The notes beneath the pieces are model-generated. The model was not told where the DNA came from and made no database searches. It was given only the letters and a program-made list of their open reading frames with translations. A stretch of DNA of 64,000 nt from Climacium dendroides (lineage: Eukaryota; Streptophyta; Bryopsida; Hypnales; Climaciaceae), in the NCBI GenBank assembly GCA_950106755.1, contig OX467086.1, forward strand, positions 20,292,001-20,356,000, in the 5' to 3' direction. Shown piece by piece: positions 1 to 64,000 of this stretch. Positions within the stretch are counted from its first letter, which is position 1, and every line of letters starts with the position of its first letter. Both the position numbers and the translations under genes were made by a program.

Positions 1-1400
1 GTGATCCCAATAATAAAAATTAGCCGCCAAATAACAAAAACATTTAGTTTATTAAGTCTAATTTCAAATTTACTTCCCCGTATAGTTGTTGAAACTAAAA
101 AGTTGGTTGCTATTGTAAATTTGCAAGCTCTTTGGATATTATTACAATTATAGTACTATAAATAGTTGTGCCATCCATTTCAAAAATAAATATGATATTT
201 TACTACAACTTTCAACTTTCATTGTGATTTTATTCATAGAATACTATGTCTTTTGTAGAATTTGAGATTTGCTATTGCATATTTTTTGATGTTAACCCCT
301 AAAGGACTGTTTGTACCCTTGAGGGACAATTTGGGTTTGGGTAGGTTCCTATTGTCTCAATTTGTAGTGAAGGTTTTTGAGATTTTTGAGGTCATCGAGT
401 TTGCCGAGAGCTTTGTGAATATAATTTTTTTGTTTTAATCAATGTCCGGGAGAAAAAGTTATAGCACAATAAGCAAAAACAAAAGTCAATAGGCAATACA
501 AAAAAATCAGAAAAAGTAAAAAAAAATTAATTTTTTTCTTCTTGAAATCTTATATTTTTGTTTATATTTGAAGCTTTGATTTATTCCATTTGGACTAGTT
601 ATGAGAAAGTTATGGACAATTTTGTTTTTTCGGGCAATCTAAGCATCTTCTTGAAAAAATAACTTACATGATTCATTTGTGAAAGCAACTCTTACAATTT
701 TCCAAATTTTTTTTAGAAAAGGTTAAGTTTGATTTCTAGAACAATCTCACCGTTGGGATTATCGAATGTCAATTTCATATTAATGATTTAGTTTTTTCTT
801 CAATACATACACAAAATAAAAATAATTATGTTGAATTGGCATTTTTAGACACAATACAATTTGGGGTGTACTTACCTTAGATAATAAAAAATCAAGCATT
901 TTGGGATGAACGTCATAGTTGGGTTGTTCAACAATCTTGGGATTGAATGACAATTGGGATATCTTGTAATATTTGTGGCAAAGTATTGTTGCATGAGGGA
1001 GGATATCAAAGATGTTTGTGAAGTCTTGCGGATGATGAAAGAAATTTAGAGCCCAATCATACTTTCTTAAATTGTTTATTATCACATTTGTATGCAACTT
1101 TTTGTGACATGCCAATATGATTTGCTATCAAAATTTCATCCATGTAGATGGTTGTGTCTAAAATTTCCGTGCACCATATGTTCATGTCAAATTTGGCACC
1201 TTGGTGTTCAAATAATTTAATTTTGGCATTTGAACAATTCGACAACTTGATTCAATATTCTTGGCATTTGACATATACCTCTTCCTAATATTCCAAAACT
1301 TTGATGGAAATGGTTTGATTTTGTCTATACATACGTGAATGATTTTTTTTTTTTTTTTTTTTTTCACATTTTAGACCTGCTCCACTGAAATTTTCCCTAC
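1..1400. other. AT-rich intergenic block, no supported gene
   Basis: The block is strongly AT-rich, and its short open frames have low-complexity, stop-bounded translations typical of random AT-rich DNA. A GTTAACCCCTAAAG end-like motif at 291-304, followed by a GAGGGAC segment, resembles in inverted orientation the sequence at 54798-54832. It may therefore be one end of a dispersed element. A run of about 25 T lies at 1341-1364. Confidence 0.6.
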
Positions 1401-4400
1401 TTATTTATTTACAAAACTGACCTACAACACGTAGGGTAGTGACCAGTTCATTGATACCTTGTCCTCTGCCTCATTGCCACCTCTCTTTCCCAATGGCCGG
1501 CCAAGTAACGTGTCCAGCCCAAAGGCATTTGTGTTGGACATTGTGTGTGTCCCTTCACTACTTTCCATGGATCCTTCGACATGCCGGCATGAGCTGGCTT
1601 GCTATTGTGGGGGCACAAAAGGAATCCCATCTTTGAACTGTTCAATGTACTGTACGTCCTCTTGGATCGGAGCCGGCCGCGATAAGAACTCGATCAACAA
1701 GCATCATCACTAGAAGCATCATTCATCTCCGGCCTGCAAGAATGTTTTGGTTGGAGTGATGCCCGTAATTTGGTGTTTCAGTATATGTAAACCACGTCAA
1801 TTTGTGTGCACTCTTACATACATACTGCAAGAAATCTGATGGGCGAAACTATGAAACAATTACCCTTTCAGTGAACTTACAACAACCACCAAGTCCAAAC
1901 TAACTCCAGGAATCGCATGGATTGAATTGACACATTCAAATCAAATTATTCTGAAGACAGCGGAGGTAGATTTTAGTTTAATTTCAGTTTGTGGGTTCGA
2001 TTTTTACTCGATCGATGATAAAAATAGGAAAGACTGAACGGAATTGGTTATAATACTATTCTACGCTGATTAAGCACTGATGACCCAGTTACGTTGAATT
2101 ACTGTAGGTGGAGAAGACGAGAAGTGCAGAATAGCAATGTTTTTGTTTTCGTCGAAAGAGAAATAGCAATGTTTTGAAATTCGAGACAAGGTCAACCTGA
2201 GTTACACATGGAACACAAGTCTTGGCGAAGAATTTCGAATGCCGCCGCTGCTCAGTCCAGCTTTCTCAGAGACACAAGTGAACATTACCATTGAAGTGAT
2301 TGAACAGATGAATGAACTGTTGTACTGGCTGCTGAGTCTTCTGCTTTGTGGATCATGAATCCTAAAAATAGAAATGAAACAAAAATGTTTGTGTGGATGA
2401 AGGCGCTGTCAGTTGCTGCTGCTAACTGCACCACTGCTGTAAGCTTAGCCAGGACGGACTCCACGAGCCTTGATGAAATGATCAAAAGGTCTCTGCATCA
2501 AAGGACTTCAAGTTTGAAATAAGTGACTTTGGAATCATTTCACAGTGCCGTGCTCCAAATTGGTGACAGGAGAATGGCATGGGATGCGGATGGGGTTGAA
2601 AGACTTGCCGGAACTAAGTAATTCATGAGTGGGTTCCGGGCCACTTTCATCCTTGCGGTTCGCATTGTTGAACAGAAATTACCATGTATTCTCTTCCAGT
2701 ATTTGAAGTTGCCAGCCATTCAAGGTGTCTGTTTTCAATGTTGAAAACTCATTTTCATGTTGGAGACTCATTTTGTTGCTTCCAACGGTACCAACTCATC
2801 TTCCGAGTTGAAAGAAGAGGGGTTTCAAAGGCCCATCAATTGACTGTCAAATGGAAGTAAGAAACTATTGGAAGAACTGAACTTTGTATACTATTTGCCT
2901 CTTAAGCTTCTCTGAATCCCACTATTGAAGAAGTGATGGGAGACACGATTGCAACTGTAAGTTTACCATTTCATTGCACTTCATTGGTCGACATTGCAGC
3001 AATTATTGGTTTAGGGTTTGGGATTCGGTGGAAGAAACTGCTTGGTCTTCGGTTACCGCAATGCTGCTTCGCTCCGAGTTATTTCTGTAACCACTCGTTA
3101 GGGTTTTAGAAATTGGAATTTGGAGGTTGAGGGTTTGAAACAGAGACCCGGTGTTCCTCTTCGGCCTTTTCAGTTTCTCCTGTCGACAAATGCAATGCGA
3201 GTCTCGAGAGTTTCGAGGAGATTTCGCAGCAGGTGCTACGTCTGAGCATGTCTTTTCGTGGGCTGCAGAACGATAACCCGTAATTGAGAGCTTCTCCAAG
3301 ACCTTGAAGTTTTTTCGCATGGATTTGTGGAGGCATTGTTGGATCTGGGAAGGAGCAGTACGAAAAAAATTCGCTCTATCTGTTTTAAGGCATACTTTAG
3401 CTGAAAGAGATTCGTATGTGCGTTGTGACGAAGCTTGAACGTCTGCAAATACTAATTTGTGAGCGGTTTAGGATTCGTTGTGAGTAAGTTTGAGATCTTG
3501 TTGGTGCTGGCTACCAATGTTAGGAATTGATTGAAGCTATCTCCATGCTACAGAATTGGAATGTGCTCAATCTGAAGTAACTGATGCTCGTCTGGTTGTT
3601 CAGCTCGGATGGACGGAATGATGGAATGTATGTATCCTGGAAGTAATTGCTTCACCTGAAGGCGATAATAAATGGTACGCATGACCGTTTTAACAGTCGC
3701 GGAGGTTGATTAGAGCTACTGAAATTCAATTCCTACACCCGGCACACGTACATCTTGTCTGCTGGCGGAAGAAACGACAGAATTGTAAGCGTGTAAACAA
3801 TCAATTTGCAAACAGTTACCAGTTTGCTTGTTTGCTGAAGAATCAAACTGTTCTGTTTGGTTGTCTAGTAAACACAACTGTTTTACTGTTTGCTAGTTTT
3901 TCTAAAGTGTGGTATAGCTGCTTCACCAACGCAAGGTGAAGGCATAAATCCGAGTCTCAATTGCCTGACATTGGTGGGGGAATTGTAGCACTCAGCGTTT
4001 AAGACCAGGCTTGTCTTGCACTGCTTTCCATTGCACGAATTGGCAGGCTCACTCTCCAGCGAATTTATGTCTGGTAAACACCATTCGAAATACACTGGCC
4101 ATTTTCCGAAGTACTGTACTGTACATTACCCAAAACATGAAGTGGAAGTGGAAGAGGAAATGAGGACATGCCTCACGGATACTAAACATGGGATGGATTT
4201 ACAAATAACAAGTCCTCGGTTCTTCTTGGGCAACATCAATGCAGTATAACGTACACCGACGAATTCTCCATCAGCTCACTGGTTTCCAGAGCTATGATGT
4301 GTTTGCATATCACTTCATGTATGATACAACAAGTTTATAGTAGCAATGACTGCACAATAATTCAAAGCCTCTGTAAAGAGACCAAGTGATGACCTGGAAT

Positions 4401-7050
4401 ATCTTTCCCAATCCGAAAACCGTGTCACCCACTGTTAGGCGTTTAATTTCACAAGCAATGAGCGCGACACACAGCAAGCACTGAAAAAGCTGATGCCCTG
4501 TTCAACAACAGAAGAGTGAAAATGACAAAGGTTCGTAGAATGGTTGGGTGTCGGCCACTTTAGATTGCACAGTTGAAGCAACCAATTTTGGACAGCTTGA
4601 AACTATTTATGAAAGAGTTGATTTCCATTTTGTTCTGCTTTACCTAGCTTGTTTAGTTCAATGTTGGCATGCCAGTTCTTGCTGAATTCAAAGTGTCTAA
4701 TCTATGACTTTCTCAGAAATTGTAGAAACAAACAATGCTGATCTTTTCATCCTGGAATCTGATCATTTTGGGCTAACTTTAGTCCTTCCCTGGAGGGTTT
4801 ACTTAACTTAAGCTTGTTATCTCTCCTCTAAGTTCGTTGCACATGATGTTTAAAATCTTGAGGTTGTTTTTAGGAGCTTATCGTTACTTATTGTCCACTT
4901 CTGCAATCTAAAGTTGTGCTTATCAGTTAGCATGATGTACTGTACCTTACACCTGCGAAATCTCTGGAGAATATATTAATTTCATGAGATTGAACAGTCG
5001 GCCCATCAATGCAAGGTAAGCTGCTAGCTGAGAGCAGCTTTGAATTGATTGCATCATGCAAGCCAGTACACAGGTGCAGTAAGTTGCAGGAATCCATGCC
5101 AATTGTTTCTATTTGTTTGAATTGATTGCGCGCGCAACAAGGGATTAATCGGGGTTGGTTCAGTGGTTCTCATGATCGAGCACCAAGTTAAAGCGGTGAA
5201 TTGATCTGGCCCAGTCAGTGATTATGACCCTGTGTACGTTACAGACTGGGGCAGGCCCAGGTCGATGCAATGCACATGGCCGGAACATGTTTGTAAAACA
5301 GGTTAAATATCAACACAAAAATTACTTGCTGCGACACTGACATCACATGCAGAGAATGATGAGCACTCATAGTTACTAGCTCGCTCGCCATCTACTCCAG
5401 ATGCAACCATGCAGGGCTTTTGTTATTTTATTTTCAATGCAAGTTTTGAAGGCAGTGTAAGATTGTGTGCAATCGATCTGGACTGGAATGATAATTATCT
5501 TATGATGAAGCGAAAGCTCTTTACAAACACTTCTCGAGGGTTTCAATTGGTGACAGAATAGAAGTTGGAAGTGGCCGGGTCGGAGAGTTTGGATGTGATA
5601 CTGAAAAATCTTGACGGAATTCAGATCTTAAAATTAAAAAAAAGAACTGAAAGAAGAATCTATGCCATTCAAATTAATCATCAGCCAGCCCAGGGGTTGA
5701 TTAAAACTCAATTCAATCCAACCCAAGTCTTGATGTGCACAAGGTGTGGTTGGAAAAACTTGACCTTGAATGGTTCTAAACCTCAAATCAAAACTCAATT
5801 CAACTCGAACGGGGAATTTCATCAAAATGGAAATATTTTGCATGCCATTTACGCGAGTCAAGAGCTCATATGACAGTGCTTCTTAGCATGTCAACCTCAT
5901 AGATGTGCCAATTTTGTCCCCAACAAGTCCAAATTGCAACACAACTCCCATGTTTCTTCACCCATGCCATCTTTCAATGAATTTCTTCCATTTTGCAGTC
6001 CCTATTTGTGCCATTTTCACGGAATAATCGTCATTTTAATGACATTCCCCATCCAAGTGATTAGAGTTGGTATGCCCTTAGTGTTGGTAACATTAGTAGG
6101 GTGATGAACATTTAGTACAAGTCGAACTTGTCTTAGTGCATGGTGCCAAGACTATGCACTAAGAGATGTTTATGCATTTAGAAAGGTGTAATAATGGCCA
6201 CCTAACTAATGTTGGCTTTAGCTACACTATTACTTTTCAAAAAAAGTGTTCAAAATTTGACCCACTTACTAATTGCTTAAGTGACAATTATGCACCAAGA
6301 GAGGTTCTATGTATAGGAAAGGTAACTCGTTTCTGACCACTTAAGCAGATACATGTATCTACAAGGTGGGGTTCTTCATTGGAGGAAAAGTATCTACAAG
6401 GTGGGGGTTTTCATTGGAGAAATTTTCTTGTGTGTAGAAGTAGAGTTTGGATGGTTTCCATAATTTTCTAGGTTTTTATTTATTTTTTATTTCTCAAAAC
6501 ATAATTACTATGAATTTTTAGCTACAAATTTTGTTCTACCCATACTAGTCGTGTAGACCTTTCTATTTCTGACCAAGGACTGGTTGCAAAAACCACTTAA
6601 AGTTGGTTGCAATATTGAGAGTTTTGTAGCCAATCATAATACGCCACAACTGCGTTGGGAATTGTGCCATAACTTATCACTGTTCATCTCTTCCTGCACG
6701 GAAAGAGCGCGGCCTACATTGCCAGAATGTGGGGCTGATCAGGAGTGGCTTCCCTCCCATAGTAGCAATTATTGTACACAATTAGTGTGACATCTTTTAT
6801 TAGTGTAGCAAAGTTTTGTTTTCCACAGTCGGTGAAGAACATTCCTGTGAACAATTCATCAGTGACCGCCTTGTGTCGGTCGTTCCCGCAACCGTCCACG
6901 TCGACCCCCCAACCCACTTCCAGGAAACTCCCAGTCAGCACCCGCTCTCCGACCACGCGTCACCACCACCCCGCCGCCACTGGCTTCGACCCTTCAAAAA
7001 TCCACTTCATCAATTGACGCCCCCAACTCTCCCTCCGAGGACGCCACCTG
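1400..7050. other. Mixed-composition intergenic region, no recognised gene
   Basis: Composition rises to gene-island levels, but no open frame here shows a recognisable domain or can be joined by splice sites into a longer product. The frames at 1439-1713 overlap on both strands without clear coding character. The stretch 3000-3450 resembles a transcribed leader (for example TTTAGGGTTTGGG near 3011), but no coding exon follows. Long non-coding transcripts or a very divergent gene cannot be excluded. Confidence 0.45.
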
Positions 7051-8177
7051 GCAAGGCAACAACGATTCACTCCATTAGCGGGAGCCTCCTCCGAACCCCC
7101 CCGCGCCTACTGCACCGTCTTCCTGCATGTCTGGCTGCAATCCTATATCACCCCTGTCTTGCAAATATCTGAAGGAGAAAGCTCCGTCTTAAATCTAGTC
7201 GATCGGTAGACTGTGGTGATCAATCGGAGGACCGATTCAAGCTTTTCGGTGTCGAATTTGGGGCTGGGAGTCGAAAATCGGAAGCAATTAGGTACTGATT
7301 TGATTGCTGACTGGAGCTTGAATCTTGTTGTTAGGATTCTTGTTATTTTTTTAGGAGGATGTGGTTGAGATTGTTTGTTTGATTTGCTGTTGGTGATCTA
7401 GTAGTAAGGTGTGTGAGAATTAGATTGAGTCGGAGTTTCTTTGAAAAACTGCGAGGGTTCTGGGCTTGGTGAGACGATGCAACCGATCGGAAGGGAATGC
7501 TTTTGTTACTTAATTCCTTAAATCTAGAATTTAAACGGTGGACGCTATTCTTACAAAGTCTTTGCAGTGCTGCTTTAAGTGTTGGGAGGTATTTGTTCTG
7601 AGGTGGTTTTGGTGTTGTGCGAAGGTTCGAGGAACAGAGGAGATTGCTTAGAGAGGAAGAGGAGGAGAATCGCAGGAGGAAGCTGCTCAAGCTGATTTCA
7701 AGTCGAGAGAATATTGAAGGTTGGTGTTTTCGTTCGTTCTCCTGTTTGTTTGGGTGATCAGTTTTGTTGAAAACCTATCCGTTTGCGGTTCGCTTTTTGT
7801 TGTCTCGAGGTCGGGTAAGTGGCAGGTTTCATTTCAAATTCTGAGGAATTTTTGAACTCTAGGTTTGAGTTGGTGAGAGGTGAATACTCCGAGTTCAATG
7901 AATCACATGTCTCCCCTCTTTGGTAGAAGTGAACCCTAGTTTGCAGGTTCAGAAACATTTCGTGTTTTTTTTTCAAGATGGATTGACCGTCACCTGAGAT
8001 CACCTGAGTTTTCAAAAAAATGATCTGTACACGCGGGAATGGTGTCGGTATTTTCGTACAATTAGTGTTCTTTTAGTACCTTTTCATTTCTAAGTAGATG
8101 TTTTTGATTCTTTGATATGTTTCAGGGTGTAGGAGTGTACGAAATATTCAAGCAGAGGTTTGAGACAGCTAACGAAG
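7050..8177 (+). promoter_or_regulatory. Probable promoter and 5' leader of the alpha-kinase gene
   Basis: This stretch lies directly upstream of the kinase start and contains no convincing coding frame. A plausible leader intron runs from a GT at 7720 (context TTGAAG/GTTGG) to an AG at 8124-8125 (context TTTCAG/GG). That would remove most of the 450 bases before the start codon. The proposal rests only on splice-site appearance. Confidence 0.35.
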
Positions 8178-11100
8178 ATGAACATGGACCCGATCGCCGA
8201 GGGGTCTCATGAAGGCATGTCTACGAGCAGCCGTAAATTGTCGACTCGCGAAGTCGAGGCCAATGCGCAGTTGGAGCAGCTGAAGCGGGAAAATGAGCGC
8301 TTGAAGGCGACGAAAACGAAGACCAATTTAGCTCCTATTCCAGACGAGTCACCACGCACTTTGCAGGCTCGGGAGCAGCTCGAGCAGTTGAGACTCGAGA
8401 ATGAGAGGCTGATGGCAAGCCGACTCGCACCATCGGCCCCGCCTATGTCTTCCCGCACGTACCAGAATTTGAATCAAAGCGTCCTGGCAGCTGAGTCTGG
8501 AAAGATTAGTTATCCGAGCATTGTTGGATATCCTAAGGAGGGATCACCTCCTCATGTCGATGGTCCATCGACCCGAACGGATGGGCCGGAGACACAATCA
8601 CCAGCATGGATGGGTTCCAAGACCGCATCCAATTTACCTCCGGCTGGAATGTCTCCTCGAACCATGCAGGCCATGGAGGAGCTGAATGCTTTGAAGCAAG
8701 AGAACGCGAAGCTTGCGTCCAGTAAATTGGCTCCCAAGAGTGTGCAGCAGGCTCCTCCTCCTCGAACCGTTCAGGCTCCTGGGGATCAACAGTCTCGTGT
8801 GTCGCCCCGGACTGTCCAGGCCCTCGAAGAGCTGAATAATCTGAAGATGGAGAATGAGAAGCTTGCTGCTAGTAAACTTGCTGGACCACCTCCACCCTCT
8901 CGAGTAGGTGGAGACCAAACTTCTAGGGTATCTCCTAGGACTGTGCAAGCTCTTGAAGAATTGAACGTTCTCAAGAAAGAGAATGAGAAGCTCGCTGCTA
9001 GCAAACTGGCTGGACCACCTCCACCCTCTCGAGTAGGTGGAGACCAAACTTCTAGGGTATCTCCTAGGACTGTGCAAGCTCTTGAAGAATTGAACGTTCT
9101 CAAGAAAGAGAATGAAAACCTCGCTGCTAGCAAACTGGCTGGACCACCTCCACCGTCTCGAGTTGCTGCAGACCAAACTTCTCGGGTTTCCCCTAGGACT
9201 GTCCAAGCTCTGGAGGAATTGAACGTGCTCAAGAAAGAGAATGAGAAGCTTGCGGACAGTAAAATGGCACGGGCAGTTGGTGGTGACCAAAGCTCCCATG
9301 TTTCTCCTCGGACAGTGCAGGCACTTGGGGAGATGAATGCTCTGAAGGAAGAAAATGAGAGGTTGGCGGCAAGTAAAATCGCAAGCAAGGTGTCTACGAA
9401 AGTGGCCGCGCCAGCTTCGCTCTCACCAGCCACCAAATCAGCAGATGAGGCTGCAAGTGAACCGAAGGATCTTGGAAAGGAGAAGACGGCTGTGGCTGAG
9501 GAGGCTACACCAAATTTAGAAGCCCAGGGGAGTTTTTCCTTCAAAATTGATACGGTTAAGAGTCCTGAAGCTGAAAAGCCGAAAGCAACTGAAGTGGTTT
9601 CGCCTCTACCGGTCATGTCTTCACGCACTATTGCGCAAATCAGGAACGATCCTGCATTAGTGGAAGTTAAGACCAGAACAGCTCCTGCAGCTCCGCCACC
9701 TCCATCTGAAACCGCTGCGTCTGGTCGGACAGTGCAAGTTTTAGAGGAGTTGGAGAAGATGAAGAAAGAGAATGAATTGCTCAAAGCCAGCAAAGTAAAT
9801 GTTCCAGCTGGGATGTCTGACCGGACTCGTCAAGTCATGGATCAGCTTGAAAAGGTGAAGCGAGAGAATGCTGCGCTTATGGCGACCAAAGTGGATGCAT
9901 CTGCAACACAGCAGAGACGTTTAGCCTATTTGGAGCAGAATCATGCTATTGCGTCAAAGGCTCGCGGAGACGAAATCAAGAAGATGATCCTCACGGGTCA
10001 GGAATTAGATCTTGCATTTTTGGTGGATGCCACAGGCAGCATGCAGGTACTTCCTGTTTTTTGAAAGAGATGCCTATTGAGGTTTATGGAATTTTACATT
10101 AGGAGATTATGCAAGTGCCTCGCTCTATTCGTTGTGCTGCCGGTAGTTAGTTATTCTATTGTTCTAACAATCCTGCTGGTCATTTCTTCTATCTTCTTCT
10201 TTCTTCATTAAGTTCCAACGGCTTGCTTAATCACGATATTTTTTTGTCTTGTTTTGCAGACGTGCATCAATTTGATTAAAGACACAGTGGCCAACATGGC
10301 TGCTGGGATTAAGGTACAGTATCCAGAATGCAAGTTGCGTGTAGCGTTTGCACCTTATAGAGATTATGAGGACACTGTCAAGGATGACGACGAAGCTTGT
10401 GATTTCACGAGCAGCTTCACGGGACCAGATAGTACTTTTGTAAGAGCTTTGTCACGGGTGCGTGCTTCTGGCGGAGGAGATGATGCTGAGGACGTCTTCA
10501 CTGGCATTGCTCGAGTAGCAGGTTTCAACTGGAATGCCTCGAACAGGCTGCTAATTCACATCGCTGATGCTCCATGCCATGGTATCCAGTTCCATGACGG
10601 TGTGGGTGATCATTACCCAGCGGGGGACAAGTATGGCCGCAAAATTGAGGCTCAGCTGCAACTCCTTCATGAGCGCTGCAAAGTGTCAACGTATTTCTTT
10701 TGCCACCTGAATACAAGTACGAGAAAAATGCTGCAAGAGTTCAAAAAGGCCTCGGGAGGGGCAATTACAATCACAGAGGAGCAATTTTCCAACATCTCCA
10801 ATATCCCAGAGAAGGTGGTAACGTTGTGTCGAGGCACCATTCAAAAAACGTTGAGTGTGGTCGGTGTGGCGCACCCTCCAGGAGATACGAAGTTCGTGAA
10901 TGAAGTGGTTGTGACAGCCGTACCCTCTTGGGCTGACATTTCAATCCAGACTGGTTCTCACTACAAACATAAGTAAGTGTCCTCTGTAATTTGGTTGGAG
11001 TTGGGGTGCCGGTTGCTTATGACTAGTATTGGGTCTATTTGTTCGAAAAAACACGTCTTTTGTATATATTTGCAAAGAGGATTGAACTTTAATTTTACAG

Positions 11101-12522
11101 ATTTCTGCGTCAGACCTTTGATTGATGGGTGACTTGCAAAATGCAGGTGGTATCGGGCATTGGACGATCTATTAAGTAAGATTAATCGGAAAATGGCGAT
11201 TGATGAGGAAGTAGTAGATCACGTACAAGTTCAGATTGCGAAACACCCATTCAGCTCAGAGGGGGCGGTGAGATGGCCTTACTATGCAAAGATGACTCGC
11301 CCCAGTGAAGCTCCGCGGTGAGTAGAGCACTCCCTACTTGATCTTGAAATATCCCGCATTGCGTCTGCTTTGAAGAGTCTGCAAGATGATGGGCTCGCAT
11401 TAGCTACCAACGACTGATTCATTCTCATGTGTTCTCTTGCGATTCACTATTGCTTTTGACAGGTTCATGGTTGTCAAGAGATTCAAGACCGCACTCAACA
11501 AAGATGTTCGAGAAGTGCATAAGAGAGACCGTTATTTAGCTCAGATGGAGGTCCAGTCTGTGGCGGCTCAAATGGCCGAAGAATTCAATAATAGGTAAAA
11601 ATACATCTCTCGCATGTGAATTAGGTTTTCTTTTGAACAAGTAAGTCTTTTGTGTAGTGCTACCAGCGTCAAGTACGCAAGGATTCTGATTTTTGTACTT
11701 TCCTTAGGATCTGTCTATCAAAAGACTTACTTGGTGATCAGATTGTTACCCTGTAATCATCACAAACTGAGGATCTTTCTCATCGTTTTTTTAGGTTTCA
11801 CTAGTGAACACTTCCCTCCCTCCCGCAAGGAGCTATTCTAGAAACCTAGCCTCATTTTATTTATGTCAATTGTAACGCCATTCGAGACAGTTTCTAACGT
11901 AAAAAGTACTAATTGGAATGTGGTTAAGTTTTCTAGAATACCTCTTGGAGGGCTCAGATGGAGGTCCAGTCTCCACTGTTGTTCGAAACCAGCTGTATTC
12001 TGATCTTCGTGAGAGAACACTAAGATCATGCCTAATTTTCTGGGTATTTTGATTCACAGGACATCAAACTTCAAGAATGTAAAGAAGGTGGAGTTCACTC
12101 AAGTCACCACGCTGGAAGTGGGTTCTGGACCCACCCGAAAGTTCTACAACATGGAGGAGGTTCTCGAAGGCAACTGGATCCGGTATTCCAACAACGGTGG
12201 CTATGTCAACACACTGGACTACGCTGCTGTTTTGCAGGCCTTCACGCATTGGACCCACGAGCGATCTCGGGGTCTCTTGATGGTGAACGACCTCCAAGGA
12301 GTTCGCCAGAAAAATGAGCACGGAGAAAATGTTTTCCGTCTTTGCGATCCTGCCATCCATTGTACAGATGTCATGCGCTTCACGCGTACCAACCTCGGTG
12401 CGGAAGGCTTCAAGCTCTTCTTCGACACCCACAAGTGCAACGATGTTTGTAAGCATCTAGGATTAGCAGTTGGTACTGCTGGGCGTACAATATCAGGTAC
12501 CCATGTCGGTAAATACTGGTGA
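8178..12522 (+). CDS. Coiled-coil repeat / vWA / alpha-kinase protein
   Basis: Predicted atypical serine/threonine alpha-kinase of 1115 aa. Exons are 8178-10046, 10260-10972, 11147-11317, 11463-11594 and 12060-12522; all introns are GT-AG and all phases close. Residues 1-605 carry about ten copies of a SPRTVQALEELNxLKKENxKL-type unit, predicted coiled coil. A vWA domain follows (about 610-835) with MIDAS start D617-A-T-G-S621. The alpha-kinase domain spans about 885-1100. It has the likely ATP lysine K923 (VVKRFK), D1039 in NDLQGV, D1058 in DPAIH, the glycine loop TNLGAEG and zinc ligands H1062, H1086, C1088 and C1092. The vWA plus kinase half matches the architecture of Dictyostelium VwkA. 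The start is the first ATG in frame; a second ATG is two codons on. The substrate is unknown; membrane or myosin-related roles known for relatives are not shown here. Confidence 0.9.
8881..9267 (+). repeat. 129-bp in-frame tandem repeat inside the kinase gene
   Basis: The segment starting CTGGACCACC at 8881 recurs at 9010 and 9139, exactly 129 bp (43 codons) apart. The first two copies are almost identical at the DNA level. Each unit encodes one coiled-coil block plus a proline-rich linker (GPPPPSRV). More diverged blocks of the same motif flank it on both sides, so this is the recently amplified core of an older repeat. Confidence 0.9.
11952..11972 (+). repeat. Copy of a kinase exon-4 segment inside intron 4
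   Basis: Twenty-one bases here are identical to exon-4 bases 11539-11559 (core CTCAGATGGAGGTCCAGTC). The copy sits in the 465-bp intron 4 and is not bounded by splice sites. It looks like a small local duplication. Confidence 0.8.
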
Positions 12523-15500
12523 AGACTTAGATGAGTTGATCACAGAATTTTGTTAACTGCAACCTCTTTGTAGACTGTAAAATAGGAAGCTGAATCGCAT
12601 CGGTTCAGCTGAAGAGATTAAATGGATGTGTCTGGAGTGAAAGGGCAGTTGTTAGCGACTGCGAAATAAAGCCAAGTATTTCTTGCGTGGTAGGCAGGTT
12701 AGTAGTTTGTAATGTTTGTATAATGCTTAGGCAGGTGTAGATCTCGAGAAATCAAGAGATGGTATGTTTGGAATGGATGATCATCAGTATTTCCATTGGT
12801 AAAATATTCAGGGTTTTTGGTCGCTATATGGTTTACATGCAAGTGGATTAACTTAATGCTTACAATTTATGTCTCTTGAAGATTCGTATCTCCAAAATAC
12901 TAGGGATTGCTCCCATGTCAACAGGATGTCAGGAGCATCGTCTTGAGAGCAACGAAAAATTGGCAAACACTTCCATTTCGGGAATACTTTCAGTGAATGC
13001 TTTACACTGACTGAGTTTGAGTTTGAAACATTGTTTCTCATAAAGTTTTACCATGAGCACAGGTGAATGAAAAGAGTGCAATCCCGAAGTCGTAATGTTC
13101 AGTTCAATCCATGGTGCTATCGTATGAAAATTTGAACCATTATGCAATCACAATTTGGATGTAAATGAACTTCAAAGTCCTTGACTAAAAACTCGCTTGT
13201 GAATTCATTATATCTTGGTGGAGGCACTGAATAAAAAGTTGCTAAACATTGCTGAAGGCTCTGAAAAAGCAACGTGTACAAATAGTGTACATTTGAGGAG
13301 GTGGGCGATTGTAGAGCCTGTACGCTACGCTTTTAGAACCTCCTACCTTATGCATTGTTTCTGTGCCCAAGACTTTTGCAACAAGTTTGCAGCTCTGTTG
13401 CAATGCTTCGCTACAGCGAGACCATCCATGAGTTCAAGGCGAAGGACGGAATCACAGACTGTAAAATCATTGCAAAATGTTTGATGATGTGTTGCAACCT
13501 CCCGCTTCCTGTTGTCGTGATCTTCTTCTTGCATTGCAGCATCAATTCAGCTGCGTTACATAACCGTTTATGAAGCTCGCTTGCAATTTAATTTTTTCCC
13601 TTATATGGAGGCTATATAGTTGTCTTCCTCCGCCACCATACGACCATCATCAGTCCCCAATTAATTCAGTCAATTCACTCCGATGATCCATGGGAGCGTT
13701 GAATCTAGCTCGTCCCCAATTCCACTCTGCTAGTTTCACTGACAGAATCCAGCTCCGTTGCAAGAATTTGACCCTCAAGTGCTGTATGTGCGATAACATT
13801 GCCCAGTACTGTCCCATTTCAATTCCGACCTAGCTAGAAAACACTTCCGTCTGATCGAGGATGACTCGCTCCAATGTAACTGAGTGCGGAACAAATGTAC
13901 ACATAATAGAACTGCCTTGAATTGCTGTTGAATTAGCTAAAAAAGAATCCAGTATATTTTCAATCGAAGGTCTCGCTTCGGCTTTAGAACTCAAGAGTGC
14001 ACGCCTCCAATTTTCCAATCATAAGTTTTCATTGTTGAAGGTGTTGTTCATGGTCCCAGCTCTAGTGCTGTGCTTTGTTTCCTCTTGCAGTTGAATTCTC
14101 AACTTTACCAAGGATGTTAAGCTTAGTCAAGCTTGGTCTAAACCTCTTGTTTGTTACAAGTTTTGGGTGCTCAACGTTTTGCGTGGGAGTCTAATATTTA
14201 AGGTAGGATGGTCACGTTTGTTACCTTGGGAAATTTCAAAGCGCCGAAATTGTGATGGTCAAACAATGCCTAGCGCCTAAACAATTGATTTACAGGTTCT
14301 GTTCGACAATTTGAGGTTTCAGTTGGGCATCTCCAGTCTAGTTTCACTGGGGTGACTCAATTTGCACTAAACCTTGGGCGCCACTTTTGTGAGATTTCGC
14401 CAATGTGACAATCATGACCATTATAGTTGCCGCAATTACCTTTTTCTCTAGCTCTCAATCGGATGGGCATATTATTCACATTTTAGCATACATTATGAAG
14501 TAAATTGTTGTATCGCTTCCTGCCAGTCTTGATTGTTCACTTGTGTGTTTCGAGAGAAGCTTAATATCTATAACATCGTTTAGACGGTGAACCAAGCATT
14601 GCATCAAACGAGTTGCTAGTGAAGATTGTCTGCAAACCCGATGGGTAAACCTTGACTGAATGGTGGATCCTTGTTTACCTATTCAATTATGGATCGCCTA
14701 AGTCCAAGTTTCTAGGCTACTGGGTCGATCAAAACCCTAACCCCACCCCAACCCTAAGCCCTTGGATCAAGTTGGATGGCACTCAATTCCTAGTTCATTC
14801 TTCACCTTGAGACTTTACCAACTGAAGATTATAATGTATTCAAGTTTGAGAGCTACACCAAAGCGGGTTCAAGGTGCACACAGTAATATTCTGCACTGAC
14901 AAGTCATAATGCTCCTACTGTTATTGGCAAGTTTTTTGTTGTTTTTTCCCCTACAGTATTCACGACGCTGGGGATATTCAAGTTTAAGTGTTGGCATGGA
15001 ACTTCCTTTCTCCCACTTTGAAATAAATTCACATATTGTGAAAAGACCCAGACATTTAGCCAAGCATTTAGCCAAACCACATTCAAATTGAAGGTCCACC
15101 AAGAAGGAGACTGCAGTATCAGGTCCATAACAGTTTTTATTTATTTTCAAACCGTCCACCATAACTGATGTTGCGAATTGACACTACGCTTACTACTTTT
15201 TCCAATTCAAGTGCAAGATTTGGTGAAGTCAATTAAGTCCATGCTGGCGTCTAAAAGGTTTGGAGCAACGATTGATCACGTGGATTTCAGTGACGAATGT
15301 GGACAGGCCCAAGTTGCGTTCATGCCTTAAATTATTGTCCACGCCGGTGTATTTGCAAAATCTCACAAGGCAGCTGAATCGTCACCCTCATTTGGTGGTC
15401 CTCGCCCCACTTCAATGCTGCTGGAAATTGATGTGTAAATTCAAGAAATTGATGCTAAAGTACAATTCTGGAGCAACTTGGATACCCTGATTCTTTCTTG

Positions 15501-16104
15501 AACTAGACGTTGCACGAGTAAGGTACAACTGTAATCTGAGACGTAATGATATCCGAATTTACATGACATATTCACTTGAAAGACCTTGCACTATTCAGGA
15601 TATGGACGAATGGTGGTCCTCTGCGGTTGGCTATACTATCTATATGCTGGATGATTAAGTTGTCAAAATACTCTATTTTGTACTACGTAATACTTATAGC
15701 CTATGACTGGTAAACTGGATAACAAGCCTATCTAGTTTATTGTCTCACACCGCGTTTGTTCAACTGGGTAGTCAAAAAGCTTCTCAAACTCTGCACTGCA
15801 ACCGAATCTGCATTTCAGCCCCGGAATAGAATCAGTCCTATAATGGAATCAATTTAATTCTACGCTCCGTTGCCTCTAGTTAGCCTACAAATTCTGAAAT
15901 GCCATTCAGGAAAACACTAAGCTGACTGGAAGAAAACTAGGGTTATTTCAGCTCTTGATAACTTTAGGGCAAACTTTCATTTATAAGTGACGATTCAGAA
16001 ACAACTTAAGTTATTCTTGAAGAGGTTCCAGGGGTCGAATATCATCTAAGTTTTGTGAAAGATGACGGGAGAAATCATGCTACAGAATCAATGGCACTAG
16101 TTTT
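12523..16104. other. Intergenic region between kinase and serine hydrolase
   Basis: The region holds the 3' flanks of two convergent genes. Apart from a MITE end fragment (13268-13350), no feature was recognised. The open frames are short, overlap on both strands and show no family signature. Near 14740-14760 there are CCCTAACCCC-type motifs resembling telomere heptamers but too few and too irregular to call an interstitial telomere. Confidence 0.5.
13268..13350 (-). mobile_element. Fragment of the TTAAGGTAGGAGG MITE
   Basis: Read on the minus strand, this 83-bp piece matches the left end and left foldback arm of the complete copy at 48338-48672, including TAAGGTAGGAGGTTCTA and CAAATGTACACTATTTGTAC. 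The rest of the element is missing. It lies about 750 bp past the kinase stop codon. Confidence 0.75.
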
Positions 16105-18295
16105 TCAGTAGGCGTTATTCGTACCTAGAACTGGAACAATCCGACCCCCTGCATGCCTGATGAGAATTGGTTCCTTGAAGTGCCTTGCCAATGTTTCAGC
16201 CTTCTTTTTAGTTTTATCTGCTTCGCCTGTTGGAAGACAGACAACACCAGAGATGTGAACGAAAAGAAAAATCATTAAATTTCTAAAACTCATGCACAAC
16301 TCAAATCTGATCGCCTAAACTGTAGCATTCGATTAACAGTCAGATCTATCCAGTTGTCACATTATAGAATTCAAATACAAACCTTGACATGACCTAAGTT
16401 TTATGATTTTCTATCCTGTAGAAGCTTCAAGCGGGCATGTTGGACTCCCTTGTTAAATCACAAGGTTTGTCGGCAAACAATTGTTTCCTTCTTACTCAAT
16501 GAAGTTGGTCAACAGCTCGTATACATTAATCAACAACAGATTCGACATCTCAAGGCGCATGTAGAACTGTACCTTTAACGACTGTGCATTACCTATGATG
16601 TGTAAAGAGGGGCATGTTATGAGGTCGTAATACGCTGGTTTCAATCTCAAGATTTGACTGCATGCTCCGCCCAACACCACAACCATGCGTATGCTTGGTG
16701 TGTCAAATAAACGCAAGTCCTGTTCAACACTGAATTCACATTAAACAAGTACCTATGGATAACAACCACATAATCCAGGCAAGAAAAAGCATCCAGTACC
16801 ATGACCAGTCCTATTACATCTATTATGAGCATAGGATACTCAGTTACATATCTAAACAACCCCAATGTAGGACAGTGAACTATGAATCAATACAAAAATG
16901 GGATAAAGATGGATTTGAATAAAATGAAGGACATTGCATTAATAATGGTTGCAAATACATTCAAGCATGGTACCTTTTCTTGAAGCCCGATCAGTGCGCA
17001 ACCTAAAATTGCTCCCTGCACTCCAATATAAAGATATTACGTAGTGAGTCTAAGAGTGAGAAGTGTTCCTGCTTTTGAAAGCTGGAACGCCCAGACAAAC
17101 GGCTTCTGCCCCGACTGCCTCTGGATGTTCAACCTTAACAGGAAAGGACTCCTCAGGTATGGCCATTTCAAAACCTCTTGGAAAAAAGTGGGGTCAATCA
17201 AAATGGTTTAACGAAGCAAACTTCTGAGTGCACTCATGGTGTACATATTAATTCCAATACCTGAGAGAATGCCACAAATCCGTCAATAGGATCGTTGTCT
17301 TCAATAGCCTTCTCTATGTGATCCACTGCTTCATCCACTCCGTGCACTTCTGAAAAGTCCTGCAGAGAATCTGTTAAGTGAGGAGTTCAGTCCCTACACA
17401 AGTTAGAAGCATCAATGGGAAACCACCTTCAATATATTTGGGTTTAACATATGTGAGTTCAAATCAACTTCTTCAAGTAGCTCCATACAAGGCAGACTGC
17501 CGTTCTAAACACCAATCAGAGGGATTCAAGCAATGTAGAACGATTAAGACCCTCATATGAGCATGGGAATATCTGTCATATTCGCTGCATCGATAGATGA
17601 AACCTAATCTCCACCAGAAGGCCTCACAATGAACTATCTGGCTGATAAATATAGTAGAAAAGGACCAAACACACGATCACAGATCGATTGCAGCACAAGC
17701 CATATTCAAATCTGTAGGGGACGGGAAATTTCTCGTTGCATGAGGGGAAGTGAGTAGCAACTCCAAAGCACCTTATTAGCTTGGTACCACTCAAAGTATG
17801 GAGGTTCAAACATTTTCTCCACATTTGACGGTCCTGTAGCGAACCAAACTGCGTCAATAAAGATCTGCCACCACCATCACCCTCCATTTGTTGTAAGAAA
17901 TCACCAAGCGATAATTTTTTTTAATCTAAGTATAGATAATGAGATCTGCTGTGTGTTTTCTATTGAGGGTCGTTGAGGCTTCGATGGACAAAAACTAAGG
18001 ACGAAACATGGCAATTGACAAAGTGCACCTGCAAGTCTCGAGATAGAAATCTACGCTTCATCGAAGTGAGTAAACAAAGCTTAATTCTACAAACAATTTT
18101 CAAAGTATGCAAGCTGGTGGACAGTGGCAGAAATAACGCATGACAGAATAATGGAAGATGACTTACGAACTCAACAAGATCGCCAATTGCTTCAATCCAC
18201 TTCGCTTTCTCCATTTGCTTCTTCATGATCTTTCCGCTAGTTCGGAAACCGTGCAGACACAAGAGACGTAGCTTTCGCACTGAAGTTGACGCCAT
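16105..18295 (-). CDS. FSH/OVCA2-type serine hydrolase, catalytic His replaced
   Basis: 203-aa member of the FSH (family of serine hydrolases) alpha/beta-hydrolases, probably cytosolic; no signal peptide seen. Exons in transcript order are 18295-18167, 17864-17772, 17359-17261, 17015-16974, 16719-16593 and 16226-16105, all GT-AG with phases closing. The N-terminus has the family motif LCLHGFRTSG. The segment MFEPPYFEWYQ follows, then the nucleophile elbow AFSQG with Ser106. The third strand VVVLGGA leads to the acid candidate D167 (IIGEAD). The C-terminal block where relatives carry Gly-His-x-x-Pro reads GGRIVPVL, so Arg192 occupies the catalytic histidine position. The codon is CGG, two base changes from a His codon. 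Length is close to that of short plant members. The product may be a catalytically dead or altered enzyme; the substrate is unknown. Confidence 0.87.
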
Positions 18296-19799
18296 TTTTT
18301 GAAAGCACACTAGCTTTCTAACTCAGGTCCACATCTTATATCTGCAGGATCCAGAATAGCGTGAGGAAACCATTTCTACTATCGGCCGACTACCACTATT
18401 ACTGAAATCGCGGGTCTCAGTTTATAAGGCCTTGCATATGAAATCCTGAATGGTCGGCATTTCTCAAAATCCATGGTCATTGGATAACAGTGACCAACCT
18501 TCCCTTGACTCCGTTTCTGTAACAATGATGAACGGTAAGCTACAAAACAAAATTTAGCCATTGAGGGATCTTCATAGACACTCAACTGCACTGACACTTC
18601 GTTAAAGACTCACCTTTTTTAGCATCAAGTAGCTCCATTCATATTTGACGAGTTATGCGTGCTGTGCGCTGAAAAAAACATCCTCTCTCGCGCAACCAAA
18701 ATGCATCAGAGAGCAGCAAGGGAAGAGACTCCACTGCCAACATGTTCTTTCAGATCGTTAGTGAAATTCACAAAATCACCGACCATCGAAGTGCAAAAAT
18801 GCCACCCACAAGTTACAAGTCTCAAAGAGAAGAAAAAAAGGAGAGCAGTTCTGAGAAGGGTGGGGATGGAACCTGGCTGCACCCCTTCATCACCACAAGC
18901 GACATCAAAGATGGTCAAAGGACACAAACGAGTCAGTCACTTGGTGCTCTTAGAAAGGGAACGAATAACCACTATCGTGCTAGGTGATCAAATGTCGTGG
19001 CATTACACCTGGCAGCACTTGGTTATGTAAAGTACCGCCTGAAAATAAATTAAATAAATTTCAATATTTACCTTGTACTTGCAAATTACTTCGTAAGCGC
19101 ATTTGAGTCAGTCCTATGCATTGCAGCTCACGACCTCATTCTCCACTGTTAATGTAATATGACAACGCTTTGAATTCGTTAAAAAATACAGTCAGGTAAC
19201 GGAAAATGTCAAGTACAACTAGGTGTAAGCTTCTTCTTGAATTACCAGATAATCAGGTAACGAAAAACATTTATGATGACAAATCCATCAGCTACCGCAA
19301 GGCTGCAGTCACACATCAATGTAGAGTAATCGAGGTGAACATGGTTATCTGTGTTTGTCAATTGTCAGATTATTAAACGGTAGCAGCATCAATTGACACT
19401 TTACACCAGGTAGAGGAAACAAAACAATTATAGCAGATTACGAGGATTGTCCTACAATACATAAAAGAAATCCAGTTTCCAAGAATTGTGCTAAGTTAAC
19501 AATTGATTAGTCTAAAGATACAGCAACAGCGCATGTAAGCTCATTCTTGTCTTACAGGATTCAATGTTGATTACGTCGATTGTCAAACGTCAGGGTTTGG
19601 ACTTGCAATCATTGAAATAATCGACTGACGATCACAAAACAGGATGTGAGCGCTACAATCAATGGCAATCGTATATTTAGCTGTCTATCTAACCTAATAA
19701 CCAGCTGGAGCAAAGTCTTTGGAAATTTCCTCCTACTCTGATCGTTCCTACATCAACTGTTATAAGGCTTTCAAACTACATAGATTGCCACTCCTAGGG
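18296..19799. other. Intergenic: hydrolase promoter and ALG2 3' flank
   Basis: Both neighbouring genes read on the minus strand, so this gap should hold the hydrolase promoter and the ALG2 3' UTR. An open frame at 18659-19030 on the plus strand has no recognisable motif and is overlapped on the other strand. I do not call it a gene. Confidence 0.5.
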
Positions 19800-22700
19800 C
19801 TAAGAATCACTCTTCAAAAGGTTGTAAATTATAGAATTTAATCGTTCACCAAACGCTTGCCTTGAAAAGCATTCCTCCACATGCTTTCTCGCATTCTTGC
19901 CCATGACTTCTGCCCTGGAAGAATCTTGAAGGATCAGAGCCATCGCAGAAGCAAAGCTCTCTGGGGTAGATTCGCATAAGTAACCTGTCTTAGCATGTTG
20001 TATGGTTTCCTTCGGCCCCCCACTGTTACAAGCCACAACTGGCCTTTGAGCAGCCATTGCTTCAAGGGGAACAATGCCGAAGTGCTCATTCTGCATCAAA
20101 AATGCGACTGCCTTTAGCAGCAGCACAAAAACACAAGGCAATACATACTGCTCTGTTTCTGGGATTTGTTGGCAATTAAATTTTCTCGAGTAATTTCAGT
20201 TTTACCAGCAAGCGCAACGAATAAAAATTCTCTATGATTCACCTCGGTGGACAAACAAGCCTTGCAACTCAAAAGAAATACTTGGTGACAAGAGTTGGAT
20301 AATGGATACCATTGGAGTGTAAAGAACGCAGATGCAAGCCGCCAGCAAAGCGTTTCTCTGCAAAGTTGAACAAGATGGTACGAAGATCACTTGCTCAACC
20401 ACTCCCTCCTCCGTAGCCAACGTTTTAAGCTCTTGCAAATATTCCCGATTCTCTGCGAGTCGCTTATCATAGCCACCTGACGACTCCTAGAGTTATAATA
20501 ATGAACATCATAGCAGAACAATACCACAATGGTACAACCTATTTCAGGTAAATTTGTTCATGAAAGGATCTTTGTGGGTTTCACGAATGAAAATCCATGA
20601 CAGATATTTTTTTTTTAATAAATGAAGCAGGCAGCCCACCTGCAACAACTAAGCGAACAAGTTGTCGCGGCACACTGGTTAGCTGCGAGTTCTCTTGTTG
20701 CCTCACGAGGGTCGCAAATGCAGATATGGCAAGAGCAATGTTCTTCTTCTTCTCAAACCTGTTAATAGACAGAAAGGTGTGCCTGTAGGTACACGGAGGA
20801 ACGAGACACCAGTTTAATCCGAGTTCCAGAAAAACAGAAGATCGCAAATGGTCTTAACTTTCATTTAATTAATTAAAAGAGTTTATTAATACTATTATGC
20901 CAATATTTCATCTAATAAACCACGGCGCATATGGGTTTGAATTCACATACGCCCTGCAAAGTTCAAGATAAGATGATACATAGACAGGCCAGTACAAAAA
21001 ATAAAGCAAGAATCGAGTAGACCTAAGCAAACCAGTATATAACGACAATCTAATTTCGAACTCATTACACACCATACGGAGTCGTACTAACCCATCAGCT
21101 GAAAGTCCCGGTATGAAGGTGACATCAGGAGGATTGTCTAGATAAGTATCAAATTGATGGATATTGACAGCAGGATAGAGTACTCCCGGATGCAGGCCTC
21201 GCGCCTCAAGTCGAGTAAACGTGGAGCCAAATGTGGATGCTGTGAATTCACTGTTCACCAAAACGCTGTCCGCCATACCTGCGTTGGGGTCGAAGGCCCA
21301 TGAGCACCCCCTACCAGCAACGTACGACAACCACGAGCCAAGATGAAAAATTCTACCTCTGTCATAGCCACAGCCATAACCTAATCTGGTAGCTAACAAC
21401 AGGCCCTAAGATCAGCAAAGGTTGGTTTCATCAATTTCAATGGCCAGTCGAACCAATAAAAGATGAAATAAATTTAACCATTTCGGTGGCTCCAACATAT
21501 AAAGTTATGTAATGAAGAATGTAAGAACAAAACATTAAACACTGGATATCTGCAATAAGCCCATTATGAAACTCCCAGGGTCTGAAAACTTGAGAGGCAC
21601 TGAAAAGTTTGGAAGGTCACAAACCAGTGGTGGTTTCCTCAATCCAATTCAGAGGCGCTCGATAAAGTCTGCGAAGCCAAGTTGTGCGCTGAGCAAGAAG
21701 CATGTCTGGAAAATGGCAGTAGAACAAGACCTACCGAAGGCCAAAAGCACAGGCTCAAAATCTTTTAGAAAATGCTAAGCACATATTTTAAGAAGGCAAT
21801 ACCACGATTGCCGAGTTTTACCGTGGTATTGCCTTGTAATTAGAGAGCATCCGATGTAACATTAGTGCGTGATATGAAAAGTATAAGATTGGACAGATGT
21901 GGCATAAATGAACTTGAAAATGAATACAATCCGACACAATAAACAGGAATCTTGCTGAAACTAAGAAATTTCTAATGCTACGCGAAAAAATCTCACCACT
22001 GTAGGTGGGGCATTAAGGGCAAAAATGTCATGGAGCAACAAACTGAGCAAAACTGAGGACGAATGAATTGTACTCCACCGTCTAATGTAGAAGAGAATAA
22101 ACATGTCCTGTGAGGCAACAATTCAGGCAATTGCATGTGCAGAGACATTCATAGAGCGCTGCACTAGAATTCAAATATGAGGCATTTCTAGAGGGATTAC
22201 CTTGCATCCTCTCTTCAATTTAAGAACGGGTACGACGGCAGAAACTTGGTCCGCGAAAACAACATCAAACTTCGGCCACAAGAGAACCATGCAAATTGCC
22301 ACGTAAACGCAACGAATATACGCGCAGACAGCATGTAATCGATTGAAAACATGTCGAGGTAGAAAGTCACCGTAAACTGTTACAGGGAAGCTCCCTGCAG
22401 ACATGGCAACAACTAAGATTAATCCGTTTCTCACGCCATTTCTCTAGCCGACACTCTCAGAGGCACTTGCAAGACTCAATTTCAGATAGTTTTAGCATCA
22501 TCAAGAAGACAGAAGAGGAGAAGCACCATCGATCGTCTCCTCGAAGCATCGCTTCTTGTCATGATGCGCTGTGAAAATGTGCACATGATGTCCTAGCGCT
22601 GCCAATTCCACAGCAGCGTCCACGGCCAGCCTTTCTGCACCACCTGAGCAATGCAATGCAATCAGACTACGGTGAGCGAACATTTTTTGCTTAAAATTAA

Positions 22701-22932
22701 ATCACATCGTCAGGGTTAAACAATTCAAGAAGACACGCGTACGGAACATTCACCGCGGAGTGTCCGAAATATTAAAATGAAACCTAAGACACTGCATCAT
22801 TAATACAAAACCAGGAACTTGTACGAATCCGCGACAAAACTCCGTCAATGCGGAAACAAGAAGACTCGATCGCAGCTTACCAATGCCAAGGTCAGGGTGG
22901 CATAACGCAATACGCAGCTTGCGATCCGCCAT
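19800..22932 (-). CDS. ALG2: ALG2 alpha-1,3/1,6-mannosyltransferase
   Basis: GT4-family enzyme that adds the second and third mannoses to the dolichol-linked N-glycan precursor at the cytosolic face of the ER. Exons in transcript order are 22932-22881, 22643-22527, 22394-22201, 21730-21625, 21278-21092, 20782-20640, 20476-20310 and 20090-19800. The product is 418 aa, close to other plant ALG2 proteins. The N-terminus carries HPDLGIGGAERL, the classic ALG2 start. A hydrophobic stretch follows around residues 75-105 ([10 protein letters not shown] and after). Then come [21 protein letters not shown] and [11 protein letters not shown]. The C-terminal domain has [14 protein letters not shown] with E324 and E332 forming the EX7E motif, then NSGGPKETI. 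All junctions are GT-AG; exon 4 uses a TAG acceptor. No frameshift or missing key residue was seen. Confidence 0.94.
21793..21835. repeat. Perfect 14-bp hairpin in ALG2 intron 3
   Basis: AAGGCAATACCACG (21793-21806) and its exact reverse complement (21822-21835) enclose a 15-base loop. The hairpin sits 63 bases upstream of the exon-4 acceptor on the transcribed strand. It could form in the pre-mRNA or be a remnant of a small foldback element. Confidence 0.8.
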
Positions 22933-23340
22933 TCAAAAGCCCTTGCTAATGGTCGCTAATTATTACTTACAACTGCAGTTCCAAATACTATTTCAAGTGC
23001 TAACTCCGAGCTCAAATCGACCATCCTACAACTCTGCAGATACCAAACCAGCCCTAACTAAGCGCACGCACGCGACGATCCCAGAAAACATTACATAAGA
23101 CCCCGAACGCTCTGCTGAACTTCCAATTTCGAGCTCTCGATTCCGGATTCCGACAGGACTTTCCCGAAATTGCAGCACATGAGGCGCGGAGAAAAGCAAA
23201 ATTCTGATTCCAAGGGAAGACTAAACCAAGGACAGCAATGAAAGTTGCGCACGAGGAGGACAAACGTGCAACGCCGGCGCAAGCGCTTAACCCTGGAAGT
23301 ACGAGCCTTTAAAACTTCAAAACTCATTTACTACTCTGTA
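22933..23340 (-). promoter_or_regulatory. Probable ALG2 promoter and 5' leader
   Basis: This is a moderately GC-rich stretch directly upstream of the ALG2 start, ending abruptly where the AT-rich block begins at about 23340. No TATA box or leader intron was identified with confidence. A short 8-bp repeat GTATACG/GTATACG lies at the edge (about 23362-23384). Confidence 0.35.
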
Positions 23341-26300
23341 TGCTCCCATTTTCCAACTCTATTGTATACGGTATACGGTATACATTTTTTTAAAATTTAA
23401 TTTATTGTTAAGAGTTGTAATCACATGTTTTCTATAAGTCGGCAAAACTTTCAATTTTTTTTTTAAGGAAATTGAAATTATCATAAATATTTGAATAAAA
23501 AGTGAAAACAATTCATTTCTAATTCAAAGTGCACTTAGAAAATCTGAAAATTACATTGTGGGTGTATACTAGAATGTAGAACATGGTGTAAATGAAGTTA
23601 CCATGTCATTCTACAATTAGGAAATTAGCAAACCATAGCTATAGGCCCAAAGTTCTAATTGAAATAAAGTATTGAATAAATATTAAATTTTGGGAGAAAT
23701 TAGACTCGGTAAGCTTCATTTCATTGGTTGGACCCAAATTCAGAAAAACTCATTCACATGACTAAAACTTAGATTAAAAAGAAAGAGGTAGGAAAGCCAA
23801 AAATACATTATATACTTCACTATGGATCAAGCATCTTCTCCTATAGAAAAAAACAACTATAACACTATGAATGAATTTCCAATAGTATGTATTGTTTATG
23901 ACTTCAAAGAACTCTCTTAAAAGATGAATGATAAACTCCATTTTTTCATCTTGCATGTGCTTGAAAAGTCATCCATTAACCATTTTTTGGCTTGTGGTAA
24001 GGATTCTTAAGTTAAATCAAATGCTTGGAATTGTATGTAGACTTGTCTCAACTTAAAGAAAATTATTGCCTATCCTTAAGTTTGTCCAATACAAGCAACT
24101 TACTTCCACAAATTAGCAAATCTCTTCCACAAGCTTGTTCAACTTGAGAGGCATGACTTCAACTTCATGAACATAACTAGTGGTTGTCTTAGAAAGTGAA
24201 AAGAGTCTAAACATAGGATCCATTTTTAAAAATTAAGTATAAATTTAAAATCTGTTTGGTTTAGCATAGGGGGTCAATAATGGTATTCAAAGCATTTAAA
24301 CTAACAAAAAGATACAATCATACTAATCTAGACTTTTAGAGTGTTTCTTACATCTAGCATAGATGTTGTTTTATTCCTAACACCATCATTGGGAGAATAA
24401 GGTTAAAAATTGGAATTATTTCTACTTTACATTATCTCTTGGCTCCATCAACGTGTGACAAACATCTTTAGTTTGTAATTTAATACTCTTTATTTGTTCA
24501 TGGAATGTTCACAGTTTCCATTTTAGGATTCAAGTTGAGCTCACATCCACAACTTTGTAGATCTTTTCCTTTGTGACAACCCATAGTTCTACTTTGAATG
24601 AAAATTTCTTCTTCACTTCCCTAGCATCTTTGGACTTCTGTGGTTTAGGATCAAGGTTTGATTGTTTCTTGTTTTTTGCCATTACCACCAATCCACCATA
24701 GGCAAGGTCTTCATCACTTACCAATTTCCTAAGGCTTTTCTTGTTCTATTTTTTATGAAGTGAGTATCTTCTAATTTTGTCATTCATTTTTTGGTGCAAT
24801 TAGGAATCTTCATATCATGCTTGATGTCTTCCTTTGTGCATACTTGAACTCACTCTAAAATGTCCATACATAAATCAACATGCCTTAGTTTGCAAAAAAA
24901 TGACATTGTTTACTGTGAGTGTAATTCACCGTGAGGCAAATCCCACCTCCAAAGTTGGGCTGAGGAGGAGTGCATGGAATCCTAACTACTTTGCCTTCCA
25001 AGCAACAGACTTTTTTAGGTTTTTATTAGAACTTCTATTTTTTGTAAATTGACCCCAAGTGAAAGAGGATCAACCCTCCTAAACTTGTACAAGCAAGCCC
25101 TAACTTACTTAAATCACCTCATCTAACCTCCACATGATTTAGGGGAGCTTCCTAAGTCAAAATTGCATTCAAAACTGTCCCTAGAGGTTTAAAATGGCCC
25201 AAAATTGAGCCTTAATTATCAATTCCAATACACCATGCTCCCACAAACCTCCAACTTCCACTAAATCTTAACCATTGAGCTTGCATGCAATTTTCAATCA
25301 TCATCAAGCATTCCAATTGACCATTGGCACAAGAAAAAACCTTTTCATACCCATGTGCAATGAAAAGTGCAATTTCACCATGAAAATTGAAGAAAACATT
25401 CACAAAAAACTCCGATTTGACTTCTTGCTAGGGTCAGCAAACACCTCTTCACTAAAACCTCCACCAATGCTTTGATTCCACTCCAAATTGAGTGAAACTA
25501 GTCTAGCTTGAAAGCTAACTTGAAGGCGCATCTTTTCTCTTAGTTTTGCTTGAATCCATTGCTCCAATTGCGTGCGACAACTCACTAAAGTTGGCCGTCC
25601 TCCATGGTTGTAACTGAGACCACCTTGCACAAAATTGGTTGCTATCACCTCGTCATAGCTTGAAATTGGGCGAGACAAATCTTGTTGGAGAGCTGACTTC
25701 AAGGCACTCCTCCTATCCAAAATTCAACTCCATTGGACCTTCTATGCGTCCGCAATCGTTCATCAAAGTGGGCCATCTGATGTTCTTCAAAGTTGTCAAT
25801 CACTTTTCTCTTCTAACCTACAACCAACCTTCATTTTCACTCAGTTTTGTCCTTCATCAAGTAAAAACCTACTTGACAAATTGTTCCAAAAAACTTTCTA
25901 CCCTAATCTTCCACAATCTTAACTTTTCATGCCATGAATTCCCAAAAAAACTCTCCCACATAAAAACACACAAGTTGCACCCAAGGAAAAAAACACACAA
26001 GCGAGAGAGAGAGCTCCAAACCCTATTCGACTATTACCCTTGCTTACTAACTAACTAACTTGCTAATCACCTACATCCATCCCTAATTTACTGAAAATTG
26101 CCTTTTAATTATTATTTTTGCCTTTTAATTATTACTTTTGCCTAAATAGTATTCCTATCACTAGGTTAGTGTTTTCCTAATAGTTATAAGTTTGTTAACA
26201 TTTTTTGTGCTTTTTATGTTTATCATATTTTAGTAATCTTCAATTTATATTTAGATCTTTGTTTTCATCTTATTTTTATATTTTTACCTTTTCTAATTTT

Positions 26301-26993
26301 TTCTTTGATGAAAGCTAAAAGCTTCCTAACTAGTGGTTGTAGTTAAATCTAGAATACTAACACTTTTGAATTTAAAACTCATATATAGTTTTTATATTTT
26401 CCATTATCTTAAAGGTGAACCAATATAGTGGTTCATATTTACTTTTGATGAAGATTGCCGCTTGTGAAGTGAATAGAAGTCCTACACAATGCATTAGAAT
26501 TTGAGAAATCATGTTTTGGCATTAAGAAAAAAATTCTACATTCTTTTTTCTTCAGTGTTTAGGTAGAAAAAAAATAGAATGACTAGACCTTACAATTAAA
26601 GACACCAAGAAAAATTTTGAATTAACAATACACCCTCTTTTAATATGGGTGAAAAAATTAGGTAACTAAAAAGTACTCTAAAATCCAAGGAAGACAAATA
26701 ATATTCCCTTGTGTAATCCCTTTTAGACACTATTAGTTTGATAACTATGTCAATAACACTAGATGAGCCTCCCTTTATTTGGCTTTATCCACACTACTTG
26801 AATTGTGCCACACCCAAGTGGTTAGGTTGCATACCCCACCCTTGTGTACTAGAAATAGGAACTTGGGCCTTCTCACAGTATTGCCAATAAACTAGGAAAG
26901 TTCATCTTGGCAAAACAAAGGTTGTTGCTTGAGAGCAAGAATTTCTTGTTTGTCCTACTTGGATAACTTGTTATTTTGCCTTCCTAAGGCTCC
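23341..26993. other. AT-rich block with a possible decayed minus-strand gene
   Basis: The block is mostly low-complexity AT-rich DNA. Between about 24500 and 26030 the minus strand has features of a worn gene. There is a leader-like AGGGTTTGGAGCTCTCTCTC near 26018-25999. A 106-aa frame at 25400-25720 has balanced composition, and a 64-aa Lys-rich frame lies at 24530-24724. The frames cannot be joined and match no family I recognise, so this may be a pseudogene or an old element. Confidence 0.35.
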
Positions 26994-27327
26994 TAAGGTA
27001 GGAGGATCTAAAATGCACATGATCTAAAATCACCCACCTCTTCAAATGTACACCATTTGTACATGTTGCTTTTTTTTTGTAGCCTTCAACAATGTACAAA
27101 AGTGTACATTTTAGGAGATGGACGATTTTAGAGTCCTATGCCATTTCAACTTCAAATTTCATAACTAATTCCACAAAGCTCCAAAAAATATGAAACGACT
27201 TGAATTAGATACCAATTCCACTTGTCTTTCAAGGAAAATTTATTGAAAAATATTTCAAGAAGCTTCACCTCCCCAAAATTCAGTTTCAGCTCTTAAATGG
27301 GCAATTTATGGACCTTACTACCCCTAA
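26994..27327 (+). mobile_element. TTAAGGTAGGAGG MITE, copy 1
   Basis: Non-autonomous element of about 334 bp. The left end reads TAAGGTAGGAGG; the right end is decayed (GACCTTACTACCCCTAA). The internal foldback is preserved: CTTCAAATGTACACCATTTG pairs with the later CAAAAGTGTACATTTTAGGAG region. Its right half, from about 27140, matches copies at 28735 and 48338 nearly base for base (for example AGCTCCAAAAAATATGAAAC). Confidence 0.8.
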
Positions 27328-27980
27328 TATATCAAAAAGATTCTCCATCTGTATTAATCCAGTGAATCCAAGCATTTAGGTTTGGTTACCTTTCGCCCTC
27401 TGGCCTTGTTCTTCAGAACCAAGACATGACAAGCCGTACCATAAGATAAAGTTGCAATTTGTATGGTTTAAAATATGGCAAAAATTAGGGCAATTAATGT
27501 AAAATCCCATGTACTGAAAAAAATAAAGATTTTGGGAATGTAAGGTGGAAACATCCAAAACCGCTAGTTTAAGCAATTCAGCATAGTTGGAGGCACTTTT
27601 AAAAAGAAATAATATTTTGTAGTATTAATGAGTGAAAATCATGAATATTAAAAAAATAGATTTTTTGGATATAGTATATAACTTCTATAAATTTTCAAAG
27701 TGCTGGCTTCCTAGACCACTAAAACAATCCTTTAGGTGCACCTACAACTAAAATCTGCAAAAATCAAATGTCAATGAGTAAAAATTAAATACGTATCTTA
27801 CAACCGTGTCAGCGAGTTAAAATTAAACATTTGTACCACACCTTAATAGATGGTTAGGGATAGATTTAGTCACAGTCTAGAGTACAAGAATGGGGACATG
27901 GATGATTTTAGATGTTTTTACCTTACACCATTATTTTCTTTTCCAAGTGTATTGAACAACACACTATGAGGGGTTTTCGT

Positions 27981-28474
27981 CAAGTAGAGAGGCTGATTTC
28001 ACGCCAAATGAAACAATTTGTCATTGCTAGGTATCAAATCCGCAACCACGCCATTCAATTTGGGTACCTTTCCACCATCATTCGTTAGTTTAAGGTCATC
28101 TCAGACTAGTACACCAAGTAGAGAGTCTGATTTCACGCCAAATAAAACAACTTGTCATTGCTAGGTATCAAACCCTTAGTTTAAGATTTCACGCCAAATA
28201 AAACAACTTGTCATTGCTAGGTATCAAACCTTTAGTTTAAGATTTCACGCCAAATAAAACAACTTGTCATTGCTAGGTATCAAACCCGCAACTACGTCAC
28301 ACCATTCAAATAAAACAACTTGTCATTGCTAGGTATCAAACCCGCAACTACGCCATTCGCCAAATAAAACAACTTGTCATTGCTAGGTATCAAACCCGCA
28401 ACTACGCCATTCACACCATTCAGTTTGGGTACCTTTCCACGTTAGTTTAAGGTCATCTCAGACCACTACACCAT
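27981..28474 (-). repeat. SINE-like sequence with an amplified ~55-bp unit
   Basis: The core TCATTGCTAGGTATCAAA occurs six times (near 28020, 28155, 28211, 28268, 28322 and 28377); the last five form a tandem array of about 55-bp units. Read on the minus strand, the end near 28472 gives TGGTGTAGTGGTCTGAG, similar to a tRNA 5' half and A box. GCGGGTTTGATACC resembles a pol III B box. A diverged copy of the same layout starts near 28115. A tRNA-derived SINE origin is an inference. Confidence 0.6.
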
Positions 28475-28734
28475 TTGAATGTAAGAACTTTTATCAACTT
28501 TACACAATGAACTTATAAATGTTCAAATGTTCATATTTTGAATATGAATTTAGTATTTACTAAATTCTTAGTGTATTGAAGCATTTGAATATGTATAATG
28601 TTCTAAAGATGGTTTAAAAATTATCATCTTTAAAACAAAACATTGTTTGCATCATAAAGTATTCTTATTAGGTACAGTTCTTTTTCATTTACATGTATAT
28701 ATTTAGATTGTATTCAAGTTTTAATTAGATATGT

Positions 28735-29065
28735 ACAATAGGAGGTCCATGAAGTATTTAGGCTCTGTAGTTGCCCATCTCTTGAAATGTACACTATTTG
28801 TACATGTTTCTTTTTCATTGTACCAGCAACTATAGAAATAGTTTACATTTCAAGAGGTGGGCGATTTTAAAGACCATTGCCATTTCAACTTCAAAAATTC
28901 ATAACTAATTCCACACAGCTCCAAAAAATATGAAACAACTCTTGGGTTAGATGCCAACTCCATTTGTGTTTCAAGAAAAATGTACTGAAAAATATTTCAA
29001 GAAGTTGTACCTCCCAAAATTCAGTTTCATCTCTTCAATGGGTGCTTTATGGACTTCCTACCTTA
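28735..29065 (+). mobile_element. TTAAGGTAGGAGG MITE, copy 2
   Basis: About 331 bp, left end AATAGGAGGTCC and right end GGACTTCCTACCTTAG, matching the 48338-48672 copy. The foldback arms are well kept: CTTGAAATGTACACTATTTG pairs with the segment before CAAGAGGTGGGCGATTTTA. It lies at the end of the AT-rich block. Confidence 0.82.
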
Positions 29066-29069
29066 GAAG

Positions 29070-32000
29070 GAAAAATGACAACATGATCATTGAATGCTAA
29101 GATGTCATTAAAGACTGAAAGTTCTATAGGATAAAGAAGTTTAGCATACCACCTCAGCGAAAATGAAAAGAACAAATATAAGTCGCACAAAAACTAGCAA
29201 GCATCTCATTACAGAATGCATTGCCTAACACAGTAAGTTGCGGCAACGCACTTCGCAAAGACACATTGTGACATTCATCTGCACCAAGCTCTAAAATAGG
29301 ACTACTTTAGATTCAAGTTTCAGTCTGCACTCCTTAAAAGTGCCATGGTCATGAAATTCCTCCAATTTAACGAAAATTGACATGCTATACAGGTATTGAA
29401 AAAAAGTAAATTGATGTTCACGATGGCCAATCCAACAATGACTACTGTACAGTACATGTACAGTAGACTGACCATTACAACGCAACTAAGGTACTCTCTC
29501 AGGCCTGTGCATTCCTACTGCTTTCAGGAGGCATTGCTGAGGGCGAGAAGGGGAGGCAAATGAATTAACCCATACTCATTGCAAACCTTGATGTTACGTG
29601 AACTTGAAGGTTGGAACAGATGGAATATCAAATCACAAGTGGACTACTGCACTTGAAAAGATTTTCTGAATGAGGCTTGAACCAAATCTGTAAGTATTGA
29701 ACAATCGAGGACGTTTGCGAGGGTGGGGCTCTCGCAGGTGGGCGAGCAAACTGGGGCTGCATTCACAATGAGAAGGGGCGAAGATGAACTTACAAGAGTC
29801 AAACCATCAAAGATGGAAAACTTGGAACATTGAAATTAATTTGTAACACGAATTCACCAGTGGAAGACAGTGAAAAGATTTACTGAACGAGCGCTATGTC
29901 GAACAAAGCCAGAAGCCATGAACCGAAGATGTTCACAATGGCACATCCCAGCGATTGTACATAAAGAATGACCACGATCGTTTACATATCTAGTGACCTG
30001 CACATGCATACCGCTGACCCATGCTCTGCTTTTACAAGGCTGAGGACGAGCAGGGGGGCGAGCGAACAGGTGCATTCACAATGTAAAGGGGAGCAGACTT
30101 ACAAGGGTTAACGAAATGCTATGCCAACCTCAAAGAAAGAATCTGTAACACCTATTCACAAGTGGAAGCCAGTGAAAATATTTACTGCATGAGCGTTAAG
30201 TTGAACAAAAGCCAGAAGTATTGAACAAAAAAAAGCTCACGATGGCACATCCAACAAGGATTGTAAATGGAGACTGACCATGGTTGCATGATCATTTACA
30301 TATCTAGTGACCTGCACATGGACATTGCTGGCTTTGGGGAAATTTGTAAGGGTGAGGACGAGCAGGTGGGCGAGCGAATGGCCGCCGAGCATAATGTCGA
30401 CTTGCCAAGCGAGGAGGCGGACGTGGGCGGGAATTCCACACGAGAGGAGGAGGAAATGGCTTTCGCGGTGGAATTTCAACCGTCATCGACACTATCTTGT
30501 GAAGTCTCCTGGACAGCAGAGGAGAGTACGTCGCGTTCTCCTTGGCTTTGGGCACTGTCTGCAGCTTCTTCTCTGGCGAAATCGCTTGTAGCCCCTTGTT
30601 GCCCTTGCTGCCTCTTGCTGCCCCTTGCTGCCCCTTACTTCTCTTCGCCATCCACGCTTGCTGCACGAGGGAAGCCATTTTTGGCGTGCTGGACTGAGAA
30701 GCCAAACTGACTCCCATATTTACGACTTCCTGCAAAATTGAAATCCAATTTCTAGAGATGAGAATGGACTGAACTCCTGGTCTGTGTGAGAATTTTGTAA
30801 CTGAGTCTACAATTATGATCGCATGTAATCAACAATGTGTCTTGAGAGATGGATCTGCAAATTTTAAGAAAAATATTTACGCACCGGGACTACTAATATG
30901 CAAGTCTGGTTGCACGTCTCCCACTTCTAGTAACAGGAAGATTCACACTCTCGGCACTTGCAGTCGTCACCTACTTGGTATTTTTGCAGTGCCCTCTCTA
31001 TTCCAACGAAACCCTGATCAAAGACAACAGTAATCCAAAAGTGATATATACTAAGTTTAGTGCAGTAGAGAACATACGATTTCAATACATTTGGAATCAA
31101 CTACATCTGTCTTTATAATTTAACCTAACCAATGCATTTGCACGTAATAATAGCAATACGTTTACGGTCAGTACCCAAACGCCGCTGATCTAAAATTTGA
31201 AAAAAAAAACCCTGCGTAATGCAGAGCAGCGTGAACCCAGAATTAAAGTGCTGGCCTCATGCATCCGAATCGGCAACGGAAAACGAAGCGACGACATAAA
31301 TCCATGTCACTCAACTCAACAGCGTAACGGCACAGTCAAATGGGTTCAGATGCGATCGGCACGTACTCGCCTCGTAAGTCACTTGGACATCCGTCGAGTA
31401 ATTAAGAAATTGTTCTTGCGCGTTCGAGATCGATCACCCCCACGACGATGCAGATCGAAGCACGTCCAATTGAATTGGAGCTATCCTCTGGAACCAACCA
31501 GGCACTCGATCAATCCATGACCGGTACCGATGAGCAAGGGTTAATAAACTCTTCAATTCAAGAAGTCAAAATTTGAAATAGAAACCTAACTAATCATAAT
31601 ATATCAATGCACCATGAATCAAAAATCAATTCGCCCCCTCGCATCCAAGGATCTCCGAAATGACAACAACGAATTAAATTAACAGAGAATATTTCTTCGG
31701 TTCTCACGCACGCACCTTGGATGCAACGAACGTAACGTCGACTCAATTCGGAACTCAAATGAACGTCGAGAACAAATGCAGATGCGCGCATCAAGCCACA
31801 AATTAATTGCCCAAGCTCGCTACTAATGGCGACTGTGATCTGAAAAGCGAGAGAATTCGAGCTTCAATTCAATTGACAATGTGTACGTTTCAATTGGCAT
31901 TGATTGAATGAGGGTTTAATTTAATTTCTCGCTTTGGTGTTTGCGTGTAGCCCGGCTACCAAAACTACTCTTGCTCTGACCTGCTGCAAGGCCGAATTTC

Positions 32001-32180
32001 TGAGGAGATCACATTGCATAGACTCGGTCGATTGCACGAACTCGTGGACTGATGATCGCCGTTGTTGGCCGCCTCGGAGATCACAGCTACTGCATTTGGT
32101 TTGGATGTATGAGAAGTTTTTATGGCCAATAGCCCTGGAACCTCTTTATTCATCGTTCGAATTTTGGACTTCTTAACCTT
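29070..32180. other. Gene-island-like region without a secure gene
   Basis: Composition resembles gene islands. The best candidate is the minus-strand frame 30735-30304, preceded by an acceptor-like TTTTGCAG/GA at about 30731-30740. It encodes a basic product with Lys/Gly/Gln-rich and Pro/Arg-rich parts and no recognised domain. Its 3' part overlaps the ~305-bp repeats described separately. Stretch 31190-32150 is CpG-richer and could be a promoter, but no start exon was identified. Confidence 0.4.
29600..30480. repeat. Three degenerate tandem copies of a ~305-bp segment
   Basis: Matching landmarks recur about 305-313 bp apart. TGTAACAC...TTCACNAGTGGAAG occurs near 29843 and 30148, and TTACATATCTAGTGACCTGCACATG near 29983 and 30296. 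CATTCACAATG followed by a purine-rich run occurs near 29761 and 30065. A weaker earlier copy starts near 29620. Each contains a GGGCGAGC motif that on the minus strand encodes ARPPARP-like peptides. Confidence 0.7.
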
Positions 32181-32182
32181 GG

Positions 32183-32425
32183 ACGTTGAGGCCCAAATTA
32201 AAGTGGTTTATGGATGACTTTCAAGATTATTGCAGAGATGAAAAATGTCCCCTATTGATTCATAAATCATATTATTTTTGGCAAAGTACCTTAATGTTAG
32301 GGTTAACTTAGGAAGGACATTGAGGCCTAAAAGTGGTTCATGAATGACTTTCCAGATTACGATAGACATGAAGAATGCTTCAATTGGTCCATAAATCAAA
32401 TGATTTTTGCCAAAGTACTTTGGTA
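32183..32425 (+). repeat. Two tandem copies of a ~132-bp AT-rich repeat
   Basis: The copies start GGACGTTGAGGCC near 32183 and GGACATTGAGGCC near 32317. Both continue with GTGGTTNATGNATGACTTTC and end in GGCAAAGTAC or GCCAAAGTAC. A related segment (GGACATTGAGGCC, ATGGATGACTT) occurs at 63583-63620, next to a TTAACCCCTAAA-type element. Confidence 0.75.
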
Positions 32426-32541
32426 ATAAGTCTCATTCTTTCAAGGTTAAAAGGTATATATAGGAAACCCAAATTTAGATACAACATGGTGTATATTGAG
32501 TTATTGATTGTATCTTTGATATAGACACAAATAGTGGCATT

Positions 32542-32716
32542 ATGGGAAATTTCATTAAAATAGCGAATATTCTGCGACTCTGACATCCCACAGTTCAGAC
32601 CGGGCAATTTGAAATCTAGTACACTAATAGATTGCAGACCGCCCGGTTTGAACTATAGGAATAGCACACTGTGGAAATGGAACATGGAATATCGCCATTC
32701 TAATGAAATTTCCCAT
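32542..32716. mobile_element. Nested-inverted-repeat foldback element, copy 1
   Basis: Outer arms 32542-32572 and 32687-32716 pair (left starts ATGGGAAATTTCATTA, right ends TAATGAAATTTCCCAT). Inside them, AGTTCAGACCGGGC at 32592 pairs with GCCCGGTTTGAACT ending at 32654, and pairing continues toward a short loop near 32620. The whole 175 bp can fold as one long interrupted hairpin. No coding capacity. A related element is at 33391. Confidence 0.75.
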
Positions 32717-33390
32717 CATTGTATTTTTCATTTCCTATTAGACATTTAGGAATCCAATGCAATCCTATTCAAAATTTAATGGCCTTAGTTAGACTAGACA
32801 AGAGGCTTATATATGTGATATGATATAAAATTATTCAATACTATCTAAAATTTACTCACCTTCCTAGGCTTGCCTATGAACTTGCTTGTAAAGGAAGAAT
32901 ACACTATAGAACGCACATTTTCTAGTATAGGACAACTATAGTACAAGCGGCCTTGGTCACCATTGATGAAAGAATGGCCAAATGAGTGTCTTCTTGCCCC
33001 TCCTTTCTGTCCAACAAACAAAGGACATTAAAGATTCTATCATTCATCTCTCCCAACAAGGATCACTTAGAGATTCTATCAACACCATTGCCAAGGTCAC
33101 CGTTGCTACAAACTACTCAAAGTGCTAGTTTCTTAATCATATTGTTGAAGTGAAGAGTGCATTGAAAAGACTGTAATTTAATGAAGTGTACCAAACATCA
33201 AGTAAACGTTAAATTGGTGGTATTTCATGCATCTTTTCTTTGCTTGTTGTGCTTGTAGATAGATATGTAAAGTAATATATAAATATTTTGCATTTTTCCA
33301 CAACATTGAGCACCACTAAGCTAGAATTGCCTTATCTCCTCTGGATTCCCTAATCTATTTCATTTCTTCTTTGCTTGAAACAGATATTTT

Positions 33391-33548
33391 GTTAAAATGA
33401 CGGTATTTCACAAACTTGGCACTTTTAGGTTCAGACTGAGCGATCTGAAATGTACACCCCTCCTACATTTCAGACCGTGCAGTCTGAAGTGTATACTGGT
33501 CCTAGAAATTGAATGAAAAAATGGCGTATGAATACCGCCATTTTAGCC
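33391..33548. mobile_element. Nested-inverted-repeat foldback element, copy 2
   Basis: Outer arms GTTAAAATGACGGTATTTCA (33391-33410) and TGAATACCGCCATTTTAGCC (33529-33548) pair. The inner arms 33430-33454 and 33464-33488 are 25 bp with 22 matches around a 9-base loop CACCCCTCC. The inner arms share a TTCAGAC motif with copy 1, and the outer arms share TTAAAAT...CG(N)TATT, so the two elements appear related. Confidence 0.78.
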
Positions 33549-33619
33549 AAAGGTTTCTTTTGAGCTAGAATTTCTTTTACGCCTATTTCACTAAATTGAC
33601 ATGACGCTGTGTACGTGCT

Positions 33620-33680
33620 TGATCGGTGCACGTGCAGATCCTGTGAGTTTTGATCGGTGCATGTGCAGATCCTGCAAGTC
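33620..33680 (+). repeat. Two copies of a 31-bp repeat
   Basis: TGATCGGTGCACGTGCAGATC at about 33620 is followed 31 bases later by the same sequence with one CG to TG change (GCATGTGCAGATC). It is a short direct duplication in the peroxidase 3' flank. Confidence 0.8.
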
Positions 33681-34032
33681 ACGGCTAAGAAAAATATGAT
33701 TGCACTGTTCTTGAAAACGAATTTAACCACAAAAGATATAAAACCTTAAATTGGCCAAAATAAACAAAAGAATTATTAACAAAGAATCAGAGCACAAGTA
33801 ATCTATAGCAGTCAATTTACTACTCTGATATGCTCAAAAGAATGACTGATCTAATCAGAAGAGCTCGCTTGAAACAATACTCAAGCAATATGAATAGAAA
33901 TCTACATCTACTCTATAAAAAATAAGTAACCGACGATTCAACAGGATCGACTAAAAGTCCAAACCAAACATTAATTCAAGCTAATTAAAAACCACATTCT
34001 GTGCAAAATTGTTCAGCTACGAAACGACCAAA

Positions 34033-36300
<2,268 letters not shown>

Positions 36301-39300
36301 CCCCTATTTTTGTGCTGTGTTTAGAGTATGTTCACTTTAGACCTCCTCCAACACATTTGGGGGTTATGACTATAAATATGAATTCAAAGTTTGCAAATTT
36401 TATCATTTGTGAAAAATAAATAAAAATTCAACATTTTTTCCTAAAGTAGAATTCTTGCATTTTCACTCTAGAGGTCCCACTTTGTAGGATGGGTTTAGCA
36501 TCATGCATGTTTTTTTAGGAGCCCTCATGATTCTTGTCCCTCATCCTTGCTTACCAAATGTGACCTATAATTATCCACTAATCAATCACTAAGTGCAATA
36601 TAGAATAAGGCAACTTACTAAACTTTGGATGAACAGTAATTTCAAGAGACATTGCTTGCCAAACTAGGATTGAGTACCATGAGAATATTTTGAAGGGGCC
36701 AGGGCACTTGACCACTTGTCAACAATTTGGCATATGTCATACCTTTGGAGGGGGCTAGTGCTTTGAGGTAACAACACTAAAAATGACACTTTTTCTAATT
36801 TGATAGGTCAAGAAAGCACAAAAATTAGGTGGAAGTATTAGGGGAACTCATGATAAATGCAACTCAAGTGTTTTCATAATTTTCTTGATACTCTAGTGAT
36901 TTTTTGAAAGTTTCAATTCTGTAAGTGAAAACACACTCAGTAGCATATGGTAACACTTTAAATGATCATATACCATTGAAGCACAAAATCAATGTCTCAA
37001 TTTTCATTTCTATTCTCAAAAAACTCCTCACCTCTTACTAGTTGCTTTTTAAAAGTTGTAGTGGTTCTTGAGTTGTGGAAGTGTTTATCCAAATCCAATT
37101 TGTAGGTGTCAAAGAATGAAGGGTGTTGCAATTAGATATTTCTTCTTTAGAAGAGTCTCTACATTGAGAGAAAACTGACCAAAGTAGTTTTATAATATTT
37201 TCAAAGTTGACACTATAACTTGATAGTTGTCTATTCATGCCACTAAAGTCCCTTAAATTATCACCCTTAAAGGAGGAATGCTTCAACCCCCATTGATTAC
37301 TTCAAAAAACTCTTCAACTCCCATTGATTAGTCTTGAGAACTTGTAGAGTTTTTAGATGAATTCCCATAGCCATTTGAGGTCCTAATATATGTGGCTCAA
37401 AAGAAACATTGGCTTTTTTGGATGAATATGCCTTCTCACATATTATATGATCCCTTGCAATTGGACCCAATTCTAATGTAAGGTAGGAAGTGCTCAAACC
37501 AAGTTTAGACTCTAAAAGAGTTATCTAATACAAAAGCACATATTATATTCTTCAATTTATCAATTGCATTCTTTGATGTACCAACTAGAAAACATGCAAA
37601 GGTAGAGACACTTTTAGAGATATTACAGGTCCAACTTGAGAATTCATATTAACCATCTCCTTAAGAATTTCTAAAATATGAATCAACTTGTAGTAGATGT
37701 GATTTCCTTTTTCTTTCAAAAAAATGTTACCTATAAATACTTCAAGGAATTTCATATTGTCAAAAATCAAAATCAAAATCAACTCTTAACATAGAAACAA
37801 CCCTAGTTGAGGGGCTTGGTTTCACAAAATCTATGTGAAAACTTTTCTAATATAAGTACTCAATTACATGTGAGCTTCTTGAAATCATTCTCTTTGTTTT
37901 TACAAGATGCTTCCATCAATTTGAAGAAGCTACCTTTACAATACTATGAGTGGACCTATTTACTTGTTTTTATCAAAGATAATCATTCTCCAATTATAGC
38001 CAACACCACCTCTTTCTTGTCCCTCTACTACTCACCACTTCAAATACTTAAATTATTCATTTTTCATCCAAAAATAAACTATGGTCAATGTTCTATAGGA
38101 TTGTTTGTAGATATTATCTTACATTCATTGAAGGAATTTTGAGTAAATTGTTCAATTTTTGCAGATTTCAATACTTTAAAAATTTATAGATATTTTAAGA
38201 TATTTTAGAAATCTTAATATTTCTCGAATAAAACTACAATTCTTTTATTTTTTTCACCTAAACTTACTTATATTGTCCAATTCATGGTACCTTTGCCAAT
38301 TGGTGAAGAATAGTTGAAATTTAAAAAATCAACCAAATGTTTAGGATTCAAGAATTATCTAATATAAAATTTACCAATGTGTTGTGAAGTGTGTCCTTGA
38401 TGTTATAAATAATAATAATAATAATATTATTATATGTTATTTTTTAACTTAAGAAATTAGGTATTCTCATGTGCGAGCTCATGTGTTGATTCCACCTCAA
38501 AGTATGTGGAATTGCTTAAAGTGTCTATTATGTAGGTACTTTTATTTTAGTATGTATTAGTAGTGTACATTTTTAAACTTTCAAATTCACTCTTCTAATA
38601 CAAAATGGCACAAATAAGGTCTCTTAATTACTTTATCTACAAATTCTATCAAAATATCCTAAAATATCCTATATTGTTATATTAGATGGAACCAAAAGGT
38701 CTAATATGGGAGCCCTTTGGAAATAAAACAATAAATCAAGCAAGGGTTTGATTAATAAGTGTGTATGAGCACTTTTGGTTTAAGATAATTGCACTTAAGG
38801 GCAATTTATTTCTAAATGTGATTCCTATACATTCTTGCCTAAAATGAACAACGAGAGGCTAGGTTTGATTTCAAGTGCATCGATTTTTACCACTTTGAAA
38901 ATTTATTGTTTATTTATATAGTGTCCAATAAAGTTTACTATCTAGCACAAAATGAAATACCCTCTTTATTTCATTCACAAAGTTTAGTATCCTTCTTTGA
39001 CAATGCATAAATAAAAAAGAAAGGCAAGAAATTAGTTTGAATCATATACATATTGGCCCTTGCAAATTTAGCAACAAGACTGGGAATTAATTTTCATTTA
39101 ACATGAGGACTTCAATTGAAGTCTTAGCTTGTAGAATAAAAAATTTCATTCTCGATCCAAATGAAATGATTCCATAAATAACTTTGCCTTCATCTTCTCA
39201 CCAATATTGGTGTAGAACTTTAGAACTTGCTTTTCTTAGCCATACCAACATGAATAGTGTCACACCCAATAAAATGGAAACTATGGAGTATATGGAAGAA

Positions 39301-39813
39301 AAGTAGTGACAAAATATTTTTATAGTATGCACAATAGATTTTTTAGAAAATGGCAAGCTGAAGTAAGTCCTATATTGAAACCCTTTTTTTCACTCTCGAA
39401 ATGACCAAATAAATCTCTAAGGCAATTAATAATATTAACCACACTCAAAATGAAGGAATTCTACCCTCAATTGTTAGACAATGCAAACAATTTTACATGC
39501 TAAGAACATTAAGTTATCAACCAAGTTACATGAACAAAGAATTCATATTTACAAATATAGAATCAATTATTTTAATATATATATTTTTATAGTAGCTCCT
39601 ATTTTATTACAAAAATGTATCTTTAAATTTGAGCTTTATATTCTATGGATTGGATACGCACTAGTACCCTAAAATCTCCAAATTGCATGTATAATACATT
39701 TTTAGAAAATCAATATTTCCTACCATTTGAATCAATCATAGAAAATTTAATCAATTTTTTAAAATAGTTATATCCTCTGCAACAACATTGGATCATTATG
39801 CCTACAATTACAC
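36301..39813. other. AT-rich block of decayed repeats
   Basis: No gene is supported. Open frames on both strands (for example minus 37585-37782 and 37297-37497, plus 37807-38142) look protein-like in places but are broken by stops and match nothing I recognise; they may be remnants of a transposon. Sequence 36340-36520 is related to 52610-52760 (both contain ATATGAATTCAAA then TATCAT). Sequence 38455-38600 is related to 60760-60840 (both contain TGTTGATTCCAC or TATTGATTCCAC). These are dispersed repeats. Confidence 0.45.
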
Positions 39814-40062
39814 TTAACCCCTGAGCGCCCGGACCATACTTGCTAAAATCTAGACCCTTCTCATTTCATTCCAATCAAACTATCATGTAAAATGAGATCC
39901 ACATAAATTGACCGTGTTGATTGATAGTAGAGATAGGGCCGGAGCTATAGGGAAAGGGGCACATCCTTTGACCGTCTCATTAAAAAGATTATAATGGTCA
40001 AACAAGGAGATCTTTGAGTTTTGAGAGGCCATATTTGAGGCATTGGGGCGCTCAAGGGTTAA
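39814..40062. mobile_element. 249-bp element with TTAACCCCTGAGCGCCC ends
   Basis: The left end TTAACCCCTGAGCGCCC (39814-39830) and right end GGGCGCTCAAGGGTTAA (40046-40062) are inverted with 16 of 17 bases matching. The interior is short and non-coding. It keeps CpG-rich ends, unlike the longer TTAACCCCTAAA elements, so it may be a younger relative. No clear target duplication was found. Confidence 0.65.
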
Positions 40063-41160
40063 TGAGTAATGTGCTTGTCAATTTGAGAACTCCAGCAACT
40101 GAATTTTTGATACAGGCAGATCTCGAGTTTTATACTGACCCACTTGTACAGTACAGGAATGGAATGCTATGCGAGTTAATTTTACCAATATGAAGTAATG
40201 GGAGTTTCTATTTACAGCTAAGTTCGAGTGGTCCATCCAGGTTTTCCACTTTTCCAGCCTTGTATAGTTGTATGACTGTACAATTTTAGCACCGCAAACA
40301 CCGCCAGTGGTAACAGTCGATTATGACTAAAAACGATCATGATGTTTCCTGGCAAAAGTTTGACAAGTTGGATAACGCTCTTACATACAGTATATTTGAT
40401 CACGTGGAGTATAGTTTGAGCCCCGGTTTAGTATGTACGTGAAGTGCAGTATAATACTGTATGATGACTTGCCGTAGCTGCTGTAATCCTCGATCAAGGT
40501 TGAACAGTGAGTGGCTTTCAATTAAACTTGCCATCCACTTCAATAATCTGGAACAACGTAGTGCAAAGTTAGGAGTAGAGGAAGAGTACAGTACTATAAC
40601 TATTTTCTTTCGGAGAAGGAGAACCAAGTGAATTAAAACAAAGGACTGAAGATACAACCTAGCCAGCCGGGAGATCGGCACTGCATGTTTTACTGCCACT
40701 TGAATGAAGAATTACCAAGCAAATATAGGGAACAAGGAGCAAGCGAGCGAATCAGGGATTATTTCCACACATAAGAGACTGAAGGTGAACTCTAATAACT
40801 TTGCGAATGTTTCCCAAATTAGGAGCACATGGAAACTCCCGAGTTGCAACTAGCAACGTACAAGTTGATTTTCGAGGACGTAATTAGTATTGTACGGTAT
40901 CCTTGGATCATCCAGCTCGCTCGTTGCATCGCACTTCGCCCGGACGATTTATTTACAAGGCCCATCTGCTGATCGATGAACACCACGAGTTTCATCTAAT
41001 CTTCTGTTCATTGCTAATATTGGATATCACAGGTGAGCACTATCTTCTGTCTGTAGAATCTACCTATTTACTTTCCCGTTCACGTTGAGTGGAACAGGCG
41101 ACTTCCAATCGCTTGCGCCCCTGCAATGCAACCAGAGAATGCTTGAATGTTTACACAGAT
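40063..41160. other. Intergenic region, no gene recognised
   Basis: Composition is intermediate. The open frames at 40218-40403 and 40400-40699 on the minus strand lack motifs and cannot be joined to a longer product. Nothing else is supported. Confidence 0.4.
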
Positions 41161-41169
41161 CATCAACAG

Positions 41170-41227
41170 CGTTAAATGTAGCTGACTTTCAGCTGATTTA
41201 AGATGTGAAAGTCAGCAACATTTAACG
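41170..41227. repeat. Isolated 22-bp-arm hairpin
   Basis: CGTTAAATGTAGCTGACTTTCA (first 20: CGTTAAATGTAGCTGACTTT) at 41170-41191 pairs almost completely with 41206-41227, which reads TGAAAGTCAGCAACATTTAA and on. Only one or two positions near GTAGC/GCAAC are unpaired, and the loop is 14 bases. It has no neighbouring element ends and lies in non-coding DNA. Confidence 0.8.
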
Positions 41228-41309
41228 GTAAAACTCAATCATCAATAAAATTGTAGAGGAGAGATCGGCCTTCTTCTCGACTGGCATGGCAACGGCCGGC
41301 AACAACCCC

Positions 41310-41840
41310 CCACTGTGAAATCACCTAGGAATTGCCACTGCCTCCAGCCACACCGCCAAAATTTACAAGCGCAGCCATTGCCAAAGATGGGCCACCGCCG
41401 GCCATTGGAGCGTAAGCGAGACTCCATCTCGAAACCCAAGCTTCCCCAAGTGGTGAGGGACCCCCTCAAGTCACTAGTGAATGGCCATGCCTACTCTAAC
41501 GGATCAGCACCACCGCACTCTCGACCAACCTCGTCAATCACCTCTCTAGTCCGCCATCCCAGCAGCTATGACCGCCACAAATGAACCCACGGTGAAGTTA
41601 CTCAAGGGCAGCCCCTCGGCTGTATGTGTCCCTTGTGCACCTACAGTGCCATTACTCACAGGCATGCCCGCGGTTGTGTGTGCCACAAGTGCACCGGCCA
41701 CATTGACTTTACTTACGCGCATTCTCAAGGCTGTGGGTGTCACAAGTACTCCTACACTAAAATCACTCATGTAGGCGAGGCTTATTGTCCCAATCCCAAC
41801 GCCACAAATTTGGTAAGCTCACTGTGTCCAAGCTAAGAGC
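41310..41840 (+). pseudogene. Degenerate region with Cys/His-rich 54-57-bp repeats
   Basis: Three imperfect tandem units of 54-57 bp begin near 41617, 41671 and 41729 (GGCTGTATGTGTCCC, GGTTGTGTGTGCCAC, GGCTGTGGGTGTCAC). In the plus frame 41624-41836 they encode CVCHKC- and CGCHKY-type peptides. Two other frames are also open across the repeats, so coding is unproven. Frame 41315-41584 just upstream is basic and Pro-rich. It may be a worn gene. Confidence 0.35.
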
Positions 41841-42129
41841 AGGATGGTTCTAATAGTAGTTTACACTTCTAATTCACATCTAATTCTTCATTTAAAGCAG
41901 TCTTGATTTCCAAAACAATCTTTATGTTTCAGTGTGCTAAAATGCGAGGTTTCTAGCTCTGATTTTCAGAGCTCTGTTCCAGGTGTGCTTCTAGTTGCTC
42001 TAAAATGTAGAATGAGTATAGATCTGAGATTTCAGATGACTCAAACCGCTCCGGTTCCTAGTTGCGAACCCTTTTTGAAAAGCGCCAACATGACCATTTT
42101 TCTTTAGATTAGGCAGTTGTTGAGGTCGG

Positions 42130-43110
42130 ATTGATTGATGGTGCAGGTCAAGGACTACGAGACCAAAGTGAGGATAATGCAACGCATACCTAAGATGAGA
42201 AAAGTACAAAAAAACTTCTACATGAAGCTGAACAGCGCACCCAGACATTGATATTTAGGAGTCCGTCCCTGTCCAAGGGGTGCCTCAGGTCAAAAACAAT
42301 GCCGTGGCGAAGTAAGATGCTTATTATATCTCCAACGAATTTCGTTCATATCCCGTTCAATACGCCACTGCATATTGGTTAGAACTCTGTACACCAAAGG
42401 GCTATTGTCCCTGAGCATGGCCTCTAAATCATCTAGCATTGAGGTTGTGAACAAATCTGTGTAGCTGTTGCATGGCACCGTTAAAAGAATATTGTAGAAC
42501 AATAGATCCTATTTTCTAATGGTTTATTAAGGACTGACATTTTCCTGAAGGAGTTTAAGACATAAACCGACCTGGTGCCTGTTATTGAGTACCAGAAGCG
42601 TACCAGATTGCGTGACGTCCTTCGCTGTGTAATGGTAGACGAAGACGAGATAATTAAAGTGCCCAGGATTATAGAAGTGGCAGTGGTCAAAACTGTACAG
42701 GAGCCCACTGGAGAGTAAGTACAGTGCTTCCTCAGCTTCAGAAACGACGCCAGGGGATCCAGAGCAAACACGTCCTCGGCTCCAGGGACGAAGCCCGGGG
42801 CTCGATGGAAGAATTCCTGCAGGGACGAAGTACCTATGGAACCAAAAGCCCATGATACGAATCCTACTGCAGAGACAAAGGGCTTCGATGATCATCAAAC
42901 CCCACCCCAAGCCTAACGCGCATGGAGGCCACCCCAAGAATGAAGGCCACCAAAAGCCTAAGGCGCATTAAGACCACACCAAGACTAAGGCTCATGAAGA
43001 TCACACGGTGGACGTCCCACCGAAATTTGATGAGGGAGCGAGAAAGAGGAAAGATCATGCTACAGAAAGATTGTATTCGATGCCTTAAGATCCAGCTCGC
43101 TGCAAAGATT
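42130..43110 (+). pseudogene. Scattered exon-like frames with Val-Pro/acidic-basic repeats
   Basis: Three plus-strand pieces look like parts of one protein. After GCAG at 42144-42147 a frame reads VKDYETKVRIMQRIPKMRK and stops at 42247-42249. A frame open from about 42566 reads VPVIEYQKRTRLRDVL, then DEDEIIKVPRIIEV, and meets a perfect GTAAGT donor at 42715. A further frame near 42900-43020 has KPxAHxDH-type repeats but contains a stop. The style resembles articulin/alveolin-like repeat proteins. No complete product can be built. Confidence 0.35.
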
Positions 43111-44002
43111 TATTCTTAATAATTCATGAGTGTATAAACAGGTACTGTACAAATACAGCTAGTGAATTCTGGATTAGATCACTTAAAGCACTGCTTTAGG
43201 TGATCACTTGGCAGCCAATCACGGACATTGTCTTCGAACTGGCCATCCAGATTCTACGCCAACAAACCTAGATACAGTAGCATGACTTCTCCAAGAAACC
43301 AAATTAGATGCAGTAGCATTATTTCGCAGTTCAGTCCGTTGCAGTCTCATTAATATTACGCACACATTATCAAGATTCAGTATCAAGATTGAAGAATGAA
43401 TTACAAGCGTCTTTCAAGCAGCGCTACATTTAGTGAGCTCATATTTATTAAAACCAGTCAATGCCAAGCGCATTAGCACATGGTGAGTATCATTCAAGCT
43501 GATGAACTCTCAATCTTAGTCTTGTATTGCACTGATAAGACAGACATCATTTCAACATAGGCCTTGCGAGTCCACAAAACATAGAATGAATGCACATTGA
43601 CCAGCTTATAAGATTTATCTCGACAAATCAAGAACTAAAAGAAATCGGTCCATACTACTACAACTCAAATTGAGCACCGGAGCTCCCAACGTGCAGAGTG
43701 ATTCAGGATTACTACAATACAAGACTTTGCACCCGAAAAAGAAGAGCTGAAATTGAATCTTAATATATGGGGAAACAGAGGTTCACTTAGACCTACTGGG
43801 TATTCAAGCTAGCGCCCCTCCTTTGAAATGTGGGCACTTGTGCTCTTCCTTACAGAGGAAGACAATATTGTCCTTCATTTCGTCTTCTCTTTCCCACCTT
43901 CAAATAGAGTGATTGCAACACCTTCAATACCTGCACCCACGCCGCACCCACGTCAAAGTACGCTCTAAACACAGCGCTACCAGAGCTTGAGATAGTTGAC
44001 CA
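43111..44002. other. Intergenic region, C2-gene 3' flank
   Basis: No open frame of note and no repeat structure was recognised. Confidence 0.45.
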
Positions 44003-45297
44003 TCACGCAATTCTAGTCAAAAACACGACCGTATTCAGGACTAACACTAACCCGATGCTTTTTTGGTCTTTGCCATCTTCCTCAAAGACTAGTGCAAGTC
44101 TAATTTGACCTCGGCCTTTTCCATCAGGACGAAGCACTGGATAATCTGCTGAGGGACTTAAGAAGGTGCCATCAGGGAGCTGGTTGTCAGAGTCGAACAC
44201 TTCCGATAGAGTGATCCTGAACCATCACAAACATGTTTTCCATTATTAGCTAAATTGACAGAGGGGAAAATCAAGAGCAATCACCATCAGCTTTTCTCTT
44301 CGTTCTTAGCACAATAGCCATTAGCATGTGACGCATTTACAGTCGTGGCTAACGACTTCTAAAGGCTCGTCCTCGATGATCTAAATAGTTGGCATAATGT
44401 ATTCAAATTGCAAAACGTCTTCTTACGTGGTTGTCCCCATAACGTCATCTTTGTAAAACGTGTTTGCATTATAAATCGTAAGAACCAATTGTTTGCAGCC
44501 ACTTGCGAGGTTTAGGCTAATCTTCTCGCCCCACACTGGTGCGCTGCCTTGGTCTACGGCACAAGCCACAGCACGGATTAGGCTTAAGAATCTCTACAAA
44601 AGAGACCAAAAGTTACTACCAAAGAAACAAAACTCTCCACAACTGCAACAGGGGATATAGCTTGCAAATGAAGTATTTTGCAAACGAAAGCAAGACGTCC
44701 GAATATATACCTTTACAGGTAGCAGTTTTACAGGTTGCTTTTCCAGCCTTTAGAACTACATAGGGGTCCGCTTTACCTGCCCACCCAAGCTTTCAAGAGT
44801 TAATAAGTTGGTCATTAAGTTTTGCAGATCTAAACATTACAAAATTCGCCCCGCTGTATCGAAAAGCTAAACAAAAAAGCAATGGTATACAGATTGTGAC
44901 ATAAAACCAGAGTACAAAATGCTACGCCCATACACAAATCCTGTCGACTTATGAAGCTCAGAAAAGCTAAAATTTTCTAAAATCAAGAAGAAAGCGGTCA
45001 AGGTGAGGAGTTGTTCATGAGATCTAGGACAACTAATGAATAAAGGAATCCTTAGAAGCTTTCTATCGATACTCTCACGGCAAGACGAGTAGTCACGAGA
45101 TTCACGTCAAAAAATGGAAATTTTCAGGCAAAGGCAATGTCCCTCCATACACTACTGCAAATCGGTGAAAAGTCTCCTTCACAGAAAAAGGATTTAGGAA
45201 GGGTGTGCTTCTACCAATGAATCTACATACCAATGATCTCCGTGTCCTTGAGACCTTTGGCGCAGTCCAGATATACATCTAGAGTGCCTGCTGGCAT
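44003..45297 (-). CDS. Small C2-domain protein (ERG3-like)
   Basis: 157-aa single-C2 protein resembling plant elicitor-responsive ERG3 and 16-kDa phloem-type proteins, which bind phospholipids, often with calcium. Coding exons in transcript order are 45297-45231, 44776-44711, 44553-44427 and 44216-44003, with phases closing (exon 3 uses a TAG acceptor). The start MPAGTLDVYL matches the family's MPxGTLxV opening. GKADPYVVLKAG and APVWGEKISLNL follow. In loop 3, where calcium-binding relatives read D-x-D, this protein reads IYNANTFYKDDVMG with Asn at both positions. A CAG acceptor just upstream of the start (about 45312-45320) suggests a leader intron. The final ~15 residues (VLVLNTVVFLTRIA) read as possible intron translation: a GTTAGT donor follows ...DQKSIG, but no good next exon was found. 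Confidence 0.8.
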
Positions 45298-46655
45298 CCT
45301 TGCCGGCGCCTGCACTTTCCTGATAAGATTGAAATAAGTTTACCACAGTGAGGTAAATATGACCAAGTTCCTTTATACTACGGTAATCGACAAGTACAGA
45401 TCACTGGAATAAGCCATTGCTGCTTGTTGGAAAAGTATAAATTTCTGAAAAAAATTAAAATTCATAGATTCGAATCAAAACAAAACTGCCGACAGGACTC
45501 CAAAACCTAGATGAATAACGTTGAACAATAATTACTTTCAATATATCCATTACTCGTGTAACCCTAAAACAAGTGTTTCACAACACAAACCAAAGTGTGC
45601 ACAACGTGAAGATGAAAGCAAAGCAACGACGGCACTGTGATAAACAATTGATGCCGACGATACCTAAAACGAGTTGCGGATGAGATTTGGATTAGTAATA
45701 CAGCACCCTGCAATTAAGAATCACAGCCAAGGTTGCCCTCCATCCGAGTCACAATTTCAGCTAAGCTCTTTGCCAAGCCACGTCTTCGCTCATCAACTCC
45801 TTCAAAGCTGCCAGTCCCGAGCTCCAAATAGCCCCTCCTGCAACAGTGAAGCAAGCGCAATCAAGCCAGGCAACCAAACACGTGCTATTTCAGTGTTTAC
45901 AAAGAAATTTAGTGCGAACGGAATCTTCTAATCCACCATATCAAAGACCAAAGACATCTCTCACAATTTAAAACCTGTAATTCAAACAAAAGAGCACACG
46001 TTGCGCATATCTCAATCACGTTCATAATCGCGTTTTGCATATCACTCACAATAACGCCGCAACGCGTAACAAACACTTACCGACCGGAATTGAAGAAAAT
46101 TCCGCCAAACTCTCCAAGAAACTACGACAAAGACGAGTCGTTACGTTACAGCGATCAAGAGTCGGTCGCAATACTCTCCCCGCAAATGAAATGTCCGCAA
46201 TGAATTTTCGTAGTACGCACGGAGCCGAAGCAGCAGACGAGGTGATGGTAGGGCGAACTTTGTCAACCCCTACCGTCACGGGCGGGCGCCTGCCTCTCCC
46301 GTGACCAAATCGGCGATGCGCAACTGAATTTCTACTATAGCAACAGTGTCGTTCCGTACTGTTCCGTGAGTGTTCCGTGAGTGTTCCGTGAGTGATGGAT
46401 GGAGAAATTTATGGTGGATACCGCCAAGTCAGTCGCCGGGCATCGGCGCAAGTAGCCGGCGTCGGCGTCGGGACTAACTGTGAGCTTCACAGGAAACGGC
46501 GAAATTCAAGCACGCGGTCTCTTCAACCATCGTTCAGTTGTTCGTCGGTCCAACCTCGGGTGGAGACTAACTTACACTAAGAATGATATTGATGTTGCCT
46601 GCACTAATTTCTTTAAAATTGCAATAAGTTTTGAATCTTTTTACCGACTATGCTA
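45298..46655 (-). promoter_or_regulatory. Leader intron and promoter region of the C2 gene
   Basis: No coding frame is supported. The GC-rich segment 46050-46570 probably contains the transcription start, with an untranslated exon spliced to about 45312-45320. It includes three copies of an 11-bp TGTTCCGTGAG repeat (46358-46397). Frames at 46035-46304 and 46392-46580 lack motifs. Confidence 0.35.
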
Positions 46656-46665
46656 GTGTGCCCTG

Positions 46666-47130
46666 TGCCGTTGCCACAGTGAAAACAAAAGTAAAAGTAA
46701 TTTTCTAATTTTATAGTTCATAAAAACTTCAAAATTTAACAACTTTCATATCGTACGTTCGAACGCCACGAAACCAAGCTGGTGCACCCCTTCTCGCTGA
46801 AGGCTTTCCAACAGTACCAAGCACGTGACCGGGAGATGCATAGTCTGGAGATTTCAACATAACAAACAAAACAAAACAAACATCCAAATTTAAGATATAG
46901 ATAGATATCCTATGGTTGCCACAGTCAAAACAAAAGTAAAAGTAACTTTCTAATTATCTAATTCATAAAAACTTTGAAACTCAATATCTTTTCTTTTGTG
47001 AATCAAAATGCCATGAAACAAAGCCCATGCACCCTTCATTTGTAGAGAGCTTCCTGATGGTACCATGAATATGATCATGGGACATGTGGTGCAAGAGATT
47101 TCAACATAACAAACAAAACAAACCTACTTC
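46666..47130 (+). repeat. Two ~245-bp tandem copies with unequal CpG decay
   Basis: Copy 1 (46666-46912) and copy 2 (46913-47130) share GTTGCCACAGT, AAAACAAAAGTAAAAGTAA and GAGATTTCAACATAACAAAC. Where copy 1 has CG, copy 2 usually has TG or CA: GAACGCCACGAAACC against AAATGCCATGAAACA, and CACGTGACCGGGA against ATATGATCATGGG. The junction coincides with the boundary from a gene island to an AT-rich block. Confidence 0.8.
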
Positions 47131-47558
47131 AATGGATGGACATTGTACACTTTTTAATTCTATAAGTAAAAAAATTAGAGAAAACACACTAGCAACTGTC
47201 AATCCAACAAACCAAAAAAAAATAGAATAGATACATGTGCTCCAAGAAGTATGCCATGAATAATAGAAGAACATCTAATTGCAAATGAAATGATTCTTTT
47301 TTTCATTTTTTTAAATGACTCATCTTTTTTTGCATGAACTTCAATTCAAAGACACTAATACCATTGTTGATGAAAAATATAAGATTCAACTTTGGAAGGA
47401 TTTTTCACCCTAATATAAATTGAGTTTTAAGTTCCTCTTAAACGCATATTTAAAATTTATATATCTCACCTTTTCATTACCTTCAATATAAAAGTACCCT
47501 TAAGTGTAGGAAAAACAAAGCACATTTGATGTAATAAGCACATGAAGGAATCACTAGT

Positions 47559-48325
47559 CACTAGTAAAAAAAATAGTGTCCACTATAACAAAAAATTAAC
47601 AAAAAAGTGTTGATGTTGTTTGTATCTTCAGTCATGTTGTCTTGAACAATACCTAGTAAAAAATTGTTGTCCATTTTGTTATGGTGGTCAAGTCAAAAAA
47701 ATAACAATATTAATTCATTTATAAATTTGCTCAATGAATGGCCGCCACCTAACAAGCTAAAACCGACCCAATACAAATCGCTACATAGACAAAAACGACA
47801 CATAGATATGACTATAAATCAGACTTTATAATTCAATTAAAAATAAGTTAAATTTTTAATTTATTAAGAAAGGAGATCAATTTTTCATAATTTGGAGATT
47901 GGTGATAGAAGAGAGGTGACTTTGGTGATAAAAGAGGAGAAAAAACAAGTTCTTTATACAAATGGGTAGTAGAAAGTAGAATAAACCATATGCAATATGT
48001 GAATTATGACTATGAGTGATTCACACATCCCATATGGTTTGTTTAACTTTTTATCATCCCATTTGTATGAAGAGCTTGTCTTCTCCTCTCTTATGTCATT
48101 ATAGTCACCTCTCTTTTATCACCAATGAGTGAGAGGCATGTCTTCTTTTTTGTTGATTTAAATGTTGCATTATTTAAATCAACAAAAATTCAATGACCAT
48201 TTTATTAGCTTGTACCAAATTAACTAACAAAAAAATTGAAAAATTGTTAAAATGGTCAATACATTATCCTAGTCAACAAAAAATTATTAAATTTTTGTTG
48301 ACTTGAACACCATTTTTTAATAGTG
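47559..48325. mobile_element. CACTA-ended foldback element, non-autonomous
   Basis: The left end CACTAGTAAAAAAAATAGTG (47559) and the right end, which reads CACTATTAAAAAATGGTG on the minus strand (ending 48325), are similar. Flanking trinucleotides are AGT and AAT, close to the 3-bp target duplication of CACTA elements. Inside, arms 47899-48004 and 48016-48125 form an inverted repeat of about 106-110 bp (TTGGTGATAGAAGAGAGGTG pairs with CACCTCTCTTTTATCACCAA). No transposase remains. A related arm fragment lies near 55390-55450. Confidence 0.7.
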
Positions 48326-48337
48326 AATTTTTGTCTT

Positions 48338-48672
48338 TTAAGGTAGGAGGTTCTAAATGTGCACAGGCTCTAAAATTCCCAACGCCTCAAATGTACACTA
48401 TTTGTACAGGTTTTCCATAGCCTTCATCAATGTACAAATGGTTTACATTTGAAGGGGTGGGCAATTTTAGAGACCTCTTTATATGCCATTTCATATTCAA
48501 AATCTCAAAACTAATTACACAAAGCTCCAAAAAAATATGAAAGGACATAGAAGAGATGCCAATTTCACTTGTCTTTCAATATAAATTTATTGAAAAGTAT
48601 TTGAAGAAGCTTCCCCTCCCCAAAAGTCAGTTTCAGCTATTAGGTGGGAGATTTATAGACCTCCTACCTTAA
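48338..48672 (+). mobile_element. TTAAGGTAGGAGG MITE, best copy
   Basis: This 335-bp element has perfect 13-bp terminal inverted repeats TTAAGGTAGGAGG / CCTCCTACCTTAA. Arms 48368-48408 and 48431-48472 form an internal hairpin of about 40 bp around a short loop (CTCAAATGTACACTATTTGT pairs with ACAAATGGTTTACATTTGAA). The remaining ~200 bp are conserved between copies but non-coding. It starts 13 bp after the CACTA-ended element. Confidence 0.88.
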
Positions 48673-49283
48673 GCGTCCACATGATTGTGAGAGTCGAGAC
48701 AGGAAAGGAAATTAGATGAAGTGGGAAAGCGATCCCAAGGGACAACTGAAGACCATCAAAAGAAGGAAGAGAAGGAGGAGACTTATTCGTACCACGCTCT
48801 TCTCTTTTTCTCTGCGACATAGCTAGCAGAGAGCATGGATGACTCTTCTACCCAAGGAAATTCAGTTCTAAGCAATGTGTGAGGTCCTTGACATTAGGTC
48901 CTTTGTAGGTCACCTAGATTTGAAAGTTCAAATTCTAATTCAAGGCTCGAGCACATGTGTTATAGCCTGTTCCACATATAGAGCTCATGCAGTAACCGTA
49001 TGTCAAGCTAGTTTCCACAAGAAATGCACGGTTCAGCTTATCTTCTTCACCATTTCCAAATGGTGAGACTTGGCGCAATATATCTCTGTGATGTCCTAAT
49101 TAAAATCTTTCAGTGCTAGTCACATGCCATAGCATTGCAGAAATCACAGTTCAAAAACACCACTTCTTTACAAAAACACCACTTCTTTAATTTCTTCCCA
49201 ATTTAGGAAGGCCTACTGAGCACATCTCTTCCAGGCACGAGGTGTAAGGAAGTGTAAACTCTTTGACCAGATATCTGAGAACT
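48673..49283. other. Fucosyltransferase 3' flank
   Basis: The sequence returns to gene-island composition. No open frame with a recognisable motif. Confidence 0.4.
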
Positions 49284-51549
49284 TTAGTTAAATGTACCAT
49301 TCTCCATGATTTTGATCCCCCAGCTCACGTCCTCACAGTGTTGAATGTAGGGAAGAATTCTTCCAGAATCTTGACCCCAACCGTTGTTATCACAATCTAA
49401 TAATGGAGCAGCATGGAAGCAAGGCTCTATCGATACACCATGGTAACAATGACCTTGTTTTCGGATTACCTCCTCAGCAGTCGCCACACTTTCAATCCTC
49501 GTGAGGATCCAAGGGGTCACTCCCGAGATTCCCTGTGCAACATATCCAAAAGTAGACCACGCACTGGTGACGAGAGTGTCACAGAATGACAGAAGGTACA
49601 TGTCAGCCAATGCCTTCTTGTCGTGGTCTACCGAATTTTTAGCTTGCTCCTCCTCATGGCTCGCTGTATACACGCCCACACCGTGACCGTCTGCAGTCGG
49701 ATGATTCAGATAGAACCCTCGTATTCTTTCGTAAAAGATTCCATGCAGAGATGCAATTAGGACGGAGATGGAATTTGTTCTGGGAGCATTGTCAACATGG
49801 GCTTCACTCAGCGACGTCACGTTGGGCAGCAACTTGTTTTCAAGAACGCAGGAAAGAATCTGCGAGACAGCAGGAACACCTATTTGTCAAATCTTGCTGG
49901 AGGAAACCCTTTGGTTAGGATGTAGGGCTGTACTAAATAATTAGAAACCAAGCACAGCACCAGTTGGAACATGGAGTTCAGATTCTTGATTGACAGTAGC
50001 GATCCAAATGCAAGGGCACAGTGTGCAGATCGAGGAAAACGGCAGACAACGGAATCTTCAGAATTCAGGAAGTCATGGAAGCAACGCTTACCAAATCTAA
50101 GATTGTAGACAACATAGAATTGGGGTCCTTGACACGAATTTGAAGTCCTACTTTGCGTTGCGCGCTGGACAGTTTCGTACTGAAAAATGGTGATATCATG
50201 CTCCACACGGAATCAGACGGATGAAGCAGGTAGCGGATGATATGATGAAATACCATCTCCCGATCCGGAAAGAGCCTGTCGAGCTCCGCATGGAATTCAG
50301 ACACAAAATGAAGCCCCGGGACAAAATACTGATTGGACCTCGAGAAAAGCCAAGGGAAGCTTCTTAAATAGTCTTGGTATCTTGCACAAAAAAACCTCCT
50401 GTCATCTTCATCATTGTCGTGCATTAGGCTGACATATGCATAACCGTTATGCAAAGAGGTGAAGGTGCCATTTCGGGTCAAGGACCCAAACCTAAACGAA
50501 GATTCCTCACCTAATTCTGTCGCCCACTGATTGGGGAAGGATTGTGGAAGCAGCCACGATGTATCGGGAAAGGGTTCGCAAAAGAGCTCGTCAACGTTGA
50601 TGCTTGGATCAATGAGGAGCACTCTGTCGGTCAAGAGCGCATACACGAATGCCGATGTAAGGGTCATGATTCGGTTGCCAAGGCCGCTTGAAGCAATCCA
50701 CACAATAAACTGGCATCCTCCGAAATCTTGCTCCGTAGCATTGCTCCCTGGGCTGAACTTTATTACCTCTTGAGCACATTTCCGGTGACGACGCTCATAC
50801 TCACGAAGCTTTGAAATCAGGTATGATGAAGGCTTGTACCTGGACGGTGTTCGCATAGAATACTCTTGTGATCTGCTGGTACAGTTGGTGCCATTAAAAA
50901 CCTCAGGTGGGAATAATAAGCCTTCTAAAGTCTCTTCTGGATTGCTCCTCGCCGCCTCCGAGGTTTTTCCTGCAAGTGCGTGGAAGTAGCTGCAATCAGG
51001 AGCTTTTTTTCAATGACGCTCCTAAACGATATTCCGATGCCAAGAACGAAACGAAGAAATTCCTCAAGGAAATTTTCGCAACCTAGATCTAATATTCTAT
51101 TCACTCCCCCAGCCAGATTTAATCTCGAAATGATAACCGCGCTTCCGCTCAATTTTGCCTCCCTCGGTTCTCCAAGTGTGGAGTAAGAGAATCGTTATGT
51201 TCGAAGAAACAGCGAACTGACCACCATCGAAGTCAATTTGGTGCAAATTTGTGACGCCACTACAATCGATTCAAAATTAAGGGTAAAAGTCTTGTACCAA
51301 AGCTAGCGGTGTAGAAGACGCACCTCGGGCGGCAATCAATGAAGACTCGAGCAGGCGCTCGCGGAGAGTTGATGTGAACGTCAACGAGATTGGAACCAAG
51401 AGAATTGACACTCCAAAACATATCATCAACGCAAGTTTCACCGTCAATGATTTTCCTGACCAGCCGCACATAAACTCAGAACTTCCCAGCATTTTCTTCC
51501 CCGAGTATACCAAAGGCCCTTCCTCACACGGTGTCCGCCGTGTGTCCAT
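49284..51549 (-). CDS. GT37 xyloglucan-type fucosyltransferase
   Basis: Golgi type II membrane glycosyltransferase of family GT37, which transfers fucose from GDP-fucose onto cell-wall polysaccharides or arabinogalactan proteins. Exons in transcript order are 51549-51324, 50969-50092 and 49859-49284, GT-AG, phases closing, 559 aa, equal to typical family length. Residues 1-35 are a cytosolic tail, about 36-59 the membrane anchor (LALMICFGVSILLVPISL), followed by a stem. Catalytic-domain motifs are SSGLGNRIMTLTSAFVYALL, TDRVLLIDPS, the nucleotide-binding VGLQIRVKD, TSAWSTFGYVAQGISG, and C-terminal CYHGVSIEPCFHAAP with DCDNNGWG. NGT/NAT sequons are present. Acceptor specificity cannot be read from sequence; GT37 is a multigene family in land plants. 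Confidence 0.93.
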
Positions 51550-54500
51550 GTTGGATTCCGATTCAGAACATTATTAGACACAAAAGCATGCTGCTTCGCC
51601 GCTCATGCTGTCTGAGTTTCTACCTGCCGCCCCGCCTCCATTCCTGAAGATTACGCCTGAATCCAGGAAATCAAGATTCATACACATTTTGATGAAGAAG
51701 GGAAAGGCGACATATCTCGACTGGTGAGTTAGGCAGTCCTTTGAGATCACAACCTGCACAAAGAAATGAATGTCAGCTGCAGAAAAGAGAAGTCCAAGTC
51801 ACAGAGAAGTTAAATATTTGCTACCAGAATCCTCTTTCTGAGTCTAATAATGTGCTGAATCGGAATAAAACGTGGACTCGCTCTAAAGAGAGATGTATAT
51901 AACCTGGGAACTAAAAGAGAGTACCGACATTGTCAATCACATTCTAGATTACTAAGAAGGCAGAGGAGGCTGTACACTCTATTTCTGTGAGCGCTTGTCT
52001 TCTCCAGTCGCATCGAAATCAAAACACGAAGGAGACTCCTACACACCGAGCTGGTTTCATTCATTAAGCGAGAAAAGAGCTTAAATAAGACTGATGTCGC
52101 TGACGCACAGGCCTCTAGCTCAGCATTCGGATCTGAACTGAGTCAGCAAGTTATTAAGTGTCCAGAACTCGAACGCTGTTCACGAAAATTTTCAGTTTAC
52201 TAAGATTATAATAGAAACCTAAAAATCGCCGATTTTGCAATCCCAATGCAAAATGTACCTCACTAACAGCTTCAAAACTCAAAAGTTCATATATCAACAA
52301 AAAGCCGGAAATCGCGCCGCCATCAAAGTCACGCCGACTGTCACACACTTGAAAATTTGTCGACTTCTGAGAAAGATTCCCAATCAGATTATTTTTGTTT
52401 TTAATTTCTTTGAAATTGCGGATTGTATTCCAAGTTAAAACCTGCAATCCGTCGGTTGCTTAGTGTACAACGCCAGCCCCAAACCCTCGGGCAGATTCTG
52501 TAGCGACGGAAGTCATTCCATTCATGAATGAAATGCAATTTTAGGCAACTAAACTATACTTCACCCTAGCGCGCGCACACACACATTTCGTGTTTGATTA
52601 AGTCTTCTACACCCCACCTTGCTAATTTGGGGCCTCTGATTCCACATATGAATTCAAAAATTCCAAATTGTATCATGGGTGGCAAACAAAAAGTTCCTGT
52701 GATTTCCCCAGAGGTAAAATCGGGGACGAGCGAGGCTAGCTAGGGGTCCGTCGGTTCACCCCGCCCCCCCAGGACACTCCAGCTCAAAGCTACTGACACT
52801 GCTGAGCGGTTGTAGCAAGAATGGACAATTCTCCTTTGATTGCATCTTACTACAATATTATGCAAGTGAGGAAGAAGCATCACACCGAAAGGGTGTGTAC
52901 ACAGCGTACTGTTAAATAAAATCTTCCTTTCTTCAACTAGTCTTGATTCAAAGGACTGAAACGATGAAGCACTTGCTTCGGCATGCGCAATCGGTTCATT
53001 TTCATCAAAATCATGACTAGAGGGCCGAAATCAGTGCATCCGAGAGTCATTCTTCTACCGACAGCTTTCATTGAATTCACGCTGCAATAAACGATAGAAA
53101 CCGAGTTTGTCAGAAACCGAGCTTGTCAGAAACCGAGAATGCAATTTAACTTGCAATCAGAAGCTACAGGGAGGCGAGCAAGCACAAGCTAAAACGTAAC
53201 GCTCATCCTCTGTGCAGTTAACGCTCGTAACAGCTGAATGGACCACACATCTTGCACCTGATCGTTCATCTTCAAGAAGCTCGAAAAAGCGGTCTTTGAA
53301 CTCTTTCAGCCGGCCGAGACATCAAGAATCAATGCAACCATGACTACGACTCCAAGAAACTGCTACTTCCGTTCCTCGTCTACGCAATCGACTTTCCGAA
53401 ACCGGCCATTTCACCTTCCTCCTCTTTCAGGGTAATTCATCAAACCAAACAAGTATGCAACAAGCTAGTAATCTACGGCCTCTGCAGTTATCAGTCCGTT
53501 GTTCGGGTAGTCTGCGACCTCGGCAATGGCGCCGGGAGAATCACCGGGCGACCCTACCGGGGAAGATGAAATTCATCGGGGTAACGGACAGATCAGGACA
53601 GATCGGGAAACGAACAAGATAGATCGGGGAACGGTCAGGGGTTGATTGATCCTGTTCTGTTGGTTTAATATTAAAAAAAAATAGTAATGCCTTCGTTTGT
53701 GGGACGGAAAGGAGGGGCGGGAAGGCACTCACCCGGCCATTCTTCCGGCAATGGCGACCCAGGTCGCCGCTGCTACAGGTCTCCCCTGTTGTTCAACGAA
53801 GGTTTGCTCACCTAACCTGTAGTGTGACGTCCGAAAACAGAGTCGGAATTTATTTTTATTTTTATTTTCTTGCATGCAACCGAAACTAAACCGAACACTT
53901 GATTCCATCACAGAAGACTTAGGATCCAATGAAGTCCGCCTTACCTTTGATGTCCACGCCAGCAAATCTTGTTGCAGCTTCTGTTCTCTTGGAAAAACCC
54001 TAATTGGTCATGACCACAGCATCGGTAGAATATTGTATTGTTCTCAATATTTCGCAAGTTGCCGCTCCTTCTGAACCAATTTAATTCTTTCACTATACTT
54101 CTGATCCATCGCACGCTTTCAACAAGGAGATGCGGTCATCTGAGCAAACGGCAGTCTCGCACAATTGGAGCCCGTTAGCACAAGAAAGTAGAAACCGCCT
54201 ACACCGCAATGCGCATGTTCTTCAGAGCTTCGTGTGCGTCGTCGAAGATTACATATGCTGCGAAAATGAAACCTAACCATAGTCATTTGGTGAGAAAATT
54301 GATCGAACAGAATTGTGGGAAGCACTTCACACTAGCTTAAATCGTATGGATATTTCAGAAAAAAAAGAACATGGAATGAAATCAAGTGCGACTGTACCGT
54401 ACATTTTTGGAGTGTTGCGTTGTACTAGAGTGCGCAAATCTGTTATGATTTTGAGTCAGCATGATCAGTTGTGTGATGCTGCGTTGTTATGGCAGTTTGC

Positions 54501-54790
54501 TATGATGAGATGATATGGATTCCCTCTTGACATGAACTAACTTACCGGACCTTCTTGTTGAGATCCAGAAGCTCAGGCGGCTCTAGCTATGGAGTGTGGA
54601 GCATGAACAAACGAACAACTCGAGAGTTGTTTGAAGACATGGGCTCCTCCACTGGTGCAGCAAAACTTCAGAATGTGAAGAAAGGAGAGTCACTTGTTTA
54701 TTTTTGGAAAGCTAATGTGTGTTTTTCTATCTTCCCAAAAAACTTCAGAAAATCACAATCAACATTGAGACTGTAGGAGCTTACTTGAAA
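51550..54790. other. Intergenic region upstream of the fucosyltransferase
   Basis: The first few hundred bases should hold the fucosyltransferase promoter; a TATATAC on the minus strand at about 51895 is a weak TATA candidate. Further up, frames at 53541-53965 (minus) and 54313-54776 (plus) are short and unrecognised. Stretch 53575-53640 repeats a GGACAGATCGGG-like motif. 52610-52760 belongs to a dispersed repeat also seen at 36340-36520. Confidence 0.4.
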
Positions 54791-55202
54791 TCCATTTGGT
54801 CCCTCGAGGGGACAATGGGACTTTAGGGTTAACTCTTCAACCAATCGCAAGTGTCTTACTGTGTAGAAAGCAAATAAAATTTGCATCATGTATTATAATT
54901 AACTATAAAAGAAGTTGTAGGAGTTGTTAACCCTTGGAAAAAAATGTTTATTTGCATTGAAAAAAACAATACAAAGGCATTAGTTAAGCATTAGTCTTTT
55001 GACATGCATGTGGCGATGCTTTTATAAGACAAAGACATTTTAATAGCAATGTAAAATGGTTTTGAATTTTCATGATTTGTATTGGATGATGTCTAAACAA
55101 GGTTAGAAATCCATATCTTTAAATGTTGCTATTATATTGCAAATTTGAGTTCTATATCCAATTGTAAAGTGTGCATAGGGCAAGGTCGGCATATTGATGC
55201 TA

Positions 55203-55318
55203 AATATTTAATCAAAGTTCCCAAAGTAGGTTTGGTACTTTACAAAATAATTTTTTTGCTGAATATTTAATCAAAGTTCCCAAAGTAGGTTTGGTACTTT
55301 ATAAAATAATTTTTTTAA
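55203..55318 (+). repeat. Two copies of a 59-bp direct repeat
   Basis: AATATTTAATCAAAGTTCCC begins at 55203 and again at 55262. The copies are nearly identical through GGTTTGGTACTTTA and AAAATAATTTTTTT. It is a simple tandem duplication within the AT-rich block. Confidence 0.85.
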
Positions 55319-55835
55319 ACGACATTATGTTGGTTAAAAAGAAGAAATGTTTGTTAGCCAAATCCAAAAGTCACTTACTTAGGTGTGCATAAAATTGAGG
55401 AAGACAAGTTTATTATACAAATTAGATGTAAAACAAACCATGTGGAATGTGAAAATGGTTAGCATTAGTAGGAGCTCAATCATCAAATTATCCCATATCC
55501 TTTGAGGGTTCATAACAGAGAATGGACTTCGTTATAAAAATAACCTCTCCGTTGTGTGCAATTACTAAATGTCAATGTTGTCAATTTAGAGTTCCCTTCA
55601 CCTCGGCATCAGTTGTGTACATGTTCGTAGATTGAGATTTTGAATTATATTGGAAATCTAATTTTTTTACAACAATTTAGTCATTTAATTCTTGCTAAAT
55701 TTGGCAATTCTTTGATTCGTTTTATTTTGTTTTGGCATCCTTGAAAATAATTATTTTTTGCTGATCCTACCTTATGCCTTATGGGTACGGTAATCCTAAA
55801 CTAGCCTAGCCTTTTAGGTCTCTTTAATACTTTGT

Positions 55836-56459
55836 TTAACTCCTAAATGCCCAAGGCATTTTTGAGCTTCTAGGAATTTTCTTTAAATTGAACAAAAGCC
55901 AACATTTTGATAAGCTTTATCAATTTTTTTGAATTGTAATCATACAAATTCAAACAAAATATGTTGAAATACAACAATATCACTTATGGATTGATACATT
56001 ATAATGTTCAATCATGAGGGTGTTAAAACTATAAATGAGGTTTAAAGTCTTTTAATTCACTTTTCACATACCAAATCTAAAAAATTGGTAAACAAAAATT
56101 ATAAGGTTAAAGTGGATAGCATGCATAATCCAATCAATATATATTTAAAATCTACTCTACAATTTTTTTAAATGAATTTCTAATGTGACTTTTTCTCCAA
56201 GATTTAGTGTATTTGAGACTCATTTCCAACAACCCTCAATAGTAGAAAATCAAAATTTGCAATGGACATCCTTGCACAAAATCTTGAATAGAAAATTATA
56301 CTCATTCATTTTCAAAATCAGATTTTTGATGCAAAAACTAGACTTAAAAAATAATTCTTCAAAAATATAAACTACTAAAAATAACAACTTGGTTTGGTTT
56401 ATTTAACTTCAAAATATTGTCAACACCAAATTTTGGTGCCTCAGGCATTTAGGGGTTAA
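55836..56459 (-). mobile_element. TTAACCCCTAAA-ended element, copy 1
   Basis: About 624 bp bounded by TTTAACTCCTAAATGCCC (left) and GGCATTTAGGGGTTAA (right), inverted with about 19 of 22 matching. Its reverse complement aligns along its length with 62899-63581. Shared segments include GACAATATTTTGAAGTTAAA, GGATGTCCATTGCAA and TTTTAACACCCTCATGAT. No open frame survives, and the TA-rich centre is short here. Confidence 0.75.
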
Positions 56460-57317
56460 TACATCACTGTTTGAGCTCATTTTTTTAGCTCTAATTAGAT
56501 TTTTTTTCAATCATATTGCTTACATAGGAGAAGGAACTTTAAAAGTGTATCTATATATTAGAACATGTAGGCTCAAATTCAAGTAACAGGATTAAGATTT
56601 TTAAAAGCCTATAAGTGGTCAAATTGGTCTATATTTTTTATCTACCAATAAAATTTGATAGCCAATTCACAATTTCCTCCGCATTGGAATTAGCATCTAT
56701 ATAGTCAATTTTGTATTTTAGTACTCCCAATAATCCTTCACAAATTACAAAATCCTTTTTTTTCTACCTTTTTTTTCTTTTTTTTTTACTACTCAGTCTC
56801 AAGGTATCAAGGTATCAGAAGTTTATGCCTGTTTGACTTGAAGATAGCATATTGTACTAAATTCCATAAACTATGTAGCACATTGCACTAAATTCCATAA
56901 ACCAGTTCTGGGATCAATGCTCCCAAGTCCCGAAAACTTTATGTGACTCGTGATTTTGCCTGCAATTCACAGATAAGAATAGATTTTACAGGAGTGCCCT
57001 CTGACTTAGAAGTCAAAACAGCTGACATAATTGATTGTGTTGTGCAGCCCAGTTTGCATTAAAAAGTTATGAAAACCCAAAATTGAATGCCAAGGCTGAC
57101 ATGGACATAATAGTTTCAATTAAATCGATTTGTGAGAGGGAACTAACTGAATGTACCAAACTCCTTTCCTCAGTCACGCAGAATGATATAAAAAATGCAA
57201 GAAATTAACATGCTCATGTTGACCATATTTTACAAACTCAGATTTTATCAGGGCTGGTGTTTTACTTTAACAAGGTTAGCCACACTACCTAGTGTACCCC
57301 AATGCAGTTCCATTATC
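56460..57317. other. AT-rich block and PPD6 3' flank
   Basis: The first 400 bases are AT-rich with poly-T runs near 56754-56790. Then composition rises toward PPD6. A short duplicated phrase CACTAAATTCCATAAAC occurs near 56854 and 56886. No gene recognised. Confidence 0.4.
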
Positions 57318-60191
57318 TTACGCCGTGAATGACTTCAAAATGGTTTTCAGCAAATCTTGTGATGCGGCCCACTGTTTATCGTTTGCGCTCACCACACACA
57401 AAAGAACCACGTTCCCTTTCGCTGTTGCAGTTGCTAAATTGTGAGATCCTGTCAATGCAAATGGCGTCTCCAGTTGGTAGTTATAATACTGCATACCAAC
57501 ATAACCAAGGTAAGTTCTAAGCAAATATCTAGACCGACAGCAACAGAGAGATGCATCTAAGTTATATTGCACAGAATGAGAGACCCACTGCTCAGTCTCT
57601 TCACTGGGACAACTGCACTGATATAAGTACCCTATTAGTGGGTGCGCAAAATTAGTGAAAATACCTAAACGGTGCACCTTGGTAGACTAGTGTCACTCGC
57701 ACTGATAGGATAGATCAGATTAGGTAGTCACAAATTTTCTGCAATAAGAGATTTGCCTCAATAACAAATCAAGTCAAATCACACATTGAAAGCTCAAGCT
57801 CCTCTCGGTGCAATACATTAGAGAAACTAGTGGAACGGCGGATCTTAGTGAATTTTTAAAAAAGGAAAGGAATTTGTGATCAACCCCGATGGACCCTTTT
57901 CTCTAAATTTTGATTCAACAATATACTTAAGTAGAATCAGAGCGGTCCGTCTACATGACCTACCAGTCATTCTGGCCTTATCAAAAGCCCTGACAGTGAT
58001 TTATGAGGGGGTATACTTCGCAAGTACTTCGCAAGCCTCATCCAGCTGATAAGCTTCTGAGAGTAGCATGCTCAGCACTTCACGTTCAGCACTCTGGTGG
58101 AGTCAATTTCTATATACGGTCCGATTGAGCTTGATTCAATGTGTTCTAAGAAGTGCCACTTTGCCAAAGGAAGTGCTGGCAGGCATTAAGAACAATTAGA
58201 ACATACATCTAACTTTCGCACACGTAGTTTATGACTAGTTTGGAAAGCAGTCAATTCCTGTCGCATTAGGGACGATTCCGATCCTTGCATGATTAAACTA
58301 ACAATGCGAGGCTTATTCCGAAGTGCCCGAATGGCCAAAAGTGGTATCTTCCAAATCTATAGAATTCGAAATTAATCATTTAGGAAGTTTTTAGGATAGT
58401 AATAAAATATACTAATAGAAAGAAGAAATCATACCCTGCATCATTGAATTATAGAATTTGTTTTGAAAGTTGACTGTTAGCCTCCAAAGTGGAGCTTATA
58501 TTTTAGCTTGGTCACCTAGGCGTTGAGATTGTTTCATAGGCAAGATGAGCCTAGACTTAGACAGCCAACCTTGATGTACTGTACAATTAGTGAGGGACAG
58601 TAAAAGACAAACATAAATCTATATCATGCATTGCCCACCACGAACCCCAATACAGATCCCATCATCTGCAAAAAATAATCTATATTTGGAGTTTGCTACA
58701 AGAATTTCAAATGGCAGACAGAGGAATCATTGGTGTACTTACAGTAAGATCGCCTCTGTGATCAACAGAAGTCTCCATCACCTCATCAGGGTCGTAGCTA
58801 TTGCCCGTCACAAATGGGCCTAAAGCAGAAATGATCTTCTCAGGGTTGCCAATCTCCTCAATGGTGGCATGGGGCCTGTTGGAGAGACGAACCATTGGCG
58901 ATGCCACCACTTGCACTGTCCCTTCTTTTGCATTTTCGAATTTGACCTCCACCCACGGCTCTGCACATTTGGGCTGGCAGTAGTTCCCGGACAGAATGTT
59001 GGCTATCCTTACTTGCTTCCATGTAGGAGGAAGGATGAACTTATAAGGTTGCACATTTCCTGTTAAAAGCGCACCCATCATCAACATCAGAGTAGTACAC
59101 AGCGTAGCATGAAACGATTTTAGAGCACTACAATATTGAAGAACTAGCCGACCTTTGATGCAACTTATTACATTGGCAGGTATGCAATCGCTGCCAAGTG
59201 AGTCCATGTGCAAACATAACCTGAGAATGAAATGGATGAAAAGATGTAAATAATTCTAACGTGAGCCACACCTGCCTTTGCATGAGTACAAGATTGTGCA
59301 CAACAGGAATCTAGATTCTTTTCCTTGACACTATTCATTGATTCAGGGCGTGTTCAGTTAGCCCCCTCAAACATTATGAGACAAATTACCTAAGGTAGGG
59401 ACACTGAGAATTGCCAAGGACCAAAAATCCCCACTTGAACAAATGTTCAGCTAGTATTCATCTCCTTAATCAATAGGTACCTATTGTTTAAGAAGAAATT
59501 TTAGAAGATCTCCGTATAAACCTTGACCAGTCATAACTTTTGTACATGATATCCAAATGATGCATTCTCTGTCGAGGTAGAATCCCCTCTCATTCACCAA
59601 CAAAAACATACAAAAATTTAACCAATCTAACAACAGGCACTATGCTCAACAGCAAAAGTAGTATCACCAACGTTAATCACCAAAATTAGAGACGCCACTA
59701 AACTAGGGTTGCATTCCAAATTCATGCAATCCGAGATGCAATCTCATTACCGCATACCATCCCAAACCCTAAACAAGAGTTCTGAATTCAAAATCCACCC
59801 AATTTTCAGGGCAATGAGTTTACCGACCAGCTCGAAGAGCCGGCGTGTCTTTGGCTTTCGCTTCGAATTGCACGAACTCCGAATTCCCCTCCGCACGAGG
59901 CAAGAACGTTCCCACTTCCACTTGCGTATACGCCTCCGCACTGCTGCCCACCCCCACCCCCAAGCTCGCTGCCAATCCCCCCAGCACGAGTTCTCGCCTG
60001 CCCATCACCATGGTGACTTCCTCACCCGTGGATTGAGATGGTGCACTACATTGGGATACAGAAGAAGATGGGTAGCAACAAGAAACATGAGAGACACCAG
60101 TGGAATGTGAGAAACGGCAGGAGGAGGAGCTTGGCCACAATATGCTGGTGCTGCTCAAGGAAGCCATGACGGTTGTTGCAATGGACTGCAT
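57318..60191 (-). CDS. PPD6: PPD6, thylakoid-lumen PsbP-domain protein
   Basis: 283-aa chloroplast precursor closely resembling Arabidopsis PsbP-domain protein 6. Exons in transcript order are 60191-59828, 59059-58743 and 57488-57318. Residues 1 to about 60 are Ser-rich, like a stromal transit peptide. Next comes a twin-arginine lumenal signal MGRRELVLGGLAASLGVG ending AEA/Y, so import is probably by the Tat pathway. The mature part has KDTPALRAG, FILPPTWKQVRIANIL, NYCQPKCAEPW (a probable redox-active cysteine pair, as in PPD6 relatives), GPFVTGNSYDPDEV and TPFALTGSHNLATATAKG. Intron 1 uses a weak GTCGGT donor; it is the only one that keeps the frame, while a nearby GTAAAC would break it. Intron 2 is about 1.25 kb. 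A second in-frame ATG at 60167 is a possible alternative start. The exact function of PPD6 in the lumen is not established. Confidence 0.93.
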
Positions 60192-60500
60192 TGTGGTGTA
60201 CAGGGGAAGAGAGAGATGCAGGAATTACTGTTGTGACTACTGGAGAGTCGCTGTGGACATGATTCTTGGTTGCGATTGCCGAGGAGTTGGAGACGGGCAG
60301 CAAAAAGCGCAAGCAATGGAGCTTGGGGAGCGCGAGCAAGACGCTGCCGCACACACACATCCACAGTCTCAATCTGATGGCTGCTTCACCATCATATCCA
60401 CTTCGGAGGACCGGGTTGAGAACTGGGAGGAATGTGTCTGGAGAGCAAACCGAGGTATTAAGTTTGCGCGGGTATCAATCGGAGCTGGGTGACGAAGTAT
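60192..60500 (-). promoter_or_regulatory. Probable PPD6 promoter and leader
   Basis: A GC-richer stretch directly upstream of the PPD6 start that ends at the AT-rich block. Open frames on both strands are composition shadows. No specific promoter element assigned. Confidence 0.3.
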
Positions 60501-62898
60501 GAACCGGGAAAAGTTGTGAAGCCCTCTATAAAATTAATATGGAAGTAACTAAAAACCAACTTGAACTGTAAACCAACCTTGAAAATATTTAGATGTGTGT
60601 AGTATAAAATGTTCTAAATGTTTATATGAGATATGAGAAGAATTTATTTTTTTATGATATGTCATGAAGTATGGTTTAAAAAATTTATAATCGTACATGC
60701 TCAAAAAATTGAAGATTTTTTTTAGAAAATTCATGATTTTTAGTTGCCAATGTGTCAAAAATAGTCTCATGTATTGATTCCACATCAAAAGATGTGAAAT
60801 CACTTAAGTAAATAGTATTGGGCACTTCCACCTTAGTCAAAAAGACATAATGAATAAAGGCACTAGTTTGATTCAAAGAAGACCAATGTTGACATTGTAT
60901 GAGGCTTGTTCAAATTTCACTTGGGAATTTTCCTATAGTATGAACTCATGTAGGAATTTCTTGTGATTTGGCCCTTTCATATCTTTGCTTTGGTATTGTA
61001 GAGCTTCCTATAAAATGAAGTTGTTGCAAAGTAAGCTTACATTGCAGTTGCCCTTGAAGGAACCAATCACCTAGGGTACAAGACCATACAATTTTGTAAG
61101 ATATAAGACTCAAATGTATTGGTATTACAATTTTAATCTATGTATCAATACCTCTTTGAATATTTTTATATATCTTAAGGTTGGTATGGGTACTAGATAT
61201 ACACATTTGAACATTTTACAAAGATTATTTTTTGAAGATAAATTAACGGTCAAAGTGATTTTATCAATCTTAATTTCCAAATATTAATAGAAATTTGAAT
61301 TTCCAATATTTTTTTGTTTGGCATATAAAAATATATTTATAGTATTAAAGTTCAAAATTACATTATATATGTAGTTAAATTCATGAATTTTTATTTTGAA
61401 CAACAAATATCAATTTAAAGCAATTGAATATTTAAATTTAGCATAAATTTAATATAAATTATTATAATTCAATTTTATAGTAATTTGCTAGAATCATGAA
61501 ACTCTAAAATATACTCAATGATGGAATATAACTTTTATTTAGAACCTTCAATTCTTATTTGATTGCTATTAAATCAAAGTTTGGACATTTTCTATAAAAT
61601 GAAAATGGTACATGCATATATAGTTTGAGCATACCATAATTATCATATTTTTGTCAATAATCCAAAATAATTCTTAGAAATTTAACTATATATAAATAGT
61701 TAGTTTCAACTATTTATTGTAATATTTATTTACATCTTAAATTTGTGAAATTCATATATAAAAGATACTATTTATTTTTTATCAAAAATTTTAAGCATTT
61801 AGGATTTATCTACAAATAAAGGGATTTCATGAATGTCACATAACTCTTTCCAATTGCAACCCTATGACCTCCAAACCTAAAAAGAGAAATCCTATTCTTG
61901 CTGGGAAGAGGTTTTGATTTCAATTCCATTTTCTTAAATTTCCATCTTAGGAGAGTTGATTTAAATTTGGACAAGTATTTTACTTATTCAATAGAAGGAT
62001 GAAGGTTATTTTCAACAAATGACAATGAGCTCAAAAGAGTCAGTTACTAACTCAATTGTAGTTTAGAAATGCACCACCAAGTGAATAGAGATTCAAGAGT
62101 TGATTATTCAATCCTACCACACATCCATTTATTTGATGTTTCACCTCACAATGGGTATCCCCAAAATTGTTGTCAATTGCTATTGTGCCTAATTACTATT
62201 AATAAACTATTCAAATTTATATATTTCCTTATTGGCAAGTGAAAGGAGGTTCCAATATACTAAATAACACGACATTTGGATATTGTATGCAAAAGTTATG
62301 AAGGAACAAAATTTGGTTATAAAAGCGTTTCTTCTACATAGGTACATAATTGATTTTGAAGATGTACATAGAGTGAAGATGTCGGTTTAGGGTTCTATTG
62401 GGGTACCCACTGTAGATTGGAATGTGGGGACTAATCCATCAACTGTTCATCTTATGCAACTCTTGCTAAATACCTATCTTAATACATTATTCATTCCCAA
62501 ACTTTTTTGGCATGGAAAAATTAAAAGTAGTAATGGTTGATTTAGAGATTTTTTTGGCCTCCAAAATTAGAAATTCTAAACATTTTTATTGGTCAAACAA
62601 TCATTTCTAGCTATTTATCAATGAAAGTTATCAATGAGAGTGCTCAAATCTTTTGATTTCTTCACTTAACTTGCAAATGACAAGCCAAGCCTCTTGGGCT
62701 TGGTTTTTAGAGAATTGTTGACAATAAATGCTTTTTGCATTTTGGGAGGAATGTTTTGACCTACTAGGGCCACTTCTATATTGAATGTGACTTGCCAAGC
62801 ACTGCATTTAGGCTACAAAGTCAAGACATTATTCATTTTGCATTTTTGCATGCACTAACCAAATAAATTTTGGGCAAGCAACAAGATCCATGACTAGC
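60501..62898. other. AT-rich block, no gene
   Basis: Very AT-rich, with stops in every frame. The part near 60600-61100 shares phrases with 38140-38900 (GATTCCACATCAAA / GATTCCACCTCAAA followed by a TGTGGAA or TGTGAAA motif), so it contains an old dispersed repeat. Nothing else is supported. Confidence 0.5.
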
Positions 62899-62986
62899 TT
62901 AACCCCTAAATTCCCGAGGCACCAAATTCTAGTGCCAACAATACTTTGAAGTTAAATAAAACCTAACCAAGTTGCTATTCTTAATA

Positions 62987-63038
<52 letters not shown>

Positions 63039-63581
63039 CTATTTGAAGTCTTGTTTTAGCATCAGAAATTCAATTTTGAAAATGATTGATTATGATTTTT
63101 TTTAATTCAAAATTGTGAGCAAGGGTGTCCATTGCAATCTTGACTTTCCATAGTGTTTAGGGCTCTTGGAAATGAGCCTCAAATACACTAGGACTTGGAG
63201 AAAAAATCATATTAGAAATTCTTTTAAAAAAAATTAAAGAATAGGTTTTGAGAGGCCATTGGGAATTATGCATGTTAGGCCCTTTATCCTCATACTTTTT
63301 TGGTGACCAACTTTTTAGATTTGACATGTGAAAAGAGGATTGAAAGATTTCAAATCACTTTCACAATTTTAACACCTTTATGATCAAACATTATAATCTT
63401 TTAGTTCTTAAGTGATATCGTTGTGTTTTCTTTTTCCATGTGATCTCTAACATGTCTAATTTGAATTTGTACGGTTACAATACAAAAAGATTTGATACTA
63501 CTTATCAAAATGTTGTCTTTTTGTTGAATTTAGAACAAATTCCTACAAGCTTAAATAAGGCCTTGGACATTTAGGGGTCAA
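62899..63581 (+). mobile_element. TTAACCCCTAAA-ended element, copy 2
   Basis: About 683 bp. The left end is TTAACCCCTAAATTCCCGAG and the right end GGACATTTAGGGGTCAA, inverted. It aligns with the reverse complement of 55836-56459 over its length; the extra size is largely the TA microsatellite at 62988-63033. No coding capacity. A 32183-type repeat (GGACATTGAGGCC) follows directly. Confidence 0.77.
62988..63033. repeat. (TA)n microsatellite
   Basis: About 23 uninterrupted TA dinucleotides inside the second TTAACCCCTAAA element. The same place in copy 1 has only an AT-rich stretch, so the expansion came after insertion. Confidence 0.95.
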
Positions 63582-64000
63582 AGGACATTGAGGCCAAAAA
63601 GTGGCCGATGGATGACTTAAATGCACCTATTGGTTCAATAATCCAAGCATTTTGGTGTCAAGCTTGGTCATGTGGATCCACTTCCTTTAATGGTTAAAAT
63701 GTTAATTCCTGAATGTAAAAAAAAAAAATTGGTACTCGAAGAAACATTTCAACCATTCTTGGTTTTTTTCCAACTACGTTGATTTAGTCATTTCAATGTG
63801 ATCAGTGATAGGAAAGCCATTCAAATTTCTTCCTAGTCATTTTTTTATTTTTTTTATTTTTTTTCTTGAAACACATGGACAATTTCCATTGCAAAAGAAA
63901 CAATACATATACTAAATAGTGAAATTGGGTTGCCTTAACAATTAGGTTGCCTTACTCAAGAAAGTTACCTCATGACTCACCACTTGTCCAAATGGAGGCA
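63582..64000. other. AT-rich end of window, no gene
   Basis: The stretch contains homopolymer A and T runs (near 63718 and 63840-63865) and no open frame of interest. Confidence 0.5.

Follow-up and report, generated by a model that had tools for sequence, protein, structure and literature searches.

The question raised by this locus is whether a moss gene that joins short repeats, a vWA domain and an alpha-kinase domain represents a new combination of modules or a member of a known family. The gene lies in a stretch of 64,000 nucleotides from Climacium dendroides (the window). An earlier note had read it as a plant alpha-kinase that combines the layouts of MHCK-A and VwkA, and had set it against the flowering plants. 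This contrast does not arise, as the source is a moss; homologues are already in the databases. We consider it probable that the gene as a whole is best explained as belonging, on the side of the mosses, to the vWA-alpha-kinases (VwkA-type), a family that extends across the eukaryotes, and as having been inherited within the green lineage. It is a variant of a known family and falls into a little-studied plant branch of it, in this case with a row of repeated short helices at the N-terminal end of the protein.

The gene is encoded on the forward strand in five exons and codes for a protein of 1115 aa. It appears to be an intact representative of an unusual kinase type, for which animals and amoebae are the best-known sources. 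Its span corresponds precisely to the coding sequence, from ATG to TGA. The frame is unbroken, all four introns are of the GT-AG type, and an in-frame stop is found upstream of the ATG at 8130. Rfam and ARAGORN scans of the 64-kb window gave no match.

8178..12522, + strand: whole vWA-alpha-kinase coding span (GT-AG introns, frame, upstream stop, relatives crossing the junctions)
8178..10046, + strand: exon 1 (aa 1-623), with the repeats and the beginning of the vWA domain
10260..10972, + strand: exon 2
11147..11317, + strand: exon 3, in which the kinase domain begins
11463..11594, + strand: exon 4, encoding the N-lobe of the kinase, including ATP lysine K923 (codon 11476-11478)
12060..12522, + strand: exon 5, kinase C-lobe with catalytic and zinc residues, and the C-terminal tail

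As the exon junctions were placed from splice signals and frame alone, one might suspect a pseudogene, or an artefact of assembly or gene modelling which joins separate genes, but we found no evidence that supports this. Proteins from three relatives (P0001, P0002, P0003) span all four junctions, gap-free within 8 residues, and each of them carries repeat units, vWA domain and kinase domain on a single protein. In addition, dN/dS between repeat units ranges from 0.01 to 0.64 and is below 1 in all 25 estimable pairs (25 codons each) out of 45, dS being saturated in the other 20. A pseudogene or artefact is very improbable, and the joining of five exons in the earlier note is borne out.

Membership in the alpha-kinase family, for which the note had suggested a profile search, is confirmed by a match to PF02816 that covers the complete domain (E=3e-46, 158.3 bits with a cut-off of 21.3), and the alpha-kinase fold was also found. 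The motifs that had been pointed out (DATGS, VVKRFK, NDLQGV, DPAIH, TNLGAEG, THKCNDVC) are all present in the translation. ATP lysine K923, the D-x-Q residues D1039 and Q1041, D1058, and N1073 of the TNLG motif align with references and relatives, except that at the ATP lysine column the eEF2K fragment is misaligned and the MHCK-A fragment falls short. His and His-x-Cys-x3-Cys of the zinc site are kept (H1025, H1086, C1088, C1092), and we take these four to be the zinc ligands. Judged from its residues, the moss protein is likely to have kinase activity.

The phosphothreonine pocket is different. Its side chains, as described in PMC4876393, are Lys, Arg and Thr, of which only the first is kept (K970, A1017, V1019). 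In the clade of this moss protein, regulation by a pocket of the MHCK-A/eEF2K type is probably either missing or changed. However, S-G-T-x-V has been retained in the C-terminal tail of the clade, and this motif is similar to the activating Thr of MHCK-A and eEF2K. It argues against the pocket switch having simply been lost and does not sit easily with our preferred explanation.

eEF2K shares the alpha-kinase domain and is, by E-value, the closest PDB sequence, which could point to a moss eEF2 kinase or an equivalent translation regulator. The PDB ranking, however, mirrors which structures have been solved. Relatives of the vWA type are homologous over both domains while eEF2K, which is not known to have a vWA domain, is homologous over the kinase part alone, and its N- and C-terminal parts differ. 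Two of the three pocket residues are unlike those of eEF2K (Arg and Thr are replaced by Ala and Val), and the moss protein ends 23 residues past the last zinc Cys, without the C-terminal part of eEF2K. We consider this alternative improbable. The region before the kinase domain aligns with the place of the eEF2K calmodulin-binding site; this is an alignment only, and no site is claimed.

The second conserved module, the vWA domain, is split by intron 1 (10047-10259).

9981..10886, + strand: vWA domain, about aa 602-832, with MIDAS-like D617, T619, S621, D697 and D726

In the profile search that had been proposed, the Pfam vWA match of the moss protein stays below the cut-off (22 versus 27 bits), which is a weak point of the assignment to the VwkA-type family. 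The cut-off is passed by three of five relatives scanned (P0003, P0008, P0009) but not by P0013 and P0044, and a vWA fold is supported in the structure model of a close relative. A canonical MIDAS consists of DxSxS, Thr and Asp. Here, DxTxS and the third-loop Asp are present, while the Thr position, assigned by loop, is occupied by Asp (D697) in all 43 rows that have a residue. That vWA and kinase reside on one chain, as the note had it, is also evident from homologues that cover both domains.

The closest named relatives among the matches listed are mosses (73-74% identity), and an origin from flowering plants was rejected for this reason. Homologues are listed from Physcomitrium, Ceratodon, Sphagnum, liverworts and the fern Adiantum, and homology across vWA and kinase reaches proteins from a rotifer, nematodes, fungi and a diatom. 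Non-plant proteins such as P0053, P0057, P0058 and P0066 are 30-33% identical to a 510-aa query across 96% of its length, and P0066 and P0067 are labelled as vwkA by their sources. In the tree, land plants fall into a single group with the green alga Haematococcus (100/100), away from the fungal rows, so that a recent transfer from fungi is not favoured. P0008 (Ceratodon chromosome 9) and P0012 (Calypogeia) form a separate lineage (100/99); these have vWA and alpha-kinase domains and N-terminal tandem repeats of their own, but with a different unit. Three protein searches gave no named seed-plant homologue among the matches listed, but as only about 8,000 candidates were scored in each, and as the third did not list 10 of the 19 sequences from which its own query alignment was made, the absence of vWA-alpha-kinases from seed plants is only weakly indicated. 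Among the matches listed in the same searches, there is also no named match from Marchantia or Selaginella.

Like the moss protein, members of the VwkA family carry a vWA domain followed by an alpha-kinase on one chain and are homologous over both. The moss protein differs in that ten helical repeats form a long array at its N-terminus. Among the matches listed, none was identified as VwkA of Dictyostelium. That protein is described as being located on contractile vacuoles and affecting myosin II (PMC4083560), as binding calmodulin (PMC7072818), and as having a vacuole/Golgi location (PMC4083560, PMC7072818). MHCK-A shares the alpha-kinase fold and the catalytic residues with the moss protein, and is described in PMC4876393 as having a coiled coil at its N-terminus and WD repeats at its C-terminus. 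The moss protein gave no match to WD repeats (Pfam E up to 1) and keeps just one pocket side chain. MHCK-A is not known to have a vWA domain. The proposal that the two layouts are combined does not hold, since the whole C-terminal half is a vWA-alpha-kinase that is homologous across eukaryotes in the tree and lacks WD repeats.

The N-terminal half contains ten complete units of 25 aa, each of which scores 28-61 bits against a profile of the other nine, compared to at most 2.8 bits for shuffles of aa 1-600 (n=300). The individual leave-one-out scores are as follows.

8241..8315, + strand: repeat unit 1, aa 22-46, 28.3 bits
8349..8423, + strand: repeat unit 2, aa 58-82, 39.2 bits
8652..8726, + strand: repeat unit 3, aa 159-183, 47.9 bits
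8802..8876, + strand: repeat unit 4, aa 209-233, 54.8 bits
8931..9005, + strand: repeat unit 5, aa 252-276, 61.2 bits
9060..9134, + strand: repeat unit 6, aa 295-319, 57.6 bits
9189..9263, + strand: repeat unit 7, aa 338-362, 55.4 bits
9303..9377, + strand: repeat unit 8, aa 376-400, 49.7 bits
9720..9794, + strand: repeat unit 9, aa 515-539, 45.8 bits
9816..9890, + strand: repeat unit 10, aa 547-571, 32.4 bits

The repeats are real and conserved. Degenerate copies occur at aa 91, 195 and 481, units 5 and 6 are 97% identical at the DNA level, and a 129-bp tandem array is found at 8850-9250. The ten blocks noted previously are confirmed in number, but the literal pattern SPRTxQxLEELNxLKxENxKL, judged by eye, occurs in only three of them (aa 209, 252, 338). 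SPRT, and with it the Ser-Pro that had been proposed as a phosphosite in each block, is found in seven of the ten units. The conserved core is S-x-R-T, with other residues at x in related moss units. Although aa 1-600 contain 12 SP dipeptides (shuffle mean 5.4, sd 2.1, maximum 14, n=2000), we rejected proline-directed phosphosites in every block on these grounds. The proteins from Physcomitrium patens and Ceratodon purpureus, annotated as 'Alpha-type protein kinase domain-containing' and uncharacterised, are orthologous or near-orthologous: the identity of 73-74% extends over vWA and kinase, domain order is shared, and repeats are recognisable. Their repeats are fewer and more decayed, and the 129-bp tandem array is found in the Climacium gene. 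There are four complete units in P0001, five in P0002, and four plus one near-complete in P0005, but the N-termini of P0001 and P0002 may be cut, which would affect their counts.

For structure, we relied on the model of P0001, a close relative with an N-terminus shorter than that of the moss protein. All four complete units are helical in this model, with the helix starting one residue past the S of S-x-R-T, which is no less compatible with a helix N-cap than with a phosphosite. Unit 10 corresponds to the beginning of a long helix which runs into the vWA domain (60 residues, 279-338 in P0001, corresponding to aa 548-607 of the moss protein).

The repeats might form a coiled coil of the leucine-zipper kind, through which the kinase would assemble into a dimer or a larger oligomer, comparable to the trimers or tetramers of MHCK-A. 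This would agree with the helices of the model, including the last one, and with L11 (nine of ten units), L14 (eight of ten, otherwise M or V), N18 and L21 (all ten), which are compatible with an a-d-a-d register in which Asn takes an 'a' site, as in leucine zippers. The coiled coil of MHCK-A self-assembles according to PMC4876393. However, a test for hydropathy periodicity at 3.5 residues (p 0.36 for the units, p 0.45 for the last helix) and two heptad register tests on the units (p 0.44 and 0.52) do not support it, these tests being weak with 22 columns. Each unit offers no more than about two good heptads, and most units are separated by low-confidence linkers in a model without a continuous rod. 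We hold this reading with clearly less than even confidence.

Alternatively, the units could be recognition helices for another protein and would then not serve self-association, S-x-R-T and helix together forming one site on a flexible string that is tuned by copy number. S1, R3, E17 and N18, all polar, are invariant in the ten units, the linkers are Pro-rich, and the unit number varies among relatives. On the other hand, the repeats contain no Pfam match beyond a sub-threshold Propep_M14. This reading, too, we hold with clearly less than even confidence. An actin-binding, WH2-like reading, based on the helix and an LKK look, was rejected: there is no Pfam WH2 match with E up to 1, although HMMER filters drop most weak matches.

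Under the preferred explanation as a vWA-alpha-kinase, the moss protein would be an active Ser/Thr kinase. The vWA domain would bind a partner via its metal site, a MIDAS that apparently carries an invariant Asp where a Thr is usual, and would so position the kinase. The short helices on flexible Pro-rich linkers could make many weak contacts, either with the protein itself or with a repeated partner. Such contacts might raise the local concentration and thereby promote autophosphorylation; self-association is the part of this explanation that the periodicity and register tests leave unsupported. A further scenario, which we regard as speculative and less likely than not, is that a signalling branch of vWA-alpha-kinases has been passed on vertically in non-seed plants and in one or more green algae but was lost in seed plants. 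Mosses and liverworts would have built arrays of short helical modules at the N-terminus independently in two paralogous lineages, with copy number changing fast between species, and the pocket switch would have been given up, activity being set by clustering through the array.

Alpha-kinases have been studied mainly in animals and amoebae, and among the matches listed in the literature searched we found no papers on alpha-kinases in plants. Given a family that is conserved and looks intact in mosses, liverworts and ferns, land plants may make use of a kinase class that follows substrate rules of its own. Unlike Dictyostelium, where VwkA affects myosin II, plants lack myosin II, and the substrate therefore cannot be the myosin II heavy chain. 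A moss knock-out would thus ask what ancient vWA-alpha-kinases do, and the gene is present in Physcomitrium, which is genetically tractable.

The alpha-kinase gene (8178-12522, forward strand) consists of five exons which form a single open frame of 1115 aa. Its introns have lengths of 213, 174, 145 and 465 bases, all with GT-AG boundaries, and an in-frame stop at 8130 precedes the ATG. All motifs that had been quoted in an earlier note are present in the product. Proteins from other sources that span the splice junctions lend indirect support to the spliced gene model. The homologues P0001 and P0002 and the Physcomitrium protein P0003 span all four junctions without gaps; P0035 spans junctions 2-4. 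Over residues 600-1115, P0001 (846 aa, from a 3,016-base contig) shows 94% and P0002 (876 aa, from a 3,600-base contig) 90% sequence identity. Contigs of such size with an uninterrupted frame would be best explained as cDNA. Another homologue, P0036 (98% identity over 64% of a 510-aa query), covers the second and third junctions, and its sequence stops precisely where the exon-4 donor lies; when intron 4 (11595-12059) is read through, a stop is encountered immediately. As judged from these boundaries, P0036 looks like the product of a transcript which retains introns 1 and 4 while introns 2 and 3 have been spliced out. The vWA domain and the kinase N-lobe would remain in such a product, whereas the catalytic C-lobe would be missing.

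Exon 1 codes for ten complete repeat units of 25 residues each. In a leave-one-out profile, every unit scores 28-61 bits, compared to a maximum of 2.8 bits among 300 shuffles. Positions S1, R3, E17, N18 and L21 are invariant, and T4, Q6, L11, K15 and K25 are kept in nine of the ten units. Ten SPRTxQxLEELNxLKxENxKL blocks had been described; their number stands, but SPRT occurs in only seven units and the full pattern in only three. Units 5 and 6, with 97% DNA identity, are part of a 129-bp tandem array. Across 43-codon periods dN/dS is 0.06, 0.07 and 0.19; across the 25-codon units it ranges from 0.01 to 0.64 with a median of 0.26 (25 of 45 pairs estimable, 20 saturated).

In the predicted structure of P0001, a close relative with a shorter N-terminus, all four complete units are helical. 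Because the modelled helices begin one residue past the Ser (at 39, 84, 241 and 279), this residue would fit the role of a helix cap. The inter-unit stretches (16-37, 64-81, 110-237) have pLDDT values below 50, the short linker preceding the last unit is firmer (about 60-67), and the final helix, 60 residues long, reaches into the vWA domain. The proposal that the repeats form a coiled coil was not borne out by three tests on the units (p 0.36, 0.44 and 0.52) or by the last helix (p 0.45).

Among the matches listed, the top-scoring named relatives are from the mosses Physcomitrium, Ceratodon and Sphagnum, followed by the liverworts Riccia and Calypogeia and then by the fern genus Adiantum. On this basis, the window most likely comes from a moss different from those named. 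No named seed plant homologue is among the matches listed from three protein searches, the third of which left 10 of the 19 sequences in its query alignment unlisted. The family tree (43 rows, 486 columns) has 20 land-plant rows, including P0001, P0002, P0007, P0037 and P0039, which were assigned to plants by identity. Land plants and Haematococcus make up one side of a 100/100 branch, Haematococcus being placed within or beside the land-plant rows. Outside this group are proteins from fungi, from the rotifer Adineta, the nematode Panagrolaimus and the diatom Seminavis, and P0066, presumably from a sponge as its label suggests. P0066 and P0067 carry the source label vwkA. The long branches flagged in the tree (P0071, P0017, P0015) are all outside the land plant and Haematococcus group. 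A second lineage (100/99) is formed by P0008 from Ceratodon, P0012 from Calypogeia, and P0039. P0008 and P0012 have N-terminal tandem repeats of their own, with an SSxSxAIxLRNxELERxL-like unit that differs from the moss-clade unit, and thus N-terminal repeat arrays occur in two lineages. The predicted protein P0013 from Riccia sorocarpa has a ubiquitin domain (PF00240, residues 661-734) C-terminal to the alpha-kinase domain.

In MHCK-A, the activating phosphothreonine is reported to be bound via Lys684, Arg734 and Thr736 (PMC4876393). As the moss protein has K970, A1017 and V1019 at these positions, the pocket probably functions differently from that of MHCK-A. The last position is Val in all six rows of the moss clade, whereas each of the remaining 14 land-plant rows in the tree carries Thr. 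The middle position is Arg in Sphagnum and its near copy P0037, in Diversispora, Ambispora and eEF2K; the MHCK-A row is gapped here, and its Arg match was taken from a separate alignment. In the tail (12448-12522), past the zinc site, G-T-x-V/L is found in the moss clade, Sphagnum, P0007 and P0038 (Riccia fluitans); among the relatives compared it is absent from Adiantum and P0008. The activating Thr is described as carrying a hydrophobic residue at +2 (PMC4876393). The S-G-T-x-V retained by the moss clade is similar to the activating Thr of MHCK-A and eEF2K despite the altered pocket, and its retention would count against a simple loss of pocket regulation.

The best reading is that of an active kinase of the VwkA type, which the vWA domain would position and which is equipped with a multivalent N-terminal array. 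The kinase would be active on a putative substrate, the vWA domain may position it through predicted metal binding and candidate partners, and the repeat array would provide multivalency. Myosin II is ruled out as substrate because plants are without myosin II, as stated in PMC4083560. Among the literature matches listed there is no paper on plant alpha-kinases, and the joint query for alpha-kinase and Physcomitr returned none.

Five of nine other frames scanned in the window matched Pfam, fitting with plant DNA:

Pfam matches of other frames in the window
19800-20195, reverse strand, glycosyltransferase group 1 frame
34500-34934 and 35549-36070, reverse strand, two frames of a class III peroxidase
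49284-49886 and 50065-51009, reverse strand, two frames of a xyloglucan fucosyltransferase

A 56-bp tandem repeat with five copies is located at 28129-28404.
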